Positions 1 through 64,000 of a stretch of DNA of 64,000 bases are shown here, piece by piece. Within the stretch, counting starts at the first letter, position 1. Each line of letters begins with the position of its first letter. Made by a program: the position numbers and the translations under genes. Where the stretch lies: positions 6,411,501 through 6,475,500 of the forward strand of contig NZ_JACHMH010000001.1 in the NCBI RefSeq assembly GCF_014204915.1, written 5' to 3'. A model generated the notes under the pieces. That model did not search any database, had not been told where the DNA came from, and was given only the letters and a program-made list of their open reading frames with translations. Origin of the DNA: Crossiella cryophila (GTDB taxonomy: Bacteria > Actinomycetota > Actinomycetes > Mycobacteriales > Pseudonocardiaceae).

Positions 1-172
1 CCGCGACGGCGAGGCGGATCTGGTCGACCAGGTCCCTGGCCGGCCGCGCCGTCGGCTGTTCCTTCACCGGCTGGGTACCGGGACGGTCGGTGGTGACGGC
101 GCGCAGGCCGCCGCGCCACTGAGTCTGGTGCCCGGTCGGGAGGTGGGCCTGTCCGGGTCGGTCCGCGCTCAT
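1..172 (-). CDS. CpaF/TadA-like secretion ATPase, N-terminal fragment
   Basis: Only the first 57 codons are in the window. The ATG at 172 overlaps the TGA of the ParA-like gene (ATGA), which shows translational coupling. The visible sequence is a polar, Pro/Arg-rich N-terminus that leads into a helix with DLVDQIRLAVA at the window edge. That pattern is typical of the N-terminal domain of actinobacterial CpaF/TadA (type II/IV secretion) ATPases. Its place directly after a ParA/TadZ-like gene and a SAF/CpaB-like gene fits a Tad/Flp locus, where CpaF powers pilus assembly or secretion at the membrane. The Walker motifs lie outside the window, so the family call rests on context plus a short motif. 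Confidence 0.5.
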   Translation of the reverse strand, partial: MSADRPGQAHLPTGHQTQWRGGLRAVTTDRPGTQPVKEQPTARPARDLVDQIRLAVA

Positions 173-984
173 CGCGCCACCCCCATGGTGGTCGGCGTCC
201 AGTGGGCGAGCCGGATCGTCGTTCCTGCCTGGTGCAGGCGGGCTGCGGCGCGGGCGGCGGTGCGGGCCAGCGTGGTTCGACGCACCTTCTTGTCGTGGTG
301 GAGGCCGTCGCTGAAGACCCGCGCGGTCTCGGGGTCTTCGGGCAGTCCGAGGCGGGCGGGTATCCCCAGTACGGTGTGGGCTTCCCGCACGCCTAGCTGG
401 CCGGTGCCACACACCGCCAGCCCCAGGCGATCCTGCGGGATCCGTTGCCGCAGCAGGGTGAGCGCGGGTTGCGCGGAGTGCAAGTGCCGCGGCACCGGGC
501 GCACCGCGAGCAGCACCAAGTCGGCGGCCTCCAGCACCGGCCACGGCGCCTCCGCCTCCGCGGTGAGCCGCCCACCGTCGGCCAGGACGTCCACCGGGCC
601 GCTGGGCACTGTGCTCAGCGCGGTGAGGGCATGGGCCAGGCGGATCCAGCCGCCCTCCTGCAGCGAGATCGCCTGCGCCGGATCGGCCAATCCGCTCAGC
701 AGTCGGGCTCGTGGTGCGGGCGGGACGGCTTGCAGGTGCGGGGTCAGCAGGTCCGCGGTGATGGAGGTGGTGTGGCGGGTCGCGGTGCAAAAGGACAGCA
801 GCCCCCGCTCGGGGTGGAGTCGGCCGTTGAGCCACCACGGGGACAGCCACCCGGTGGCCAGGTCGCCGCCGGCGGGGTCGCAGTCGGCGACCACCAGCGG
901 TGCCGGCCAGCCGTAGGCCAGGGCGGCCACCGTGGTGGTCGTGCCGGGCGAGGACTTACCGGAGATGATCACAATCAGGGCCAT
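169..984 (-). CDS. ParA/MinD-like (TadZ/CpaE-type) ATPase homologue, Tad locus
   Basis: A 271-aa protein with a ParA/MinD/CpaE-type start (hydrophobic strand, then SGKSSPGTTTT, residues 8-18, then ADCDPAGGDLA near residue 34). In CpaE/TadZ proteins this fold positions the secretion apparatus at the inner membrane. The first signature lysine is present. The position of the canonical GK(T/S) lysine is taken by Thr, so nucleotide binding may be weak or lost. ATG 984 is chosen because GGGAGG lies 11 bp upstream; the GTG at 987 is an alternative. The gene follows the SAF protein by 16 bp and overlaps the next ATPase gene by ATGA, so it sits inside one operon. The family is well supported; ATPase activity is doubtful. 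Confidence 0.65.
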   Translation of the reverse strand: MALIVIISGKSSPGTTTTVAALAYGWPAPLVVADCDPAGGDLATGWLSPWWLNGRLHPERGLLSFCTATRHTTSITADLLTPHLQAVPPAPRARLLSGLADPAQAISLQEGGWIRLAHALTALSTVPSGPVDVLADGGRLTAEAEAPWPVLEAADLVLLAVRPVPRHLHSAQPALTLLRQRIPQDRLGLAVCGTGQLGVREAHTVLGIPARLGLPEDPETARVFSDGLHHDKKVRRTTLARTAARAAARLHQAGTTIRLAHWTPTTMGVAR

Positions 985-1000
985 CACGTCACACACCTCC

Positions 1001-1690
1001 CTAGTTCCCGGGGCCGAGCACGGTGATGATCACCGGACCGGCCGCGGCCGCGGTGGCCCGGTCGAGGTATTCGGTGGGGACCACGACATCGACGGTGGCC
1101 GTGCTGGCCCCCAACGCCCCGCTGATCCCGACCACCTGTGCCTGGAAGCCGGCCCCTCGGGTGGTGGCCTCGGAGTTCCCGGCCTGGCCGGCAGAGATCG
1201 GGGTCACCTGGACCCGCATGCCGGGGCGGACACCGTGGGCGGGCACGTGGCCGGGTTTGCAGCCCAGTCCGAGAAGGTGTTGTCCCGGACCGGGAACCGG
1301 GGTGTCGGTGAGCTGTTGTCGGGCGAGCACACTTCTTTCGGTCAGCGTGGTCGCCGCGGTTTTGCCGATCACCGCGGCCTGCTCGTCGGCCCGGATGGTC
1401 TGGGCGATCGGGTCCTCCACGATGCGGGCCACGGTCAGGTCCGCCTCGGTGATGCGCTGGCCCCACTCGACCGTGCGGGCCAGCACCAGCACGGAGACCC
1501 GGGCGTCATAGCTGGCGATGAGCAGGACGTTGCCGAAGCCCGCGCCGGCGGTGAGCACTATGGCGGTCACCAGCAGCCAGAGTCGGCGGCGTCGTGGAAG
1601 CTGCGCGGGGTTGTCCGGGTCGAGCGAGGAGTGCTCCGGGGCGGTGGCCGCCGGGCCTGGGGCGGGTATGGGCGGGAGTGGAGGTCTCAT
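1001..1690 (-). CDS. SAF-domain protein (CpaB/RcpC-like), Tad locus
   Basis: A 229-aa protein with a Pro-rich cytoplasmic tail, one membrane segment at about residues 36-58, and an extracytoplasmic SAF-like domain. The domain begins with a 'VLVLARTVEWGQRITEADL' type strand-turn and continues with the AAVIGKTA motif of CpaB/antifreeze-like SAF proteins. CpaB proteins are periplasmic or extracellular scaffold parts of Flp/Tad machines. ATG 1690 follows GGAAAGGGG with an 8-bp spacing and lies 5 bp after the stop of the upstream secreted-protein gene. The open frame extends further upstream, but that part lies over the neighbouring gene and is not used. Confidence 0.65.
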   Translation of the reverse strand: MRPPLPPIPAPGPAATAPEHSSLDPDNPAQLPRRRRLWLLVTAIVLTAGAGFGNVLLIASYDARVSVLVLARTVEWGQRITEADLTVARIVEDPIAQTIRADEQAAVIGKTAATTLTERSVLARQQLTDTPVPGPGQHLLGLGCKPGHVPAHGVRPGMRVQVTPISAGQAGNSEATTRGAGFQAQVVGISGALGASTATVDVVVPTEYLDRATAAAAGPVIITVLGPGN

Positions 1691-1695
1691 GGTGT

Positions 1696-2658
1696 TCACC
1701 CCTTTCCTGATAACGCGGAGTTCGCTGCTTGGTCGCGCCGCAGGGCCTGGGCTTCCACGACGGCGAGTACCAGTTCGGCGCGGGAGATCAGATCGGGCAG
1801 TCGGCCCCCGGCGGGCGCGGTGCCGGTGGAGCCGGTCCAGCTCACCGACCAGGTGATGGCGAACCAGGCGCGGACCTGCTCGCCGGGGCGGCCGTGGGAG
1901 GAGCGCTGGTAGACGAAGTCGCAGTCCGGTGACGGGGCGTGCAGCCCGGCCGCGCGGGTGTACGGCGTACCGGGCCCCGTGCAGGTGCGGCCCTGGCCCA
2001 TGCCGGAGTCGAAGGACAACTTCACCGGGGTCGCGGTGACCTGGGCCCACACCGGGCCGGCCTGCACCCGCTCCACCTGCGGCCGCCACACCGTCGGCTC
2101 GGTCCACAACCAGGTGTGCTCGCCCACCACGGTGGCCCGGCGCCCGTCAGCCAGCTGCACGTCCGGGGACACCCGCGGCACCGGCAACGGCAACACCAAC
2201 TGCTCGAACGCCCGCTCGGCCAACTCCGCGGGGCTGGGCAGGATCGGCACCGGCCGGGCATCGGGTCCGGGGCTCGGGCCGGTGACCCAGCCGCTGGTCA
2301 TCCCGTTGCACGTGCGGGTGTAGGCGACCTTCCCGTCACCGCCCAGGGTGCCCGTGTGCCACTCGCGGAACTTCTCGAACATCTCCGACGGGCTGTGCGC
2401 AGAGCGGGAGTAAGTGCAGGCCGGTGCCGAACCACCGCGAGCGCCGGCCGTCCCTGCACCGCGGCCACCTCGACCGGGTTGCCCGGGGGCGTTCGCGCCG
2501 AGGTCGACGGTCGGTGCACCAATGTGCCCGCGGTGATCCCCGGTGACCACCACGACCTGACCCTCCGGCTTCGACTCGGCCGCGGCCGGCCCGGTCACGC
2601 TCACCACCAGCAGCACGACCAGCACCGCGGCCACAGAGCCCGTGCACCGGGGCGTCAT
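1696..2658 (-). CDS. secreted protein of the Tad-like locus, unknown function
   Basis: A 320-aa exported protein. It has a classical signal peptide with a long Val/Leu core and an AAA-ES type cleavage site around residue 27, then a Gly/Arg-rich linker and a Trp- and Cys-containing domain. ATG 2658 overlaps the TGA of the upstream lipoprotein gene (ATGA), so an in-frame start further upstream is unlikely. I do not recognise the domain. The position between lipoprotein and SAF genes in a tightly packed operon suggests an envelope or extracellular accessory part of the pilus or secretion system. Confidence 0.6.
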   Translation of the reverse strand: MTPRCTGSVAAVLVVLLVVSVTGPAAAESKPEGQVVVVTGDHRGHIGAPTVDLGANAPGQPGRGGRGAGTAGARGGSAPACTYSRSAHSPSEMFEKFREWHTGTLGGDGKVAYTRTCNGMTSGWVTGPSPGPDARPVPILPSPAELAERAFEQLVLPLPVPRVSPDVQLADGRRATVVGEHTWLWTEPTVWRPQVERVQAGPVWAQVTATPVKLSFDSGMGQGRTCTGPGTPYTRAAGLHAPSPDCDFVYQRSSHGRPGEQVRAWFAITWSVSWTGSTGTAPAGGRLPDLISRAELVLAVVEAQALRRDQAANSALSGKG

Positions 2659-3209
2659 CGGCACGCACCCCCACCGAAGACGACGTCGGCGACGCGCCAA
2701 CGCCCATCAGCGCCGCGGGCCATGGTGGTGGTGATCGGGTTACGTTCTACCCCTACGGTTTTCGGGCGCCTGGTCTTGGCGTCTGCCTGCCCGCTCTTGC
2801 TGGCGTCCTGGCAGTCCTGGACCGTGGCGCGGTCCCCGGCGACCTCCACCGCGGTGACCCGGGCGGTGGTCGTGCCGTAGAGCACCACCGACTGCTCCCG
2901 CAACAACCCGAGGCCCTGCACCGTTCTGCGTAGCTGGGGATCGACCGCGACGGCACTCAGCTTGGTCTGCCACTCCGGTTCCGGCCGCTTGTCGATCGAG
3001 TCCGACACCTGCCAGAACTCCCGGTACGCCGCGGTCACCGCCGCGTTGGTGTCGGGCGTGGTGCTGGTCGAGGGAACCGGTTGGGACGTGGCCGGCGCCT
3101 TCGACGGGGACGGCGCGGCGCGTTCCTTCGGTGTGCAGGCGCCGACCAGCACCAGCGCGGGCAGTGCCAGCCCGAGGACGACCGTGGTCTTGCCGATGGT
3201 GTTGTTCAT
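2655..3209 (-). CDS. lipoprotein, unknown function
   Basis: A 184-aa lipoprotein. The signal peptide ends in a lipobox LVGAC with the lipidated Cys at residue 25, followed by a Pro/Ser/Thr linker and a small alpha+beta domain. The domain reads like the NTF2-like 'lumazine-binding' lipoproteins often found in actinobacteria (AYREFW early, WRVADVVFGG at the end). ATG 3209 has GGAG six bases upstream; the in-frame upstream ATG has none. The gene lies 40 bp downstream of the prepilin peptidase gene in the same operon and overlaps the next gene by four bases. Confidence 0.65.
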   Translation of the reverse strand: MNNTIGKTTVVLGLALPALVLVGACTPKERAAPSPSKAPATSQPVPSTSTTPDTNAAVTAAYREFWQVSDSIDKRPEPEWQTKLSAVAVDPQLRRTVQGLGLLREQSVVLYGTTTARVTAVEVAGDRATVQDCQDASKSGQADAKTRRPKTVGVERNPITTTMARGADGRWRVADVVFGGGACR

Positions 3210-3249
3210 GACCGGCTCCATTCCGGTTGGCGCCGCAGCCGCGCCGCGG

Positions 3250-3885
3250 TCAGTGGAAGATCACGACGAGCAACGCCCCGGTGATCAGCGGCGGCCCAGC
3301 CGGAAACCCGGCTCCCTCGCCCCAACGGGCCTGCCCCGTGGAGAGCAGGGCAATCGCGACCGCCCCGGTGAGCAGGAAGGACAGCAGCAGTCCGCGGAGC
3401 AGGTGTTCCCAGCCCAGGTAGCCCAGGAACAGCGCCAAGACGGGCAGCAGCACCGCGTCGCCGCCGCCGAACCCGGCTGGCCGGAGCAGGTGCAGGGCGA
3501 TCGTCACCAAGCCGACCACGGCCGCGGCGACAATGCCACGCCACACCCCGTCGAACTGGCCCACCTGTGCCGAGGCCACCGTGAGCAACACCAGTCCGCC
3601 CAGCCCGAGCGCGGCGGTGAGCGGATGCGGCAAGCGCCGGTGCTGCCAATCGATCGCGGCCAGCACTACGCCCAAGGCCACCAGCCAGCACCACGCGGGA
3701 AGGGCCGGGGAACCCGGAAACCGCGTCCCGAGCACGGCCAGGGCCAGCACCGTGGCGACACCCGCCCACACGCACAGGCGGCGCATCGACGCCGGATCGC
3801 GTTCCTGGTCGAGTCGACGGAGGCAGACCATCAGCACTGGGCCGGTGAGAAGACCCGCGACCCCGCAGAGAACGGCCAGCAACAT
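3250..3885 (-). CDS. prepilin peptidase (A24 family), TadV-like
   Basis: A 211-aa polytopic membrane protein with about six to seven hydrophobic segments. The two catalytic aspartates of A24 prepilin peptidases are visible: one in AAIDWQHRRLP and one in the GGGDAVLL motif (canonical GxGD). This aspartyl protease cleaves and N-methylates Flp/type-IV-like prepilins at the membrane, which fits the Tad-like genes downstream. ATG 3885 is chosen for GGAGG 8 bp upstream; the GTG nine bases earlier is too close to that site. It is a compact version without the N-terminal Cys-rich domain, as is usual for TadV/CpaA enzymes. Confidence 0.8.
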   Translation of the reverse strand: MLLAVLCGVAGLLTGPVLMVCLRRLDQERDPASMRRLCVWAGVATVLALAVLGTRFPGSPALPAWCWLVALGVVLAAIDWQHRRLPHPLTAALGLGGLVLLTVASAQVGQFDGVWRGIVAAAVVGLVTIALHLLRPAGFGGGDAVLLPVLALFLGYLGWEHLLRGLLLSFLLTGAVAIALLSTGQARWGEGAGFPAGPPLITGALLVVIFH

Positions 3886-3900
3886 CCTGTGCACCTCCGT

Positions 3901-4078
3901 TCAGATAGCGCGCCATCAGGCCCTCCGTCCTCAGATCGGCAGCGACGAGTTTGTGCTGCGGGAGCAGGTAACGCGGGATCGTGGTCGTGGTTGGCCTGAT
4001 CAGCAGCTGAGAGTCCGGCGGCGGCAACACGATGGGCAGCACCGGACTCTGGGCAATCCAGCTTCGGCGGTTGAACAC
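3901..4078 (-). CDS. possible small ORF upstream of prepilin peptidase gene, 3' end uncertain
   Basis: A GTG at 4078 has a strong GGAGG site six bases upstream. The next 57 codons have mostly G or C in third position, so they look coding. They encode a Pro/Thr-rich peptide ending near LRTEGLMARYL. The frame then runs without a stop through the whole prepilin peptidase gene in another phase. A TGA at 3901-3903 in the neighbouring phase would end the gene just before the peptidase ribosome site. Either a frameshift is present or the start is fortuitous. Function unknown. Confidence 0.3.
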
Positions 4079-4620
4079 GACCTGCCTCCAGGAATGGCAA
4101 ATTTCAAGATCCAGATTTACTTACCCCACCTTGGTACACCGCCGCCCCCTTAGTCGCGCCAACGCAACCATGGGATTCCCGGCCCTACTTCACTCGATCG
4201 GACGACGACTGCCAGTCGCTCTGGGCACGGTTTGCGACCACCTCAGTTAAGAGGCGGGCCGACCGCTGGGAGGGGGTGAGCGGCCGGCCCACCGTGGGGC
4301 CCCTGGTTTCGCGCCAGGGGTAGATACAGCGAGATGACACGATGGTCCTGATTGATCTTGCGGTGCCGCACTGCCCAGTCTGACTCAACTGTCGCGCTTC
4401 TATGGTGTTGACGATTCGTGTCTACCGCAGAGGTGCCCACTCGCTTCAAGGCGAGCGCCTACACCTTTTTTGAGGTGTTCGCCGAATGCCAGCCAACCGG
4501 GTGACCCTGCGGCGGAAATTTTGTCGTACTAGCCAAAAGGCGAGCACGGACTCGCCTTGAAGCTAGTAGGGGGTCGTGAGCAATGCTGAACGAGTCATGA
4601 ATTCTGACTACGGAGGAACG
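4079..4620. repeat. intergenic region with inverted repeats upstream of a lipoprotein gene
   Basis: This 540-bp stretch has lower GC than its surroundings and no convincing gene. GCTTCAAGGCGAG (4443-4455) recurs as a perfect inverted copy at 4551-4563, and a third half-copy AAGGCGAG at 4537-4544 can pair locally with CTCGCCTT (4551-4558). Between them ACACCT (4461-4466) and AGGTGT (4473-4478) form a 6-bp stem around a T-run. The elements lie 60-180 bp upstream of the lipoprotein start, so regulator binding or RNA structure in a leader is plausible. I cannot assign a regulator. Confidence 0.4.
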
Positions 4621-5217
4621 ATGGCGACTACTTCTCGCAGCGTTCGAGCGGGCATGGTGATCACCGTGGGTGCGGTAATAGTGTTGACTTCGTGCGGTTA
4701 CGGATCGACGACATCAGTCGATACGACGTCACCTTCGGTGACCAGTGCCCAGCCGGTAACGACCGCAGCGCAGGCGAGACCCCCGTTGGACGGGGTGCCC
4801 GGTTCCGATGGCGCCGCCGCACGCCGGGCAAGGGATGTGTACCTGGGAATGTGGCATCAGCTCACGATTGCCGCGGCCAGCTCAAACCAGCACGCCAGCG
4901 GGCTGTCCATGTACACCACCGGGTCAGCCTTGACCGAGTTGCGCCAGCTGCTCTACACCGACTCCATGGCCGGCAAGGTCGTACTCGGCAAGCCGGCCCC
5001 GAACCCCCGGATCGCCGCGGTACGGATCCCCGAGGTGCCACTGGAGGTGGACATCCTCGATTGCGTCGACACGTCCAGCTGGCGCAAGTACAAAGCCCGT
5101 GATGGGCAAGCCGATGCCGCTCGATCCGACCGCCTGCTGGTGACCGCGACCGCGCGCAATGGCGAGGGCGATTGGAAGATCGCCACCCTCGCGCTACGCG
5201 AGGTAGATTCCTGCTGA
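4621..5217 (+). CDS. lipoprotein, unknown function
   Basis: A 198-aa lipoprotein with a basic N-terminus, a hydrophobic core and lipobox LTSC (Cys 25), then a Thr/Ser-rich linker and an alpha/beta domain that starts ARDVYLGMWHQLT. The domain resembles NTF2-like actinobacterial lipoproteins and is similar in plan to the lipoprotein at 2655-3209. ATG 4621 follows GGAGG with 4-bp spacing; the frame is open further upstream without a ribosome site. The last codons form one arm of the palindromic terminator shared with the convergent HxlR-like gene. Confidence 0.65.
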   Translation: MATTSRSVRAGMVITVGAVIVLTSCGYGSTTSVDTTSPSVTSAQPVTTAAQARPPLDGVPGSDGAAARRARDVYLGMWHQLTIAAASSNQHASGLSMYTTGSALTELRQLLYTDSMAGKVVLGKPAPNPRIAAVRIPEVPLEVDILDCVDTSSWRKYKARDGQADAARSDRLLVTATARNGEGDWKIATLALREVDSC

Positions 5218-5249
5218 TCGCCACCCGCGGGTGGCGATCAGCAGGAATC
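5206..5249. terminator. 44-bp perfect palindrome, bidirectional terminator
   Basis: The sequence is an exact 22+22 bp palindrome centred at 5227.5 (centre CCACCCGCGGGTGG). It starts inside the last codons of the lipoprotein gene and stops one base before the stop codon of the convergent HxlR-like gene. A hairpin this long at a convergent junction should stop transcription from both sides. There is no U-tract, which is usual for high-GC actinomycete terminators. Confidence 0.7.
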
Positions 5250-5591
5250 TCAGCGCGCTACCCTTTCGGAAGCGCGCGGTACGGCGGTGTTCAGTCGATC
5301 AATTAGATCGACAGCAGTGTCCGTCAACCCATAGCACACGATGGACTGCATTCCGATCGTCATATCCTTGCGCCAGATCAGTCCTTCGCTCAGCAGAATC
5401 TGCAGGGTCTTGTTGAGAACACTGTCGTGCAGGATCTTCCCTTGCGCAAGATCGCCGTCCTGCATGGTTCTGCGCAGTACCATGTAACGCAAGGGGCCGC
5501 CGTACAGTGCGGCAAGCACTGCGGTGGACCACTCAGTATGAAGCTGTCGAGTTGTACGGTAGATACCCAGCCAGTCAATGCGATTGCCCAC
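5250..5591 (-). CDS. HxlR-like winged-helix transcriptional regulator
   Basis: A 113-aa protein with the HxlR signature order: W..AVLAAL, GPLRYMVLRRTM, ILHDSVLNKTLQILLSEGLI and a C-terminal CYGLTDTAVDLI. These correspond to helix-strand elements of the MarR/HxlR winged helix, which binds DNA as a dimer. GTG 5591 is chosen because AAAGGGAGGGG lies six bases upstream. The open frame extends about 30 codons further, but that part is unlike the family and has no ribosome site. It is unlike redox-sensing HypR/HxlR proteins in having no obvious N-terminal Cys. Target unknown. Confidence 0.65.
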   Translation of the reverse strand: MGNRIDWLGIYRTTRQLHTEWSTAVLAALYGGPLRYMVLRRTMQDGDLAQGKILHDSVLNKTLQILLSEGLIWRKDMTIGMQSIVCYGLTDTAVDLIDRLNTAVPRASERVAR

Positions 5592-5708
5592 CGCAATCCC
5601 CTCCCTTTGTCTGGCAGCTTTACTCAACGGGCCCCCACCCCAAATCGCCGCCATCGTCACCGGAGGCCAGACGCCTCCGTGGTTCAATTTCGCATGTTGC
5701 GCTTGCTG

Positions 5709-6488
5709 TCACCCGCCGTTGCTACGCCTTCGCTGACTCACTCCCGCGAGCCAATCTCCGGTGCTTGAACTTGACTTCCGGTCAGAACCGAGAAACACGA
5801 GGCATGTCCGATCGTCACCCATTTCCTTGGCGTCCAGGAGCGCCGCATCGGCCTGTCGCAACACCTCGGTCAGGCCGATGTCGCACCCGTGGATCGCCGG
5901 GAAGAACGCTGCGCCGATCGAGACAGTCACCTGCGAGATCGTCACGACCAGGTCCTCCCTCGCACCAGGGGCGCGGATCTTCAGACTCCGCACCGCCGTG
6001 CACATCAAGCGAGTCACCTCGATCGCGTGGTGCTCGTCAGCCACCCGACACAGGGCGACGAACTCATCTCCGCCGTAACGACTGATCACGTCCTCCGGCG
6101 ACACCACGGTCCGCAGGGCGTCCGCCACGGCCCGGAGCACCTCGTCGCCGGCGAGGTGGCCGTAGGTGTCGTTGACCGCCTTGAAGTTGTCGATGTCGAC
6201 GACCAACAGCGCGAGCGAGGCTCCGAGATCCCTGGCCGCAAGCAGGGTCCGCGGCGCGTCGGTCTCCCATGCCCAGCGATCCGGAAGTCGCGTCAGGTGG
6301 TCGAGGAGCCTCGAACCAACGGGTTGTCCGCAAGCGCCACACCACCCCTCGGCGGACTCCGCCTGTCGCCTGGCGGGTACCTCCGCCGCCTTGCGGGGAA
6401 CCGGTGCCGTCCCAGTGGCCCGTATCTGGTCGAGGACTTCCGCATGCTGACCGTCAGCCGCGGTCAGCGATGCTGGGGTGATCCTCAT
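5709..6488 (-). CDS. GGDEF-domain diguanylate cyclase, soluble
   Basis: A 259-aa soluble protein. Residues about 1-60 are a variable N-terminus with a CGAC motif (CxxC). A GGDEF domain follows with LTRLPDRWAWE, DIDNFKAVNDTYGH and the catalytic RYGGDEF loop. The loop is intact, so synthesis of c-di-GMP from two GTP is expected. The RxxD inhibitory site five residues before GGDEF is absent (S-P-E-D instead), so product inhibition at the usual I-site is unlikely. ATG 6488 has GGAAAGGGG six bases upstream. No membrane segment or PAS/GAF domain is visible. Confidence 0.8.
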   Translation of the reverse strand: MRITPASLTAADGQHAEVLDQIRATGTAPVPRKAAEVPARRQAESAEGWCGACGQPVGSRLLDHLTRLPDRWAWETDAPRTLLAARDLGASLALLVVDIDNFKAVNDTYGHLAGDEVLRAVADALRTVVSPEDVISRYGGDEFVALCRVADEHHAIEVTRLMCTAVRSLKIRAPGAREDLVVTISQVTVSIGAAFFPAIHGCDIGLTEVLRQADAALLDAKEMGDDRTCLVFLGSDRKSSSSTGDWLAGVSQRRRSNGG

Positions 6489-6742
6489 CGGTGGCCCCTT
6501 TCCGATCGGTGGTCCCGGGCAACTTCCCTGACTGGCGGCTTGTACGTCCTGCTCTCACCTGCGAATACGGCTGGCGTGTCAACTAACTTGGGACCCTCGA
6601 CGTCCCGACTGTCAGATCTGTAGCATAGGTATGTCGGCCGGGTTGTCAACGGATGTGAACCCGATCGAGGGATGGCTTTCAACTCAGTAACGCTGTTTGA
6701 TGGGCGTCAGGAGACGCGACGCTTCGGTTCGGAGGTGCCGCC

Positions 6743-7507
6743 GTGGGGACGAGTGACCGACGGTCGTTCGCCGACGTGTTGGAAAGCCTGTGCGCGGAGA
6801 CCACCGCCACTGGCGGAAAAGCCCGGTTCTCCAACGAGCAGCTCGCCGCGAGCATCGGAGTGACCCGGGCCTTCATCTCGTTGCTGCGCAAGGGCGAGCG
6901 GGACCCGACGGTGAACACGGTGCTGGCCCTGGCTGCGGTGTTCGACGTGCACCCGGCCTACTTTGTCGGTGGCCGCCGGGACCGAGCACCGAACAGCCTG
7001 CCCTCGCGCACGTTCGCCGAGAAGCTGGACACGCTGTTCCGGCTGGTGCACCCGGCAGGCAAGCCGGAGTTCAGCCCGGACGCCATCGCCAGCTCTATCC
7101 GCAAACGGGGAGCCGACCTCGGCGATGAGAGCTGGACGATGTCCCGCAACACCATCGCCGATCTCCGGAACGGGAACATCCCTAACCCGAAGCTGCGCTA
7201 CGTGCTGATGCTGGCGGGTGCGTTCGAGGCCGATCCCGCCTACTTCTTCGACGAGGACCTGGCCCGGCGGGTGGACAGCCAGCTGGACCTCCACCGTGTC
7301 ATGGCCGAGCTGAAGATCGAGGTTGTCGCTCTGCGCGCGGTCGAGCAGTCCGTGGAGGTCAGGAACACGATCCTGCGGACCTTGGTGAAAGCGCTCAATC
7401 CCGGTGTTGAGGTGGAAGCAGCGTTCGAGCGCACCCTGGCCGCGGCCTCTCCTGTCGAAGCGCCAACCAACGAGCCGGACAATCACCCGGGTGAGGTGGC
7501 CCCGTGA
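6743..7507 (+). CDS. XRE-family regulator with two HTH modules
   Basis: A 254-aa protein with two copies of an XRE-like unit. The first is residues about 25-75 (NEQLAASIGVTRAFISLLRKGERDP, then VLALAAVFDVHPAYF). The second is about 95-165 (SRNTIADLRNGNIPNPK, then VLMLAGAFEADPAYFF). A short helical tail follows. GTG 6743 follows GGAGG with a 7-bp spacing. The stop overlaps the GTG of the ImmA/IrrE-like gene (GTGA), so regulator and protease are translationally coupled. That pairing is known for ImmA/ImmR-type switches, where the protease cleaves the regulator. Two tandem HTH units suggest an intramolecular dimer-like DNA reader. Confidence 0.75.
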   Translation: MGTSDRRSFADVLESLCAETTATGGKARFSNEQLAASIGVTRAFISLLRKGERDPTVNTVLALAAVFDVHPAYFVGGRRDRAPNSLPSRTFAEKLDTLFRLVHPAGKPEFSPDAIASSIRKRGADLGDESWTMSRNTIADLRNGNIPNPKLRYVLMLAGAFEADPAYFFDEDLARRVDSQLDLHRVMAELKIEVVALRAVEQSVEVRNTILRTLVKALNPGVEVEAAFERTLAAASPVEAPTNEPDNHPGEVAP

Positions 7508-8061
7508 AGGGCCGGCAGCTCCGGAAGCTGCGCCGGGAACTGATCGAGGACATGGCCCTGGATCGCACGGCCAGCACGAAGGACGTCTGCATCAGGCTGT
7601 GCGACGTCGTGGGGACCAGGTTGCGCCGGCAGATCCAGCTGCGGTTCGAGGACATGGACGCCAACGGCCTCACCGGCGCGTGGACCAGGACTGCGGACGG
7701 GGTCGACATCATCTCGGTCACCACGGCCCGCAGTTGGGTCCACCGCCTGCACATCCTGCTGCACGAGCTGGCCCACATGATCTGCGACCACCAGTCGCCC
7801 CAATTGACCAAGCAGGAGAGCGAACAACTCCTCTACCCCGACATCTTCCCCGGCATGCTCACCAAGCTCGCCGAGCGGACCGAGTGGTCCCGGGAGCACG
7901 AGCACGAGGCCGAACATGTCGCCGGCGTGCTGTTGCGCGGCCTGCTGAAGTGGGCCAATGAGCACCAGGTCGACCCGTTCGTACCTGCGGGCGACGACGG
8001 GGCAACCAGGGTCTGGTACGCGCTCGGATACACGCCAGGGCGAGGTGCCAGTGGGTCTTGA
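7504..8061 (+). CDS. ImmA/IrrE-family metalloprotease-like protein
   Basis: A 185-aa soluble protein with HELAHMICDH at about residues 85-94. This is the HExxH zinc motif of the ImmA/IrrE (M78) family, and EHEHEAEHVAG about 40 residues later gives a candidate third ligand. Such proteins inactivate a cognate XRE repressor, and the gene directly follows one (GTGA overlap). The start is therefore GTG 7504. The next gene starts ten bases before this gene ends, so all three are probably one operon. Proteolysis of the adjacent regulator is inference. Confidence 0.75.
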   Translation: MKGRQLRKLRRELIEDMALDRTASTKDVCIRLCDVVGTRLRRQIQLRFEDMDANGLTGAWTRTADGVDIISVTTARSWVHRLHILLHELAHMICDHQSPQLTKQESEQLLYPDIFPGMLTKLAERTEWSREHEHEAEHVAGVLLRGLLKWANEHQVDPFVPAGDDGATRVWYALGYTPGRGASGS

Positions 8062-9316
8062 CCTGATGAACTTCCTCTTCGCCGCGGGCGCGTTCGCCAT
8101 TCTGGCGCACAAGCTCCGCTCGTGGCAGACCGTCCCGGTCGAGCAGCGGCCGGTGATGCTGCCGCTCTGCGTCTCGGCGGCCGGTGTGGGGACGACGTTC
8201 CTGATCGCCGCCCCGGTCGTGGGCATGAACATCAACCTGCTCAGCGGCTTCCCGTTGTCCATCATGCTGATGAGCCTCTCCCTGCTCACCTGGGTCTGCG
8301 CCGGCCAGCTCATGGTGATCTACTGGCGCCATCCGGCGGAGCGGGCCTGGCGGAGTGCTCGCTGGCGGATCGGGATCTACAGCACGATCGCGGTCATCGA
8401 AACCGTGCTGTTCGCGCTGGGACAGCCCACCGGCGAGCACCACAACGACTTCATCACCGTCTACGCCAACGACCCGTTCCTCGGCGGGATGACGGTGCTG
8501 CACTTCGCCACCTACGCCGTCGGGATGCTAACCATCTCGGTCATGTGCTGGAAGTGGTCCACCGAATCCACGACGGCGGGCCGGCCGTGGTTGCGCCGCG
8601 GCCTGCGCCTGATCACAGTCGGCTTCGCCATGTCCATGATCAGCGGGGTCAGCACGGTGGTCGCCGTGACGAGTAGCTGGCTGGGCACCGATCTGCTTCC
8701 GGTGACCGGGGCGATTTCTCACCTGATGACGGTGGTGTCGCTGCCGGTGGTTGTGGTGGGCACGTTCCTGCCGCTGGCGGGGCCAAAGGTGTCCGCGGTC
8801 TGGGCCTGGCTGGTTCAGCGTCGGGCTGACCTGCGTGACACCCGGACCCTGGCCCCGCTGTGGCGGGAGTTGCTGGTGGTCGATCCGAAAATGGTGCACC
8901 GGCAGAGGCCGTTGATCGACTGGTTCAACGCCGATTCCCGCCTGTACTGGCGGGTGATCGAGATCAACGACTGGCTTGAACGTCTCCGTCCATACCGCTC
9001 TCAGGAAGTCGCAGCCGACATCAGCGGACGGCTGCACGCACTCGATCTCGATGGCGATGTGGCATGGCCCTACCAGGAGGCTGGCGAGATCCGGGCCGCC
9101 CTCCAAGCACGACAACACGGTCTCCCAGGTCCGCTGGCCGAGGCAGCCGACGAGGATGGCGCCGCTGTGCGGACCAGCCACGCGTTCGCCGCGGAACGGG
9201 CGCGCCTAGTGCTGGTGGCCACAGTGTTCAGCAGCTCCACCGTCGACAGCCTCGTCATACCAAGGACGCAGGAGCTGGCTGGCGATGGGCGCACCGGTTC
9301 GCTGCCCAGACCATGA
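8051..9316 (+). CDS. MAB_1171c-type multi-pass membrane protein
   Basis: A 421-aa protein with seven predicted membrane segments in the first ~250 residues and a soluble C-terminal part with helical character (LAPLWRELL, VDPKMVHRQRP). The architecture and the position after an ImmA/IrrE gene match the actinobacterial 'MAB_1171c putative transporter' (DUF6545-like) group. Its biochemical role is not established to my knowledge. GTG 8051 is chosen for GAGGTGCCA just upstream and for the short overlap with the ImmA gene. The last ~60 residues look less ordered. A transporter label would be speculative. Confidence 0.6.
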   Translation: MGLDLMNFLFAAGAFAILAHKLRSWQTVPVEQRPVMLPLCVSAAGVGTTFLIAAPVVGMNINLLSGFPLSIMLMSLSLLTWVCAGQLMVIYWRHPAERAWRSARWRIGIYSTIAVIETVLFALGQPTGEHHNDFITVYANDPFLGGMTVLHFATYAVGMLTISVMCWKWSTESTTAGRPWLRRGLRLITVGFAMSMISGVSTVVAVTSSWLGTDLLPVTGAISHLMTVVSLPVVVVGTFLPLAGPKVSAVWAWLVQRRADLRDTRTLAPLWRELLVVDPKMVHRQRPLIDWFNADSRLYWRVIEINDWLERLRPYRSQEVAADISGRLHALDLDGDVAWPYQEAGEIRAALQARQHGLPGPLAEAADEDGAAVRTSHAFAAERARLVLVATVFSSSTVDSLVIPRTQELAGDGRTGSLPRP

Positions 9317-9334
9317 CACCTCGAAAGGATGTTC

Positions 9335-10735
9335 ATGCCGACGTCCCGACTGGAGCACGCCCTGGTCCTGGGAGGCGGCCTCGCCGGCACCCTGGCCGCG
9401 TTCGCCCTGTTGCAGCACGCCGACACGATCACCGTCGTCGACCGTGACCGGCTCTCCGGCGAGCAGTCCCGCCGCAAGGGGGCACCTCACGCCCGACACA
9501 CTCACGTGCTGGTGTCCGGCGGTGCCCGCGCCATCGACGAACTGGTACCCGGGACGACGAAAACCCTGCTGGCAGCAGGCGCTCAACTGATCAACCTGCC
9601 CGGCCGATATCTGACCCTGGCCCCCGATGGCGGCTGGTTTCCCCGCTTCCCCGGAACCCAGTACATCCTCGGATCCAGCAGGGATCTGCTGGAGTCGACA
9701 CTGCGGTCGCGCCTGCGGGAACACCAGCACGTCAGATTCATGGACGACACCGACGTCGTGGGCCTGACCGGTGACGCCGCGGCGGTCACCGGCGCCCGGC
9801 TTCGCACCCGGTCCACCGGGCACCTCCTCGATGAGGCGGCCGACCTCGTCATCGACACAACCGGCCGCGGCTCTGACGCGGTCGGCTGGCTGACCGAACT
9901 CGGTCTCCCCAGCGTTCGCGAGTCCGTGGTTGACCCCGGAATCTTTTACGCCACAAGAATTTTCCGAGCCCCAGACGAAGCAGGACCGGACTTCCCCGCA
10001 CTCAACGTCCAGTCCAGCCCGATACTGACGCCCGAAGTCCGCCGCGGCGGAACCCTAATTCCGATCGAGGACGGTCTCTGGACCGTTACGGTGGCCGGAG
10101 CAACTGGCGACCACCCCGGCATCGACGATGACGGCTTCGCTGAGTTCGCCGCCAGTCTGCCGCACCCGGTTCTCGCCGAGCTGATCGCTGCCGCGGAGCC
10201 AGTTGGTCCGGCATTCGGGTTCCGCGCGCACGCCAACCGCCGCCGGTACTTCGAGCGACAGCGGGCGGCGCCCCGTGGGTTCGTTGTTCTCGGCGACGCT
10301 TACGCCACCTTCAACCCGATCTACGGTCACGGCATGTCCGTGGCCGCCCTGTCCGCGATCGCGCTCCGCGACGGGCTGCAGCACCACGGCCCCGAGGCCA
10401 CGGCGGTCATTCAGCGCAAGATCGCCGACACCTCGAACAGCGCGTGGACCATGGCGACGGACCAGGATCTCCGGTATCCCCAGACCGTTGGCCCCCGGCC
10501 AGGACTGACCACGCGCCTGGGTTACCGCTTGCAGGATTGGCTCGGCACCAAGGGAATGCACAGCCGGACCGTGGCGACCGCGCAGTTGGACGTCTTCACC
10601 CTCTCCGCCTCGCCAAGGCAGGCACTGCGTCCGCGGGTCCTGCTCGATGTCCTACGGAGTCCCCGGCGTCCCGGACTGCCCGCGCCCCCATTCACTGACG
10701 ACGAACGCCACGTCCTCGCACCGACACCGAACTGA
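9335..10735 (+). CDS. FAD-dependent oxidoreductase (epoxidase/halogenase-like fold)
   Basis: A 466-aa flavoprotein with an N-terminal dinucleotide-binding GGGLAG motif (GxGxxG, residues ~13-18). It also has the second FAD motif, VVLGDAYATFNPIYGHGMS near residue 325, which is the GD motif of p-hydroxybenzoate-hydroxylase/geranylgeranyl-reductase-type enzymes. No membrane segment and no flavin-halogenase WxWxIP are seen. ATG 9335 is chosen for AAAGG six bases upstream. It lies 18 bp after the membrane-protein gene and ends the XRE-ImmA-membrane-FAD operon. Substrate unknown; a lipophilic or peptide substrate is only a guess. Confidence 0.7.
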   Translation: MPTSRLEHALVLGGGLAGTLAAFALLQHADTITVVDRDRLSGEQSRRKGAPHARHTHVLVSGGARAIDELVPGTTKTLLAAGAQLINLPGRYLTLAPDGGWFPRFPGTQYILGSSRDLLESTLRSRLREHQHVRFMDDTDVVGLTGDAAAVTGARLRTRSTGHLLDEAADLVIDTTGRGSDAVGWLTELGLPSVRESVVDPGIFYATRIFRAPDEAGPDFPALNVQSSPILTPEVRRGGTLIPIEDGLWTVTVAGATGDHPGIDDDGFAEFAASLPHPVLAELIAAAEPVGPAFGFRAHANRRRYFERQRAAPRGFVVLGDAYATFNPIYGHGMSVAALSAIALRDGLQHHGPEATAVIQRKIADTSNSAWTMATDQDLRYPQTVGPRPGLTTRLGYRLQDWLGTKGMHSRTVATAQLDVFTLSASPRQALRPRVLLDVLRSPRRPGLPAPPFTDDERHVLAPTPN

Positions 10736-10759
10736 TCAGCGCGATCACCGAATGAGGGC

Positions 10760-10795
10760 GGCGCTGGCCAGCCAGGGGGGCGGCTGACCAGCGCC
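10760..10795 (+). terminator. stem-loop after the FAD oxidoreductase gene
   Basis: GGCGCTGGCCAGCC (10760-10773) pairs with GGCTGACCAGCGCC (10782-10795). This gives a 14-bp stem with one mismatch and an 8-nt G-rich loop, 24 bp after the stop codon. A second hairpin, GGATCGAC/GTCGATCC (10804-10811 and 10825-10832), follows. The pair probably separates this operon from the radical-SAM operon. Confidence 0.6.
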
Positions 10796-10869
10796 TGTCT
10801 GGCGGATCGACGAAGGGGGGAGGTGTCGATCCACCAGCTCGTAGCGTAGGCGCCAACGTCCTGTACCGG

Positions 10870-10920
10870 ATGGAATTCCGCACCCATCGCCCGATGTACC
10901 GCACGCCACGACGTCGATGA
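10870..10920 (+). CDS. candidate 16-residue Arg-rich peptide ORF before a radical-SAM gene
   Basis: An ATG at 10870 opens a 16-codon frame, MEFRTHRPMYRTPRRR, ending with TGA at 10918-10920, 12 bp before the radical-SAM start. It has five Arg in the last eight residues plus Tyr and His. It could be a RiPP-type precursor, a leader peptide or chance. No good ribosome site precedes it, and a frame of this length is not rare by chance. Only the position next to a SPASM-type radical-SAM gene makes it worth listing. Confidence 0.2.
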   Translation: MEFRTHRPMYRTPRRR

Positions 10921-10932
10921 CGGGAGCCTGCC

Positions 10933-11823
10933 GTGCAACACCTGGAGTTCGCCTGGTTCGAGGTCACCGGAAAATGCCAGCTTGAGTGCGAGCACTGCTA
11001 CGCCGACTCCGGCCCGAAGGGCACCAACGGCACCATGCGCCCCGCCGACTGGACCCGCGTGATCAACGAAGTCGCCCAGCTCGGCGCGAGAATGATCCAG
11101 TTCATCGGAGGGGAACCGGCGCTGTACCCCGGGCTGCCCGAGCTGGTGAACCACGCCCGCGACCACGGGCTGGAGGTGGAGGTCTTCTCTAACCTGGTGC
11201 ACGTGCCGCCGCAGCTCTGGAACGTCCTCACCCAACCCGGCGTGCGCCTGGCCACCAGCTACTACTCCGACCAGCCGGATGAACACGCCGCGATCACCCG
11301 CCGACGCGGCAGCCACGCGCGAACGAAGTCCGACATCATCGAAGCCCTGCGCCGCTCGATCCCGCTCCGCGTCGGGTTGATCGACGTACAGGACGGCCAG
11401 CGGGTCGAGCAGGCCCGCGCCGAACTCACCGAGCTGGGCGTCACCGACATCGGTGTGGACCACCTGCGGCAGGTTGGCCGCGGCGTCCGGGACCGCACCC
11501 CGAGCATGGACCAGCTCTGCGGCCGCTGCGCCCGCGGACAGGTCGCCATCGCCCCGGACGGGTCGGTGTGGCCGTGCGTGTTCTCCCGGTGGATGCCGGT
11601 GGGCAACGTCAGGATGAACAGCCTCGCCGACATCCTCACCAGCTCGGCCATGGCCGGCACCGCCCAGACCTTGGAGGACCACTTCGCCACCCGGGGCGCC
11701 TCGGGGTTGTGCGATCCGCAATGCGGTCCGAGCTGCGGACCGGCCTGTCTGCCCCACTGCTGGCCCACCGGCAACGGGCCGTGCACGCCCAAGGGCGGCT
11801 GCCAACCCAACTACGATGCCTAG
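10933..11823 (+). CDS. radical SAM/SPASM-like protein
   Basis: A 296-aa protein. CQLECEHC (residues ~15-22) is the CxxxCxxC motif that binds the SAM-cleaving [4Fe-4S] cluster. FIGGEPALYP (~57-66) is the GGE strand that contacts SAM. The C-terminal half has LCGRCARGQVAIAPDGSVWPC, as in SPASM/twitch auxiliary-cluster domains. A dense Cys-rich tail follows (residues 261-292, eight Cys separated by Gly/Pro), richer than a normal SPASM domain. GTG 10933 has GGGAG six bases upstream. The gene overlaps or abuts the ATPase gene. A peptide or small-molecule substrate is unknown. Confidence 0.8.
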   Translation: MQHLEFAWFEVTGKCQLECEHCYADSGPKGTNGTMRPADWTRVINEVAQLGARMIQFIGGEPALYPGLPELVNHARDHGLEVEVFSNLVHVPPQLWNVLTQPGVRLATSYYSDQPDEHAAITRRRGSHARTKSDIIEALRRSIPLRVGLIDVQDGQRVEQARAELTELGVTDIGVDHLRQVGRGVRDRTPSMDQLCGRCARGQVAIAPDGSVWPCVFSRWMPVGNVRMNSLADILTSSAMAGTAQTLEDHFATRGASGLCDPQCGPSCGPACLPHCWPTGNGPCTPKGGCQPNYDA

Positions 11824-11830
11824 GAGAACG

Positions 11831-12574
11831 GTGTTCGTCCGCCGCGCCTACATCCCCGACGGCCTGCAGCCAGACGACCACGAGGTCTGGCCGTTCACCG
11901 TGCCGTGCGTGTCCCAGCTGGCCAAGGAGGGGCTGACCTTCACCCACCCGGTCACCTTCCTCGTCGGCGGCAACGGCACCGGCAAGTCCACCTTGGCCGA
12001 GGCCATCGCCGAGGGATTCCGGCTGGACTCCCAGGGCGGACGGGCCGCGGCCAAGACCGGCCGGCCGAACCCGGTGAAGACCCCGCTCGGCGAGGTCCTC
12101 CGGCTGGAGACCACCGCCCAGGGCGCACGCATGCTCAGCGGCCCCCGGGTGAAGAAGAAGGGCTTCTTCCTGCGCGCGGAGACCGCCTTCAGCATGACCG
12201 AGAACCTCGGCGGCGTCCCCGGCTACTGGGATGAGGACACCGCGGCGCTGAGCCACGGCGAGGGCTTCCTGGCCGTCTTCGCCGCCATGTTCCGCGACCC
12301 GGGCTTCTACGTCCTGGACGAACCCGAGGCCGCGTTGTCCTTCGACTCCAGCCTGCAACTGGTCGCGCTCCTGCACCAGCTCGGGCAGACCGGCGCCCAG
12401 GTGGTGTGCGCCACCCACTCACCGATCCTGGCCTCCGTGCCCGGGGCGGACATCGTCGAAGTCGGCGAGCACGGCTTCCACCGGGTGCGGTGGGATCAGC
12501 TGGAGCTGGTCGACCACTGGCGCCGCTACCTGAACAACCCCGACAGCTACCTGCGCCACCTCACCGAGTCATGA
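11831..12574 (+). CDS. AAA/ABC-type ATPase, soluble
   Basis: A 247-aa P-loop protein with Walker A GGNGTGKST (residues ~46-54), an ABC-like LSHGEGFLAVF segment, Walker B VLDEPEAALS and a switch histidine in CATHSPIL. The order resembles stand-alone SMC/RecF-like 'AAA family ATPase' proteins rather than a membrane transporter partner. No permease is adjacent. GTG 11831 follows GGAG with 4-bp spacing; the in-frame ATG 11816 overlaps the radical-SAM gene and lacks a site. It overlaps the downstream kinase-fold gene by ATGA, so the three genes should act together. Confidence 0.75.
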   Translation: MFVRRAYIPDGLQPDDHEVWPFTVPCVSQLAKEGLTFTHPVTFLVGGNGTGKSTLAEAIAEGFRLDSQGGRAAAKTGRPNPVKTPLGEVLRLETTAQGARMLSGPRVKKKGFFLRAETAFSMTENLGGVPGYWDEDTAALSHGEGFLAVFAAMFRDPGFYVLDEPEAALSFDSSLQLVALLHQLGQTGAQVVCATHSPILASVPGADIVEVGEHGFHRVRWDQLELVDHWRRYLNNPDSYLRHLTES

Positions 12575-13425
12575 ACCACCCCGGCCTGACCCCCGAACCC
12601 GAGACCGACCCGGACGCGAAGTTCCGCAACTGGATGCGACTCAACCTCGCCCGCGCCGCCGCGGAGTTCGATCTGACCGTCACCGGCAACCCGATCTTCG
12701 GGTGGCGGCTGCGCTCCGTCGGCGCCCGTGCCGAGGGACTGGCTGGACCGCGGTGGCTGCGCGTGGCCAGCTCCGAGGTGGAGTGGGCCCGCGGACCGGC
12801 CTGGACCGGCAACAGCGACGCGAACAGCCTCGGCGGCATTCCCAAGCCCACCGTGCTGGCCAGCACCGAATGGACAGAGTGGGACTGGCGCACCCAGCGC
12901 GCCGAGGTCATGCCGCTGCTGAACGGCCTTCCTTGCTCACCGACCGACGTCCTCCACGAGGAGGTCGACCTCCCCGGCGCCTGGTGGGCAGACCTCCGCC
13001 GGTCCGTCGACCGGCTGGCCGCAGCCCCCACCGAACGAGTGCATGCCGACCAGGACAAGATCGACGCCCGACTGCGCAAGGCGTTCGGCGAAGGCGTCGT
13101 CGTCCAGGTTGAGCAGTGGGAAACCGTCCACGGTGACCTGCACTGGGCCAACCTGCTCAGCCCCGATCTGGTCATCCTGGACTGGGAGTCCTGGGGCCGC
13201 GGCCCGGCCGGCACGGACGCGGCGACGTTGTACTGCTACAGCCTGCTTGTACCCGGCACGGCCCGCACCGTGCGCGAGGTCCTCGCGGACGTGCTCGGCA
13301 CTCCTGCTGGACGAATCGCCCAGCTCTGCGTCGGCGCGCGCCTGCTCAACCGCGCCGCCCAAGGCGATCACCCGGAACTCGTCGAACCGCTCACTCATCA
13401 TCTGGACGAGCTGTTGCCGCGGTAG
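12571..13425 (+). CDS. APH-fold phosphotransferase/kinase-like protein
   Basis: A 284-aa protein with the aminoglycoside-phosphotransferase catalytic loop VHGDLHWANLL (the HGD and following Asn) and ILDWESWGRGPAGTDAA (metal-binding Asp of the DxD/DFG equivalent) about 15 residues later. The N-lobe ATP-binding Lys is less clear. ATG 12571 overlaps the ATPase stop (ATGA). The family phosphorylates small-molecule or sugar hydroxyls. In this operon it may modify the product or substrate of the radical-SAM enzyme, or confer self-protection; both are inference. Confidence 0.65.
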   Translation: MNHPGLTPEPETDPDAKFRNWMRLNLARAAAEFDLTVTGNPIFGWRLRSVGARAEGLAGPRWLRVASSEVEWARGPAWTGNSDANSLGGIPKPTVLASTEWTEWDWRTQRAEVMPLLNGLPCSPTDVLHEEVDLPGAWWADLRRSVDRLAAAPTERVHADQDKIDARLRKAFGEGVVVQVEQWETVHGDLHWANLLSPDLVILDWESWGRGPAGTDAATLYCYSLLVPGTARTVREVLADVLGTPAGRIAQLCVGARLLNRAAQGDHPELVEPLTHHLDELLPR

Positions 13426-13554
13426 CGGCGGTTCTCCCCGGCGTGCCGACTGCCCCAGCGAACAGGTTGGGGATCTGACGAACAGCCTCGCCAGATTCTG
13501 AACCAGGTTTCCATTTCTATAGTGCAGCAAGGGGTTCCGCTGCGCTGAAGTCAG

Positions 13555-14115
13555 CTACTCCGATGAGTCGATCGGGTGCGGTGCACGGAAATCCAGTAGC
13601 CGCAGCAACGACCGGCGGGCAACGAAGGTGGCGACCAACGCGATGTCCAGCGCCAACCAGCCGGCAACGGCCGCCGCCAGCGCCAAACCCCACGGCCAGC
13701 CTATGGCAGTCAGCGTGACGGCTGCCAGCAGAGGCAGCGGCACCGTGGCAAGCCGGAACGCCCAGGCGCCTGCGTTGGTGAGTTCGTCCAGGTTGACGTT
13801 CTTCGGCGTGGGTTCCGGCCCGCGGTCTGCCTTCAGCAGCGGGCCGGTGCGCCGGGTCAGCACCACGACGGCGGCCAACGCCATTACGCACCAGGACGCA
13901 ACGGCAAGCCCGAAGCCCCAGCCGGTGAGGATGCCGAGCGCATCCACGGCCAGCCACACCACGAAGAGGAAGACGAGCATCGCCACCACCGTGGGCAACA
14001 ACGTGGCCAGCGCCAGTTTGAGAGCGAGCCTTGCGTACACACGGTTCGCCGTACCCTCAACCGCATCTTCGGCCGAGTCCCGCCACTCGCCGGACCGGTC
14101 CTGGTAGTAGTTCAT
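13555..14115 (-). CDS. hypothetical membrane protein
   Basis: A 186-aa protein with a charged N-terminus and four hydrophobic segments in two pairs (about residues 30-60, 65-85, 120-140, 143-165). A polar loop contains the sequence LLKADRGPEPTPKNVN between them. ATG 14115 has AAGGA 9 bp upstream. I do not recognise a family. It lies 132 bp downstream of the DegT-fold gene on the same strand and may be cotranscribed with it. Confidence 0.5.
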   Translation of the reverse strand: MNYYQDRSGEWRDSAEDAVEGTANRVYARLALKLALATLLPTVVAMLVFLFVVWLAVDALGILTGWGFGLAVASWCVMALAAVVVLTRRTGPLLKADRGPEPTPKNVNLDELTNAGAWAFRLATVPLPLLAAVTLTAIGWPWGLALAAAVAGWLALDIALVATFVARRSLLRLLDFRAPHPIDSSE

Positions 14116-14247
14116 CGCATTGAATCCTTGGTAGTCACTTCGAGCCGAATTCCTTGGTACATAAAGGCTCTAGGAAGCTCACGGGCGCTGGATGACCTTG
14201 CTGAGGCAGAGCACCGTGCACCCAGGAGCCGCCTGGGAACGGGAACT

Positions 14248-15294
14248 TCATGCCGGACTCCATCGGCGTGCTTCATTGACAACGGTCGTGGCGATCTGGC
14301 GAACGTGGTCCTCGGTCACCTTGGCGGGCAGGCTGATCGCCAACATGGTGTCCACCACTGCCCGAGCGCGAAGGCATGGTTGTTCGACGTAGGCGCTGAA
14401 GGCGGGTACCTGGTCTGCTGAGGTCAGCCCGTAGGTACCCACGCTGTTGGGTACTCCGCGTACGGCCAGGTGGGCGCAGAACTCCCGTGGGGCTGGCATG
14501 TCCAGGTGTGCCAGCAGGCTGTGCCCGTTCCAGCTCTCCGGTCCCGTGGCGTGCGGGATGACCAACCCGGATGTGCCAAGAAGGTGCTTGGTCAGCAACA
14601 GGGTCCGCCGTGCCTGATCGCGAAGCGTCTCGTCCAAGTCGGCCAGCTTGGCGCGGGCGATGGCGGCCAGCGGGTCGGCGAGGCGGTAGCTGTTGCCCGG
14701 CAGCGCGGGCGTGGTTGTTGCAGTGGCCGGATCCTGGCCGTGCTGGCGGAGCGTGCGGCAGGCCCCGGCGAACTCGATGTCATGGGTGAGTAGGAATCCT
14801 CCCTCGCCGGAGTTCAGGAGGTTGCCCGCGCGGGTGGAGAAGCACCCGATGTCCCCCAGGGTCCCCGCGGGCGCGCCGTCGATGGTGGTGCCGATGGCCT
14901 GGCTGGCGTCCTCGATCACCCGTAGTCCGTGGGTGCCGGCGAACTCGACCGTGCGGCAGGCGTCTCCGGTACGGCCCCACTGGTGTACCAACAGCACGGC
15001 CTTGGACAGCACGGTGATCTTGGCTTCCAAGTCCTCCAGGTCCAGCCCTGCGCCGCTGGGTCCGCAGTCGACGAAGACCGGCCGCGCGCCGACATCGAGC
15101 ACCGGCGCCACCGAACTCGCTGGCGCCAGCGCAGGCACCAGCACCTCATCACCAGAGCCGATTCCCAACGCGACCAGGGCAAGGCGGAGCGCCGCGGTGC
15201 CACTGGAGACCGCAACCGCGTGCGGCACTTGGAATCGAATAGCCAGCTCCCGCTCGTACCGATCCACGTCCGTTCGACCCGTTGCGTTTGACAT
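14248..15294 (-). CDS. DegT/DnrJ/EryC1/StrS-fold protein lacking the PLP lysine
   Basis: A 348-aa protein with the fold signatures of sugar aminotransferases: AVSSGTAALRLAL (phosphate loop), VIEDASQAIG with the Asp that pairs with the PLP pyridine nitrogen, and a GEGGFLLT strand. In active members the residue seven positions into the F-S-x-x-x-x-K segment is the Schiff-base lysine. Here residue 158 is Asn (FSTRAGNLLNSGEGG). A normal transaminase mechanism is therefore unlikely; ColD-type dehydratases replace this Lys with His, not Asn. ATG 15294 has AGGAG 11 bp upstream; the GTG at 15306 is too close to it. Role unknown. Confidence 0.7.
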   Translation of the reverse strand: MSNATGRTDVDRYERELAIRFQVPHAVAVSSGTAALRLALVALGIGSGDEVLVPALAPASSVAPVLDVGARPVFVDCGPSGAGLDLEDLEAKITVLSKAVLLVHQWGRTGDACRTVEFAGTHGLRVIEDASQAIGTTIDGAPAGTLGDIGCFSTRAGNLLNSGEGGFLLTHDIEFAGACRTLRQHGQDPATATTTPALPGNSYRLADPLAAIARAKLADLDETLRDQARRTLLLTKHLLGTSGLVIPHATGPESWNGHSLLAHLDMPAPREFCAHLAVRGVPNSVGTYGLTSADQVPAFSAYVEQPCLRARAVVDTMLAISLPAKVTEDHVRQIATTVVNEARRWSPA

Positions 15295-15366
15295 CGCGCC
15301 ACACACTCCTGGTGTAGAAGGACACTTGTCTCATCTGGACTGGATCTCCACCAACGACCGACTGCC

Positions 15367-16383
15367 TCAGTCCTGTTCGCCTTCAGGGTGTGCTAGGACC
15401 GGTTCGCCTTGTGCGCCAAGAGGTTCCCGTAGCGAGATGGTGACCTCACACGGCTTACCCGGGCTTGCGTCAGAGCGGCGAGTTTGACTCGGGAACGCAA
15501 TTTCCTCAGCGACGGTGCGGTTTCCAGCCCTGGTAGGAGTTCTGGCGTTCAGCAGCAATCCCGCTCGACTACGAAGCATCTGGGTCGTCGCCTCCTCCGA
15601 CGACGCCTGCTTTTCGATCGCATCCCACAGGTCAAAGTTGTCTTCCACGAATGGTTTGGAACCCTCAAAGCCCGCAGACTCAGCTGTTGCGGCCATCGCC
15701 GGCAACTCGGCGAACTCCAGCAGCGTCATGGAGCCAGCCACACCCGGGTGTGCACCCGCACTCAACGGCACCACCTGCACTGTCAGATTGGGCCGTGCAG
15801 CTGCGGCGGCCACGGCCTGTAGCTGTTGGGCGTGCACACCGGGACCGCCAATCGGTCGCCGGAGGGCAGCTTCGTCGATCAGGAAGTGCAGGCGCGGCAT
15901 CGGGTCGCGATCGAGAATGAGCTGGCGAGCCGCCAGGATGCCGACCAGGCGACGCACGTCCCGGTAGGACAGATGCGGGTATAGGCACGACAGGAATGCT
16001 TGGCTGTAGGCAGCGGTCTGCAGCAGCAAGGGGATGGACCCAAGGGTGTATGCACGAAGGACTGTGGCCTCGTCTTCCAACGGGATCTCTCGACGCCACG
16101 TCAGCGGCAACCACGTGCCGATCCCATACCACCAGTCCCTGTCTGCCGGCGTGCTCAACAGGTCGACGAGGTTGTCGCGCAGTTCAGCGGGTGCCTTGTA
16201 GAGGTTCAACAGGGCGCTCACGTCGGATGGATCCATGCCGCGTTCACCGGTTTCCATCCGCTGAATCTTGGTCACGGAGCATCCGGTCGCTTTCGCCACC
16301 GCAGCCAAAGTCAGGCGCTTGGCCTCACGCATCTCCCGCAGCACCGTGCGCACCTTGCGTTCTGCGGAGGCAGCTGATCTCAT
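15367..16383 (-). CDS. helix-turn-helix regulator with DUF5753 (Scr1-type)
   Basis: A 338-aa protein. Residues ~8-70 are an HTH (LRKVRE-like start, LAAVAKATGCSVTKIQRMETGERG). Residues ~95-275 read as the DUF5753 effector-like domain (YTLGSIPLLLQTAAYSQAFL, LIDEAALRRPIGG, VQVVPLSAGAHPGVAGS). This two-domain pattern defines a large actinomycete regulator family, often with a small DUF397 partner, which I do not find here. ATG 16383 follows a GCGGAG site by about 8 bp; the open frame starts further upstream. It precedes the DegT-fold gene by 72 bp. Confidence 0.8.
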   Translation of the reverse strand: MRSAASAERKVRTVLREMREAKRLTLAAVAKATGCSVTKIQRMETGERGMDPSDVSALLNLYKAPAELRDNLVDLLSTPADRDWWYGIGTWLPLTWRREIPLEDEATVLRAYTLGSIPLLLQTAAYSQAFLSCLYPHLSYRDVRRLVGILAARQLILDRDPMPRLHFLIDEAALRRPIGGPGVHAQQLQAVAAAAARPNLTVQVVPLSAGAHPGVAGSMTLLEFAELPAMAATAESAGFEGSKPFVEDNFDLWDAIEKQASSEEATTQMLRSRAGLLLNARTPTRAGNRTVAEEIAFPSQTRRSDASPGKPCEVTISLREPLGAQGEPVLAHPEGEQD

Positions 16384-16536
16384 GGGGTTTGCTCCGCTCA
16401 ACGTGATCGTGGTGTCGTCGTATAGGTGGCAATTCCGGATTGCTGTTGCGAGGGTTGCCATCCGTGGCGGACAGCAGGCAACCACCGGTCGGATTGGTGC
16501 TCATCAACCGAACGCGGACGACCCGGTGGCGGAGGG

Positions 16537-17166
16537 TCAGTGGGACCCACTGTTTCCCGAGTCCACGCTGGAGTGATCGTCAAGCGCCTGCTGACGCCGT
16601 TGGCACAGCCAATCCCACGGGTCGCTGTGCAAACCGAACATCGCTTGGCGTGGCACGAACCTGAGCCCAGAGGCCGTGCGCGCCGAGGAACCGCGGTCTG
16701 GGTCCTGCGACCCGGGTTTGTTGACCCCGTCCATCGAACGCCCCGCTTCCTGCTGGGCAGGCCAGATAGTTCTGTTGGCCAGGAGAAGACAGTCATCACA
16801 GAGCGGCGTTTGCACATACGCGTTGCGGTTCGTCCAGTTGCAGGACTTGTTGGTGTGTTGACACAGCGCGGTGTACGAAGTTGCCTGCAGGTCTTCGATG
16901 TCGCTCGAACGTAGTGCGTGGTATCGAATATCCATAGTGGACAGTGCCCAGATGCAGTGACTGCTCTCGATTGCCCCAGGGGGACGCCTTTTCACGCCGT
17001 CCACCTCGTCGGTCGAGTTCGACGTGAAGCGACTTCCTCCGACAGGGCAACGGCAACGGCCTGAATCGGGACGGCTGGCCGGATCGAACTGTCTGCGACA
17101 CCCCGGGGTCTCGCAGACCGCCAAATGGTCCTTGCGGAGGTTGATGGGAGCATGGACACGGGTCAA
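16537..17166 (-). CDS. hypothetical Cys-rich protein, zinc-ribbon-like
   Basis: An open frame of 209 codons if read from TTG 17166, which overlaps the upstream stop as TTGA with GGAAGG just before it. A shorter version would start at ATG 16938 (133 aa). The N-terminal part has CETPGC and CRC. The C-terminal part has CQHTNKSC and CDDC, two sets that look like zinc ligands. Codon third positions are less biased than in neighbouring genes, which suggests transferred DNA or a wrong start. I do not recognise the family. Confidence 0.4.
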   Translation of the reverse strand: MTRVHAPINLRKDHLAVCETPGCRRQFDPASRPDSGRCRCPVGGSRFTSNSTDEVDGVKRRPPGAIESSHCIWALSTMDIRYHALRSSDIEDLQATSYTALCQHTNKSCNWTNRNAYVQTPLCDDCLLLANRTIWPAQQEAGRSMDGVNKPGSQDPDRGSSARTASGLRFVPRQAMFGLHSDPWDWLCQRRQQALDDHSSVDSGNSGSH

Positions 17167-17429
17167 CCCGCCTTCCGGTTGCGCTGTTCGCCAGCTGGGC
17201 TCCCCCGAGGCGCGATGTCGTCCTCGGTGGTGAGCGCGGGCACCGGGCGCGCGAGCCCAACGGTGGACAGGTAGGAGACCTGCCGCAGGTATCGGGTCCG
17301 ATGTGGACAGTTCTCGTCCGGGCACACGATGCGGTCGTAGGTGGCTCGCCCGTCCTTGGCACGGCCGATGAGGCTCTTGCTGCCGGTGTTCTGGCAGTGC
17401 TCGCAGATGGTGAAGTGCGGTTCAGCCAC
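17163..17429 (-). CDS. small zinc-ribbon-like hypothetical protein
   Basis: An 88-aa protein with two CxxC-type pairs: CEHCQNTGSK near residues 9-18 and CPDENC near 36-41. These probably form one zinc ribbon, and a polar tail follows. GTG 17429 is preferred because GGAAGCGGGG lies 8 bp upstream. It overlaps the small membrane-protein gene upstream by 8 bp and meets the next Cys-rich gene as TTGA. Such small ribbon proteins are common in actinomycete integrative elements, but no transfer gene is nearby. Confidence 0.55.
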   Translation of the reverse strand: MAEPHFTICEHCQNTGSKSLIGRAKDGRATYDRIVCPDENCPHRTRYLRQVSYLSTVGLARPVPALTTEDDIAPRGSPAGEQRNRKAG

Positions 17430-17775
17430 TACGTCCACCCCGCTTCCACAGAATCGGGAGAACAACCAACACGATCATGCTGGCGAGCGTCACGAGCCCG
17501 CCGATCGCACGGACAAGCCTGTCGTTCATCTCTGCTCCGTCCACCGATAGGACGCGGCCAGCCGGCGACCATGGGAGCCGAACCCAGGCGGTTGGGCGAG
17601 ACCGGAGCCGAGGGCCGGGGAGCCCCAGTCCCGCCCAACCGGTCGCCGGACCGGGTGGGGTACCCGGACCGGCGATCCAGGCGGCTTCGGGTTGCCGCCG
17701 AGCCGCGGTCGTCCGCCGTGAACAAGTTGGTGCCTTGAGGTTCAGCAGGGCGAACCAGAGCGTGGTGAACACCAT
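17422..17775 (-). CDS. small protein with C-terminal membrane segment
   Basis: A 117-codon frame. ATG 17775 has GAGGAGG with 8-bp spacing, a strong site. An internal ATG at 17529 also has GGAG five bases upstream. That internal start would make a 35-aa single-span membrane peptide (IGGLVTLASMIVLVVLPIL). Residues 20-80 of the long form are Pro/Arg/Gly-rich and low in hydrophobic pattern, so the short form may be the real gene or a second product. Function unknown. Confidence 0.4.
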   Translation of the reverse strand: MVFTTLWFALLNLKAPTCSRRTTAARRQPEAAWIAGPGTPPGPATGWAGLGLPGPRLRSRPTAWVRLPWSPAGRVLSVDGAEMNDRLVRAIGGLVTLASMIVLVVLPILWKRGGRSG

Positions 17776-17928
17776 GGCGCGCGCCTCCTCGCGAGATCAG
17801 TCCACTTCGGACAAGTGATTCGTGCGGTCAGCACGTGCCACCGGAGGCTGAAACAAGCTCGGGTGTGGCGCCGATTGCCAGCGGCAGGTGCTTGATGACC
17901 AGACTGGTGCCGCACAACGCCGACCGTT

Positions 17929-17957
17929 ACGTCACTTAGCGCATACGCCTGTATACT
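17929..17957 (+). promoter_or_regulatory. promoter of the XRE-TPR regulator gene
   Basis: TTACGT (17929-17934) and TATACT (17952-17957) are separated by 17 bp, 85 bp before the start codon at 18043. The -10 matches the actinobacterial housekeeping consensus closely. The rest of 17776-18042 shows no gene. Confidence 0.5.
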
Positions 17958-18042
17958 GAACACGCATATCCGCTGGTGGCGACCTTGCCGTAACGTCTTC
18001 AGGCTCGGTCAAGAGGCCGCCTGGACGGACGGAGCGGGCCGT

Positions 18043-19695
18043 ATGGGGTTCGAGGGGCAGGCGCGGCGGTGCCGCTGCGGTACTCAGCTGGCGCGGGACA
18101 ACCAGGGCGCCCGTTGTCACCAGTGCCAGAAGGCTGCCCGTGATCTGCACGTTCGGCCGCCGGCCGTTCCTTCTGAGTTCTGGCGGAACCCAGACCTGCG
18201 CAACGCCCTCGACGCCCGGCACATGGGCCAGGTCATCCGGGCGTTCCGCCTCCACCCGTTCCACGGCGACCCGCTCTCACAGACCGTCGTCGCTCGATGG
18301 AGCCACCGAACTCAGGCCCAGCTGAGCCGCATCGAGAACGGCCAGCCGCTAAACGACCTCAGCCAGCTCATCCAATGGGCGCATATCCTCGGGATTCCAG
18401 TCGACCTACTGTGGTTCAAGGTGCCCGACGCATCGGCGGAGCCCAGCGGCGTGCTTCCGGCGGCGCGGCCCGAGCTGGTTGATGACGACCAACCACCGGC
18501 GGAGCTGGCCGACCAGCCAGCCGCGGTGTTGGTGCCGATCATGGTGGGTGATCGTGCGGTGTTGGTGCCGCTCGACCTCGACACCGCAGCCGCTCCGGGG
18601 ACGGGCGCTGCGCTTGACGACCTGATCGCCGGTCAGGTGTTGGGCGCTTTGTCCGCCCCCACAGCTGGCTGGAACACCATGTACTCACTGAATCGCCGCT
18701 CGCTGCTGAAGAACGGCGTCGCCGCCCTCATGCCAGCGCTCACTCCAGATGAACAGTCACATGTTGGTGCCGCCCTTGCCGATGCCCCGCGGTACTTTGA
18801 CGGATCGGTGGCCGAGTACTTTGGCCGCCAGCTCGAAGCCTGCACGCAGGATGACGGCAAGCTCGGGCCGAGTAAGACCCTGCCGAGGGTGCTCACCATC
18901 ATCAGCGCCATCGACCAGCACGCCCGCGACGTGAAGCCGTCCGCACGCCGCGAGCTACTGGCCGTTGGCGCACGGGGCGCCGAGTTCGCCGGCTGGCTGT
19001 ACCGCGATGTTCAAGACCCCGTACGGGCCGGGTTCTGGAGGGACCGTGCCACCGAGTGGGCGCAAGAGTCCGGTGACTGGCCGATGCAGGGATATGTCCT
19101 GCTGAAGAAGGCCCAGGCTGCCTACGACGACCGCGACGCCTTGCGCATGTTGACGCTCGCAGAAGCGGCCGGCGCGGGTCCTTGGAAGCTGCCAATCAAG
19201 GTGCGCGCCGAGGTCGCCCAGCAAGTCGCCCGCGGACACGCCATGCTCGGGAACGACAACAACCTCGTCGAGCGAAAACTGGCCGAGGCGCAGCAGCTAC
19301 TCACGGACGCCGGAACCTCATCCGAGGAACATGACCTCGGCACGCACTACAACGACACCCTGCTTACTATGCAGACCGCCATCTGCTTCACCGAGGCGGG
19401 AAGGCCAGGCAAGGCGGCGACGCTTTACCGGGACTGGCTCTCCGCCAACAACTTCTCCCAGCGTGACTACGGCTACTTCCTCTCGTTGATGGCCTCCACC
19501 TTGGCACTGGCCGGTGAGCCGGATGAGGCTGCTCGGACCGGTGTCCTCTCGGCAACCCTTGCGGCGAGAACCAACTCCGCGCGCACGACACAAGAACTCA
19601 GAAAGGTGATCGTGACATTGCGCCCCTGGGAGAGCCGCGCCGCGGTGAGGGAGTTGCGCGAGACGATGCTTACGGTGAGCCCGCCTACGCGTTAG
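18043..19695 (+). CDS. XRE-family regulator with zinc-ribbon N-terminus and TPR-like C-terminus
   Basis: A 550-aa protein. Residues 9-29 hold CRCGTQLARDNQGARCHQC, a probable zinc ribbon. Residues ~60-130 are an HTH (MGQVIRAFR, TQAQLSRIENGQP). Residues ~230-540 are helical TPR-like repeats (for example GYVLLKKAQAAYDDRDALRMLTLAEAA). This layout is that of the streptomycete NsdA-like/XRE-TPR regulators, which act on antibiotic production and development; that link is by family only. ATG 18043 has GGAG 9 bp upstream. It ends 11 bp into the convergent hydrolase gene. Confidence 0.75.
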   Translation: MGFEGQARRCRCGTQLARDNQGARCHQCQKAARDLHVRPPAVPSEFWRNPDLRNALDARHMGQVIRAFRLHPFHGDPLSQTVVARWSHRTQAQLSRIENGQPLNDLSQLIQWAHILGIPVDLLWFKVPDASAEPSGVLPAARPELVDDDQPPAELADQPAAVLVPIMVGDRAVLVPLDLDTAAAPGTGAALDDLIAGQVLGALSAPTAGWNTMYSLNRRSLLKNGVAALMPALTPDEQSHVGAALADAPRYFDGSVAEYFGRQLEACTQDDGKLGPSKTLPRVLTIISAIDQHARDVKPSARRELLAVGARGAEFAGWLYRDVQDPVRAGFWRDRATEWAQESGDWPMQGYVLLKKAQAAYDDRDALRMLTLAEAAGAGPWKLPIKVRAEVAQQVARGHAMLGNDNNLVERKLAEAQQLLTDAGTSSEEHDLGTHYNDTLLTMQTAICFTEAGRPGKAATLYRDWLSANNFSQRDYGYFLSLMASTLALAGEPDEAARTGVLSATLAARTNSARTTQELRKVIVTLRPWESRAAVRELRETMLTVSPPTR

Positions 19696-20548
19696 CCGTG
19701 GTCAGCCATTCGACAATGGTGCGAATGGTGAACGCCTGCCACTGCTGAGTCTGGGGCTCAAGATACTGGGGATCATCGTGTACTGCGATCCCATGCTGGG
19801 CGCCTTCGATCTCCACCAGGCGCTTCGGCGCGGTGATCTGCTCGATGGCCGCCCGCGACGACGCCACCGGGATGAAGGTGTCCTTGGTGCCGTGCACGAT
19901 GAGGGTCGGGCGGGCGATCTCGCCGAGCACGGAGTGCGGCTGCAACCAGAACACCTCGTTGAGCAAGCCCCGACTGAGCTTGAAGGTCGGTGAGTGTGCC
20001 ACGTAGCTCTGGGCAGTCAGCATGGCCGCGGTCTCGTCGTCGATGCGGTCGTTGTGCCAGTGCGGTTTGTCGTCGATGAAGCGCTTCTTGTAGTTGAGGA
20101 GCGGGTTGATCATCACTAGCCGGTTCACCAGCGTCGGGCGTTTGGCGGTGAAGTAGCCGGTGATGCCGCCGGCGAAGCTTGCGCCGAGCAGGCTGACCGT
20201 GGCGACGTTTGCCACCGACTTCATGTGCTCGATCGCGGCGGCGATGTCGTTAAGGATGGCCGACAACGTCAACTCCTCCTGGCGCCCTTCGCTCTCACCG
20301 TGCCCGCGGAGGTCGAAACGCAAGGAGGCAACGCCAGCCTCGGCCGCCCCAATCGCGATCCGGGCGAAGAAGCCGCTCTCATCCCTGGTCACCCCGCCAC
20401 CGTGGACGAGTACAACAGCGTGGGAAACGGGCTGGTCGGGTGTCACCGCAGTGCCGACGAGCCGCAGGCCATCGAACGTACGGAAGGTGGTGTCGGCGGA
20501 CTGCGTGGGCACGGGCGACCTCCGGGACGACAACGCGACTGAGGTCAT
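19685..20548 (-). CDS. alpha/beta hydrolase, lysophospholipase/dienelactone-hydrolase-like
   Basis: A 287-aa protein with the alpha/beta hydrolase order: oxyanion strand LVHGGGVTRDE, FDLRGHGESEG, nucleophile elbow LLGASFAGG (Ser in GxSxG), acid in VHGTKDTFIP and histidine in GAQHGIAVH. No signal peptide, so it is cytoplasmic. It acts on an unknown ester or lactone. The 3' end overlaps the XRE-TPR gene by 11 bp in a convergent arrangement. TTGACA (reverse strand, 20751-20746) lies about 200 bp upstream of its start and may belong to its promoter. Confidence 0.8.
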   Translation of the reverse strand: MTSVALSSRRSPVPTQSADTTFRTFDGLRLVGTAVTPDQPVSHAVVLVHGGGVTRDESGFFARIAIGAAEAGVASLRFDLRGHGESEGRQEELTLSAILNDIAAAIEHMKSVANVATVSLLGASFAGGITGYFTAKRPTLVNRLVMINPLLNYKKRFIDDKPHWHNDRIDDETAAMLTAQSYVAHSPTFKLSRGLLNEVFWLQPHSVLGEIARPTLIVHGTKDTFIPVASSRAAIEQITAPKRLVEIEGAQHGIAVHDDPQYLEPQTQQWQAFTIRTIVEWLTTANA

Positions 20549-20805
20549 GATTCCAGTTCAAGCACAAGGGACAAGGCAAGCGACGCAGGCCGTTCAACCT
20601 GACCACGATGAGGTCGGTGCGCCAGCCGGAGCCTGCTGCATCTGCCGGATCGGTGAACAGGCAGGCTGAGCGGGCTTCCATGGCACCCTGCTCGACCGAG
20701 CACCTGACCGGGCCCTGCCTAGCTTTGTTGATCAGCCGAAGTGACTGTCAACAACCATAGCTAGACTATCCGCAGGTCACAGCGGTATCATGGCCCGCAT
20801 GAACA

Positions 20806-20820
20806 CCTGCCTTGTGCAGG
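20806..20820 (-). terminator. small hairpin 3' of tRNA-Leu
   Basis: CCTGC and GCAGG around a 5-nt loop lie 16 bp past the tRNA 3' end on its strand, after an A-rich trailer. It is a weak but well-placed terminator candidate. The rest of 20549-20835 shows no gene. Confidence 0.35.
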
Positions 20821-20835
20821 CATGCGACATTTTTG

Positions 20836-20918
20836 TGTCCGAGGGGGGACTTGAACCCCCACCCCCTTTCGGGGACTAGCACCTCAAGCTAGCGCGTCTG
20901 CCATTCCGCCACCCGGAC
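20836..20918 (-). tRNA. tRNA-Leu (anticodon GAG)
   Basis: On the minus strand the 83-nt sequence starts GTCCGGG and ends CTCGGAC plus discriminator A, which closes a 7-bp acceptor stem. The anticodon stem CTAGC/GCTAG encloses TTGAGGT, so the anticodon is GAG and reads CUC/CUU. A long variable arm (TCCCCGAAAGGGG region) identifies a class II tRNA, as expected for Leu. The T-arm has GGTTCAAGTCC. CCA is not encoded. Confidence 0.95.
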
Positions 20919-21025
20919 TTGGCGGTCTCCCGCCAGGCAGGTGAAGGTTAGCTGATCAACTGGTGTGGTTCCAAATCCGCTGGGACGGGCAGGCCTGATG
21001 GGGGTTGCGGTGATAGAAAGGCCTG

Positions 21026-22360
21026 GTGAGCGAGCAGCGTGTAGCCGGGAGTCAGCGGGTCGCCGAGGACGAGGTGGTCAGCCTCGCCAGTGAGTTGATT
21101 CGGATCGACAGCACCAATACGGGGGATCCTGCCACTCTTGTGGGTGAGCGGGCGGCGGCGGAGTATGTCGCCGCGCAACTGGCCGATGTGGGGTTCGAGA
21201 CGACCTACGTCGAGTCCGGGGCCCGGGGGCGGGGGAACGTGGTGGCCCGGTTGGCGGGGGCCGATCCCAGCCGGGGGGCGTTGTTGGTGCATGGGCATCT
21301 GGATGTGGTGCCCGCTGATGCTTCCGAGTGGTCCGTTCATCCGTTCTCGGGGGCGGTGCAGGACGGGTATGTGTGGGGGCGGGGGGCTGTTGACATGAAG
21401 GACATGGTGGCCATGACGGTGGCCACCGCGCGGCGGTTGAAGCGGGACGGGGTGGTGCCGCCGCGGGACATCGTGTTCGCGTTCCTGGCTGATGAGGAGG
21501 CCGGTGGTCTCCAGGGTGCGCAGTGGTTGGTTGATCATCGGCCGGAGTTGTTCGAGGGGGTTACCGAGGCCATTGGGGAGGTCGGTGGGTTCTCGATCAC
21601 CGTCAAGGACGGGGTTCGGGCCTATCTGATCGAGACCGCGGAGAAGGGCATTGCCTGGATGCGGTTGCGGGTTCGGGCCCGAGCGGGGCACGGCTCGATG
21701 GTGCATGAGGACAACGCGGTCACCAAGCTGGCGGAGGCGGTGGCGCGGCTGGGGCGGCACCGGTTCCCGGTGGTGATGACCGATTCGGTGCGGGAGTTCC
21801 TGGCCGGGATCAGTGAGCTGACGGGGTTGGAGTTCCCGGAGGATGATCTCGACGGGACCGTGGCGAAGCTGGGGAACATGGCCCGGATGATCGGGGCGAC
21901 GCTGCGGGACACCGCCAATCCGACGATGTTGGAGGCCGGGTACAAGGCCAACGTCATCCCGAGCACGGCCGAGGCCACTGTGGACTGCCGGATCCTGCCG
22001 GGGCGGCAGGCGGCGTTCGAGAAGGAACTGGACGCGGTGCTCGGGCCGGATGTGGAGCGCGAGTGGATCGCGAGCCTGCCGGCGGTGGAGACGACCTTCG
22101 ACGGGTCGCTGGTGGATGCCATGTCGGCCTCGATCCTGGCCGAGGATCCGGGCGCGAAGCTGGTGCCCTACATGCTTTCCGGGGGCACCGACGCCAAGGC
22201 GTTCAGCCGGATGGGGATTCGCTGTTTCGGGTTCGCGCCGTTGCGGCTGCCGGCGGATCTGGACTTCTCCGCGCTCTTCCACGGGGTGGACGAGCGGGTG
22301 CCGGTGGACGCGCTGCAGTTCGGCACCCGGGTGCTGGACCGGTTCCTGCGCAACTGCTGA
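21026..22360 (+). CDS. M20 family metallopeptidase (ArgE/DapE/CPG2-like)
   Basis: A 444-aa cytoplasmic amidohydrolase. HGHLDVVPA carries the first metal His and catalytic Asp, GRGAVDMKDM the bridging Asp, DEEAGG the general-base Glu, and the late SGGTDAKAF is where the last His/Asp region falls. A dimerisation domain with RAGHGSMVHEDNA sits between. The family hydrolyses N-acyl amino acids, dipeptides or carbamates. GTG 21026 has an AAAGG site about 5 bp upstream. It is monocistronic: a tRNA lies upstream and a convergent TetR gene downstream. Confidence 0.85.
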   Translation: MSEQRVAGSQRVAEDEVVSLASELIRIDSTNTGDPATLVGERAAAEYVAAQLADVGFETTYVESGARGRGNVVARLAGADPSRGALLVHGHLDVVPADASEWSVHPFSGAVQDGYVWGRGAVDMKDMVAMTVATARRLKRDGVVPPRDIVFAFLADEEAGGLQGAQWLVDHRPELFEGVTEAIGEVGGFSITVKDGVRAYLIETAEKGIAWMRLRVRARAGHGSMVHEDNAVTKLAEAVARLGRHRFPVVMTDSVREFLAGISELTGLEFPEDDLDGTVAKLGNMARMIGATLRDTANPTMLEAGYKANVIPSTAEATVDCRILPGRQAAFEKELDAVLGPDVEREWIASLPAVETTFDGSLVDAMSASILAEDPGAKLVPYMLSGGTDAKAFSRMGIRCFGFAPLRLPADLDFSALFHGVDERVPVDALQFGTRVLDRFLRNC

Positions 22361-22384
22361 GTCGGTTGGGAACGGTGGCGTTCC

Positions 22385-23011
22385 TCATGGGCTGAGGATC
22401 GCCACCGTCAGGTCGGTGAGGTGTTCGGCCAGTGGGCCGGGTGGGTCCGTTTGGCCGCGGGTGAGCCAGTCGATGACGATCTCGCTGATGCCGGCCACCG
22501 CCGCGAGCAGCAGGCGGTCGTGGCGCAGGCGGTCGGGTGGGCGGTCCGTGGTGCGGCGGACCAGGCGGCCCAGCAACTCCGCGTCGCGGCGCAGGGTGGC
22601 CCGGCGGCGGGACTCCATCCGGGGCGCGTTGAGGTAGATGATCCTGGCTCGCTCCGGGTGCTCCAGCAGGCAGTGGACCAGGGTGGTCATCATCGGGGCC
22701 ATCAGGTCGGTCAGGCTCGCCGGGTTCTTGGGGGCGGCGGTGGTGATCTCGTTGAGCAGCCAGTCGTTCTGCTCGCGGTGGACCTGGCGGAGCAGGTCCT
22801 GGCGGTCGGTGAAGTAGTCGTAGAAGTAGCGCTTGGCCACCTTCGCCTGCGTGCAGACCTCGGCCACCGTCACCGCGTCGTACTCCCTGGCGGCGAAGAG
22901 CAGGACCGCGGCGGCGACGATCCGCTCCCGCCGGTCGGCCGCCCGCTCCCGCCGGGACCGACCGCCGTAGGTCTCGCCGCGTCCGGCCACTGCCTGCGCT
23001 GTTTTGGCCAC
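22385..23011 (-). CDS. TetR-family regulator
   Basis: A 208-aa protein with an N-terminal TetR HTH (REYDAVTVAEVCTQAKVAKRYFYDYF) after a basic tail, and an all-helical ligand domain. It is divergent from the MFS transporter gene across 93 bp. GGAAC (23070-23074) and GTTCC (23081-23085), flanked by GTGC/GCAC, lie in that gap and could be an operator. Control of the transporter is the natural inference. Confidence 0.8.
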   Translation of the reverse strand: MAKTAQAVAGRGETYGGRSRRERAADRRERIVAAAVLLFAAREYDAVTVAEVCTQAKVAKRYFYDYFTDRQDLLRQVHREQNDWLLNEITTAAPKNPASLTDLMAPMMTTLVHCLLEHPERARIIYLNAPRMESRRRATLRRDAELLGRLVRRTTDRPPDRLRHDRLLLAAVAGISEIVIDWLTRGQTDPPGPLAEHLTDLTVAILSP

Positions 23012-23067
23012 ATTTCGCCCTTACCTGGATGCACGTCCATCGCCTACGTTAGTCCTCCCCGCGCAGT

Positions 23068-23092
23068 GCGGAACGACGATGTTCCAGATGCA
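23068..23092. promoter_or_regulatory. candidate TetR operator between tetR and MFS genes
   Basis: An imperfect inverted repeat GGAAC-6-GTTCC lies directly upstream of the MFS ribosome site. The placement and symmetry suit a TetR dimer; no footprint-level evidence can be read from sequence. Confidence 0.35.
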
Positions 23093-23104
23093 CTTGGAGG
23101 AACC

Positions 23105-24448
23105 ATGGCGGCGAAGGACAACCCGACCGACGCTTCACTCGCCAGTCCGCCGGGCCGGGGGGTGTCCAGCCCAGGGGGCATCCTCAGTCTGCTGTTCGCG
23201 GCCAACCTGCTCAACTTCTACGACCGGACCATCCCGGCCATCGTGGTGGAGCCGCTCAAGGCCGAGTTCCTCCTGACCGACACCCACATCGGCGTGCTCA
23301 GCGGCGCGTTCACCGTGGTCTACGCGCTCTTCGGCATCCCGCTGGGCCGACTGGCCGATCGCAGTTCGCGGCGCACCATCCTGGTCACCGGGCTGCTCTT
23401 CTGGAGCCTGCTCACCGCGGCGACCGGCCTGGTGGGCGGGTTCATCAGCCTGCTGGTGGTGCGGATGCTGGTCGGGGTGGGCGAGGCGAGCTTCGCGCCC
23501 GCGGCCAACTCGGTGCTGGCCGACCTCTACCCGGCGCAGCGCCGGGCGCGGGCCACCGCGTTGCTGCAGCTCGGGCTGCCGCTGGGGCTGGTGCTGTCCT
23601 TCTTCACCGTCGGGCCGATCACCGAGCTGTCCGGCACCTGGCGCACCGCGTTCTTCATCGCCGCCGTGCCGGGGCTGTTCGTCGCGGCGCTGATGCTGTT
23701 CATCCGCGAACCCGCCCGCGGCGCCGCCGAGCCGGTCGCGCCGCCGCCGGGTGTGGTGGCCCAGGCCTTCCGCAAGGTGCTGCGGATCCGGACGCTGTGG
23801 TGGCTGACGCTGGCCGGGGTCGGCGCGCAGATCGCGGCCTACGCGGTGGCGACCTTCAGCGTGCCGCTGTTCCAGCGCTACTTCGGCACCTCGCTGGCCA
23901 CCGGCGGCATGCTCACCGGCGTGGTGATCGGGCTGACCGGACTGGCCGGACTCGTCATCGGCGGCAGGCTCGCCGACCGGGCCAGCCGCCGCTCCCCCGC
24001 CGGCCGCGTGTACACCGGCGCGATCGCGCTGTTGCTGGCCGCGCCGCTGACCTTCGCCGCGCTCTCCCTCGGGCCGGACTCGGTCGGCTGGTTCGTGCTG
24101 TTGTTCTCGGCGGGCTGGCTGTTGCAGTACATGTACTACACCTCGGTGTACCCGGCGCTGGCCGATGTGGTCGAGCCACGGTTGCGGGCCACCGCGATCT
24201 CGGTGTTCTTCGCGGCCTTCTACCTGCTGGGCGGGTTCACCGGGCCGGTGATCGCAGGCGCGCTGTCGGACCGGTTCGCCGCGGCGGCGGTCGGGCTGAG
24301 CCCGGCGCGGGCGGCGGCGGAGGGGTTGAGCCAGAGCCTGATGATCGTGATCCCGCTGGGGCTGTTGCTGACCTCGATCGGACTGTTCGGCGCGGCGCGC
24401 AAGGTCACCGCGGACAGCGCGCGGATGCGGGCCGAGACCGGGGGCTGA
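23105..24448 (+). CDS. MFS transporter, Spns/spinster-like
   Basis: A 447-aa protein with 12 hydrophobic segments. It has the MFS loop motif GRLADRSSRR between TM2 and TM3, and a repeat of it (GGRLADRASRR) in the second half. The N-terminal NLLNFYDRTIPAIV and GVGEASFAPAANSVLADLYP segments fit the spinster-like/hexuronate-type branch. ATG 23105 follows GGAGG with 4-bp spacing; the frame runs upstream over the divergent TetR gene and is not used there. Substrate unknown; the divergent TetR suggests inducible efflux. Confidence 0.85.
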   Translation: MAAKDNPTDASLASPPGRGVSSPGGILSLLFAANLLNFYDRTIPAIVVEPLKAEFLLTDTHIGVLSGAFTVVYALFGIPLGRLADRSSRRTILVTGLLFWSLLTAATGLVGGFISLLVVRMLVGVGEASFAPAANSVLADLYPAQRRARATALLQLGLPLGLVLSFFTVGPITELSGTWRTAFFIAAVPGLFVAALMLFIREPARGAAEPVAPPPGVVAQAFRKVLRIRTLWWLTLAGVGAQIAAYAVATFSVPLFQRYFGTSLATGGMLTGVVIGLTGLAGLVIGGRLADRASRRSPAGRVYTGAIALLLAAPLTFAALSLGPDSVGWFVLLFSAGWLLQYMYYTSVYPALADVVEPRLRATAISVFFAAFYLLGGFTGPVIAGALSDRFAAAAVGLSPARAAAEGLSQSLMIVIPLGLLLTSIGLFGAARKVTADSARMRAETGG

Positions 24449-24458
24449 GGCGGCGGAG

Positions 24459-24502
24459 GGACGCCCGGCCGGCGCGCGGCGGTGCGCCGGTGCCGGGCGT
24501 CC
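24459..24502 (+). terminator. strong stem-loop after the MFS gene
   Basis: GGACGCCCGGC (24459-24469) pairs with GCCGGGCGTCC (24492-24502), and an inner CGGCGC/GCGCCG continues the stem. It starts 10 bp after the stop codon. The rest of 24503-24722 shows no gene. Confidence 0.75.
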
Positions 24503-24722
24503 GCACCGCCTGACCGCAGGACGGCGGCGGTTTTGACGCCCAGGCGCGAAGGAGGCAACAACCGCGTCCAGCGGGCGTCAAGCCCTGCGGGCAGATCCAG
24601 GATGCTTCGGCATCAGGTGAACAACTCCCTGATTGCGGATACTGTATGCCGCTCGGTAACCAAGTGGGCGGTTCTGCCCGCAAGGGGCAGCAAAGCAGGC
24701 CCGAAGTGTCATGCTGGGAGCC

Positions 24723-25019
24723 ATGGCGGGACGTGGCGCTGGGTGGATCTGGGCGGGCCGGGTGGTCGCGGCGGTGATCGTGGCCGGGCTGGCGGTCTAC
24801 CTGGTGTCGGTCGGGCTGGAACGGGCGGACAAGATCGCCAGCGTGCTCGGGGCGCTCGCCGCGGTGACCGCGCTGGTGCTGCCGTACCTGCTGCGGCCGG
24901 GGAAGTCCGCGCCGGCCGAGCCGCCGCCGGGGGCGGTCGACCTGCGCGGGGCGCGTGGGGTGCAACTCAATCAGGGCGGCACGAACAGCCAGGTCAACCA
25001 CTTCCGCGACGAGCCCTGA
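24723..25019 (+). CDS. small two-span membrane protein with conflict-system-like tail
   Basis: About 98 aa. Two hydrophobic segments are separated by a short VGLERADKIASV turn, followed by a Pro-rich linker and a C-terminal GVQLNQGGTNSQVNHF. The paired-TM unit plus the 'GVQ..G..NxQ(V)N.F' motif is what I know from membrane modules of actinobacterial NACHT/peptidase conflict proteins, where larger effector domains are attached. Here it stands alone. The start is uncertain (ATG 24711 or 24723, GTG 24732). Function unknown. Confidence 0.5.
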   Translation: MAGRGAGWIWAGRVVAAVIVAGLAVYLVSVGLERADKIASVLGALAAVTALVLPYLLRPGKSAPAEPPPGAVDLRGARGVQLNQGGTNSQVNHFRDEP

Positions 25020-25036
25020 CCCCGGCGCCGCCTGGG

Positions 25037-25972
25037 TCACTGGTCGATCAGGGCGTTGAGTTCGTCGGTGATCAGTAGGTCGGGGTCGAACTTCATGCCG
25101 GTGAAGTGGCCGGCCAGTTCGAGGGAGAGCACGCCGTGCAGGCGGGTCCAGAAGGACAGCGCGCGGTGCAGGGTGGCGGCCGGGGCCGGGTGGTCGGTCC
25201 AGTCGCGGTGGGTCACCAGGTGGATGTCGAAGTGGGTGGCCGGGGTGGTCGTCGGCGGGAGGGCCGCGCAGGCGTCCAGTAGGGCGGTCATGACCTGGGT
25301 GGAGATCGCGGTGGTGTCCTCGGGGGCGTGGTAGCCGGGGACTGGGGTGCCGTAGATGAGGAAGTAGCGCTGGGGGTCGGCGCGGGCCCAGTCGCGGATG
25401 GCGTGGGCCAGTTTGGCCAGGTCCGTGACGGTGTTGGGGTCGGCGTTTGGGGTGGTGGGGGCGTTTGTGGTGGCGGGGGCGGGGGTTGTGCTGGTTGCTG
25501 CGGCGGGGACGGCTGCGCCAAGGGTGGTGGTGCCGGTGATTGCGCGGGTCACGGCGGCACTGGTGGCGCCCGCGCCCGCGGCGATGTCTGTGACTGCGGT
25601 GGTGTCTGCGGCGCCAGCGGTGGTGGCGACGCCAGCGGCAGGGGCGGCGACGGAGGCCGAGGTGGCAGAGGTGGTCGCGATGGGGGCGGCGAGCGCGGGA
25701 ACGTCAGTGGTGGCGGGGGGCGTTGCGGCGGCTCGGACGGTGTCGGCGAGGCTTTGGTAGGCGTCTCGGATCAGTGCGGTGATCAGGTCGTCGCGGCTGG
25801 CGAAATAGCGGTACAGGGCTGGGCCGCTCATGCCGACCTGTTTGGCGATCGCGTTGAGGGACAACGCGTTCACCCCCGCGGTGGCGATCTGCCGCCAGGC
25901 ATGCTGCTTGATCTCCTCGCGTACCTGTGCGCGGTAGCGCTCCCGGGAGCCCTGCCCCTCGGACTCGGTCAT
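25037..25972 (-). CDS. TetR-family regulator with long Ala/Thr-rich insertion
   Basis: A 311-aa protein. Residues ~15-75 are a normal TetR HTH (VNALSLNAIAKQVGMSGPALYRYFASRDDLI). Residues ~175-311 are a WHG-type ligand domain (LAHAIRDWARADPQRYFLIYGTPVPGY, FWTRLHGVLSLELAGHF). Between them lie about 95 residues made almost only of Ala, Thr, Pro and Val. The usual length is near 200 aa, so this is an expansion. The reading frame stays intact across it. It is divergent from a small membrane-protein gene whose promoter is flanked by inverted operator-like arms. Confidence 0.8.
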   Translation of the reverse strand: MTESEGQGSRERYRAQVREEIKQHAWRQIATAGVNALSLNAIAKQVGMSGPALYRYFASRDDLITALIRDAYQSLADTVRAAATPPATTDVPALAAPIATTSATSASVAAPAAGVATTAGAADTTAVTDIAAGAGATSAAVTRAITGTTTLGAAVPAAATSTTPAPATTNAPTTPNADPNTVTDLAKLAHAIRDWARADPQRYFLIYGTPVPGYHAPEDTTAISTQVMTALLDACAALPPTTTPATHFDIHLVTHRDWTDHPAPAATLHRALSFWTRLHGVLSLELAGHFTGMKFDPDLLITDELNALIDQ

Positions 25973-26013
25973 CGGCCGCTCCTTCCTGGTCGGGGTGACA
26001 CCGTTGAAGTGTA

Positions 26014-26090
26014 GTTAGACCCTCTCACTTTCGCTATTGACACTCACGGATGGGTGGTTATAGCTTCTAACTAACGCGAGAGGGGCTAAC
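26014..26090. promoter_or_regulatory. operator-like inverted arms flanking a promoter
   Basis: GTTAGACCCTCTC (26014-26026) recurs inverted as GAGAGGGGCTAAC (26078-26090) with one mismatch. TAGTTAGA and TCTAACTAA form an additional symmetric pair. Between them TTGACA (26037-26042) and TATAGC (26059-26064), 16 bp apart, form a clear promoter reading toward the membrane-protein gene. The adjacent TetR is the likely binder. Confidence 0.55.
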
Positions 26091-26128
26091 CAGCCCCGGT
26101 AGGCCAGCCGAGTCACCAGGAGCAGACG

Positions 26129-26491
26129 ATGACCACCACCACCCCGCAGCGCACCCGCACGAACCGCACCTCGCGGTCGGTCCTCATCGCGGCCTGGGCC
26201 TTCCCGGCCATGGTGCTCGGCGGATTCGCGCTGCTCTCCGGCATCCCGCTGATCGTGATGCTGGTCGGCAGCTTGCGCGATGCCCGGTTGCGCACTCTCA
26301 GCTGGGTGAACGCCGCCGCGCTCACCGCATATGGCGTGCCGCTGGCGATGTGGCTGCTCGGGCCGAGTCAGCAGCCGAGCCTGACCAAGTACCTGACGCC
26401 GCTGGCCACGGGGGTTGTGGTGGCGACCGGGGTTGTGGTGGCTGTGGCGCATCACTTGCGGCGGAGGCGGTTGGCGACGGCGGGTGCCTGA
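26129..26491 (+). CDS. small membrane protein, TetR-adjacent
   Basis: A 120-aa protein with a Thr/Arg-rich N-terminus, three hydrophobic segments (about 22-45, 57-75, 90-108) and a basic C-terminal tail. ATG 26129 has GGAG 6 bp upstream. It is the only gene on this side of the divergent TetR promoter, so it may be the regulator's main target. Family not recognised. Confidence 0.6.
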   Translation: MTTTTPQRTRTNRTSRSVLIAAWAFPAMVLGGFALLSGIPLIVMLVGSLRDARLRTLSWVNAAALTAYGVPLAMWLLGPSQQPSLTKYLTPLATGVVVATGVVVAVAHHLRRRRLATAGA

Positions 26492-26971
26492 ACGCCGCTG
26501 GCGGGCAGGCGGGCGCGCTCGGGCGGGCCTTCACGCACAGGCGGGCGTATGTACTCGGGCAGCCGCCCCGCTCGGGCAGGAGGGAACGCTCGGACCAGAG
26601 TCCGCTCCCGGGCAGGAGGGCAGGCTCAGGCCGGACTTCGCACCCAGGCAGGCGGCTGCATCCGTACCCGGGCGAGCGGCCAGGCACAAGGGGGCGGCCG
26701 CACGCCGAAGTGCGGGCTACACCAGGGCAGGCAGCTGCACCGGGGAGGCGGCCAGGCCCGAGTGGGCGACCGTACACGGACGTGCGGCCGCACCGGGGCA
26801 GGCAGCCGCCACCGAGGGGCAGCCGTACTCGGGTGGGCGGCCGGGTTCGGGCAGGTGGGGGTCTGGGGTGGGTGTACCCACTAACGAGGGTGGTCTGGGG
26901 CGGGGTTGCCGCTGATAGTTGTCCGGACCAGTACGGATCCAGCAGCTCAGGCGACGGGAGTTTGATCAACG
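26492..26971. repeat. GC-rich low-complexity region with degenerate repeats
   Basis: This 480-bp gap carries many imperfect copies of a CGGGCAGGCGGC-like unit at irregular intervals of roughly 25-35 bp. Open frames cross it on both strands, but all give Gly/Arg/Pro-rich low-complexity translations with no ribosome site. I see no gene, and no clear promoter for the glycosidase that follows. Confidence 0.45.
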
Positions 26972-27907
26972 ATGGTCAAGTTCGGTCGGATCAACGCGCG
27001 GTCGGCCGCGCTCGCACTCCTTGCCGCGGCCACGCTCGCGGCCGGGGTGACCGCACCCGGGGCGGCGGCCAGTGGTGGCGCTGGGGACAGCGGGGCGCCG
27101 CGGGCCAAGAATGGGCCGATTTCGGTGGCCTATGTCGAGGTCAACAACAACAGCATGCTCAATGTCGGGAAGTACACCCTCGCCAATGGCGGGGCCAACG
27201 TGTTCGACATCGGGGTCATCTTCGCGGCCAACATCAACTACGACACCGCCAAGAAGGCCGCGTACCTGCACTTCAACGAGAACGTGCAGCGGGTCCTGGA
27301 CAACGTGGCCACCCAGGTCCGGCCGTTGCAGGCCAAGGGGATCAAGGTGGTGTTGTCTGTTCTGGGGAATCACCAGGGTGCGGGGTTCGCGAACTTTCCG
27401 AGCAAGGCTGCGGCTGAGGCGTTTGCCAAGCAGCTGTCGGACGCGGTGACCCGGTATGGGTTGGATGGCATCGACTTCGATGACGAGTACGCCAAGTATG
27501 GCGAGAACGGGACCGGGCAGCCCAACGCCAGTTCGTTCGTGCACCTGGTGACCGCGTTGCGCAACACGCTGCCCAACAAGATCATCTCGCTGTACAACAT
27601 CGGGCCGGCCGCCTCCCGGCTCTCCTATGGCGGGGTGCACATCGGCACCAAGTTCAACTACGCGTGGAACCCGTACTACGGGACCTGGGGTGTGCCGAAC
27701 GTCGGGCTGCCCAAGGAACGCCTCTCCCCCGCCGCCGTCGAGATCGGCCGGACCGCGGCGAGCACCACGGCCAGTCTGGCTCGGCGCACCAAGAGCGAGG
27801 GTTACGGGGTTTTCCTGACCTACAACCTGGGTGCGGCTGACTCGGCCGGCTACATCTCCGGCTTCACCAGGGAGTTGTACGGCAGCGAGACCCGGTACAC
27901 CAGGTAG
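26972..27907 (+). CDS. secreted endo-beta-N-acetylglucosaminidase H-like (GH18)
   Basis: A 311-aa exported glycosidase with a signal peptide ending near GAAASGG (residues ~28-34). It has a TIM-barrel of GH18 type with YGLDGIDFDDEYAKYG, the DxxDxDxE catalytic motif in which Glu is the acid and Asp assists the substrate N-acetyl. This exact form is that of Endo H, which cuts the chitobiose core of high-mannose N-glycans. ATG 26972 has GGGAG 11 bp upstream. It is likely extracellular and monocistronic, with a strong terminator after it. Confidence 0.9.
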   Translation: MVKFGRINARSAALALLAAATLAAGVTAPGAAASGGAGDSGAPRAKNGPISVAYVEVNNNSMLNVGKYTLANGGANVFDIGVIFAANINYDTAKKAAYLHFNENVQRVLDNVATQVRPLQAKGIKVVLSVLGNHQGAGFANFPSKAAAEAFAKQLSDAVTRYGLDGIDFDDEYAKYGENGTGQPNASSFVHLVTALRNTLPNKIISLYNIGPAASRLSYGGVHIGTKFNYAWNPYYGTWGVPNVGLPKERLSPAAVEIGRTAASTTASLARRTKSEGYGVFLTYNLGAADSAGYISGFTRELYGSETRYTR

Positions 27908-27913
27908 CGGCAA

Positions 27914-27945
27914 CGCGGTGGGCGGGACTGGTCCCGTCCACCGCG
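27914..27945. terminator. bidirectional terminator between endo-H and SARP genes
   Basis: Fifteen base pairs (27914-27928 with 27931-27945, one G-U) around a 2-nt loop lie between two convergent genes, 6 bp after one stop and 8 bp after the other. Confidence 0.75.
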
Positions 27946-27953
27946 GTACCTGG

Positions 27954-30842
27954 TCAGGACGTGGCGATCGCGGGTGGCTGGGTTTCCCTGGCCCGGCCGG
28001 CGCCCAGGTGCAGGATGGCCAGGTGGTGGCGGGCGCCGGCTTGGCTTTGGGGGTCGTCGGCGGCGGTGAAGTAGGTCAGGGCCTGGATGTGGTGGCGGTG
28101 GGCGGCGACCGGATCGCCTGCCTGGCGGTGGCTGTCGCCGAGCAGGCGCAGGGTGGTGGCCTGGCCTAGTTGGTCGCCGAGCGCTCGATAACCGGCCAGG
28201 GCCTCGGTGAGGGTGGTGATGGCCGGCTGGTGTTCGCCGGCGTCGGCACGGAGCCTGCCCAGTGCGGTGAGGGTGTGTGCCTGGCCGAGCTGGTTGCCGA
28301 GGGCGCGGTAGGCGCGCTGGGCGCGGTCCAGGTCGGCCGCGGCGCCGGGGTGGTCGCCGCGGTGGTGGTGCAGGATTCCTTGGTGCAGCTGGGTGTGCGC
28401 CAGGCCGAGTCTGTTGTTGAGCAGTAGGTAGCCGCGGTGGGCGGCGGCCAGGTGGGTGGCCGCGGTGTCGTGCTCGCCGGTGTGGATGTGCAGCACGCCG
28501 AGTTCGGCGCGGGCGCCTGCCTCGCCGCGGAGGTGGCCGAGGGCGCGGTAGCTCGCCAGGGCCTCGCCGAGGTCGCGTAGCGCGCCCGGGTAGTCGCCGG
28601 TGAGTCTGTGCAACGAGCCGAGGTGGTGCAGGGCGGCGGCGCGGCCTGCGTCGTCGCCGGTGTGCTGGGCCAGTGCGAGGGCGTTCTGGTGCAGGCTGAT
28701 CGACTGGTACCAGCGGCCTCTGCTGCACAGGTACGGGTGCAGGGCGGTGGTGAGCGCGATGACCAGGGCGGCGTGGCCGCGGGCCTGCGGACTGGTCAGG
28801 CAGGCGGTCAGGCTAGCGCTTTCCCGGTCCAGCCAGGCCAGTGCGCCCGCGTCGGTGTCGATCTCCGCGGCCGGGTCGGGGGCGAATCGGCTGGGCAGGG
28901 CGGGCACGGCCAGCGGCGCGTCGGCGAGCACCCTGGTGCTGATCAGGGCGGTGGTGTGCAGGTAGTACTCCAGCAATCGGCCGAGGGCGGCCTCCCCCGG
29001 TGCGGGGTCCTCGGCTTCGGCCAGGCCGCGGGCGTACTCCCGGACCAGGTCGTGCAGCAGGTAGCGGCCGGGCGCGGATTCGGTGAGCAGGTGGTTGTCG
29101 TAGAGCTGCTCGAGTTCGCGCCGGGTGTCCCTGGGGTCCTGACCGGCCAGCGCGGCGGTGGCCGGGATCTCGATCTCGGTGCCGGGGAACAGGGCCAGGG
29201 TGCGGAACAGCCGTTGCTGCCCGGTGCTCAGGCCGCGGTAGGACAGCTCGAACGCCGCGGTCAGGGTGATGTTCTCCGCGTGCAGCTCACCCAGCATGGT
29301 GCAGGAGGAGGACAACAGGTCCAGCAGGTAACGCAGTGTCCATCGTGGACGGTGCCGCAATCGCCCGGCCAGCAGGGTGATCGCCAGCGGCAGCCGTCCG
29401 CAGCGCGCGGTGAGTTCGGCCAGCGTCGCCGGGTCGGACTCCTGTTCGCGGCCGGCCAGGCGCAGGAAGAGGGTGTCGGCGTCCGCGGCGGGCAACGGAT
29501 GCAGTTCCAGGGTGCACGGGCCTTCCAGCGCGGTCAGCCTGCGGCGGCTGGTGATCAGCACCAGGCAGTGTCCGGGGCCGGGCAGCAGCGGGCGGAGCTG
29601 GTCGTGGCCGGTGGCGTCGTCGAAGACCAGCAGGATCCGCCGCTCGCGCAGGCAGGCCCGCCACAGCGCGGCGCGGGCCTGCAGGCACTCCGGGATCTCC
29701 GGGCCGGGCACGCCGACCGCGGGCAGCAGTTCGGCGAGTGCCTCGTGCGGGTCCATCGGCGGCCGGTCGGTGGCGAACGCGCCCAGCCGCAGCCAGATCT
29801 GGCCGTCCGGGAACTGCTCGGCCACCGCGCGGGCGGCGTGCACGGCGAGCGCGGTCTTGCCGACACCGGGCATGCCGTCGATGGCGACGATCACGCTGTC
29901 CGGCCGGTCCGGATCGGCCGCGACGGCCGCGGCGGCATGCAGTTGCCGCAGTTCGGCGCCGCGGCCGGTGAAGGCGGGCAGCGCGGCGGGCAGCTGCGCG
30001 GGGATGGCCGACGGCGGTGCGGCGGGTGGCCGGGTGGCGGTCCCGGTCACCACCCTGGCCGGGGGCGGACACGGTTCCGGGTCGGCGGCCAGGATGCGTT
30101 GGTGCAGCTCGCGTAGTCGTGGTCCCGGGTCGACGCCGAGGCGGTCGGCCAGGGTGATCCGCGCGTCCTGGTAGGCGGCCAGCGCCTCGGCCTGTCGGCC
30201 TGCCCGGCACAGCGCGAGCATCAGCAGCTCGCGCAACCGTTCCCGCAGCGGGTGCGCGCTGACCAGGCCGGTCAGCTCGGCCACCACCGGCTGGTGCTCA
30301 CCTCGGCCCAGCAGCAGTTCGGCCCACAGCTCGCGCGCGGCCAGCCGGCATTCGGCCAGCCGCAGCCGCTGGGTGTGCAGGTACGGGCTGTCCAGGCCGG
30401 TGAACGGATCCCCGCGCCAGCGGCGCAGCGCCGACTCCACCGCGGTGGCCGCGGCACTCAGGTCCCCCGCCCGCCGGTAGGCCCGCGCCGCCTCCAGTTC
30501 CTGCTCGAAGGCCACCAGGTCCACCTGGGCCGGATCGGCGCGCAGCAGGTAGCCGGCGTCGGTGCGCTGCACCAGGCCGTCCCGGTCCGCGGCCGGATCC
30601 TCGCGCAGGGCCCGGCGCAACCGGCTGATGTTGGTCTGCACGGTGTTGCGCACGCCCTGCGGCGGCGCCTCGCCCCACACCGCGTCGATCAGCGTGCTCA
30701 CCGGCACCGGCCGGTTCAGCTCCAGCAGCAGCACCGCGAGCACGGCCTGCTGCCGGGTCCAGCCCAGATCGATCCGGTGTTCGCCGCGCCAAGCGGCCAC
30801 CGGACCCAGAACGCCGAAGTACAGCGCGGTTCGCGACGACAC
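27954..30842 (-). CDS. SARP/AfsR-type regulator: OmpR-like HTH, BTAD, NB-ARC, TPR
   Basis: A 962-aa regulator. Residues ~5-95 form an OmpR-like winged helix (LRRALRED, GYLLRADPAQVDL) and ~96-250 the BTAD domain. An NB-ARC ATPase follows with Walker A GMPGVGKT (323-330), Walker B LLVFDDAT and GLPLAIT-like LPLAITLLAG. Residues ~650-950 are TPR repeats (ALGNQLGQAHTLTALGRLRADAGEH and similar). AfsR-type SARPs activate secondary-metabolite genes. GTG 30842 is preferred (GGGGGTGG just upstream). The gene is divergent from lanA, so it is the likely pathway activator. Confidence 0.85.
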   Translation of the reverse strand: MSSRTALYFGVLGPVAAWRGEHRIDLGWTRQQAVLAVLLLELNRPVPVSTLIDAVWGEAPPQGVRNTVQTNISRLRRALREDPAADRDGLVQRTDAGYLLRADPAQVDLVAFEQELEAARAYRRAGDLSAAATAVESALRRWRGDPFTGLDSPYLHTQRLRLAECRLAARELWAELLLGRGEHQPVVAELTGLVSAHPLRERLRELLMLALCRAGRQAEALAAYQDARITLADRLGVDPGPRLRELHQRILAADPEPCPPPARVVTGTATRPPAAPPSAIPAQLPAALPAFTGRGAELRQLHAAAAVAADPDRPDSVIVAIDGMPGVGKTALAVHAARAVAEQFPDGQIWLRLGAFATDRPPMDPHEALAELLPAVGVPGPEIPECLQARAALWRACLRERRILLVFDDATGHDQLRPLLPGPGHCLVLITSRRRLTALEGPCTLELHPLPAADADTLFLRLAGREQESDPATLAELTARCGRLPLAITLLAGRLRHRPRWTLRYLLDLLSSSCTMLGELHAENITLTAAFELSYRGLSTGQQRLFRTLALFPGTEIEIPATAALAGQDPRDTRRELEQLYDNHLLTESAPGRYLLHDLVREYARGLAEAEDPAPGEAALGRLLEYYLHTTALISTRVLADAPLAVPALPSRFAPDPAAEIDTDAGALAWLDRESASLTACLTSPQARGHAALVIALTTALHPYLCSRGRWYQSISLHQNALALAQHTGDDAGRAAALHHLGSLHRLTGDYPGALRDLGEALASYRALGHLRGEAGARAELGVLHIHTGEHDTAATHLAAAHRGYLLLNNRLGLAHTQLHQGILHHHRGDHPGAAADLDRAQRAYRALGNQLGQAHTLTALGRLRADAGEHQPAITTLTEALAGYRALGDQLGQATTLRLLGDSHRQAGDPVAAHRHHIQALTYFTAADDPQSQAGARHHLAILHLGAGRARETQPPAIATS

Positions 30843-30939
30843 AGCCACCCCCAGTTTGTGCCCGTGATCACCGCCACCGTAGCCGTGCGGCCCAGTTCTG
30901 GCAGCCGGTCGGCCCCGCTGAACTGCTCGTCCAGTGCGC

Positions 30940-30956
30940 TGACAGGGCCGTGACAG
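30940..30956 (+). promoter_or_regulatory. SARP-type direct repeat upstream of lanA
   Basis: TGACAG occurs at 30940-30945 and again at 30951-30956, exactly one 11-bp helical turn apart, in the divergent region between the SARP gene and lanA. SARP activators bind direct repeats with 11-bp periodicity. A possible -10 (TACGTT, 30999-31004) for lanA has no good -35, as expected for an activator-dependent promoter. Confidence 0.45.
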
Positions 30957-31081
30957 CGCTGTGTACGCGACCGTCAGAACCGCGTACGCCACCGGTTCTA
31001 CGTTGAGCCGAGGCGCTGCGAATGGCGCCGATCCCGCCGGTCGATTCCGGCCGGTGAATTCGCCACAAAGGAGACAAACAA

Positions 31082-31258
31082 ATGGACGCGTTCGATCTGG
31101 ACGTCCGGATCACCACCCCGGCCGGGGCCGACGCCGCTGCCGGGCCGCTGTCGATCATCAGCAGGCTGACCTGCTCGCGCACCCCGATCTGCTCCAAGAC
31201 GACCTGCCAGTGCAGCCGCACCTGCACCCCGCTCTGCACCTCGGGCAGCGTCCGCTGA
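31082..31258 (+). CDS. lanA: class I lanthipeptide precursor peptide
   Basis: A 58-aa peptide with AAAGGAG 8 bp before the ATG. The leader contains FDLDV (residues 4-8), the equivalent of the FNLD box that LanB recognises in nisin and gallidermin. It has no Cys and ends AGPL (20-23), like the AGPA cleavage site of microbisporicin-type precursors. The core from residue 24 would be 35 aa with six Cys (31, 37, 42, 44, 48, 52) and 14 Ser/Thr, and ends TSGSVR. Up to six (methyl)lanthionine rings are possible. The pattern is not that of any lantibiotic I know. lanC and lanB follow directly. The core boundary is inferred. Confidence 0.9.
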   Translation: MDAFDLDVRITTPAGADAAAGPLSIISRLTCSRTPICSKTTCQCSRTCTPLCTSGSVR

Positions 31259-31263
31259 GGAAC

Positions 31264-31298
31264 GGGTGCTGCCGTGTGTGGAAGACACGGCAGCACCC
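31264..31298 (+). terminator. perfect stem-loop between lanA and lanC (attenuator)
   Basis: GGGTGCTGCCGTGT (31264-31277) pairs perfectly with 31285-31298 around a 7-nt loop, 5 bp after the lanA stop. A partial terminator here is the usual way to make more precursor than enzyme. Confidence 0.8.
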
Positions 31299-31342
31299 AC
31301 TCGTCAATTTACCGCATTCAATTCCGGAAAATGGGGGTATTC

Positions 31343-32722
31343 GTGCGCCAGTTGTCCGAGCACGCCGCGGTTGACCAGGGCGCCACGACCGGCCTGGTGC
31401 ACAGCTGGCACGGCACTGTCCCGGCAGAATTGGCAGGCCGGGCCACCGCGGCCGCGCTGGAGGTCGCGCGCCGCAGCGTCGATCCGGAGCGGGTCGTCGA
31501 GCTGGTGATGGCCGCCGCCGACCAGGCCGTGCACCCCAACGGCTGGGCCTATCACGGCTTCGCGCACGGACACGCCGGACTCGCGCTGGTGCAGGTGCTC
31601 GCCGCCGAGGCGACCACCGGGGACGCCGACCGCCGCGCCGCACTGGCGGCCGCGTTCACCTACATCCGGGAGGCGGTGGCCGGTACCGCCGGCACCCCGT
31701 TGACCGAGCCCGGCGTGCTCGCGGGCACCAGCGGACTCGCGCTGGGCCTGGCCGCCTGCGTGCGGGCCGAGCCGCGGTTCGGCCCGAGCCTGGACCGGCT
31801 GCACGAGCAGCTGGCCGCCCAGGTCCTGGAGCTGCCGTTGCCGCGGGTGGAGCGCGGGGTGAGCGATTCCGACTACGACATGGTCAGCGGGGCCGCCGGC
31901 ATCCTGTCCTACCTGTGCGGCATCGAGGAGCCGGGACCGGGCGTGCGCGCCGCGGCCGAGCACCTGATCGACTACCTGGTGTGGCTGGGCGCTCCCCCGC
32001 GCGACCTCACGCTGACCCGCCGCTGGCTGATCAGCCCCGACCTGTGCCAAGGCGAGCGCGACCACCCCAACGGCCACCTCAACGTCGGGCTGGCGCACGG
32101 CATCCCCGGTCCGCTGGCCGCGCTGGCCACCGCCTGGCTGGCCGGTTACCGGCGGCCGGGGCAGGACACCGCGTTGCGCCTGATGCTGGGCTGGGTGCAG
32201 ACCCTGCGCCGCACCGACGAGCACGGCCCGGTCTGGCCCAGCGAGGTGCCCATCGACGACACTGGCGCGGAGACCCGGCCCGGTCAGCCCGAGGACCAGA
32301 TCGCCTGGTGCTACGGCACCGCCGGGGTGGCCGTGGCGCTGCTGCCGGTGGCCGAGGCGCTGGGCGATGACTCGCTGCGCGCGCTGGCGATCGAGTCCTT
32401 CGAGGCCGTGCTCGGCCGCTTCGCCGAGCGCCCGGTGCGCTCCCCCACCTTCTGCCACGGCATCGCCGGACTGCTGGTGCTGTGCCTGGAGTTCGCCGCG
32501 CACGGCAGCCAGCTCGCCGCCGCCTGGACGCCCCGGTTGCTGGAGTCGCTGCTGGCCCAGGCCGATCCGGAGCTGCCGGTGCTGTTCCGCGACCAGGAGA
32601 AGCCCGGCGTCTTCGTGGACAGCCCCTCGCTGCTGTCCGGGTCGGCCGGGATCGCGCTGGCCCTGCTGGCCGCGACCGCGCCGCGCCGTCCGTCCTGGTT
32701 CCGCGCCTTCCTCACGAGGTGA
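31343..32722 (+). CDS. lanC: lanthionine synthetase LanC (cyclase)
   Basis: About 459 aa. The alpha/alpha-barrel LanC repeats are visible (HGHAGLALVQVL, VLAGTSGLALGLAAC, SGAAGILSYLCG, GLAHGIPGPLAALA). The zinc ligands sit in WCYGTAGVAVALL (Cys) and FCHGIAGLL (Cys-His), as in NisC. It catalyses Michael addition of Cys thiols to dehydroamino acids in LanA. GTG 31343 is chosen because GGGGG lies 5 bp upstream; ATG 31331 is the alternative. lanB starts 8 bp after it. Confidence 0.9.
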   Translation: MRQLSEHAAVDQGATTGLVHSWHGTVPAELAGRATAAALEVARRSVDPERVVELVMAAADQAVHPNGWAYHGFAHGHAGLALVQVLAAEATTGDADRRAALAAAFTYIREAVAGTAGTPLTEPGVLAGTSGLALGLAACVRAEPRFGPSLDRLHEQLAAQVLELPLPRVERGVSDSDYDMVSGAAGILSYLCGIEEPGPGVRAAAEHLIDYLVWLGAPPRDLTLTRRWLISPDLCQGERDHPNGHLNVGLAHGIPGPLAALATAWLAGYRRPGQDTALRLMLGWVQTLRRTDEHGPVWPSEVPIDDTGAETRPGQPEDQIAWCYGTAGVAVALLPVAEALGDDSLRALAIESFEAVLGRFAERPVRSPTFCHGIAGLLVLCLEFAAHGSQLAAAWTPRLLESLLAQADPELPVLFRDQEKPGVFVDSPSLLSGSAGIALALLAATAPRRPSWFRAFLTR

Positions 32723-32729
32723 GCCCCCG

Positions 32730-35700
32730 ATGACCGAGTCCCGTTACCGCGCGACCGACTTCTACCTGGTGCGCGCGCCCGCACTGCCCGCGGAGACCTT
32801 CCGCGAACTGCTGGCGGGCGAGGGCACCGACGAACAGCGCCGCGACCTGGCCTGGACCCGGCTGCGCGAGCTGGCCGCGACGCCGGGGGTGCGCCGGGCG
32901 CTGTCGGTGGCCAGCACCGATCTGCTGGACGCGCTGGACCGGCTCGGCCCCGACGGCTCCGGCAAGAAGAGCAGGCGGGCGCACTCCCGGCTGCTGCGCT
33001 ACCTGACCAGGATGTCCACCCGCCCCACCCCGTTCGGCGCCTTCTCCGGCATCGCGCTGGGTGAGTTCGGCGAGCACACCACGCTGCGGCTCGGGGCGCC
33101 CGCGGTGCACCAGGCCAGGGTGCGGGCCGACATGGGCTGGCTGCTGGCGCTGATCAAGGACCTGGAGCAGGATCCGGGGCTGCGTCCGCATCTGCGGCTG
33201 GTCCGCAACGCCGCCGCGCACCTGAGCGGGGACCGGCTGATCCTGCCCTACGCCGACATCTACGGCAGCGGCGACAACCGCAGCGTGCGGGTGCGGGCCA
33301 CGCCCGCGGTCACCGCGGTGCTGCGGCTGGCCGCCACCCCGACCCCGGCCGACGCGCTGGTGGCCGGACTCGCCCAGGAGTTCCCCGAGGTGGCCGCGGA
33401 CCGGGTCGCCGGGCTGGTGGAACAGTTGCGGGAACTGAACTTCCTGATCAGCGACCTGCGCCCGCCGCAGTCCAGTCCGTTCCCGGAACAGCACGTGGCC
33501 AAGCGGCTCACCGGGATCGAGGCGGCCACGGCCACCGGCGAGGCGCTGCGGGAGATCATCGACCTGACCCACCGGGCCGCCGCCTCGACCGATACCGCGC
33601 CGCTGCGGGAGTTGCGGGCCGCCCAGCGGGCGCTGGTGCCCGGCCACGACAGCGACACCTTCCAGCTGGACTCCACGCTGGACCTGCGGGAGTCCGGGCT
33701 CGGCCGCGCGGTCGGGCAGGCGGTGGCCGAGGCGGTGGACTGCCTGATGCGGCTGGCCGCCGCGCTGCCGGGACACAACCACCACCTGGTGCAGTACCGG
33801 GACGCCTTCGTCGAACGCTACGGCGACCAGGCCCTGGTGCCGGTGCTGGAGGTGCTCAGTCCGGACACCGGCCTGGACGCGCCGTACAACTACCTCGAAC
33901 CACCGAGGGCCACCCCGGTGCCGCACAACACCCCTGAACCGTCCACAGTGGACTACGACCGGCTGCTGACCGAGTTCGCCGCGCAGGCCTGGTGGTCCGG
34001 TGCGGTCTCGGTGGAACTCACCGACGCCTGGCTGGACCGGATCGCCCCGGCCACCGGGAAGTCCGCGCTGGGCCTCTATCCCGCGCTGGACGTCTACGCC
34101 CAGCTCCAGCTCACCGACCAGGACAGCCGGGTGGACGACGGGCGGTGGCGGCTGGTGCTGCGCGAACTCAGCCTGGCCTACGGCGGGCGCACCGCGGGGC
34201 GCTTCTTCGACCTGCTCGGCGAGGACGCCCTGGACCACCTGCGCGAGCACACCCGCCGGATGACGAGCCTGCAACCCGAGGCGGTGCACGCCGAACTGTG
34301 CTTCCTGCCCACCAGCGGACGGGCGGCCAACGTGGCGTTCCGGCCGTTGCTGCACGAGTACGAGGTGCCGGTCAACGCCACCCCATCGGCCCGGTCCGAA
34401 CGCACCATCAGCCTGGCCGATCTGCATGTCGGGGTGGCCGGGAACCGGTTCTACCTGTGGTCGCGCACCCTGGGCCGGGAGGTGGTGGTCTCGCAGGGGC
34501 ACATGCTCGGCCCGCACCTGGGTCCCAACGCGGCCCGGTTCGTGCTGGAGGTCTCCCAGGACGGCTACGCCATGCCCACCGGATTCCGCTGGGGTCCCTT
34601 GGAGGACCTGCCGTTCCTGCCCAGGGTCACCCGCGGCAACGTGGTGCTGCGGCCCGCCCAGTGGACGCTGCGCGGCGCGGATGTCACCGGGGATTTCCCG
34701 GCCGCCCTCGCCGAATGGCGGCAGCGCTGGCGGGTGCCGCGGTATGTCTACCTGGTGGATGAGGACAACCGGCTGCTGCTGGACCTGGACCATCCGCTGG
34801 GCCTGGACGAGCTGGCCGGTGACTTCCGGGACGGGCAGGGTCAGGCGGTGCTGCACGAGATGCTGCCGGCCTTCGACGACCTTTGGCTGTCCGATGTGGA
34901 CGGTGCCAAGTACCTGGAGGAGATCGTGGTGCCGCTGGTGGCACATTCGGCCGCGGACACCGCGCGCAGCCCGGTGCCGCTTTCCGGCAGGCTGGAGTCG
35001 ATCACCGAGGTCGGCGCCAGCCGCAGCCTGCGGCGACGGCATCTGCCCGGTGAGGAATGGGCCTACCTCAAGGTGTACGCCGCCTTCAACCGGCACGATG
35101 AGATCATCGCCGGTGGACTGCGCGAGCACATCGCGGCCCTGCGCGCACAGGGTCTGATCGACCGCTGGTTCTACCTGAGGTACGCCGATCCGCAGCCACA
35201 CCTGCGGATCCGCTGCCGGGCGGCCGATCCGGACGCGGCCACCGAGGTGCTGCACCGGCTGATGGCCTGGGGCCGCGAGGTGGTGGCGAGCGATCTGGCC
35301 TTCGACACCGGGGTGGCCACCTACCTGCCGGAGATCGAGCGCTACGGCGGACCGCGGACCTTCGAGGCGGTGGAGGACCTGTTCACCGTCAACAGCGATG
35401 TCACCGCCGACCTCGTCGCCCTGTTGCAGGAGAAAGAACCCAAGCTGCGCCCCGATTTCGTGGCCATCGCCACGGTGGACACGCTGTACCGGCAGTGGGG
35501 CCTGGCGCCGCGGGAGCGGCCGGCGCTGATCCCGCCGGTGACCGAGACCGAGGCGGTGCGCAAGGAGTTCCACGCCCACCGCGACTACCTGGGCGAACTG
35601 GTGCTGCCCTGGGACTTCCGACCGCACGAGGAAGGCCGGGCGCACCACGAGTTGATCAACGAGATCCTCGCCCCGCAGGCCGGCGCGGTGGCCGCGGCCG

Positions 35701-35897
35701 CGGCGGCGGTGCGCGCGGCGATCGACGGGGACACCTTGTGGGGCACCGAGGCCACCGTGCTCGGCAGCCTGGCGCACATGCAGATCAACCGGTTGCTGCC
35801 GGTGGACCTGCTGCGGGAGCAGCACTGCTACGCGCTGTGGCGGCACATCCTGCGCGCGGTCGGCGGTCGCCCGGCGCACCTCCGGAAGGAGTCCTGA
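32730..35897 (+). CDS. lanB: lantibiotic dehydratase LanB, full length
   Basis: A 1055-aa protein, the normal size of a single-chain class I LanB. The glutamylation domain shows the family motif RMSTRPTPFGAFSG near residue 90 and continues to about 770. The C-terminal ~280 residues (WAYLKVYAAFNRHDEII, WFYLRYADPQPHLRIRCR, EIERYGG) form the elimination/SpaB-C domain. The enzyme uses Glu-tRNA to glutamylate Ser/Thr and then eliminates Glu to form Dha/Dhb. ATG 32730 lies 8 bp after lanC with GAGGTGAG upstream. A long open frame on the other strand is a shadow. Confidence 0.95.
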   Translation: MTESRYRATDFYLVRAPALPAETFRELLAGEGTDEQRRDLAWTRLRELAATPGVRRALSVASTDLLDALDRLGPDGSGKKSRRAHSRLLRYLTRMSTRPTPFGAFSGIALGEFGEHTTLRLGAPAVHQARVRADMGWLLALIKDLEQDPGLRPHLRLVRNAAAHLSGDRLILPYADIYGSGDNRSVRVRATPAVTAVLRLAATPTPADALVAGLAQEFPEVAADRVAGLVEQLRELNFLISDLRPPQSSPFPEQHVAKRLTGIEAATATGEALREIIDLTHRAAASTDTAPLRELRAAQRALVPGHDSDTFQLDSTLDLRESGLGRAVGQAVAEAVDCLMRLAAALPGHNHHLVQYRDAFVERYGDQALVPVLEVLSPDTGLDAPYNYLEPPRATPVPHNTPEPSTVDYDRLLTEFAAQAWWSGAVSVELTDAWLDRIAPATGKSALGLYPALDVYAQLQLTDQDSRVDDGRWRLVLRELSLAYGGRTAGRFFDLLGEDALDHLREHTRRMTSLQPEAVHAELCFLPTSGRAANVAFRPLLHEYEVPVNATPSARSERTISLADLHVGVAGNRFYLWSRTLGREVVVSQGHMLGPHLGPNAARFVLEVSQDGYAMPTGFRWGPLEDLPFLPRVTRGNVVLRPAQWTLRGADVTGDFPAALAEWRQRWRVPRYVYLVDEDNRLLLDLDHPLGLDELAGDFRDGQGQAVLHEMLPAFDDLWLSDVDGAKYLEEIVVPLVAHSAADTARSPVPLSGRLESITEVGASRSLRRRHLPGEEWAYLKVYAAFNRHDEIIAGGLREHIAALRAQGLIDRWFYLRYADPQPHLRIRCRAADPDAATEVLHRLMAWGREVVASDLAFDTGVATYLPEIERYGGPRTFEAVEDLFTVNSDVTADLVALLQEKEPKLRPDFVAIATVDTLYRQWGLAPRERPALIPPVTETEAVRKEFHAHRDYLGELVLPWDFRPHEEGRAHHELINEILAPQAGAVAAAAAAVRAAIDGDTLWGTEATVLGSLAHMQINRLLPVDLLREQHCYALWRHILRAVGGRPAHLRKES

Positions 35898-35898
35898 G

Positions 35899-37734
35899 AT
35901 GCCGACGGCGAGCAAGAAACGGGTGCGGGACAACGATTGGCTGCGCATCGCGGCGATGCTGTGGCGGCTGAGTCCGGTGCGGGTGAGCGCGCTGATCCTG
36001 GTCACCTTCGCGGTGTCGGTGGTGCCCGCGGTGCAGTTGCAGCTCACCGCGAGCGCGGTGCAGTCGGTGGCCGACGCGGTCGCCGCGGGCGGCGCCGACG
36101 GGTTCACCGGGCGGATCCTGGTGGTGGGCCTGCTGATCGCGGGGGTCAGCGTGGCCGCGCACCTGTTCGGGGTGTGGCACCAGTACCTGGACTCGGTGCT
36201 GCGCCTGCACCTGGCCACCGCGGTCGGCGAGCAGGTGATGCGCAAGGGCACCCGGATGGACCTGCAGGACTACGAGAACCCCGAGTCCTACGACAAGCTG
36301 CAGCGGGCCTTCCAGGAGAGCAGTGGGTCCAACATCCACCAGCTCTTCGCCGACACGCTCTCCTTCGCCCGCGAGCTGATCACCATCGTGTCGGTCTCCG
36401 CGGTGCTGTTCTCCTGGCACCCGTGGATCGCGCTGCTGATCCTGCTCGCGCCGATCCCCTCGGCGCTGGCGCAGATGTGGTACGGCAAGAAGATGTACGA
36501 GATCGAGTACGACCGGGCCGCGGACCGGCGGCGGCTGTTGTACTTCCAGTACCTCACCACCACCGACCACACCTTCAAGGAAGTCCGGCTGTTCCAGCTC
36601 GGCGACTTCTTCATCGGGCGCTACCGGGAACTCGTGCAGCGCTTCCTCAAGGTGGACCGCTCGCTCAACCGCAGGCAGTCGCTGGCCTTCGGACTGCTCG
36701 GCATGATCAGCGTGCTGGCCGCCGGCGCGGCGCTGATCTACGCGATGCTGGCCACCACGCGCACCGGCGAGATCGGTCAGCTCGCCGGCTACCTGCAGGC
36801 CATCGGTGTGGTGCAGGGATCGGGGCACGCGCTGCTGGTCGGGCTGGCCATGCTGTTGCAGAACAAGCTGTTCGTGAGCAACCTGTTCGAGCTGCTCGAC
36901 CTGCCGGAGCGGCAGATCCGCGGCGGGCAACGGAAATTCCCGGCCAAGCTGCGTACCGGCATCGAGTTCCGGGAGGTCAGCTTCACCTATCCCGGCACCA
37001 CCGAGCAGGTCCTCGATCGGGTCAGTTTCACCCTGCCAGCCGGGAACTGCGTGGCGCTGGTCGGGCAGAACGGGGCCGGCAAGACCACCCTGGTGAAGCT
37101 GCTGACCCGGCTGTACGAGCCGACCGGCGGGGAGATCCTGATCGACGGGGTGCCGATCCAGGAGTACGACCTGACCGAGCTGCGCGGCAACCTGGGGGTG
37201 ATCTTCCAGGACTACATCCGGTACGAGATGAGCGTGCGGCACAACATCGGCTTCGGCGCGGTGGAACAACTGGCGGACACCGGCCGGGTCCGGGCAGCCG
37301 CCGAGGCCAGTGGCGCCGACTCCATTGTGGACACTCTGCCGGACGGTTACGACGCCATGCTGGGCCGCCACTTCGAGAACGGCAGTCAGCTCTCCGGCGG
37401 GCAGTGGCAGAAGGTCGCGCTGGCGCGGGCGTTCATGCGGGGCGCGCCGGTGGTGGTGCTGGACGAGCCGACCGCGTCCATCGACGCCGAGGCCGAGGCG
37501 GAGATCTTCGGGCGCTTCCGCACCATCGCCAGCACCTCGACGAGTTTGCTGGTGGCGCACCGGTTCTCCACCGTGCGGATCGCGGACCGGATCATCGTGA
37601 TCGAGGGCGGCAGGCTGATCGAACAGGGCACCCACTCCGAGTTGATGCGCCAGGACGGGCACTACGCCTACCTGTTCAACCTGCAGGCCGCCGGGTACCA
37701 GCCAGAACCGGCCACCGAGGCGGTCCGGCCCTGA
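35899..37734 (+). CDS. lanT: lanthipeptide ABC exporter LanT
   Basis: A 611-aa half-transporter. An N-terminal membrane domain of six segments (about 30-330) is fused to an ATPase with Walker A GQNGAGKTT, signature LSGGQWQKVALARA, Walker B VVVLDEPTASID and H-loop LVAHRFS. There is no N-terminal C39 peptidase domain, so it exports but cannot cut the leader, as usual for class I LanT. The ATG follows the lanB stop by 1 bp. Its stop overlaps the LLM gene by one base (TGATG). Confidence 0.9.
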   Translation: MPTASKKRVRDNDWLRIAAMLWRLSPVRVSALILVTFAVSVVPAVQLQLTASAVQSVADAVAAGGADGFTGRILVVGLLIAGVSVAAHLFGVWHQYLDSVLRLHLATAVGEQVMRKGTRMDLQDYENPESYDKLQRAFQESSGSNIHQLFADTLSFARELITIVSVSAVLFSWHPWIALLILLAPIPSALAQMWYGKKMYEIEYDRAADRRRLLYFQYLTTTDHTFKEVRLFQLGDFFIGRYRELVQRFLKVDRSLNRRQSLAFGLLGMISVLAAGAALIYAMLATTRTGEIGQLAGYLQAIGVVQGSGHALLVGLAMLLQNKLFVSNLFELLDLPERQIRGGQRKFPAKLRTGIEFREVSFTYPGTTEQVLDRVSFTLPAGNCVALVGQNGAGKTTLVKLLTRLYEPTGGEILIDGVPIQEYDLTELRGNLGVIFQDYIRYEMSVRHNIGFGAVEQLADTGRVRAAAEASGADSIVDTLPDGYDAMLGRHFENGSQLSGGQWQKVALARAFMRGAPVVVLDEPTASIDAEAEAEIFGRFRTIASTSTSLLVAHRFSTVRIADRIIVIEGGRLIEQGTHSELMRQDGHYAYLFNLQAAGYQPEPATEAVRP

Positions 37735-38693
37735 TGAGGATCTCGCTGATGGTGCCGGTCATGCCGCACGAACCCGAACATCTGCCCGCCTACGCCCAGC
37801 TGCTGCTCGACTCCGGCGCGCACCGGCTGTGGCAGGGCCAGTCGCTGGCCGTGGAGACCTTCCAGGGCTTCGCCTACCTGGCCGGGCAGGGCCTGCGGGT
37901 GCCGGTCGGCACCAGTGTCACCCTCACCGCCCTGCGCCACCCCTACGAGACGGCGCTCCAGGCCCGTTCACTGGCCCGGTTGACCGGTCATGATCTGGTG
38001 CTGGGCCTGGGCACCGGCACCCCGGAACTGGTGGCCGCACTGCGCGGGCGGCCTTACGGCAGTCCGCTGACCGCGGCCCGCGACCAGCTCACCATCCTGC
38101 GCGGCCTCCTGGACGGCAAGCCGGTGCAACACGACGGCCGCTACGACTCGATGCACGGCGGGCTGCCGGAGTTCGAGCATCCGCCGGTGTCCCTGGGACT
38201 GGGGGTGTTGCGGCCCGGCATGGCCAGGGTGGCAGGCGAGCTGGCCGATGCCGCGATCACCTGGCTCACCCCGCCGTCCTACCTGGGCGAGGTGCTGGTG
38301 CCGGAGTTGCGGGCCGCGGCCGGGGCGGCAGGCCGGGCGGTGCCGAGAGTGGTGACGGTGGTGCAGGTCGCGGTGCGGCGGCCCGGCCGGGATCCACACC
38401 TGGTGGCGTTGAACGGATCCCGCGAGCACCTGGCCGCCCCGCACTACACGGACATGTTGCGGCAGGCCGGATTGCGGGTGCACCCCTCGCAGGTGCCGCT
38501 GAGCGCGCGGGCCCTGGTGCACTCGGGAACCTTCGTGACCGGCACCCTGGAGGAGATCGCCGAGGGCCTGGACCGGTACCGGGCGGCCGGGGTGGACGAG
38601 GTGGTGCTCAACACCGCCGGCGTGCACCTGACCGAGGGCCGGGCCGCGGCCCTGGCAGACCTGGGGGAACTGCTCCCCGCCCTGGCCGGATGA
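37734..38693 (+). CDS. luciferase-like (LLM) oxidoreductase, candidate lanthipeptide reductase
   Basis: A 319-aa TIM-barrel LLM-family protein (VGTSVTLTALRHPYETALQARSLARLTGHDLVLGLGTGTPE, LLDGKPVQHDGRYD, GVDEVVLNTAGVH). The family uses FMN or F420. It is translationally coupled to lanT, so it probably acts on the peptide. The known F420-dependent reductase LxmJ of lexapeptide (LanJ-C class), of the same superfamily, reduces Dha to D-Ala. The same role here is inference; oxidative tailoring is the alternative. Confidence 0.7.
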   Translation: MRISLMVPVMPHEPEHLPAYAQLLLDSGAHRLWQGQSLAVETFQGFAYLAGQGLRVPVGTSVTLTALRHPYETALQARSLARLTGHDLVLGLGTGTPELVAALRGRPYGSPLTAARDQLTILRGLLDGKPVQHDGRYDSMHGGLPEFEHPPVSLGLGVLRPGMARVAGELADAAITWLTPPSYLGEVLVPELRAAAGAAGRAVPRVVTVVQVAVRRPGRDPHLVALNGSREHLAAPHYTDMLRQAGLRVHPSQVPLSARALVHSGTFVTGTLEEIAEGLDRYRAAGVDEVVLNTAGVHLTEGRAAALADLGELLPALAG

Positions 38694-39440
38694 TCAGCGT
38701 GCGTCGGCGGTGCGCACGGTCAGGATCCGGACCAGGCGGTCACCGGGGTGCGGGTCGCGGCCGTGCCAGCAACGGTAGTTGTCCACCACCAGGATCTCCC
38801 CGGCGACAGGCCGGAATCGGGGCAGGCCGGGCTGGATCTGTTGCACCGCCTCGGTGAAGACCGCCAGCATCCGGTCGGCGTGCTCGGCGCCCGGGTCGCG
38901 GTGCAGGGGCACGGCGCCGTCGGTGCGGCGGACGATCCGGCGGCCGGTGCGGGTGTACTCGACGTGCCGGGCCACCCTGGGCAACGCGGGCACGCCGCGG
39001 ATGGCGCCCCACTTGCCGTAGAGGTCCACGTCCACGTCGGTGAGGAACTCGCGCAGCTCGGGGGTGGCGTGCTCGTCGACGAAGCGGTAGGCGTCGGCGA
39101 GGAAGGAGTCACCGCCGGTGAGGGATGGCTCAACGCATTGCACGAACACGAAATCCTCATCCGGATCGCGGCGCGGGGTGGGGATGCCCGCGAGGTCCAC
39201 GGTCAGGTTGAAGCTGTCCGCGTGCAGGTCCACCGGGCCGCCGTCCCGGCTCGCGCGTTCGCGCAGCGGGAAGAGCTGGCGCAGGCGGGGGCCGAGGACA
39301 CTGGCGGCCGCGACGACCAGGGCGTCCGCGGTGGCGGGCAGGCCGGTGAGCAGGACCGCGCCGTCTGCGGCCAGGGCCGTCCGGGCGTCGGCCACCGCGG
39401 TGGCGTCGTGGCGTTGCGGCACAAGGCCGAGCGCGGTCAT
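38694..39440 (-). CDS. Fe(II)/2-oxoglutarate oxygenase, clavaminate-synthase/TauD-like
   Basis: A 248-aa protein with LHADSFN (His-x-Asp metal ligands, residues ~74-80), CWHGRDPHPG (distal His) and RILTVR (2-oxoglutarate Arg) near the C-terminus. This is the double-stranded beta-helix pattern of clavaminate-synthase-like hydroxylases. ATG 39440 overlaps the MFS stop (ATGA). It converges with the LLM gene with no gap (38693/38694). It may hydroxylate an amino acid for a metallophore or tailor the lanthipeptide; the operon with an exporter opposite a siderophore-type importer favours the first. Confidence 0.75.
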   Translation of the reverse strand: MTALGLVPQRHDATAVADARTALAADGAVLLTGLPATADALVVAAASVLGPRLRQLFPLRERASRDGGPVDLHADSFNLTVDLAGIPTPRRDPDEDFVFVQCVEPSLTGGDSFLADAYRFVDEHATPELREFLTDVDVDLYGKWGAIRGVPALPRVARHVEYTRTGRRIVRRTDGAVPLHRDPGAEHADRMLAVFTEAVQQIQPGLPRFRPVAGEILVVDNYRCWHGRDPHPGDRLVRILTVRTADAR

Positions 39441-40609
39441 CGGGCGAACCTCCGGGCGGTGGGGACGAGAGCGGCCAGGGCTGGGGCGGTGAAGCAGACG
39501 ATCGCGCAGCCGGTGAGGACCGCGGTCACGCCGAAGGTCTCGATGGCCGGGGCGATCAGGGCCAGGCCGACGGGGGCGAGGCCGTAGGAGAACAGGAAGT
39601 CCACTGAGGACACTCGGGCGAGCAGGCGGGGGTCGACCTCGCGCTGGGTCGCGGTGAACCAGGGCACGTTGAACAACTCGATCCCGATTCCGGTGATCAC
39701 GTAGGCGGCGATCACGACCGCGGGGTGCACGTCGGCGATCAGGCTCAGCGGGGCCAGGCCGTACAACGCGAGTCCGGCCAGCGCGGCCCAGCCCTGGGCG
39801 CGGGGGCGCCAGCGGGCGATGATCAGCGCCCCGATCAATGCGCCCGCGGTGTAGCCGGTCAGGGCCGAGGCCAGCACCAGTTCCGAGCCGTAGCGGTCCC
39901 GGCTGATCAACGGGAGTGCGACGCCGGTGGCGGAGTACCCGGTGGCGATCACCGCGGTCAGCGCGCCCAGCCCGGCCAGGAACCAGGGGTGGCGGCGGGC
40001 CTCGCGCAGGCCGTCGGCGAACTCGCGGACCAGGTGCGTGCGCTCCGCCGGGACGCCGGAGGCCGCGCCGCGCGGTGGCAGCAGGGCGGCGATCAGCCAC
40101 AGCAGCGCGGTGCCCCAGAGCAGCACGGACAGGTCCAGCACGGTGGCCAGCAACGCGGTCAGGCCCGGCCCGAGCAGGGTGCTGACCCGGACCGCCAGGG
40201 TCATCGCGGCGTTGGCCTGCTGCCGTTGATCGGGGTGGACGACCTCGGCGGTCAGCGCCTGGAAGGCGGGGCGGCAGGCGCCCTGGCCCGCGCCGAGCAG
40301 GGCCGCGGCGGTCGCGGTCAGCAGGAGGGAATCGCCGAGGCCCCAGGCGATCACCGGGGTGGCCGCGGCCGCGAGCAGGCCGGAGACCAGCACCACGCCG
40401 CGCCGGGAATGCCGGTCGGCGAGCACGCCGCCCAGGGGCACGGCGATCAGGAAGCCGACGGTGCGCGCGGCCAGCAGCACGCCGAGTCCGACCGCGGTCA
40501 GGCTGCGGTCGAGTACGGCCAGGCCGAGGATGAAGGGCAGTGCCCAGGTGGCCAGTCCGGACGCGGTCGTCCCGGTCCACAGCCGCAGGAAGGCCCGGTC
40601 CCGGAGCAC
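39437..40609 (-). CDS. MFS exporter, EntS-like
   Basis: A 390-aa, 12-segment MFS protein (RLWTGTTASGLATWALP start; GGVLADRHSRRGVVL loop motif between TM2 and TM3). The sequence style is that of the EntS/tetracycline-like MFS_3 exporters of siderophore clusters. GTG 40609 is the only usable start. It shares the divergent promoter region with the FecB-like gene. Export of a metallophore or of the lanthipeptide is inferred. Confidence 0.8.
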   Translation of the reverse strand: MLRDRAFLRLWTGTTASGLATWALPFILGLAVLDRSLTAVGLGVLLAARTVGFLIAVPLGGVLADRHSRRGVVLVSGLLAAAATPVIAWGLGDSLLLTATAAALLGAGQGACRPAFQALTAEVVHPDQRQQANAAMTLAVRVSTLLGPGLTALLATVLDLSVLLWGTALLWLIAALLPPRGAASGVPAERTHLVREFADGLREARRHPWFLAGLGALTAVIATGYSATGVALPLISRDRYGSELVLASALTGYTAGALIGALIIARWRPRAQGWAALAGLALYGLAPLSLIADVHPAVVIAAYVITGIGIELFNVPWFTATQREVDPRLLARVSSVDFLFSYGLAPVGLALIAPAIETFGVTAVLTGCAIVCFTAPALAALVPTARRFAR

Positions 40610-40638
40610 GGTGGACAGGTTGCTCTCCTCGCCCTATT

Positions 40639-40653
40639 GGAAATCGTTGTCAA
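40639..40653. promoter_or_regulatory. Zur-like box between MFS exporter and FecB-like genes
   Basis: TGGAAATCGTTGTCA is a 7-1-7 inverted repeat embedded in ATTG...CAAT. It matches the actinobacterial Zur pattern (TGAAAATNATTTTCA-like) better than a DtxR/IdeR box. It lies in the AT-richer divergent promoter region, 30 bp and 71 bp from the two starts. Iron-type Fur binding cannot be excluded. Confidence 0.45.
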
Positions 40654-40723
40654 TGTACTACGGTGTCTATCGCAACTTGGTTGCTGTTGCAAGATCCTCG
40701 CATCTGCCCTGCTGGAGGTCAGC

Positions 40724-41713
40724 TTGTTCCACCGCGCCCGCCTGGGTTGCGCACTCGCCGCCGCGGTCGCGGTGGCCTCCTGCGCTACTCCCGCCAACGA
40801 CCCGGCCGCAGGTCAGGCCCCGGTCACCGTGTCCAGCTGCGGGCAGCAGCTGCGCTTCGAACGCGCCCCGCAACGGGCGGTGACGCTGGAGCAGTCCTCC
40901 ACCGAGACGCTGCTCGCGCTGGGCCTTGGCGAGCGGATGGCGGGCACGGCCTACCGGGCCGGGAAGATCCTGCCCGAGTACCAGGCCGCCTACGACAAGG
41001 TGCCGGTGCTCAACGCCAAGGCGCTCAGCGGCGAGCAGCTGCGGGCGGCCGCGCCGGACCTGGTGGTGAGTTCCTTCGCCAGCAACTTCACCAAGGACAA
41101 GGTGGGCACCCGGCCGGAGTTGCAGGCGCTGGGACTCCCTTCCTATGTCAGCGCGGTGGACTGCCCGGAGCACGAGCCGGGCCTGACCCCGTTCGAGCGG
41201 TTGTTCCGGGACTACGAGAACTACGGCAAGGTCTTCGGGGTGGCCGACCGGGCAGCCGCGCTGATCGCCCAGCAGCGCGAGGTGCTCAAGAAGGCCGGGG
41301 AGGTGCGCGCGGGGCGCAGTGGCAAGCCGACCGTGGTGTACCTGTACTCGGTGTTCAAGGGCCTGCCCTATGTCGCAGGGCACAACGGGATGCCGAGCGA
41401 CATGAGCCGGATCCTGGGCGCCCCCAACGCTTTCGACGACATCAACGAGGATTGGCCGGAGATCTCCTGGGAGGAGATCGTCAAGCGCGATCCCACGGTG
41501 ATCGTGGTCGGCGATCTCTCCGACCGCGGCGCGCCGGGTGACAGCTCCGCGGAGAAGATCAAGATGATGCGGGAGCACCCGGTGGTGTCCCAGCTGACCG
41601 CGGTGCGGCAGAACCGGATCATCGACGTGCCCGGCATCGAACTCGACCCGACCGTGCGCAGTGCGAACACGCTGCGGCTGGTGGGCGAGGGGCTGAAGGC
41701 GCTCGGTGTCTGA
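40724..41713 (+). CDS. metallophore ABC transporter substrate-binding lipoprotein (FecB/BtuF-like)
   Basis: A 329-aa lipoprotein with lipobox VASC (Cys ~22) and a class III periplasmic-binding fold (QRAVTLEQSSTETLLALGLGERMAGTAY, LRAAAPDLVVSS, DPTVIVVGDLSD). The start is TTG 40724, five bases after GGAGG; no ATG or GTG fits. The adjacent permease and ATPase complete the importer. Some members of this group are catalogued as 'F420-0 ABC transporters'; with a Zur-like box, a zinc- or metal-chelate ligand is more likely. This is inference. Confidence 0.8.
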   Translation: MFHRARLGCALAAAVAVASCATPANDPAAGQAPVTVSSCGQQLRFERAPQRAVTLEQSSTETLLALGLGERMAGTAYRAGKILPEYQAAYDKVPVLNAKALSGEQLRAAAPDLVVSSFASNFTKDKVGTRPELQALGLPSYVSAVDCPEHEPGLTPFERLFRDYENYGKVFGVADRAAALIAQQREVLKKAGEVRAGRSGKPTVVYLYSVFKGLPYVAGHNGMPSDMSRILGAPNAFDDINEDWPEISWEEIVKRDPTVIVVGDLSDRGAPGDSSAEKIKMMREHPVVSQLTAVRQNRIIDVPGIELDPTVRSANTLRLVGEGLKALGV

Positions 41714-42791
41714 ACCTGACCTGCTGCACCCCGCCTCCCGCTCCCGCCCGGAACCAGCACTCCCCCGGCCGCGGGGCCGGTCGGGCTGGTCCACCACCGC
41801 GGTGTTCCTGCTCGGGCTCGCGGTGCTGATCGTCTCGATGGGGCTGGCGGTCCGGATCGGGGTCAGCGGGGTGGGTTTCGGCGAGATCGGGCGGTCCCTG
41901 GGCGTACGGCTCGGGCTGCCGGTGCAGCCACTCCCCCGGCTGCTGGACTCGCTGATCTGGGAGTTGCGGTTCCCCAGGGTGCTGCTGGCCGCGCTGGTCG
42001 GCGCGGTGCTGGCGGTGTGCGGGGCCGCGTTGCAGGGTGTGACCCGCAACGCGCTGGCCGATCCGTACCTGCTGGGTGTGTCCAACGGGGCCTCCGCCGG
42101 TGCGGTGACCGTGGTCGTGCTGGGCTTCGGCGCCGGCGCGCTCGGGGTGACCGGTGGCGCGCTCGTGGGTGCGTTGCTGTCCTTCGGGTTGATGCTGTTG
42201 TTGTTGCGCCGCAGTGGGATGCACCCGGTGCGGATCGTGCTGACCGGGGTGCTGGTCGGGCAGCTGTTCGCCGCGATCACCTCGCTGATCCTGATGGCCT
42301 CCGCCGATGCCGACACCACCAGGGCGATCACCTACTGGCTGCTGGGGTCGATGGCCTCGGCGCGCTGGGACGCGGTGCTGATCTGCGGCATCGCCTGGGT
42401 GATCGGGATGGTGGTGATCTGGTTGTGCGCCACCGCGTTGGACGGCTTCTCCTTCGGTTCGGACACCGCGGCCTCGCTGGGGGTGAACGTGCGCACCACC
42501 CGCCTGGTGCTGCTGGTGGCCACCGCGTTGCTGACCTCGGTGGCGGTGGCCTCGGTGGGCGCGATCGGCTTCGTCGGCCTGATCGTGCCGCACGGGGTGC
42601 GGTTCCTGGTCGGGCCGACGCACCGGGTGCTGTTGCCGGTGACCGCGGTGGCCGGCGCGGTGTTCCTGGTCTGGACCGACGCGCTGGCCCGGATCGCCTT
42701 CGCACCGAGGGAGGTGCCGGTGGGGGTGTTCACCGCACTGGTCGGCGTGCCACTGTTCCTGCTGGTGCTGCGCAGGCGGGGTGAGCTGTGA
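41706..42791 (+). CDS. FecCD-family metallophore ABC permease
   Basis: A 361-aa protein with about nine or ten hydrophobic segments and family motifs ELRFPRVLLAALVGAVLAVCGAALQGVTRNALADPYLLGVSNGAS and GFVGLIVPH (ATPase-contact and late motif; shown in pieces here). GTG 41706 overlaps the end of the lipoprotein gene by 8 bp. A homodimer of this protein would form the channel with the ATPase encoded next. Confidence 0.85.
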   Translation: MSEPDLLHPASRSRPEPALPRPRGRSGWSTTAVFLLGLAVLIVSMGLAVRIGVSGVGFGEIGRSLGVRLGLPVQPLPRLLDSLIWELRFPRVLLAALVGAVLAVCGAALQGVTRNALADPYLLGVSNGASAGAVTVVVLGFGAGALGVTGGALVGALLSFGLMLLLLRRSGMHPVRIVLTGVLVGQLFAAITSLILMASADADTTRAITYWLLGSMASARWDAVLICGIAWVIGMVVIWLCATALDGFSFGSDTAASLGVNVRTTRLVLLVATALLTSVAVASVGAIGFVGLIVPHGVRFLVGPTHRVLLPVTAVAGAVFLVWTDALARIAFAPREVPVGVFTALVGVPLFLLVLRRRGEL

Positions 42792-43606
42792 GGATCGGCG
42801 TGCACTCGGTGTCATGGTCGGTACCTGGCAAGTCCATTGTGGACAACGTGGACTTCACCGTCCACTCCGGACGGACGGTCGGCCTGATCGGGCCCAACGG
42901 TTCGGGCAAATCCTCGCTGTTGCGCTGCGTGGCCGGGCTGCGCAAGCCCACCGCCGGTGTGATCCGCTTCGACGGCAACGACATCGACGGCTGGACACCG
43001 CGGAAGATCGCCCAGCACCTGGCCTTCGTGGAGCAGGCCGGGGACACCGACAGCGATCTGCGGGTGGCCGAGGTGGTGGCGCTGGGCCGCACCCCGTTCC
43101 GGCCGGGCTGGCGGGCGCCGGGCGGAAACGATCACGCGATCGTCGAGGCCGCGCTGGAACGCCTGGACCTCACCGAGTTGCGGGACCGGCACTGGCAGAC
43201 CCTCTCCGGCGGCGAACGGCAGCGTGCGCACATCGCGCGGGCGCTGGCCCAGCAGCCGTGGGCGATCCTGCTCGACGAGCCGACCAACCACCTCGACATC
43301 CGGCACCAGCTCGAACTCCTGGACCTGTTGGCGCGCACCGAACAGACCGTGCTGGTCGCCCTGCACGACCTGTCCCTGGCGGCCCGCTTCTGCGACCGGC
43401 TCGTGCTGCTGCACCAGGGAGAACTGGTCGCGACCGGAGCACCGGGCGAGGTGCTGACCGCGCGGCTGCTGCGCGAGGTCTTCGAGGTGGACGCGGAGGT
43501 CGGGCAGGACAGCGCGGGCAACCTGGCCGTGGTCTACCGGGGCACCGCCGAGCGGGTCAGTCCGGTTGGCGTGGCACCAGCAGGCCCCGGTGGAACGCCT
43601 CGGTGA
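42788..43606 (+). CDS. metallophore ABC transporter ATPase (FecE-like)
   Basis: A 272-aa ATPase with Walker A GPNGSGKSS, Q-loop VEQAG, signature LSGGERQRAHIARAL, Walker B ILLDEPTNHLD and switch LVALHDLSL, the order and spacing of FecE/FhuC. GTG 42788 overlaps the permease stop (GTGA). The last ~17 codons overlap the convergent response-regulator gene by 50 bp, an unusually long antisense overlap. Confidence 0.9.
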   Translation: MRIGVHSVSWSVPGKSIVDNVDFTVHSGRTVGLIGPNGSGKSSLLRCVAGLRKPTAGVIRFDGNDIDGWTPRKIAQHLAFVEQAGDTDSDLRVAEVVALGRTPFRPGWRAPGGNDHAIVEAALERLDLTELRDRHWQTLSGGERQRAHIARALAQQPWAILLDEPTNHLDIRHQLELLDLLARTEQTVLVALHDLSLAARFCDRLVLLHQGELVATGAPGEVLTARLLREVFEVDAEVGQDSAGNLAVVYRGTAERVSPVGVAPAGPGGTPR

Positions 43607-44201
43607 TGGCGGCGGCGCGGTCGTTCACGCCGAGTTTGGCGTAGATGTTGAGCAGGTGGGATTTCACGGTGGCCTCGGTGAGGAACAACTCGGCCGCCGC
43701 GACCCGGTTGGTGGCCCCGCCCGCGACCAGTTCGAGGACCTCGACCTCGCGTGGGCTCAGCGGTCCGGGGGCGGGTTTGCGCACCCGGTTCATCAGCAGG
43801 GCGGCCACCGACGGCGCGAGCACCGGCTCGCCCTTGGCCGCGGCCCGCACCGCGCGCAGCAGCTCCTCCCTTGGCGCGTCCTTGAGCAGGTAGCCGGTGG
43901 CCCCTGCCTCGATCGCGGGCAGCACGTAGCTGTCGGTGTCGTAGGTGGTCAGCACCAGCACCCTGCACTCCGGGGCCTGCCCGGCCAGTTCGCGGATCGC
44001 GCTGACCCCGTCCAGGCCGGGCATCCGCAGGTCCATCAGGATCACGTCCGGGCGCAGCCGCCGGGCCAGCCGGACCGCCTCGGCCCCGTCGGCGGCCTCG
44101 CCGAGCACCGCGAACTCCGGGTCCCGGGCGAACATGCCGGTCAGCCCGTCCCGGACCACCGGGTGATCGTCGACGACCAGCAGGCCGATCGGCTTGCTCA
44201 C
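43557..44201 (-). CDS. NarL/LuxR-family response regulator
   Basis: A 214-aa protein with a receiver domain (VVDDHPVVRDGL, phospho-acceptor Asp in VILMDLRMPG, LTTYDTDSY, LLKDAPREEL) and a C-terminal LuxR HTH (LSPREVEVLELVAGGATN, TEATVKSHLLNIYAKLGV). GTG 44201 overlaps the kinase stop (GTGA), so the pair is translationally coupled. Regulon unknown; neighbouring transport or lan genes are candidates. Confidence 0.9.
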   Translation of the reverse strand: MSKPIGLLVVDDHPVVRDGLTGMFARDPEFAVLGEAADGAEAVRLARRLRPDVILMDLRMPGLDGVSAIRELAGQAPECRVLVLTTYDTDSYVLPAIEAGATGYLLKDAPREELLRAVRAAAKGEPVLAPSVAALLMNRVRKPAPGPLSPREVEVLELVAGGATNRVAAAELFLTEATVKSHLLNIYAKLGVNDRAAAITEAFHRGLLVPRQPD

Positions 44202-45439
44202 GCGCACACCTCCGCCAGTTCCAGGGGCACCCGGGCCGAGATCCCGGTGCCCGCGCCCGGTTCGGACTCCACCTGCAGGGTGCCGGACAGCTCGGTCATC
44301 CGCTGCCGCATCGCGATCAGCCCGAAGCCGCCGCGATCGGGCCGCGGGTCCTCGATGCGGGCCGGGTCGAAACCGTCGCCGTCGTCCCGGATGTCCAGGG
44401 CCGCTTCCTCTTCCAGGTAGGACAGGGTGAGCCCGACCCGGCGGGCTCGGGCATGCTGGGCCACGTTGGCCAGCGCCTCCTGCGCGATCCTGAGCAACGC
44501 GGCCTCCGCCTCGGGCCGGATCGGCCGCACCGCGCCGGTGGTGGTGACCCGGACCGGGATCTCGTGCAGGGCGGACCAGCGGTGCGCGACCCCGGCCAGT
44601 GCCTCGCCCAGCCTGGCCGCGCGCAGTGGCTCGGGGCGCAGCGCGTGCACCGAACGGCGGGCCTCGGTCAGGCTCTCCCTGGCCAGTTTGTCCGCCGCCG
44701 CGACGTGTTTGCGGGAAGCCACCGGGTCCGCGGTGTCGGCCGCGCGGAGCTGGCTGATGATGCCGGTCAGGCCCTGGGCGAGGGTGTCGTGGATTTCCCT
44801 GGCCATCCGCTGGCGTTCCTCCCGGACCCCGGCGTCGCGGGCCTGGGTGAGCAGTTGTTCGTGCAGGGCCGCGTTCTCCGCCAGCGAGGCGGCGAGCAGG
44901 CGGTTGGCCTCGCGGGCCGCGGCCAGGGCCTGCTCCCGCTCCTGCTCCTTCTGCTCGGCGCGCCGGGCGAAGGCGGCGTAACCGCACATGGGCAGCACGT
45001 TGGCGGCCAGCACGGCGAGGTAGACCAGCACGCCGAACGCGGTGCTCTTGTCCACCCCGGATGCCTGCGCGGTGCCCGCGGCCACCGCCACCCCGGCCAC
45101 GCCGAGCAGTTGCCACGGCCAGTGCAGCAGGCGCAGCGCGTAGAGGTAGCCGACGGGGCTGAGGAACCCGAACCAGGGCGAGCTGATCACCAGGAACAGC
45201 GAGCACAGCACCACCCCGGCCACGAACACCGCCATCCGCGGCGCGTTGTCCCGCCAGGCCGGGCGCAGGGTGACCATGACCAGCATCCAGGCCGCCAGCA
45301 GCCCGCACACGATGAGGTCCGGGACCGGGGATTCGCCGATCCGGTGCTTGATCGGCACCGTGATCACGGTCAGGAAGGCCAGCAACGCGTACGGTCCGGC
45401 GGAGGTCACCAGGGACCACCGCGGCACTGGCTCACTCAT
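44198..45439 (-). CDS. NarL-type sensor histidine kinase
   Basis: A 413-aa membrane kinase with five or six N-terminal hydrophobic segments (to about residue 160), a coiled coil (EQKEQEREQALAAAREANRL), a HisKA_3 dimerisation motif with the phospho-His in MAREIHDTLAQGLTGI, and an HATPase (DDGDGFDP, GGFGLIAMRQR). Compact loops suggest membrane-embedded sensing. It pairs with the response regulator that follows. Confidence 0.9.
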   Translation of the reverse strand: MSEPVPRWSLVTSAGPYALLAFLTVITVPIKHRIGESPVPDLIVCGLLAAWMLVMVTLRPAWRDNAPRMAVFVAGVVLCSLFLVISSPWFGFLSPVGYLYALRLLHWPWQLLGVAGVAVAAGTAQASGVDKSTAFGVLVYLAVLAANVLPMCGYAAFARRAEQKEQEREQALAAAREANRLLAASLAENAALHEQLLTQARDAGVREERQRMAREIHDTLAQGLTGIISQLRAADTADPVASRKHVAAADKLARESLTEARRSVHALRPEPLRAARLGEALAGVAHRWSALHEIPVRVTTTGAVRPIRPEAEAALLRIAQEALANVAQHARARRVGLTLSYLEEEAALDIRDDGDGFDPARIEDPRPDRGGFGLIAMRQRMTELSGTLQVESEPGAGTGISARVPLELAEVCA

Positions 45440-45472
45440 CCGCGCTCTCCTCCCCCGGCCACTGTGGACAAT

Positions 45473-47101
45473 CTAGCCAGCTTCGATCGACAGCGAGTGC
45501 CGGAAGACCTCACGCGGGTCCCACTTCGCCTTGATCCGGCGCAGACGCGGGTAGTTGTCCTTGTAGTACAGCGTCTGCGCGGACACGCCCGAGGTGTTCC
45601 AGCGCGGGTCGGCCAGGTCGGCGTCGGCGTAGTTGATGTAGGAGCCGTCGTTGACCTCGCCGGGCACCGGGACACCGCCGGTCTCGGTGTAGACCGCCTG
45701 GTAGAACTCGCGGACCCACTTCAGGTTGGCCTTGTCCTCGGTGTCGTCTCGCCAGATCGTCTGGTAGACCGCCTTCATGATCACGTCGCGCTGGGCGATC
45801 GCGGTGGCCCCCGGCGCGACCGCGTTGGACTGGCCGCCGTAGCCGATCAGCAGCATTCCGGCGTGCGGACTACCGGTGTCGTTGTTCAGGTGGGTCCAGA
45901 CGGCCGCGAGCTGGGACTCGGTGAACGAGCGGCGCAGGTAACCGGCCTTGATCTTGTACCGCCGGGCGAGCACATCGCCCGGTTCGCCGCTGCCCGGCCA
46001 GGTCATCCGGTGCAGCCAGGGCAGGCTGCGCCGCAGGTCCACCATCGGGGCAGGCAGGCCAAGGCCCGCGGTGACGGCGGTGATGAACTCGGTCATCATC
46101 GCGTCCACGCCGGGCAGGTCCGCGTCGGCCTGCACCGCCAGCAGCGCCGAGCCACTGGCCTTGTGCCCGGCCTGGAGCACGCCGTACAGCCCGGTCTGCG
46201 GGCAGCCGGGCGCGCTGAAACGTTCGTGCCAGCGGCCGAAGTTGCGCAGCAGTCCGGTGAGTTGCGGTTGGGTCATGGTCGCCGAGGGCCAGATGATGGC
46301 GTGTTGCCGCATCCGCTGGGGTGAGGGTGGCAGCAACTTGGCCGGGTCGGTGCCGGTGGCGGCGGGTGAGCGCAGCCAGAACCGGGTGACCACGCCGAAG
46401 TTGCCGCCGCCACCCCCGGTGTGCGCCCACCACAGGTCCCGGTTCGGGTCGTCCGGTTCGCGGGTGGCGATCACCGCGCGGGCGGTGCCGTCCCGGTCCA
46501 CGACCACCACCTCGACCGCGTACAGGTGGTCCACCACCGAGCCGTAGCGCCGGGACAACGGGCCGTACCCACCGCCGGCGAAGTGCCCGCCCGCGCCGAC
46601 CTCGGGGCAGCCGCCGCCGGGGATGGTCACGCCCCAGCCGATGAGCAGCCGCCGGTACACCTGCCCGAGGGTGGCTCCCGGCTGCACGAAGAAGGCCCGC
46701 CGGGTGGGGTCGTAGCCGACCTCGTTCATCGCGGAGAGGTCCAGCAGCACGCGCACGGCGGGGTCGGCGGTGAGGTTCTCGAAGCAGTGGCCGCCGCTGC
46801 GCACCGCGATCCGTTTGCCCGCGCGCACCGCCTCGCCCACCGCCCGCACCACCTGCTCGGTGGAGGTGACCACGCGGATCTCATCGGGGCTGTTGGCGAA
46901 GCGGAAGTTGTTGCCGCGTAACAGGTTGTCGTAGCGGAGATCGCCGGGGCGGACGGCCACCGGCCCGAAGTCCGCTGCCTCGGCCGCCTGCGCGCTGGCG
47001 GTCCCGACACCCAGTGCGGTGACCGCCACCGCGCCCGCGCCGACGAGTAGCCCTCGGCGGCTCACCCCGGTGCCCTCTGGCGGATTTGACCTGCTTGCCA
47101 T
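45473..47101 (-). CDS. Tat-exported FAD oxidase, berberine-bridge (BBE) type
   Basis: A 542-aa protein. SRRGLLVGAGAVAVTA (residues ~14-29) is a twin-arginine signal ending at ASAQA. An FAD_binding_4 domain follows with His in RSGGHCFE and Cys in GGGCPEVGAGGHF, the two residues that bind FAD covalently at two sites in BBE enzymes. The C-terminal BBE motif YINYADADLAD...YYKDNYPRLRRIKAKWDP is present (ends shown). Such enzymes oxidise alcohols, sugars or antibiotic intermediates outside the cell. It runs toward the kinase gene, 33 bp away. Confidence 0.85.
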   Translation of the reverse strand: MASRSNPPEGTGVSRRGLLVGAGAVAVTALGVGTASAQAAEAADFGPVAVRPGDLRYDNLLRGNNFRFANSPDEIRVVTSTEQVVRAVGEAVRAGKRIAVRSGGHCFENLTADPAVRVLLDLSAMNEVGYDPTRRAFFVQPGATLGQVYRRLLIGWGVTIPGGGCPEVGAGGHFAGGGYGPLSRRYGSVVDHLYAVEVVVVDRDGTARAVIATREPDDPNRDLWWAHTGGGGGNFGVVTRFWLRSPAATGTDPAKLLPPSPQRMRQHAIIWPSATMTQPQLTGLLRNFGRWHERFSAPGCPQTGLYGVLQAGHKASGSALLAVQADADLPGVDAMMTEFITAVTAGLGLPAPMVDLRRSLPWLHRMTWPGSGEPGDVLARRYKIKAGYLRRSFTESQLAAVWTHLNNDTGSPHAGMLLIGYGGQSNAVAPGATAIAQRDVIMKAVYQTIWRDDTEDKANLKWVREFYQAVYTETGGVPVPGEVNDGSYINYADADLADPRWNTSGVSAQTLYYKDNYPRLRRIKAKWDPREVFRHSLSIEAG

Positions 47102-47326
47102 GGTGTGACTCCCGTTCCGGATCGACTGCCCTCAGGCTGCCAATCCGGCGAGGTCGCGCACATCAACCCTTGTCCGGAACCAGCGGCTGAACCCGCCGCC
47201 CAACCGATCGGTTGATTCGCTCCACCGATCAGCTGAAGGCACGCGCGGGTCAGGGTGGCGGACACGGGTTCGCGGTAAGACTTCCGTCAGGATCGGCGAC
47301 GTACGATGCCCAGCCGGGAGGCAGTG

Positions 47327-48532
47327 ATGACATCCGGCGAGGCACCACCGCTGTACGGGCCAGGGTTCGACCGCGACCCGGCGCCCGCCTACCACTGGCT
47401 GCAGGAGCACTCCCCCGTGCACCGGGTGGAGTTCGGGCCGGAGCTGTCGGCCTGGCTGGTCACCCGGTACACCGACGTGGTCGCCGCGCTGGCCGATCCG
47501 CGGCTGGTGAAGGACCCGGCCCGCGGCTGCCCGGTGTGGCGGGAGTCGGGCATGGGCCTGCCGCTGGACCACCGGCCCTCGCTGGCCCAGCACATGACCA
47601 ACACCGACCCGCCCCGGCACCAGGACCTGCGTCGACTGGCCAGCGGCCAGTTCAGCCCGCAGCGGCTCAGCGCGCTGGAGACCAGGGTCCGGCAGGTCAC
47701 CGGGCAGGTCCTGGACGGCATCGCGCCGCTGGGCCGGGCGGACCTCGTGCAGGACGTGGCCTACCCGATCTCCACCACGATCATCTGCGAACTCATCGGC
47801 ATCCCGGCCCAGGACAGGGCCCAGGTGCAGCGCTGGGCGGCGGTGATCGACGCCTCCGACGGCAGTGACCGGGACGACCTCGTCGCGGCCACCGACGCCA
47901 TCGACGAGTACCTGGCCGCGCTGCTCGCGCACAAGAAGGCCGAGCCGGGCGATGACCTGATGAGCGACATGATCCGGCAGCGGCACCGCGGCGAGATGAC
48001 CGACGAGGAACTGACCTCCACCGCCTTCCTCATCCTGATCGCCGGGCACGAGACCACCACCGCCCTGGTCGGCAGCGCGACCCTGGCCGCGCTCACCCAC
48101 CCCGACCTCGCCGCCCGGATCCGCGCGGACGCGGGTGAGCTGGCCGTGTTCGTGGAGGAGTCACTGCGCCGGGACTGCCCGGTGCGCAACGTGAGCTGGC
48201 GCTTCCCCACCGAGCCAATGCAGCTGGGCGGCCAGGACCTCCAGCCCGGCGATCCGGTGCTGTTGTCCATCCTGGCGGCCAACCGGGACGCCGAGCGCTT
48301 CGCCGATCCGGACGCCTTCCGGCTGGACCGCGATCCCGAGGACCACCTGGCCTTCGGCCGCGGCAGGCACGCCTGCCTTGGCGCGGCACTGGCCCGGATC
48401 CAGGGCGCCACCGTGCTCGGTGAGCTGCTGCGCCGGTTCCCCGACCTGGCCTTGGCCGAACCCGAGGATCAGCTGCGCTGGTGGCCGAGTCCGATCATCC
48501 GCGGGCTGTTCGCGCTGCCGGTGGTGTTCTGA
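47327..48532 (+). CDS. cytochrome P450
   Basis: A 401-aa soluble bacterial P450. The I-helix oxygen-activation motif is AGHETTTALV, the K-helix ExxR is EESLRR, and the heme loop FGRGRHACLGAALAR carries the Cys ligand. It lacks a membrane anchor, so it needs ferredoxin partners, which are not in the window. ATG 47327 follows GGGAGG by 5 bp. It is alone between a divergent oxidase and a convergent TetR gene. Substrate unknown. Confidence 0.9.
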   Translation: MTSGEAPPLYGPGFDRDPAPAYHWLQEHSPVHRVEFGPELSAWLVTRYTDVVAALADPRLVKDPARGCPVWRESGMGLPLDHRPSLAQHMTNTDPPRHQDLRRLASGQFSPQRLSALETRVRQVTGQVLDGIAPLGRADLVQDVAYPISTTIICELIGIPAQDRAQVQRWAAVIDASDGSDRDDLVAATDAIDEYLAALLAHKKAEPGDDLMSDMIRQRHRGEMTDEELTSTAFLILIAGHETTTALVGSATLAALTHPDLAARIRADAGELAVFVEESLRRDCPVRNVSWRFPTEPMQLGGQDLQPGDPVLLSILAANRDAERFADPDAFRLDRDPEDHLAFGRGRHACLGAALARIQGATVLGELLRRFPDLALAEPEDQLRWWPSPIIRGLFALPVVF

Positions 48533-48552
48533 TCAGGCCAGCGGTTTTCTGA

Positions 48553-49194
48553 TCAGGATTGGGCGGCGATGCCGTCGTACATCAGCCGCCGGACCGCCTC
48601 GCTGAGTTTGCGCTGGTGCTCGCCCTCGGGCTTGCGCAGCGAGGACAGCGCCGAGGCCAGGATCATCCCGGTGATCGCGCTGGCGGTGTTGTCCACGTCC
48701 AGGTCCGCGCGCAGGTAACCCAGTTCGATGCCGTGGGTGAGGTAGCTGGCGGTGAGCGCGGTGGCCAGGTCGAAGAAGTCCAGCACCCGCTCGGCCATGG
48801 CCTTGTCGATCCCGGCCGCCTCGAACAACAGCATCCGCGGCACCCGGGGGTCCTCGTGGAAGATGCGCGCCAGTGACTCGCCGATCCGGGCCGTCTGCGT
48901 CCGGTAATCGTCCAAAGTGGACACCGCATCGGGCGCGTTCTCGGCGGTGAGCGCGACCTTGACCCGGTCGACCAGGTCGGTGATCACGTGGTCGACGATG
49001 TCCCGCTTGTTCTCGAAGTAGCGGTAGAAGGTGCCGTGTCCGATGCCCAGCCGGGTGGCGATGTCGGCGATCGCGGTCGCGTGGTAGCCGCGCTCGGCGA
49101 AGCAGTCGAAGGCCGCGTCGATGATCTCGCGGCGCAGCTCCTGCTTCTTGCGCTCAGCCCGGCTGACCGGCGTGGCACTGGACGTCATGGTCAC
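48553..49194 (-). CDS. TetR-family regulator of the BVMO operon
   Basis: A 213-aa TetR protein with HTH YHATAIADIATRLGIGHGTFYRYFENKRDIV and a helical ligand domain. It is divergent from the monooxygenase operon across 74 bp, where GGAATGACATATCGTTCC (49215-49232) is an imperfect palindrome that could be its operator. Control of the neighbouring operon is inference from layout. Confidence 0.85.
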   Translation of the reverse strand: MTMTSSATPVSRAERKKQELRREIIDAAFDCFAERGYHATAIADIATRLGIGHGTFYRYFENKRDIVDHVITDLVDRVKVALTAENAPDAVSTLDDYRTQTARIGESLARIFHEDPRVPRMLLFEAAGIDKAMAERVLDFFDLATALTASYLTHGIELGYLRADLDVDNTASAITGMILASALSSLRKPEGEHQRKLSEAVRRLMYDGIAAQS

Positions 49195-49214
49195 AGTCTA
49201 TTGTCGCCACCCCG

Positions 49215-49232
49215 GGAATGACATATCGTTCC
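49215..49232. promoter_or_regulatory. candidate TetR operator before BVMO operon
   Basis: GGAA-N10-TTCC with an ATAT centre lies midway between the two divergent starts. Symmetry is partial. Confidence 0.35.
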
Positions 49233-49268
49233 GTTAGTGACACCAGATTCCGTTACGGAGGGTCACCT

Positions 49269-50750
49269 ATGGCTGCGCAGTACGACGCCGTGATCGTCGG
49301 AGCCGGCTTCGGCGGGATGGGTGCGGCGATCCAGCTCCATCGCCTCGGCCACCGCAGGCTGCTGATCCTGGAGCGGGAGGACGACCTCGGCGGCACCTGG
49401 CACGTCAACCGCTATCCCGGGCTGGCGGTGGACATCCCCTCGGCCACCTACTCCTATTCCTTCGAGCCCAATCCGCACTGGTCGCGGCTGTTCGCACCGG
49501 GTGCGGAGCTGAAGCAGTACGCCGAGCACGTGGCGGAGAAGTACGGGCTGCGGCCGCACATGCGCTTCGGCACGGTGGTGACCGGCGCGCACTGGGTCGA
49601 GGAGGAGTCGCACTGGCGGGTGGCCATCGCGGGCGGGGACAGCGTCACCGCGACCTACCTGTGCACCGCGACCGGTTTCCTCTCCCAGCCCAAGGTGCCC
49701 GACATCGAGGGCATCGAGGACTTCGGCGGCAAGGTCATCCACACCACCGCCTGGGACGACGACTACGACCTGACCGGCAAACGGGCGGCGATCATCGGCA
49801 CCGGCGCGACCGCGGTGCAGCTGATCCCGGAGGTGGCCAAGGTGGCCGCGGATCTCACCGTGTACCAGCGCACGCCGATCTGGGTCAGCCCCAAGCCGGA
49901 CTACCGCATCCCACCGCGGTTACGCCGCCTGTTCGCCCGGATCCCCCTGGCGCAGAAGGTGGTGCGCGCGGTCGGCAGCGGACTGCTGGAACTGCTGATG
50001 ATCTCCGGCGTGGTGCACTACCGACGACTGCGGATCGCCAACCGCATTGCCGAGCGGTACTGCCGGGCACACCTGTTCCGTCAGGTCCGCGATCCCGAGC
50101 TGCGCCGCAAACTCACCCCCGACTACTCCTTCGGCTGCAAGCGGCCCACCTTCTCCAACACCTACTTCCGCGCCTTCACCAAACCGCACGTGCACCTGGA
50201 GACCAGCCGGATCGAGCGGGTCGAGGAGCAGGCGATCGTGACCGCCGACGGCCGCCGCACCGAGATCGACGTGCTGTTGCTGGCCACCGGCTTCAACCTG
50301 TGGGACGTCAACTTCCCGGCCATCGAGATCATCGGCCGCGACGGCAAGAACCTCGGCAAGTGGTGGCGGGAGAACCGTTTCCAGGCATACGAGGGCGTGA
50401 CCGTGCCTGGCTTCCCCAACCTGGTCTCGCTGAACAGCCCGTACTCCTACAGCGGCCTGTCCTACTTCACCACCATCGAATGCCAGATGCAGCACATCGA
50501 TCGCCTGTTCCGGGCCATGCGCGCCCGCAACGCCAAGGTCTTCGAGGTCAGCCAGCAGGCCAACGACCGGTTCCTGGAACTGATGCGGGACAAGGTCGGC
50601 GACTCGGTGTTCGCCCTGGGCCAGTGCGCCACCGCGAACAGCTACTACTTCAACCAGCACGGCGAGGCCACCCTGCTTCGCCCGACCTCGACCCGCAACG
50701 CGCAACGCGAGGCCGTGCGTTTCCCGCTGAGTGACTACACCTATGCCTAG
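49269..50750 (+). CDS. flavin-containing / Baeyer-Villiger monooxygenase
   Basis: A 493-aa protein with an N-terminal FAD Rossmann motif VGAGFGGMG (about 11-19), an NADPH motif GTGATAVQLIPEV, and the Baeyer-Villiger fingerprint FGGKVIHTTAWD between them. The second FAD contact LLATGFN is near residue 340. It converts ketones to esters or lactones with NADPH and O2. ATG 49269 has GGAGGG 6 bp upstream. The following hydrolase and SDR genes could process the substrate and product; the set resembles the mycobacterial mymA operon. Confidence 0.85.
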   Translation: MAAQYDAVIVGAGFGGMGAAIQLHRLGHRRLLILEREDDLGGTWHVNRYPGLAVDIPSATYSYSFEPNPHWSRLFAPGAELKQYAEHVAEKYGLRPHMRFGTVVTGAHWVEEESHWRVAIAGGDSVTATYLCTATGFLSQPKVPDIEGIEDFGGKVIHTTAWDDDYDLTGKRAAIIGTGATAVQLIPEVAKVAADLTVYQRTPIWVSPKPDYRIPPRLRRLFARIPLAQKVVRAVGSGLLELLMISGVVHYRRLRIANRIAERYCRAHLFRQVRDPELRRKLTPDYSFGCKRPTFSNTYFRAFTKPHVHLETSRIERVEEQAIVTADGRRTEIDVLLLATGFNLWDVNFPAIEIIGRDGKNLGKWWRENRFQAYEGVTVPGFPNLVSLNSPYSYSGLSYFTTIECQMQHIDRLFRAMRARNAKVFEVSQQANDRFLELMRDKVGDSVFALGQCATANSYYFNQHGEATLLRPTSTRNAQREAVRFPLSDYTYA

Positions 50751-51768
50751 GCGCGGGCTGGCCATCGGGTGTGGTGGCACGCTGGGGTTCGCCTGGACGG
50801 CGGTGGCTTTGCAGGCGGTGGAACGGCAACTGGGCTGGGACGCACGGTCCGCGGAGGTGCTGGTGGGGACCTCCGCGGGGGCGGAGCTGGTGGCGTTGCT
50901 GGGGTCCGGGCGGTCGGCGGACGGCATTGTGGCTGCGTTGGACGGGGCGGGTGCGGATTCGGTGCTCGCCGGGCATCTGGCTCGGCATCCGGGGATGCGG
51001 CCGCCGGTGCCGGGGTGGGGGTGGCCCGCGCGGGGGCTGGTTGGCCGGGGGTTGCGGGGTGAGGTGGATCTGACGGCGGGATTGGCGGGGTTGTTGCCGA
51101 GGGGGCGGGGGGATGCCGGGTGGCTGCGTGACCTTGGCGATCAGCTTGCCGGTGCTGGTGGCCCGAGCGCGGGTGGGCCGAGCGACGGCGGGTCGAGCGG
51201 GAGCACCAGCGGGCAGGGCGCGGGCGGACCGAGCGGAGGTGGCCCTGGCTGGGTTACTCATCCCGCCACCTGGATCGTCGCCGCCGATGCCACCACCGGC
51301 GTGCGGACTGCCTTCGGCTCCCCCACCGCCCCGGAAACCACACTGGCCCAGGCGATCTCCGCCTCCTGGGCGATCCCCGGCTGGTTCCCGCCGGTCCGGA
51401 TCGCGGGCCGCGAGCACGTGGACGGCGGCACCATCTCCTCGGTCTCCGCCGACCTGCTCATCCCCCTCGAACTCGATGAACTCGTCGTGCTGGCCCCGAT
51501 GACCAGCGAACACCCCGTCCCGGCCACCGGCCTGTCCCGGCTGGAACGGTTGCTGCGCAGGCGAATGACCCGCGGCCTGGACCGCGAGGTCCGGCAACTC
51601 CGCGCGGCGGGCACCCGGGTGATCCGGATCGAGCCCGGACCGGCCGAACTGGCCGCGATGGGCGCCAACTTCATGGACCCGCGCCGCCGACAGTCCACTG
51701 TGGACGTTTCCCGGCTGCACACCCCCACCCGCGTGCGCGCGGCGATCAGCAACGGAGTCGCCGCATGA
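50743..51768 (+). CDS. patatin-like phospholipase/esterase
   Basis: A 341-aa protein with patatin elements: glycine-rich oxyanion turn GCGGTLGFAW (about 8-17), nucleophile elbow GTSAG (Ser ~46) and catalytic DGG (HVDGGTISS, ~228). A 35-residue Gly/Ser/Pro linker (around 145-175) is inserted between them. ATG 50743 overlaps the BVMO stop by 8 bp. It is probably an acyl hydrolase for the ester or lactone produced by the BVMO. Confidence 0.8.
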   Translation: MPRRGLAIGCGGTLGFAWTAVALQAVERQLGWDARSAEVLVGTSAGAELVALLGSGRSADGIVAALDGAGADSVLAGHLARHPGMRPPVPGWGWPARGLVGRGLRGEVDLTAGLAGLLPRGRGDAGWLRDLGDQLAGAGGPSAGGPSDGGSSGSTSGQGAGGPSGGGPGWVTHPATWIVAADATTGVRTAFGSPTAPETTLAQAISASWAIPGWFPPVRIAGREHVDGGTISSVSADLLIPLELDELVVLAPMTSEHPVPATGLSRLERLLRRRMTRGLDREVRQLRAAGTRVIRIEPGPAELAAMGANFMDPRRRQSTVDVSRLHTPTRVRAAISNGVAA

Positions 51769-52598
51769 CCCGCTATCCCCCGCTGGATCTCACCGGTGCC
51801 AGTGTCGCGATCACCGGTGGCGCGCAAGGCATCGGCCGGGCGACCGCGATCGCCTTCGCCCGCCGGGGCGCCCGGGTGGCGATCGGCGATCTGGACTTCG
51901 ACCTTGCCCGGAAGACCGCCGCCGAACTTGACGGCACCGCGCATCGGCTGGATGTCGGCGATCCGGAGTCCTTCCGGGTCTTCCTGGCCGAGGCCGCCGC
52001 GCACGGTGAGTTGGCCGTGCTGGTCAACAACGCCGGGATCATGCCCAACGGCGGGTTCCTCGACCTGGACGAGCGCACCAACCGGCTGATGATCGAGGTC
52101 AACCTGTTCGGCGTGGTGCACGGGATGCGGCTGGCCCTGCCCGGCATGCTGGCCCGCGGCCGTGGGCACATCGTGAACGTGGCCTCGCTGGCCGGGAAGT
52201 TCCCGGTGCCGGGGCTGGCCATGTACAACGCGAGCAAGTTCGCCGTGGTCGGGCTGAGTGCGGCCACCCGGCGCGAGTACGCCGCGCACGGGGTCAGCAT
52301 CAGCACCGTGCTGCCCTCGGCGGTGGACACCGGGTTGTCCTCGGGGCTGGACATGCGCCCCATTCCCAAGGTGCAGCCGGAGGACATCGCCAGGGCAGTG
52401 CTGGGTTCGGTGCGGTCGCGGCGGGCCGAGATCGCGGTGCCCGGCTACGTCGGCGGGCTGGCCGCGCTGGCCGCGATCACCCCGGAACCGCTGCTCAACG
52501 CCGTGCGCAGGCTGGTGCGGGATGACCGGGCGCTGCGGCCGGACAGTCCGGATCGCCAGGCCTACCGCAGCCGCATCGGCGAGCAGGAGGCCGGCTGA
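51765..52598 (+). CDS. short-chain dehydrogenase/reductase
   Basis: A 277-aa SDR with the classical cofactor motif TGGAQGIGRA (TGxxxGIG, ~14-22), NNAG (~92), catalytic Ser in VNVASLAG and YNASK (Tyr-Lys, ~153-157). The Asp in GDLDF after strand 2 suggests NAD(H). ATG 51765 overlaps the patatin stop (ATGA). It likely interconverts an alcohol with the ketone used by the BVMO. Confidence 0.85.
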   Translation: MTRYPPLDLTGASVAITGGAQGIGRATAIAFARRGARVAIGDLDFDLARKTAAELDGTAHRLDVGDPESFRVFLAEAAAHGELAVLVNNAGIMPNGGFLDLDERTNRLMIEVNLFGVVHGMRLALPGMLARGRGHIVNVASLAGKFPVPGLAMYNASKFAVVGLSAATRREYAAHGVSISTVLPSAVDTGLSSGLDMRPIPKVQPEDIARAVLGSVRSRRAEIAVPGYVGGLAALAAITPEPLLNAVRRLVRDDRALRPDSPDRQAYRSRIGEQEAG

Positions 52599-52627
52599 TC
52601 ACTGACCGCCGACCAGTCTCATTCGGA

Positions 52628-53404
52628 CTATCCGAAGTGGACACTCACCCCGCCGATTCCGCTGATCTCCGCGGTGAACTGGTCGCCCGGCACGGCGTTG
52701 ACCACCGGGCCCAGCGCGCCGGTCAGCACCACATCGCCCGCGCGCACCGGGTCGCCGAGTGCGGCCAGGGTGTTGGCCAGCCAGGCCGCGGCCAGCAGCG
52801 GGTCGCCCAGGCAGTTGGCGCCGAGGCCAGTTGAGACCTCCTGGCCGTTGCGGCTCATGGACATCGCGACCGCGCGCAGGTCCAGATCACCCAGCAGGAC
52901 CGGGGTGCCGAGCACGTAGAGCCCGGCGGAGGCGTTGTCGGCCACGGTGTCCACGAAACTGATGTCCCAGCCCGCGATCCGGCTGTCCACGATCTCCAGC
53001 GCGGGCAGCACGTACCGCACGGCCCGGCGGATGTCCTCGGGCCGGTGGCCGGTACCCGGCAGATCCCGGTCCAGGATCAGCGCGACTTCCGCCTCGACCT
53101 TGGGCTGCAACAGCCTGCCGGGTGCGATCACGCCCCGGTCGCCGACCTCGGCGTCGGCGAAGAGCGCGCCGAAATCGGGCTGGTCCACGCCGAGCTGACG
53201 CTGCACGGCCGGGTTGGTCAGGCCGATCTTGCGGCCGGTGATCCGCCGTCCCCCGGCCACCGCGGCCGTCACGTTGACGCGCTGCACGGCGTAGGCCGCG
53301 GTCACGTCGCCGTCGGCGAACAGCGAGCGCACCGGCGGACAGGCGATGCCGGTCCTGGCAGCCTCGGCCAGTGCGTTGGCGGCCTTGGCGATATCGGCGT
53401 TCAT
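52628..53404 (-). CDS. 2-keto-4-pentenoate hydratase (MhpD/DmpE-type)
   Basis: A 258-aa protein closely following the MhpD pattern: [20 protein letters not shown] (residues ~55-74), [39 protein letters not shown] and [13 protein letters not shown], and the end motif [11 protein letters not shown]. The enzyme hydrates 2-hydroxypenta-2,4-dienoate to 4-hydroxy-2-oxovalerate in meta-cleavage pathways with a divalent metal. It is the last gene of the operon, 34 bp after padR. No aldolase (MhpE) or acylating aldehyde dehydrogenase follows. Confidence 0.85.
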
Positions 53405-53438
53405 GGGTGCCTCCTGGGCATGTCCGGCCGGGCGGCGC

Positions 53439-54011
53439 TTACGCCTCGTCGAGCAGCCGCAGCCCTTCCCTGGCCCAGGCGATCCTGGCCTCGGCCACGG
53501 CCGCCTGGCCGGCGAACACGTGTGCCTTCAGCCGGGCCATCCGGTCGTGCTCGGCCGCCGGGCGGTGGCTGAGCCGTTCCCTGAGCAGTTCGGTGTCCTT
53601 GGCCAGCAACCGGGCGCTGTGCGCGGTCGCGTGCTCGGCCGCCGCCTGCTGCTCGGCGATGAACTCGGTCAGCACCCGCTTGGCCACCGCGGGCTCCACC
53701 AGGTCGAAGTAGAGCGCCTGCACGTCCAGGGCGTCCCGCGACGGCGGGCTGGGGTGCGCGGTGCCGATCCACTGGCGCAGTTCGGCCAGCCCCGGCTCGG
53801 TGATCGAGTACACCGTGCGCACCCGGCCGCCGGTCTGCAGCTGCTCGCCGGTGATCAGGCCGGCCGCCTCCATGGTCTTCAGCGCCGGGTAGATCTGGCT
53901 CTGCGGGGCCGACCAGACCCACCTCGTGCTGGCGCTGAAGAGCTGGGTGAGTTCGTAGCCGCTCATCGGCCTGGCCTCGAGCACTCCCAGCAGAACGTGC
54001 TGAATAGACAT
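53439..54011 (-). CDS. PadR-family regulator of the aromatic operon
   Basis: A 190-aa PadR protein with an N-terminal winged helix ([57 protein letters not shown]) and a long C-terminal helical domain for dimerisation. The start codon has no ribosome site and lies inside ATACATGT, so translation may be leaderless or coupled to the aldehyde dehydrogenase gene 18 bp upstream. ACATGTATCGAT at 54008-54019 resembles a site before the first gene of the operon. Confidence 0.85.
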
Positions 54012-54029
54012 GTATCGATCTTAGTATTC

Positions 54030-55463
54030 TCATCGGTCGATCCGCATGGTCACGGTCCTGGCCTCGGTGAAGAACTCGCGGCTGAACAGCCCGCCCTCCC
54101 GGCCCATGCCGGAGTCGCCCATGCCGCCGAAGGGCGCGCGCAGGTCGCGGACGAAGAAGCAGTTGACCCACACGTTGCCGCTGCGCAGGCTGCCCGCGAC
54201 CCGGTGCGCCCGGTGCAGGTTGTCGGTGAAGACCATGGCGGACAGGCCGTACCGGCTGTCGTTGGCCAGTGCGACGGCCTCCTCCTCGGTGTCGAACGGG
54301 GTGAGGGTGACCACCGGCCCGAACACCTCCTCGCGCAACACCCTGGCCTCGCGGGGCGGGTCGAGCACGATGTTGGGGCGGACGAACCAGCCAGGCGCGC
54401 CGCCACCGCCGAGCACCTTGGCGCCGCCGGTGGACGCCTCGTCCAGGAAGCCGGTGACCTTGCGGTAGTGCTCCTCGCTGGCCAGCGGGCCCAGCCGGGT
54501 GGCCGGGTCCTTCGGGTCGCCCAGGGTCATGGCCGCGGCGGCGTCGGCGAAGCGGGCGGTGAACTCCTCGTACACCCCGCGCTGCACGTAGAGCCGGGAC
54601 CCGGCCAGGCAGACCTGCCCGGAGTTGCCGAACGCCGCCTCGATCGCCCAGCTGACCGCGGTGTCCAGGTCGGCGTCGTCGAAGATCAGGTTGCAGCCCT
54701 TGCCGCCCAGCTCGAAGCTGACCGGGGTGAGGTTGGCCGCGGCGGCCCTGGCGATGGCCCGGCCGGTGCCGGACTCGCCGGTGAAGGTGATCCGGTCCAC
54801 GTCCGGGTTGACGGTGAGCGCCTCCCCCGCCGAGTCGGGTCCGAAGCCGTGCACCACGTTGAGCACCCCTGGCGGCAGACCGGCCTCCAGGGCGAGTTTG
54901 CCGAGCAGGTAGGCCGAGTGCGGGGTGTCCTCGGCCGGTTTGAGCACCACGGTGTTGCCCCAGGCCAGCGCGGGGGCGACCTTCCAGGTCTCCAGCATCA
55001 GCGGGAAGTTCCACGGTGCGATCGCGGCCACCACCCCGGCGGGGGCATGTTCGCTGTAGACGTGGTGGCCGGTGGGCGAGGGCAGGTGCTGGGATTCGGC
55101 CAGCCGGGCGTGGTCGGCGAAGAAGCGGAAGTTGTGCGCCGAGCGCGGCACGTCCTTGCCGATGGCCGCGGTGAGTGGCTTGCCCATGTCCTGGGTGTCG
55201 GCCAGGGCCAGCTCGGCCCCGTTCTCCTCCATCAGGTCGGCCAGCCGGTGCAGCAGCTTGCCGCGCTGCTCGAAGGACAGCCGTGGCCAGGGGCCCTGGT
55301 CGAAGGCGCGGCGGGCCGCGTCCACCGCGAGGTCGGCCTCGCGGGCGCCGCCCAGGGCGACGGTGGCATAGCTCTCGCGGGTGTACGGGTCGATGTCGTG
55401 GAACACCGCGCCGTCGGCCGAGTCGACCTCGGCGCCGTCGATCACGTGCTTGATCTCGGTCAT
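54030..55463 (-). CDS. 2-hydroxymuconic semialdehyde dehydrogenase-like ALDH (DmpC/XylG)
   Basis: A 477-aa aldehyde dehydrogenase with the general-base Glu in FELGGKG, the nucleophile Cys in [12 protein letters not shown] loop FTGESGTGR and the PWNFPL strand. The length and the tautomerase/decarboxylase neighbours point to oxidation of the ring-fission semialdehyde to 2-hydroxymuconate (4-oxalocrotonate). ATG 55463 follows GGAGCAGGAG and overlaps the tautomerase stop (ATGA). Confidence 0.85.
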
Positions 55464-55675
55464 CGCTCCTGCTCCCGTTCGGTGTGGGTGGCCCGTTCGG
55501 CCAGGGTCTGCCCGCCGCTGCTCCACAGCCGCGGCGGGATTTCGTTGAGCAGCACCCGGATCTGCTCGTCCCGGACGCCGAGGCTGTCCCGGATCGCCGC
55601 GTGCACGGCGTGCAGGCAGGCGCGCAGGGTGTCCGGGTCGCGGCCCTCGGCGAGGTCGATGCGCACGATCGGCAT
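55460..55675 (-). CDS. 4-oxalocrotonate tautomerase family protein
   Basis: A 71-aa protein starting MPIVRIDL, so Pro becomes the N-terminal catalytic residue after Met removal. It shows a single beta-alpha-beta unit with Arg residues further on (VRDEQIRVLLNEIPP), as in 4-OT/DmpI. It isomerises 2-hydroxymuconate to 2-oxohex-3-enedioate. The open frame extends upstream over the decarboxylase gene; the Pro-1 requirement fixes the start. Lies 1 bp after the upstream gene. Confidence 0.85.
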   Translation of the reverse strand: MPIVRIDLAEGRDPDTLRACLHAVHAAIRDSLGVRDEQIRVLLNEIPPRLWSSGGQTLAERATHTEREQER

Positions 55676-55676
55676 C

Positions 55677-56465
55677 TCAGCCCCCCACCGTGATCCGGCC
55701 AAGGCCGGTGAACTCGGTGGTGACGTAGCCGCCGGGCGGCAGCGGCACGGCGTCGGTGACGCCGCCGGTGAGCACCAGCCAGCCGGCCTCGATCCGGTGG
55801 CCACGGCGAGCGAGGGTGTTGGCGGCCAGGGCGAGGGCCTCGGCCGGGTGGCCCTGCACGGCGGCGCCGGTGGCGGTATGCACCACGGTGCCGCCGGATT
55901 CCACGACGCAGCCTTCCAAAGCGAGGTTCAGCTCGCCGGGGTCGCGGCCCAGCGCGCCGGTGACGAAGGCGCCCGAGGAAGCGTTGTCCGCCACCACATC
56001 CGGCAGGGTGAAGCGGAAGTCCCGGTAGCGGCTGTCGATGATCTCGATCCCGGCGAAGACCTGGTCCACCGCGCAGATCGCGGTCGCCGCGGTCACCCCT
56101 GGCCCAGTCAGCGAGCGGCCCATGACGAAGGCGATCTCCGGCTCGGCCCGCGGGTGGATCAGCCGTTCCCTGGGCACCGGCGCGCCGGCGGGCAGGATCA
56201 TCGCGTCGGTGAGCCAGGCGACCAGCGGTGAATCCACGTTCATCCGTTGCTGCTTGGCCCGGGAGGTCAGGCCCAGCTTGACCCCGATCAGGGTTTCGCC
56301 GCGGGCCAGCCGCAGCCGCAGGGTCTCGTCCTGGATCCGGTAGGCGGTGTCGAGGTCGAGTTCGGGCCAGCTGTCGGTGAGCGGCGGGCCGTCGGTGCGG
56401 GTGTCCTCGCGGCGGAGCAGCTCCTCGGCCGCGCGGTCGACGGTCCAGGTTGCGGTGGTGGTCAC
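55677..56465 (-). CDS. 4-oxalocrotonate decarboxylase (DmpH-like)
   Basis: A 262-aa protein homologous to the MhpD-type hydratase but with decarboxylase features: LIGVKLGLTSRAKQQRMNVD (~63-82), LIHPRAEPEIAFVM, IEIIDSRYRDFRFTLPDVVADN and VLTGGVTDAV. It decarboxylates 2-oxohex-3-enedioate to 2-hydroxypentadienoate, the substrate of the hydratase, and DmpH/DmpE normally form a complex. GTG 56465 overlaps the transporter stop (GTGA). Confidence 0.8.
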   Translation of the reverse strand: MTTTATWTVDRAAEELLRREDTRTDGPPLTDSWPELDLDTAYRIQDETLRLRLARGETLIGVKLGLTSRAKQQRMNVDSPLVAWLTDAMILPAGAPVPRERLIHPRAEPEIAFVMGRSLTGPGVTAATAICAVDQVFAGIEIIDSRYRDFRFTLPDVVADNASSGAFVTGALGRDPGELNLALEGCVVESGGTVVHTATGAAVQGHPAEALALAANTLARRGHRIEAGWLVLTGGVTDAVPLPPGGYVTTEFTGLGRITVGG

Positions 56466-57766
56466 GACGTGGCTCCAGTCCTGCTGACGGCGATTTCGGT
56501 TGTGGCGCTGGTGTTCCGGGGCAGTGCGGCGATGGCGAGGGCGCCGAGCACGGCGACCACGGCGAAGAGGTAGAAGTTCCAGTCCGGGCCCAGGTCGGAG
56601 TCCAGGACCCAGCCGCCCAGGGTCGGGCCGAGGATCGCGCCGAGCCGGCCGACGCCGAGGGCCCAGCCGATCCCGGTCGCTCGCATGCTCGCCGGATATG
56701 ACCTGGTCACGTGGGCGTTGAGCATGTGCATCGTGCCGATCGTGCCGTAGCCGGACAGCGCAACCAGCACGTAGATCACGGTCTGCCCGGGGTTGATGCT
56801 CAGCGCCGCCGAGCACACCGCGGCCAGTGCGAACGAGCCGAGCAGCACCGGCTTCGCGCCGTGCCGGTCGGAGAGCCGACCGCCCAGCAACGCGCCGGCC
56901 ACCGAGCCCAGGTTGAACGCGAGCAGGAAGCCCAGTGCCGAGCCGAGGGGGTAGCCGGAGGCGCGCATGATCTCCGGCAGCCAGGTGTTGAGCCCGTAGA
57001 CCAGCAGCAGCGCGCAGAAGGAGGCCAGCCAGAACAGCACGGTCCGGCGCAGGTAGGTCCGCTCGACGAGGGCCTTGACCCCGCTGAGGCCACCGGCGCG
57101 GCGTTCGGCGGGCGGCGGCACCGGCACGCCGAGCCGGGCGGCCAGGGCCTCGGCTTCGGCCTGCTTGCCTTGGGAGACAAGGTATTCCAGTGATTCGGGC
57201 AGGTGCCGCAGGGCCAGTGGCAGCACCAGGACCAGCGGGGCGGCGCCGACCAGGTACATCACCCGCCAGCCCGCCGTGGGCAGCAGCGGGATGGCCAGGG
57301 TGGCGGCCAGGATGCCGCCGACCGCGTAGCCGGATTGCATTGCGGCGTAGGTGAAAGTGCGGTGTTTGGCGTCGGCGTACTCGATGGTCAGGGTGGCCGC
57401 GGTGGGCATCAGCCCGCCCAGCCCGATCCCGGCCAGGAAACGCAGCGCCAGGAACACCTCGGGTGAGGGGGCCGCCGCGCACAGGGCGGTGAGCACGGAG
57501 AACCAGGTGACGCAGAGCAGGAAGGTCTTGCGGCGGCCCCAGGTATCGGTGAGCGTGCCTGCCAGCAGCGCGCCGACGAGCATGCCGACCAGGGCGGCGC
57601 TGCCGATGGTGCCCGCCGCGGAGGCGGTGATGCCCCATTCGGCGCGCAGGGCCTGGATGGTGGTGCCGTAGACGACCAGGTCGTAGCCGTCGAAGGCCAG
57701 CGCCAGGCCGCACAGCAGGATGATCACGAGCCGGGCCCGGGGACCGGTCAGGGTGGAAGCAGGCAA
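56462..57766 (-). CDS. aromatic acid:H+ symporter (AAHS, MFS)
   Basis: A 434-aa, 12-segment MFS protein. TM1 carries LAFDGYDLVVYGTTI with the AAHS Asp residues, and the loop motifs GTLTDTWGRRKT and GGRLSDRHGAKP are present. PcaK/BenK/MhpT-type proteins import benzoate-like acids. The start is TTG 57766, six bases after AAGGAG, 35 bp after the dioxygenase gene. It indicates that an aromatic carboxylate is the pathway substrate. Confidence 0.85.
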   Translation of the reverse strand: MPASTLTGPRARLVIILLCGLALAFDGYDLVVYGTTIQALRAEWGITASAAGTIGSAALVGMLVGALLAGTLTDTWGRRKTFLLCVTWFSVLTALCAAAPSPEVFLALRFLAGIGLGGLMPTAATLTIEYADAKHRTFTYAAMQSGYAVGGILAATLAIPLLPTAGWRVMYLVGAAPLVLVLPLALRHLPESLEYLVSQGKQAEAEALAARLGVPVPPPAERRAGGLSGVKALVERTYLRRTVLFWLASFCALLLVYGLNTWLPEIMRASGYPLGSALGFLLAFNLGSVAGALLGGRLSDRHGAKPVLLGSFALAAVCSAALSINPGQTVIYVLVALSGYGTIGTMHMLNAHVTRSYPASMRATGIGWALGVGRLGAILGPTLGGWVLDSDLGPDWNFYLFAVVAVLGALAIAALPRNTSATTEIAVSRTGATS

Positions 57767-57801
57767 GACGGGCTCCTTATGCCGTCGGGGTGCCGCGGGG
57801 A

Positions 57802-58686
57802 TCACGCGCCGAGCGCGCGGTGGAGCTGGGCCTGGGTGGACGGGCGCTGGGTCGGGCCGCGCCACATGTCGATCGCGTCTGGTTCGCTGGGGTCGAACAC
57901 CCTCGGCACCCAGTCCGGCTCCTCGATCCGGCGCACGCCGTAGGAGTACTCGTAGGTGAGGCCCTCTGGCCCCTTGAAGTAGACGAAGATCGCGGTGGAC
58001 TGCGGGTGGCGGCCCGGTCCCATCTCGATCTCCACCCCGCGCTCCTGCAGGAACCGCCAGTTGCGCATCACGTCGTCGAGCGAGTCGACCTGGAAGTTGA
58101 TGTGGCACAGGCCGGGTTCGCTGCCGCGGAACACGGCCAGCTTGTGGTGCACCGGGTCGAAGCGCATCAGGCAGGCCAGCTCGCCGATCCAGTCCGAGAC
58201 CTTGATGTTGAACAGCGTGGACCAGAACCGATATGCCTCCCGCACATCGGGCGCGTCCAGGCACAGGTGCCCGAACTCGGTGATGCCCGCGGGGCGGCCG
58301 AAATGCGGTGGGCGGGCGAGCTGCACCTGACCGGTGACCAGTTCGATCCGGTTGCCGAAGGGGTCGTCGAAGGCGAGGAAGTCCTCGACCCGGCGGGACC
58401 TGGCCTGCTTCGGCGTGCCACGGACCACGGTGACGCCCGCGGCGGTGAGCTGGTTCTCGGCGTCGGCCAGGGCCTCGGCGTCGGCGAGGCTGAACCCGGA
58501 GGCCAGCACCCCGGCCTCGCCCTCCTCGAAGGCCAGGCAGTGGTGCCGCTGGTCGGCGCGCAGGTACCAGACCCCGTCCTCGTGCCCGAGGAGTTCCATG
58601 CCGACCACGTCGACGGCGAAGCCGACCGCGGTGGCCGCGTCCGCGGTGCCGGACCGGACGTAGGCGATGTCGTGCAGCGTGATCAC
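57802..58686 (-). CDS. extradiol (catechol 2,3-type) ring-cleavage dioxygenase
   Basis: A 294-aa two-module VOC protein. The C-terminal module has the Fe(II) ligands His in FGHLCLDA, His in GLCHINFQVD and Glu in LTYEYSYG, with the usual spacing of type I extradiol enzymes; the N-terminal module is the inactive copy. It opens a catechol ring next to the diol. GTG 58686 overlaps the aldolase-family stop (GTGA). The paired class II aldolase-family gene suggests a carboxylated catechol. Confidence 0.85.
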   Translation of the reverse strand: MITLHDIAYVRSGTADAATAVGFAVDVVGMELLGHEDGVWYLRADQRHHCLAFEEGEAGVLASGFSLADAEALADAENQLTAAGVTVVRGTPKQARSRRVEDFLAFDDPFGNRIELVTGQVQLARPPHFGRPAGITEFGHLCLDAPDVREAYRFWSTLFNIKVSDWIGELACLMRFDPVHHKLAVFRGSEPGLCHINFQVDSLDDVMRNWRFLQERGVEIEMGPGRHPQSTAIFVYFKGPEGLTYEYSYGVRRIEEPDWVPRVFDPSEPDAIDMWRGPTQRPSTQAQLHRALGA

Positions 58687-59354
58687 GGTCGTCCCTTCGG
58701 GTAGTCGGTGCGGAGGTGGGTCCAGAGCCTGCCGAGCAGTTCGGACTCGGTGACGCGCCAGGCGTCCTGTTCGTCCTGGGTCAGCGGGCGCGGCCGACCG
58801 GCCGCGGCGCGGGCGTTGATCCGGGCCGAGGACTCCAGCAGCCACATCCGGGCCACTGCCGATCCAAGGTCCGCGCCCACGGTGACCGCCCCGTTGCCGC
58901 GCAGCAGCAGCGCGGGCGAGGCGCCGAGCGCCGTGGCCAGTGACTCTGCTCGCTCCCGGTCCCTGACCAGCGCGACGTCGGGGAAAACCGGCACCTCGGT
59001 GCCGAGAAACGCGCCCTGGCCGTGCAGCGGGCGGATGGGCAGGTCGGCACTGGCCAGTGCGGTGGCGGTCTCGGGCTGGGCCCGGCAGATCGCCCGCACG
59101 TCCGGGCGGGCCCGGTAGATCGCGAGGTGGATCCACGCCTCACGGGGCGTGCCCTCGGGGAGTTCGGTGGCCTCCGGCGCGATGACCATCGCGCGGTCGG
59201 CCGGGCTGAGCGAGCCCAGCGGCCGGGGTGGGGTGATGAGCAGTTGCCCGTCCTCCCGCAGCGCGGACACGTGGCCGAAGGCCGACACGAGTCCGGCGTG
59301 GGCCAGCACTCCCGCCGCGTCCAGCAGATCCTCGTCGATCCGGCTTTCCGTCAT
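58683..59354 (-). CDS. class II aldolase/adducin-family protein, likely decarboxylase
   Basis: A 223-aa class II aldolase-fold protein. It has SAFGHVSAL, the WIHLAIYRARPDVRAICRAQPETATALA segment (given in part: a metal-His/Gln region) and LLLRGNGAVTVG. The second zinc histidine pair is partly changed (CRAQPE where HTHP is usual), so the metal site is atypical. In p-cumate catabolism CmtD, of this family, decarboxylates the ring-fission product made by the adjacent dioxygenase; the pairing here suggests the same. ATG 59354 has no ribosome site and may be leaderless. First gene of the operon. Confidence 0.7.
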   Translation of the reverse strand: MTESRIDEDLLDAAGVLAHAGLVSAFGHVSALREDGQLLITPPRPLGSLSPADRAMVIAPEATELPEGTPREAWIHLAIYRARPDVRAICRAQPETATALASADLPIRPLHGQGAFLGTEVPVFPDVALVRDRERAESLATALGASPALLLRGNGAVTVGADLGSAVARMWLLESSARINARAAAGRPRPLTQDEQDAWRVTESELLGRLWTHLRTDYPKGRP

Positions 59355-59366
59355 GGTTCGGAAGGT

Positions 59367-59378
59367 ACATGTATGGAT
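59367..59378. promoter_or_regulatory. candidate PadR operator before the aromatic operon
   Basis: ACATGTATGGAT here matches ACATGTATCGAT at the padR start (54008-54019) in 11 of 12 bases. Both contain the ATACATGT-type half seen in PadR operators. Confidence 0.45.
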
Positions 59379-59441
59379 AGAACTATGGGAAGAGGTGCGG
59401 CTACCTCGACAGGTGAACGACAGGTCGCCGGGACGGCTGTC

Positions 59442-59447
59442 TAGTCT
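59442..59447 (+). promoter_or_regulatory. -10 box, probable leaderless transcript
   Basis: TAGTCT ends 7 bp before the ATG at 59455, and no ribosome site is present, the usual layout of leaderless mRNAs in actinobacteria. Confidence 0.45.
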
Positions 59448-59454
59448 GCTCGCC

Positions 59455-60024
59455 ATGACAGCGCAGGAACCCGATGAGGTGCTCTTCGAGGGCAAGGGCT
59501 TCGTGGTGACCGCGGTCGACGGCACCGGCCTGTTCGACCCGGCCGCGCACGGCCTGGAGCCGCGCTCGATCAGCACCTCCTGCTACCACGGCCACATCGG
59601 CCACTACGCCGTCCTGGCACAGCGGCTGACCCTGCGGGATCTCCAGCTCGGCTCGGCAGCCGAACCTCCCCCGCTCGGCGCGGTGCGACCGCGGCTGACG
59701 GAGGACGAGAGCTGGCACTACCGGGGGCTGGCGCTGCCGATCGCCTTCACCGGCCGCCTGCTGATCGGCCGTGGCGACATCCCCGACCGCCCCTACCTCA
59801 ACATGGGCTTCCGGCCGGCCTGGATGTTCCTGGACGTCCGGGAACTCACCTTCCAGGCCGGGGCACTGCTCAGCGCCACCGACTGTTCCGCGGCCCTGGC
59901 CCAGGCCCGGCCGGACATCGCCGCCACCGCCACCCGCCCGGCGCCGGGCCAGGAGATGCGGGACTGGATCGACCGCACCTTCTCCCTGAGCTACGACTAC
60001 AGCTGGCCGGGGCGGCCAGGGTAG
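59455..60024 (+). CDS. hypothetical protein next to LysR gene
   Basis: A 189-aa soluble protein of unknown family. It is acidic with several aromatic residues (LPIAFTGRLLIGRGD, MGFRPAWMFLDVRELTF) and begins with a beta-rich stretch. No signal peptide or membrane segment. It is divergent from the aromatic operon and overlaps the convergent LysR gene by 28 bp. The -10 position supports ATG 59455 as a leaderless start. A role linked to the aromatic pathway is possible but not shown. Confidence 0.55.
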   Translation: MTAQEPDEVLFEGKGFVVTAVDGTGLFDPAAHGLEPRSISTSCYHGHIGHYAVLAQRLTLRDLQLGSAAEPPPLGAVRPRLTEDESWHYRGLALPIAFTGRLLIGRGDIPDRPYLNMGFRPAWMFLDVRELTFQAGALLSATDCSAALAQARPDIAATATRPAPGQEMRDWIDRTFSLSYDYSWPGRPG

Positions 60025-60920
60025 GCCAGCTCAGCGTCCAGCTCACCCGCTACCTGCACCGCGATCTCGATCGTCCGCCTGGTGAGTGGCGACTGGGTGC
60101 GATTGGCCTGCCACAGCAGGAAGATCTCGCGTGGCGGCAGGGCCGGTCTCAGCTCGTGCACGCTCAGCGCGGCATCGGTGCCGAGGTCGGCGCTGTGCAC
60201 GGTGAGGCGCGGCAGCACCGCCGAACCCATGCCCGCGCGCACCATCGACAGCACGGTCTCGTTGCCCGCGGTGCGGCAGACGAAGTTCGGGCGCACGCCG
60301 CGCCGGGTCAGTTCCTGTTCCAGCCGGGCCTGATCGCAGATCGGCGGGTGCGCCACCATCGGCGCGCCGTCGAGCCGGTCCGGGCGCACCGGGCCGTCGG
60401 GGAAGGCGCCGCGGGCGGCCACCAGCAGGTAGGGGTCGTCGAGCAGTTTGCGATGCTCGACCTCGCCGTCCACCCGGCCGTCGAAGAACATCAGGTCCAG
60501 GTCCCGCACCTGCGGCTGGTCGGTCTCCTCCTCGAACAGCCTGATGTCGCAGCCGGGTTGCTCGGCCCGCAGGCCGCGGATGATCCGCGGCAGGATCACG
60601 TTGGACACGCTCTGGAAGGTGCCGATGTCCACCCGGCCGTCCCCGGCCTGGAACCGCTCGACCGCGGCGGCCAGTGCCTGGGCCCGCGCCAGCAGCGCCC
60701 GGCCGTGGGCCAGCACCACCTGGCCCAGCGGGGTCACCCGCACCGGCCTCGGCCCGCCCGGCCGGTCGAACACCGCGCCGCCGACCGCCTTCTCCAGGGC
60801 CGCGATCTGCTGGCTCACCGTGGACTGGGTGTAGCCGAGCCGCGCGGCCGCCCGCCCGAACGAGCCCTCGTCCACCACGGCGGTCAGCGCGGCGAGATGC
60901 CGCAGTTCGACATCGGACAT
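59997..60920 (-). CDS. LysR-family regulator
   Basis: A 307-aa LysR protein with HTH ELRHLAALTAVVDEGSFGRAAARLG YTQSTVSQQIAALE (split here; residues 5-45) and two periplasmic-binding-like effector subdomains. It is divergent from the hydrolase/LLM/methyltransferase operon across 92 bp, so it more likely controls that operon than the aromatic genes; the latter remain possible. Confidence 0.85.
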   Translation of the reverse strand: MSDVELRHLAALTAVVDEGSFGRAAARLGYTQSTVSQQIAALEKAVGGAVFDRPGGPRPVRVTPLGQVVLAHGRALLARAQALAAAVERFQAGDGRVDIGTFQSVSNVILPRIIRGLRAEQPGCDIRLFEEETDQPQVRDLDLMFFDGRVDGEVEHRKLLDDPYLLVAARGAFPDGPVRPDRLDGAPMVAHPPICDQARLEQELTRRGVRPNFVCRTAGNETVLSMVRAGMGSAVLPRLTVHSADLGTDAALSVHELRPALPPREIFLLWQANRTQSPLTRRTIEIAVQVAGELDAELAYPGRPGQL

Positions 60921-60979
60921 GGGCCGAGCCTACCCGGAACATCGGCTCAGCCGATTGACTTGATTAGTATTCATCGCTT

Positions 60980-61006
60980 TTGTCGATGTCTTTTCGGATC
61001 TAGCTT
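60980..61006 (+). promoter_or_regulatory. promoter, probable leaderless transcript
   Basis: TTGTCG (60980-60985) and TAGCTT (61001-61006) lie upstream of ATG 61013 with only 6 bp between the -10 and the start codon. No ribosome site exists, so the transcript probably starts at or near the ATG. The surrounding region is AT-rich for this genome and would also hold LysR sites. Confidence 0.45.
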
Positions 61007-61012
61007 GTGTTC

Positions 61013-61867
61013 ATGACCAACGACCTCTCCCCCGGCGAACAGCTCCTCGGGATCAACGATGTCGAGCTGTGCGTGCAGACCTTCGGCGACCCCGCGCACC
61101 CGGCGATCCTGCTCGTCGACGGCGCGACCGCCTCGATGCTGTGGTGGGAAACCGAGCTGTGCCAACGGATCGCGCGGGCCGGCCGGTTCGTGATCCGCTA
61201 CGACAACCGGGACACCGGCCGCTCCACCAGCTATCCGGCCGGGCAGCCGGGTTACGCCTACCCCGACTTCGCCACCGACGCGCTCGGCATCCTGGACGCA
61301 CTGGGCATCGAGCGCGCGCACGTCGTCTGCCGGTCCATGTCCGGCGGGATCGGGCTGCTCCTCGGGGTGGACCACCCGGACCGGGTCGAGTCGCTGACCT
61401 TCGTCTCCACCTCCACCGGCGCGGACGGGCTGCCGCCCTCCTCGGACGCGCTCAGCGCAATCCCCGCCAACCCGGACCCCGCCGATCCCGGCGCGGTGGT
61501 GGATTTCGTTGTGGCGTCGGCGAAAGCGTGCTCGGGTGGCTCGCCCTACTTCGACGAGTCCGCGGTGCGCGGACTGGTCGAGCGGGATGTCGTCCGCACC
61601 CAGGACCTCGCGGCCATGCTCGGCAACCACTACGCGATGAGCTTCGACGGCTCCGCCCGCGACTGGGCCGCGATCAAGGCGCCGACGCTGGTGGTGCACG
61701 GCGATCTGGACCCGGTCTGCCCGCTGCCGCACGGCGAGGCGGTGCACGCGGCGGTTCCCGGGGCGGAGCTGCTGATCCTGGCCGGCGCCGGGCACGATCT
61801 GCCGAAGCCGCTCTGGGATGTGTTCGTCCCGGCGCTGTGCCAGCACACTGAGGGCGGTCGGCCATGA
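61013..61867 (+). CDS. alpha/beta hydrolase
   Basis: A 284-aa protein with the fold order LLVDGATASM (oxyanion region), IRYDNRDTGRSTS, nucleophile region VVCRSMSGGIG, acid VHGDLDPVCP and histidine GAGHDLP. The elbow is C-R-S-M-S rather than G-x-S-x-G, so small residues flank the Ser in an unusual way. The family hydrolyses esters, lactones or C-C bonds. First gene of a three-gene operon; the next gene overlaps by ATGA. Confidence 0.75.
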   Translation: MTNDLSPGEQLLGINDVELCVQTFGDPAHPAILLVDGATASMLWWETELCQRIARAGRFVIRYDNRDTGRSTSYPAGQPGYAYPDFATDALGILDALGIERAHVVCRSMSGGIGLLLGVDHPDRVESLTFVSTSTGADGLPPSSDALSAIPANPDPADPGAVVDFVVASAKACSGGSPYFDESAVRGLVERDVVRTQDLAAMLGNHYAMSFDGSARDWAAIKAPTLVVHGDLDPVCPLPHGEAVHAAVPGAELLILAGAGHDLPKPLWDVFVPALCQHTEGGRP

Positions 61868-62700
61868 CCCGGTTGCGCTCGGCGCTCTGGCTGCCGCTCT
61901 TCGACGAACTCGCCGACCCGGTCGTCCTCGCCAGGCTGGCCGCCGAGGCGGAAGAGGCAGGCTGGCACGGTGTGTTCGTCTGGGACCACCTGCGCTGGCG
62001 GGCGCCGGTCCGGCAGGTGGCCGACCCGTGGATCACCCTGGCCGCGATCGCCACCGCCACCGAATCCCTCCGCTTCGGCCCCATGGTCACCCCCCTCGCA
62101 CGCCGCCGACCGGCCAAGGTGGCCAAGGAGACCGCGACCCTGGACCGGCTCGGCGGCGGCCGGCTCACCCTCGGCGTCGGGCTGGGCAGTGATCGTTTCG
62201 CGGGCGAGCTGAGTGCGACCGGGGAGGAACTCGACGACCGGCGGCGCGGGCAGCTGCTGGACGAGTCGCTGGAGATCCTGGCCGCCGCCTGGTCCGGTGA
62301 ACCGGTGCGCCACCGCAGCGAGCACTACACCGTCGACGGCATCCGGTTCCTGCCAAGGCCGGTGCAGCGGCCCGGGGTGCCGGTGTGGGCGGCCGGGCGG
62401 CCCGGCAACGTCAAACCGTTGCGCCGCGCGGCCCGGCTGGACGGGTTTTTCCCGGTGAATCTGGAAAACCCGGACCAGCTCGCCGAGATCGTCACTACCA
62501 TCACTGATCTTCGCCAGCACCAGCTGACCGGGTACGACATCGCCGTCCCGCTGCCGCCCGGCGCCGATCCGGCGCGCTACGCCGCGGCAGGCGCCACCTG
62601 GTGGCTGGCGGAGTTCGAGCCGGAAACGGTGTCGCTGGACCGGGTGCGGGGCGTGCTCCGCGACGGGCCCGCCGACATCGCGATCGAGAGGAACCGGTGA
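61864..62700 (+). CDS. LLM-class F420/FMN-dependent oxidoreductase
   Basis: A 278-aa luciferase-like protein (GVFVWDHLRWR, TLDRLGGGRLTLGVGLGSDRFAGE in part, VPVWAAGRPGNVKPLRRAARLDG), which is the TIM-barrel pattern of F420- or FMN-dependent reductases and monooxygenases. ATG 61864 overlaps the hydrolase stop. It is shorter than typical 340-aa members. Cofactor and substrate unknown. Confidence 0.8.
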   Translation: MTRLRSALWLPLFDELADPVVLARLAAEAEEAGWHGVFVWDHLRWRAPVRQVADPWITLAAIATATESLRFGPMVTPLARRRPAKVAKETATLDRLGGGRLTLGVGLGSDRFAGELSATGEELDDRRRGQLLDESLEILAAAWSGEPVRHRSEHYTVDGIRFLPRPVQRPGVPVWAAGRPGNVKPLRRAARLDGFFPVNLENPDQLAEIVTTITDLRQHQLTGYDIAVPLPPGADPARYAAAGATWWLAEFEPETVSLDRVRGVLRDGPADIAIERNR

Positions 62701-63476
62701 CGCCGATGTCCACCCTGTTCGACTACGACGCGGAACTGCGGCGGCACAACGACATCCTGCGTGCCGCGGCCCGCGTGGGCGCCGGTGACCACGTGCTCGA
62801 CGTCGGCTGCGGCACCGGCCAGGCCACCCGCGAGGCCGCCCGCGCCTCGGGCAGCGGGCGCGTGCTGGGCGTGGACATCTCCGCGCCGATGCTGGCACGG
62901 GCCCGTCAGCTCAGCGCCGCCGAGGGACTGGCCAACGTCACCTTCGAGGAGGCGGACGCCCAGGTGCACGCCTTCCCGCCCGCGGGTTTCGACCTGTGCC
63001 TCAGCCGGTTCGGCACCATGTTCTTCGCCGACCCGGTGGCCGCGTTCAGCAACATCGGGCGTGCGCTGCGGCCGGGGGCGCGCCTGGTGCTGCTGGTCTG
63101 GCAGGGGCAGGACCGCAACGAGTGGGCCACCGCGATCCGCCAGACCATCACCGGCGAACCACCGGCCACCCCCACCGGTCGCAACGCGTTCACCCTCGCC
63201 GACCCGGCCGTCACCGAGGGCATCCTGACCGCCGCCGGATTCACCGAGATCGACTTCGCCGACGTACACGAACCGGTCTACTACGGCCCGGACAGCGCCA
63301 CCGCCTACGACGCCGTGCTCCACCAGCTCAAGTTCCAGGACGTCCTCGCCACCCTCGACCCGGTAGCAGCCGAGCGAGCCCGCGAACGCCTACGCGCCAC
63401 CCTCGACGCCCACACCACCCCCGAAGGCGTCCACTTCGACTCCCGCGCCTGGCTCATCAAAGCCCACCGCCCCTGA
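62697..63476 (+). CDS. class I SAM-dependent methyltransferase
   Basis: A 259-aa Rossmann methyltransferase with motif I HVLDVGCGTGQATREAA (~30-46), VLGVDIS (acidic loop), FDLCLSRFGTMFF (motif IV) and LVWQGQDRNEW, the UbiE-like type. GTG 62697 overlaps the LLM stop (GTGA) with AGAGGA upstream. Together the three genes suggest a small tailoring or detoxification pathway under LysR control. Confidence 0.85.
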   Translation: MTPMSTLFDYDAELRRHNDILRAAARVGAGDHVLDVGCGTGQATREAARASGSGRVLGVDISAPMLARARQLSAAEGLANVTFEEADAQVHAFPPAGFDLCLSRFGTMFFADPVAAFSNIGRALRPGARLVLLVWQGQDRNEWATAIRQTITGEPPATPTGRNAFTLADPAVTEGILTAAGFTEIDFADVHEPVYYGPDSATAYDAVLHQLKFQDVLATLDPVAAERARERLRATLDAHTTPEGVHFDSRAWLIKAHRP

Positions 63477-63494
63477 CCAACCACCCCCACCACC

Positions 63495-63680
63495 GTGTTG
63501 GCCGTTCTCGTACGGTGTGTTGGCCGAACTGGACGGTGTGTTGGCCGAACTGGACGGTGTGTTGGCCGTTGTGGACGGCGTCTTGGCCGTTGCGGACGGT
63601 GTCTTGGCCGAATGGGTGTACCAGTTCGGCCAACACTCGGTACGACAACGGCCAAGACTGGGTACGAGAACGGCCAACAC
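63495..63680. repeat. 21-bp tandem repeat block with inverted copies
   Basis: TTGGCC recurs at 63499, 63520, 63541, 63562, 63583 and 63604, exactly 21 bp apart, inside a unit close to TGTGTTGGCCGAACTGGACG. Three inverted units (GGCCAA at 63628, 63650, 63672) follow at 22-bp steps. The outermost copies are a perfect 19-bp inverted pair (63495-63513 and 63662-63680). The block fills the gap between two convergent genes. Confidence 0.85.
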
Positions 63681-63689
63681 GCCGGATGA

Positions 63690-64000
63690 TTAGGCCACGC
63701 CTGCGGCGATTAGCTGGCGCCAGATCTCGCCCGCGTCGATGACCTCGACTTCGAGCTTCTCTGCCTTGGCGAGTTTGCTCGCGCCGACGTCCGCGCCGGT
63801 GATCAGCAGGTCGGTGCTGGCCGAGACGGAGGAGGCGATGGTGGCGCCTGCCTTCTCGCACAGGCGCTGGAAGGCCGGGCGGGGCACCTTCTCCCCGGAG
63901 CGCGGGTCGTTGATCGCGCCGGTGACCACCACGGTCAAACCCGCCAGCGGCGCGTCCGAGGCGACCACGGGTGGCAGGTCCTCCTCGCGCACGTCCAGGG
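63690..64000 (-). CDS. BRCT-domain C-terminus, probably NAD-dependent DNA ligase LigA (partial)
   Basis: The last ~103 codons of a gene that continues past the window. They form one BRCT domain: LAGLTVVVTGAIND, FQRLCEKAGATIASSVSAST, LLITGADVGASKLAKAEKL and the Trp motif IDAGEIWRQL. LigA ends with such a domain, which contacts nicked DNA. A DNA polymerase III epsilon-like or other BRCT protein is an alternative because the catalytic part is not visible. Confidence 0.6.
   Translation of the reverse strand, partial: LDVREEDLPPVVASDAPLAGLTVVVTGAINDPRSGEKVPRPAFQRLCEKAGATIASSVSASTDLLITGADVGASKLAKAEKLEVEVIDAGEIWRQLIAAGVA

Follow-up and report, generated by a model that had tools for sequence, protein, structure and literature searches.

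A class I lanthipeptide cluster of Crossiella with a predicted LanJC-type reductase

LanJC enzymes, which are LLM proteins, have been described as F420H2-dependent reductases that convert dehydroalanine (Dha) into D-Ala. This reaction is reported for birimositide, of class II (PMC7268733), and for lexapeptide, of class V (PMC8498797), and it is predicted for the LanKC/LanJC pairs of daptides (PMC10036551). A 2024 paper describes LanJ chemistry as limited, with most cases in class II and a single lanthipeptide in class V (PMC11519912), and the accessible part of a 2020 survey states that this chemistry may also exist in class I (PMC7268733, section 8). An NADPH-dependent enzyme, FltJA, has been described from a lanthipeptide cluster of Flavobacterium terrae. 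In the literature that we searched (many subscription papers lie outside its coverage) we came across no LanJC described as acting in class I biosynthesis.

Here we analysed a lanthipeptide locus of Crossiella cryophila contained in a 64,000-nucleotide stretch of its genome (the window, whose numbering is used throughout). Like LxmJ of lexapeptide, the birimositide enzyme and the daptide LanKC/LanJC pairs, its LLM enzyme belongs to a RiPP cluster, and the clade mates of this enzyme come from clusters of class V, of class II and of daptides, which are the LanJC settings, the likeness being drawn from gene context. Unlike in those settings, the LLM enzyme of the window accompanies LanB and LanC, the enzymes of class I. 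By sequence, the closest solved LanB and LanC are MadB and MadC of maddinglicin (PDB 9g04 and 8byk), with which the window shares an FDLD leader; maddinglicin, however, comes from a Clostridium host and has a different precursor, and no LLM is mentioned in the available text on it, whereas the window has one. The FDLD family has the leader box and an actinobacterial host in common with the window, which also has LanB and LanC. Our main reading, to which we give a probability of about 0.7, is that the locus holds all the genes of a class I lanthipeptide cluster together with a recruited LanJC reductase, predicted to install D-Ala.

Layout and spread of the class I locus

The Crossiella class I unit consists of a divergent SARP regulator followed by lanA, lanC, lanB, lanT and the LLM gene, in an order that is identical in all ten loci compared, from five genomes. 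Four of these loci are type A (the window, L028, L029 and L032), and L030, L031, L034, L035, L033 and L154 are type B and its variants. Specifically, the sequence read for L031 ends within lanT and its LLM gene was placed separately (G188:C1:3957057), and L152 and L153 (genomes G186 and G187, taken as those of strains S99.2 and SN42) were not recounted among the ten. All five Crossiella genomes of the set, assigned to the genus from the order of the genome list, have a cluster of type A or type B. The window itself sits in a 10.06-Mb single-contig genome that carries a second full cluster (L030), the precursor of which is 62% identical to that of the window. Beyond these ten loci, a related class I cluster (L037) gave matches to LanB, LanC and LanT at 41.5-52% identity and another (L036) gave weak matches to LanB and LanC; in the 16 kb read per locus, neither contained a match to the LLM enzyme.

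Every gene of the original prediction between 31082 and 38693 (lanA, lanC, a lanB of full length, lanT and the LLM gene) was recovered by Pfam and NCBIfam searches and by alignment, with all five frames intact. Its boundaries proved too narrow, as the unit also takes in the divergent SARP gene at 27954-30848. Of the loci read, only that of S99.2 shares the EndoH and TauD genes that flank the unit in the window, so we place its limits at the SARP and LLM genes. Within the cassette we recognised neither a LanP nor an immunity gene.

The lanC gene (31331-32722, plus strand; ATG at 31331 the likely start, GTG at 31343 possible) encodes a PF05147 cyclase that keeps the WCYG and CHG motifs, aligned to MadC and NisC, so that the Cys and Cys-His zinc ligands (PMC9889658) claimed for it are indeed there. 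It is followed by lanB (32730-35897, plus strand; the start at 32730 is a corrected one), which encodes a full-length dehydratase with glutamylation and elimination domains (PF04738, PF14028, TIGR03891). LanB aligns from end to end with MadB (9g04, E 5.7e-81), and its alignments with MibB and NisB cover most of the protein. The aligned motifs are RxxxRPT, D, D, R, HxRxR and ERYGG, and the residues listed as essential in the accessible text on MadB (PMC12241602) are matched in both domains: RxxxRPT, two Asp and an Arg for glutamylation, and two Arg for elimination. The final His lies beyond the part of the MadB alignment that was read and is matched only within a weak stretch of the MibB alignment (0.8 bits). 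The ABC exporter gene lanT (35899-37734, plus strand; PF00664, PF00005) gave no match to a C39 peptidase domain in the Pfam search, so leader removal is probably provided from elsewhere.

Precursor and predicted ring pattern

The precursor gene lanA (31082-31258, plus strand) encodes a 58-residue peptide, MDAFDLDVRITTPAGADAAAGPLSIISRLTCSRTPICSKTTCQCSRTCTPLCTSGSVR, with a leader of approximately residues 1-23 and a core of approximately residues 24-58, cleavage presumably falling after PL. A ribosome binding site, AAAGGAG (31067-31073, plus strand), lies 8 nt upstream of the ATG, and an FDLD box occupies residues 4-7. After GPL, the core comprises 35 residues, of which 6 are Cys, 14 Ser or Thr and 5 Arg or Lys, and none is acidic. 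The length, ribosome site, FDLD box and counts of Cys and of Ser or Thr, which had been noted originally, are borne out by the sequence. In NCBIfam the peptide scores 23.1 bits against NF038155, the model of FDLD family class I lanthipeptides, the cut-off being 20.

Precursors from three other Crossiella genomes are 91, 91 and 86% identical to that of the window, the two at 91% being those of Crossiella sp. S99.2 and SN42. Synonymous and non-synonymous codon differences from the window number 13 and 5 for SN42, 8 and 8 for G188, and 4 and 5 for S99.2; coding constraint on lanA is clear in one of these three comparisons. The codon counts are mixed, but a chance open reading frame is ruled out by the conservation of both the peptide and its position across the ten loci.

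The original prediction had called the locus undescribed-looking, which holds for the core sequence: a search of genome contigs with the window precursor matched two Crossiella contigs only. A sample of 397 genomes of the order, searched with the type B precursor, yielded a single weak match, L039 of a different family (E 6.1e-4; a 261-residue frame), which we judged spurious from its DNA. For the kind of peptide the label is too strong, as NF038155 matches the precursor above its cut-off. Within the family, 14 of 390 genomes, including four of Crossiella, have precursors that match this model. Some NF038155 cores from the same bacterial family look similar to planosporicin and microbisporicin. 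Class I lanthipeptide clusters called by antiSMASH are also listed for Crossiella in the accessible part of PMC9415966, which gives no precursor description. As an FDLD class I cluster the locus is of an ordinary kind; what is unusual is the predicted combination of class I enzymes with a LanJC-type protein.

All ten precursors fit one series of motifs, S-[IVL]-[IV]-[ST]-[RK]-[LF]-x-C, [ST]-[RK]-TPxC, SxxTCxC, [ST]-x(2-4)-C and TxxC, which was derived from these same sequences and serves as a description of them, not as an independent test. Types A and B diverge over much of the core but retain this single skeleton. The G185 precursor fits SxxxC, TPxC and SxxTCxC, ring motifs noted before this sequence was compared, except that Thr replaces the first Ser, and the seventh Cys of the G188 orthologue corresponds to a Ser in the window. 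The simplest ring map would join S27-C31, T34-C37, S38-C42, T41-C44, S45-C48 and T49-C52, with the third and fourth rings (S38-C42 and T41-C44) intertwined. That the locus is a class I lanthipeptide locus whose product may carry up to six rings, as first proposed, is well supported.

The last two rings of nisin interlock, and its motif there is TxTCxC. The claim that the Cys pattern is unlike that of nisin holds in one respect: the lipid II motif of nisin and gallidermin, SxxxCTP(G/S)C (PMC7268733), is absent in that form, the core reading SRLTC-SR-TPIC and SRTC-TPLC. At the same time SxxxC, TPxC and SxxTCxC are nisin-like ring motifs, and the TCxC pair could form intertwined rings. Compared with nisin, the spacing from the first to the second ring motif is two residues longer and the third ring one residue larger. 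Relative to other members of the FDLD family, the window has the order SxxxC, SR, TPxC, SxxTCxC, SxxC, TPxC in a 35-residue core with six Cys, lacks CTPGC beside the first ring motif, and has an LLM gene in its operon. All ten precursors have a Ser directly after the invariant PL, seven positions N-terminal to the first Cys (S24 in the window). Since it is invariant and lies outside the ring map, S24 would be the best candidate for reduction.

The LLM enzyme and competing explanations

The LLM gene (37734-38693, plus strand) encodes a predicted F420-type oxidoreductase of 319 residues that we read as a LanJC; its ATG overlaps the lanT stop codon (TGATGA), and a 918-residue frame proposed for it was discarded as over-long. 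The original prediction had listed this gene without interpreting it, and it proved the most informative part of the locus. In all ten loci it directly follows lanT in the lanA-C-B-T operon. F420-dependent enzymes rank first for it by both sequence and fold, with FMN enzymes sharing the fold, and the window's own genome encodes F420 biosynthesis (cofD/fbiA, 398 bits against a cut-off of 257). That genome contains three members of the LLM clade: its two class I clusters have one each, and the third lies in a cluster of class V (L069).

Outside class I we examined 39 clade mates, at marker thresholds of E<=1e-6 (class sample and controls) or 1e-5 (family sample): 27 lie with the dehydratase LxmK or LanM, seven with daptide genes alone and five with neither. 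Those counted as misses are L076, which is near a contig start, and L087 from the class sample, and L161, L163 and L164 from the family sample. By comparison, 0 of 18 weaker LLM controls lie beside dehydratase or daptide markers, a figure that includes five (L114, L121, L122, L127 and L129) that matched no probe, the LLM probe among them. One neighbour (cluster c7) first suspected of being LanKC turned out to be ClpB and was dropped as a marker. Among the genomes sampled, the LLM enzyme accompanies LanB and LanC only in Crossiella, as one clade. In a maximum-likelihood tree of 52 rows, rooted at the midpoint, nine of the ten class I LLM enzymes (the L031 row is missing) form one group (97/82) inside the clade (97/95, branch 1.19), the exact sister of the class I group not being resolved. 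The neighbourhoods of the clade are class II, class V and daptide clusters; the simplest account would be a single recruitment of a LanJC into the Crossiella LanB/LanC pathway.

The LLM enzyme might instead be an oxygenase in a class I cluster, forming lanthionine sulfoxide and not reducing Dha. GarO forms lanthionine sulfoxide in actagardine, the LLM/luciferase superfamily is common to both functions, and FMN monooxygenases are close fold neighbours. The first rank of F420-dependent enzymes argues against this, as do the 27 clade mates found with LxmK or LanM, settings in which Dha reduction by LanJC is documented, and we consider an oxygenase unlikely. Slightly less probable again is that the enzyme acts on another group, for example an N-terminal oxo group, giving a lactyl-type cap, or the substrate that it has in those daptide clusters where no dehydratase was recognised. 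The oxo group would arise by hydrolysis of an N-terminal Dha once the leader is removed, and the invariant Ser after PL would suit it; in other lanthipeptides of class I, lactyl caps are known to be made by means of a short-chain dehydrogenase (PMC7268733, section 8). As for daptide substrates, no dehydratase was recognised among ten ORFs probed in five of the seven daptide-only loci (L070, L073, L075, L078 and L081), so the LLM enzyme may do other work there; this outcome slightly lowers the weight that we give to the main reading and to its fuller form, and slightly raises that of the present alternative. Against action on another group, the cleavage site is itself a prediction, and the LanJC enzymes described so far act on Dha within peptides.

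Least probable of all, in our view, is a decaying or silent locus with no mature product. The Ser that stands in the window for the last Cys of its G188 relative would fit decay, as would a cassette in which neither LanP nor immunity was recognised, but the frames are intact and every Crossiella genome of the set keeps a cluster of one type or the other. We retain the reading of the LLM enzyme as a LanJC reductase. At slightly better than even odds we would extend it to a fuller account, in which a single recruitment from a class V, class II or daptide pathway into the LanB/LanC clusters of Crossiella led to products with D-Ala or D-Abu and up to six or seven rings, and a hairpin after lanA sets the ratio of precursor to enzyme.

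Regulatory elements and a proposed pathway

The divergent regulator (27954-30848, minus strand; GTG at 30848 the probable start) is SARP/AfsR-like, with Trans_reg_C, BTAD, NB-ARC and TPR domains, and adjoins lanA in all ten loci. The model SARPRegAfsRStmc matches it at 555 bits, under the equivalog cut-off of 1430. Between the two genes, the direct repeats TGACAGGGCCG, TGACAGCGCTG and TGTACGCGACC, 11 bp apart (30940-30972, plus strand), form a candidate SARP binding site, 11-bp direct repeats upstream of lanA being what we take to be the pattern of SARP sites. The box TGACAGCGCTGTGTACGCG (30951-30969), which in the window forms 11-bp direct repeats, is exact in eight of the ten loci and carries a single change in the remaining two; the genome contains two exact copies, one per class I cluster. 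A scan for a sigma-70 promoter and a T-tailed terminator found none, and Rfam gave no match at the gathering score over 30800-38800.

Between lanA and lanC lies a hairpin (31264-31298, plus strand) with a perfect 14-bp stem and a 7-nt loop, a candidate attenuator or processing site. It is present in all ten loci with 13 of the 14 pairs invariant; at the remaining pair, two sequences have a compensated change from T-A to G-C. Directly behind the stem comes an invariant TACCGC, and in this genome the stem is found at two places, the two class I clusters. The fold z-score of the hairpin is -3.8 and covariation support is weak, 202 of 500 shuffles giving an equal number of covarying pairs, so that its most striking feature is the near-invariant sequence. 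Because the flanks vary more than the stem we think the hairpin functional; most likely it would limit read-through or protect the lanA mRNA.

In the pathway that we propose, SARP would activate the operon through the repeats upstream of lanA, and the hairpin would probably hold precursor mRNA in excess over enzyme mRNA. The FDLD box would dock the precursor on LanB, which has the residues for tRNA-Glu-dependent glutamylation and elimination and would dehydrate Ser and Thr of the core, and LanC would then form as many as six thioether rings. The LLM enzyme, as a LanJC that uses F420H2, may reduce a spare dehydroalanine, best placed at S24, to D-Ala. LanT would export the peptide and an unlinked protease would cut off the leader. 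An antibacterial role is likely for the predicted product.

D-residues can protect peptides from proteases. One example of such protection is given in the available text of PMC12328550, and in lexapeptide the reduction of Dha to D-Ala raises potency (PMC8498797). The step that installs D-Ala has so far been reported mainly for other lanthipeptide classes, and this small five-gene cluster offers a concrete test of LanJ chemistry in class I, with the paralogous type A and type B clusters of a single genome as natural variants for mapping the reduced Ser. If the reading is true, tailoring enzymes move between lanthipeptide classes with quite different dehydration chemistry.

Daptide loci that carry an LLM of the same clade

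In four loci of the Pseudonocardiaceae (L155, L157, L158 and L160), daptide genes, class V LxmK and HopA1-like genes and a member of the tight F420-type LLM clade containing the window's LLM were found together. These are hybrid daptide clusters, with a dehydratase that is class V in appearance. The clade LLM was also present at five daptide loci (L070, L073, L075, L078 and L081), and among the 10 ORFs probed from these no lanthipeptide dehydratase was recognised.

Further lanthipeptide clusters

The window's own genome contains a class V lanthipeptide cluster (L069, G000:C1:5116500-5136000) with LxmK, HopA1-like, CypD-like and M16-like genes and its own LLM, which is 51% identical to that of the window. 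An FDLD class I cluster with multiple precursors, L037, occurs in another genus of the same family; both of the precursors listed have cores with 3 Cys each, and no LLM match was found in the 16 kb examined.

Other features of the window

At 10933-11823 a radical SAM protein is encoded whose C-terminal part is rich in Cys and whose NCBIfam matches all fall below cut-off; its gene lies between an oxidoreductase-like ORF, for which there was no NCBIfam match, and an ABC-ATPase-like ORF. An ABC importer permease and ATPase (41706-43606), whose top NCBIfam matches, below cut-off, were putative F420-0 transporter models, lie 3 kb away from the window's F420-type LLM, a closeness that is perhaps due to chance. 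The hairpin between lanA and lanC (31264-31298) is near-frozen between paralogous clusters, in sequence as well as in pairing.
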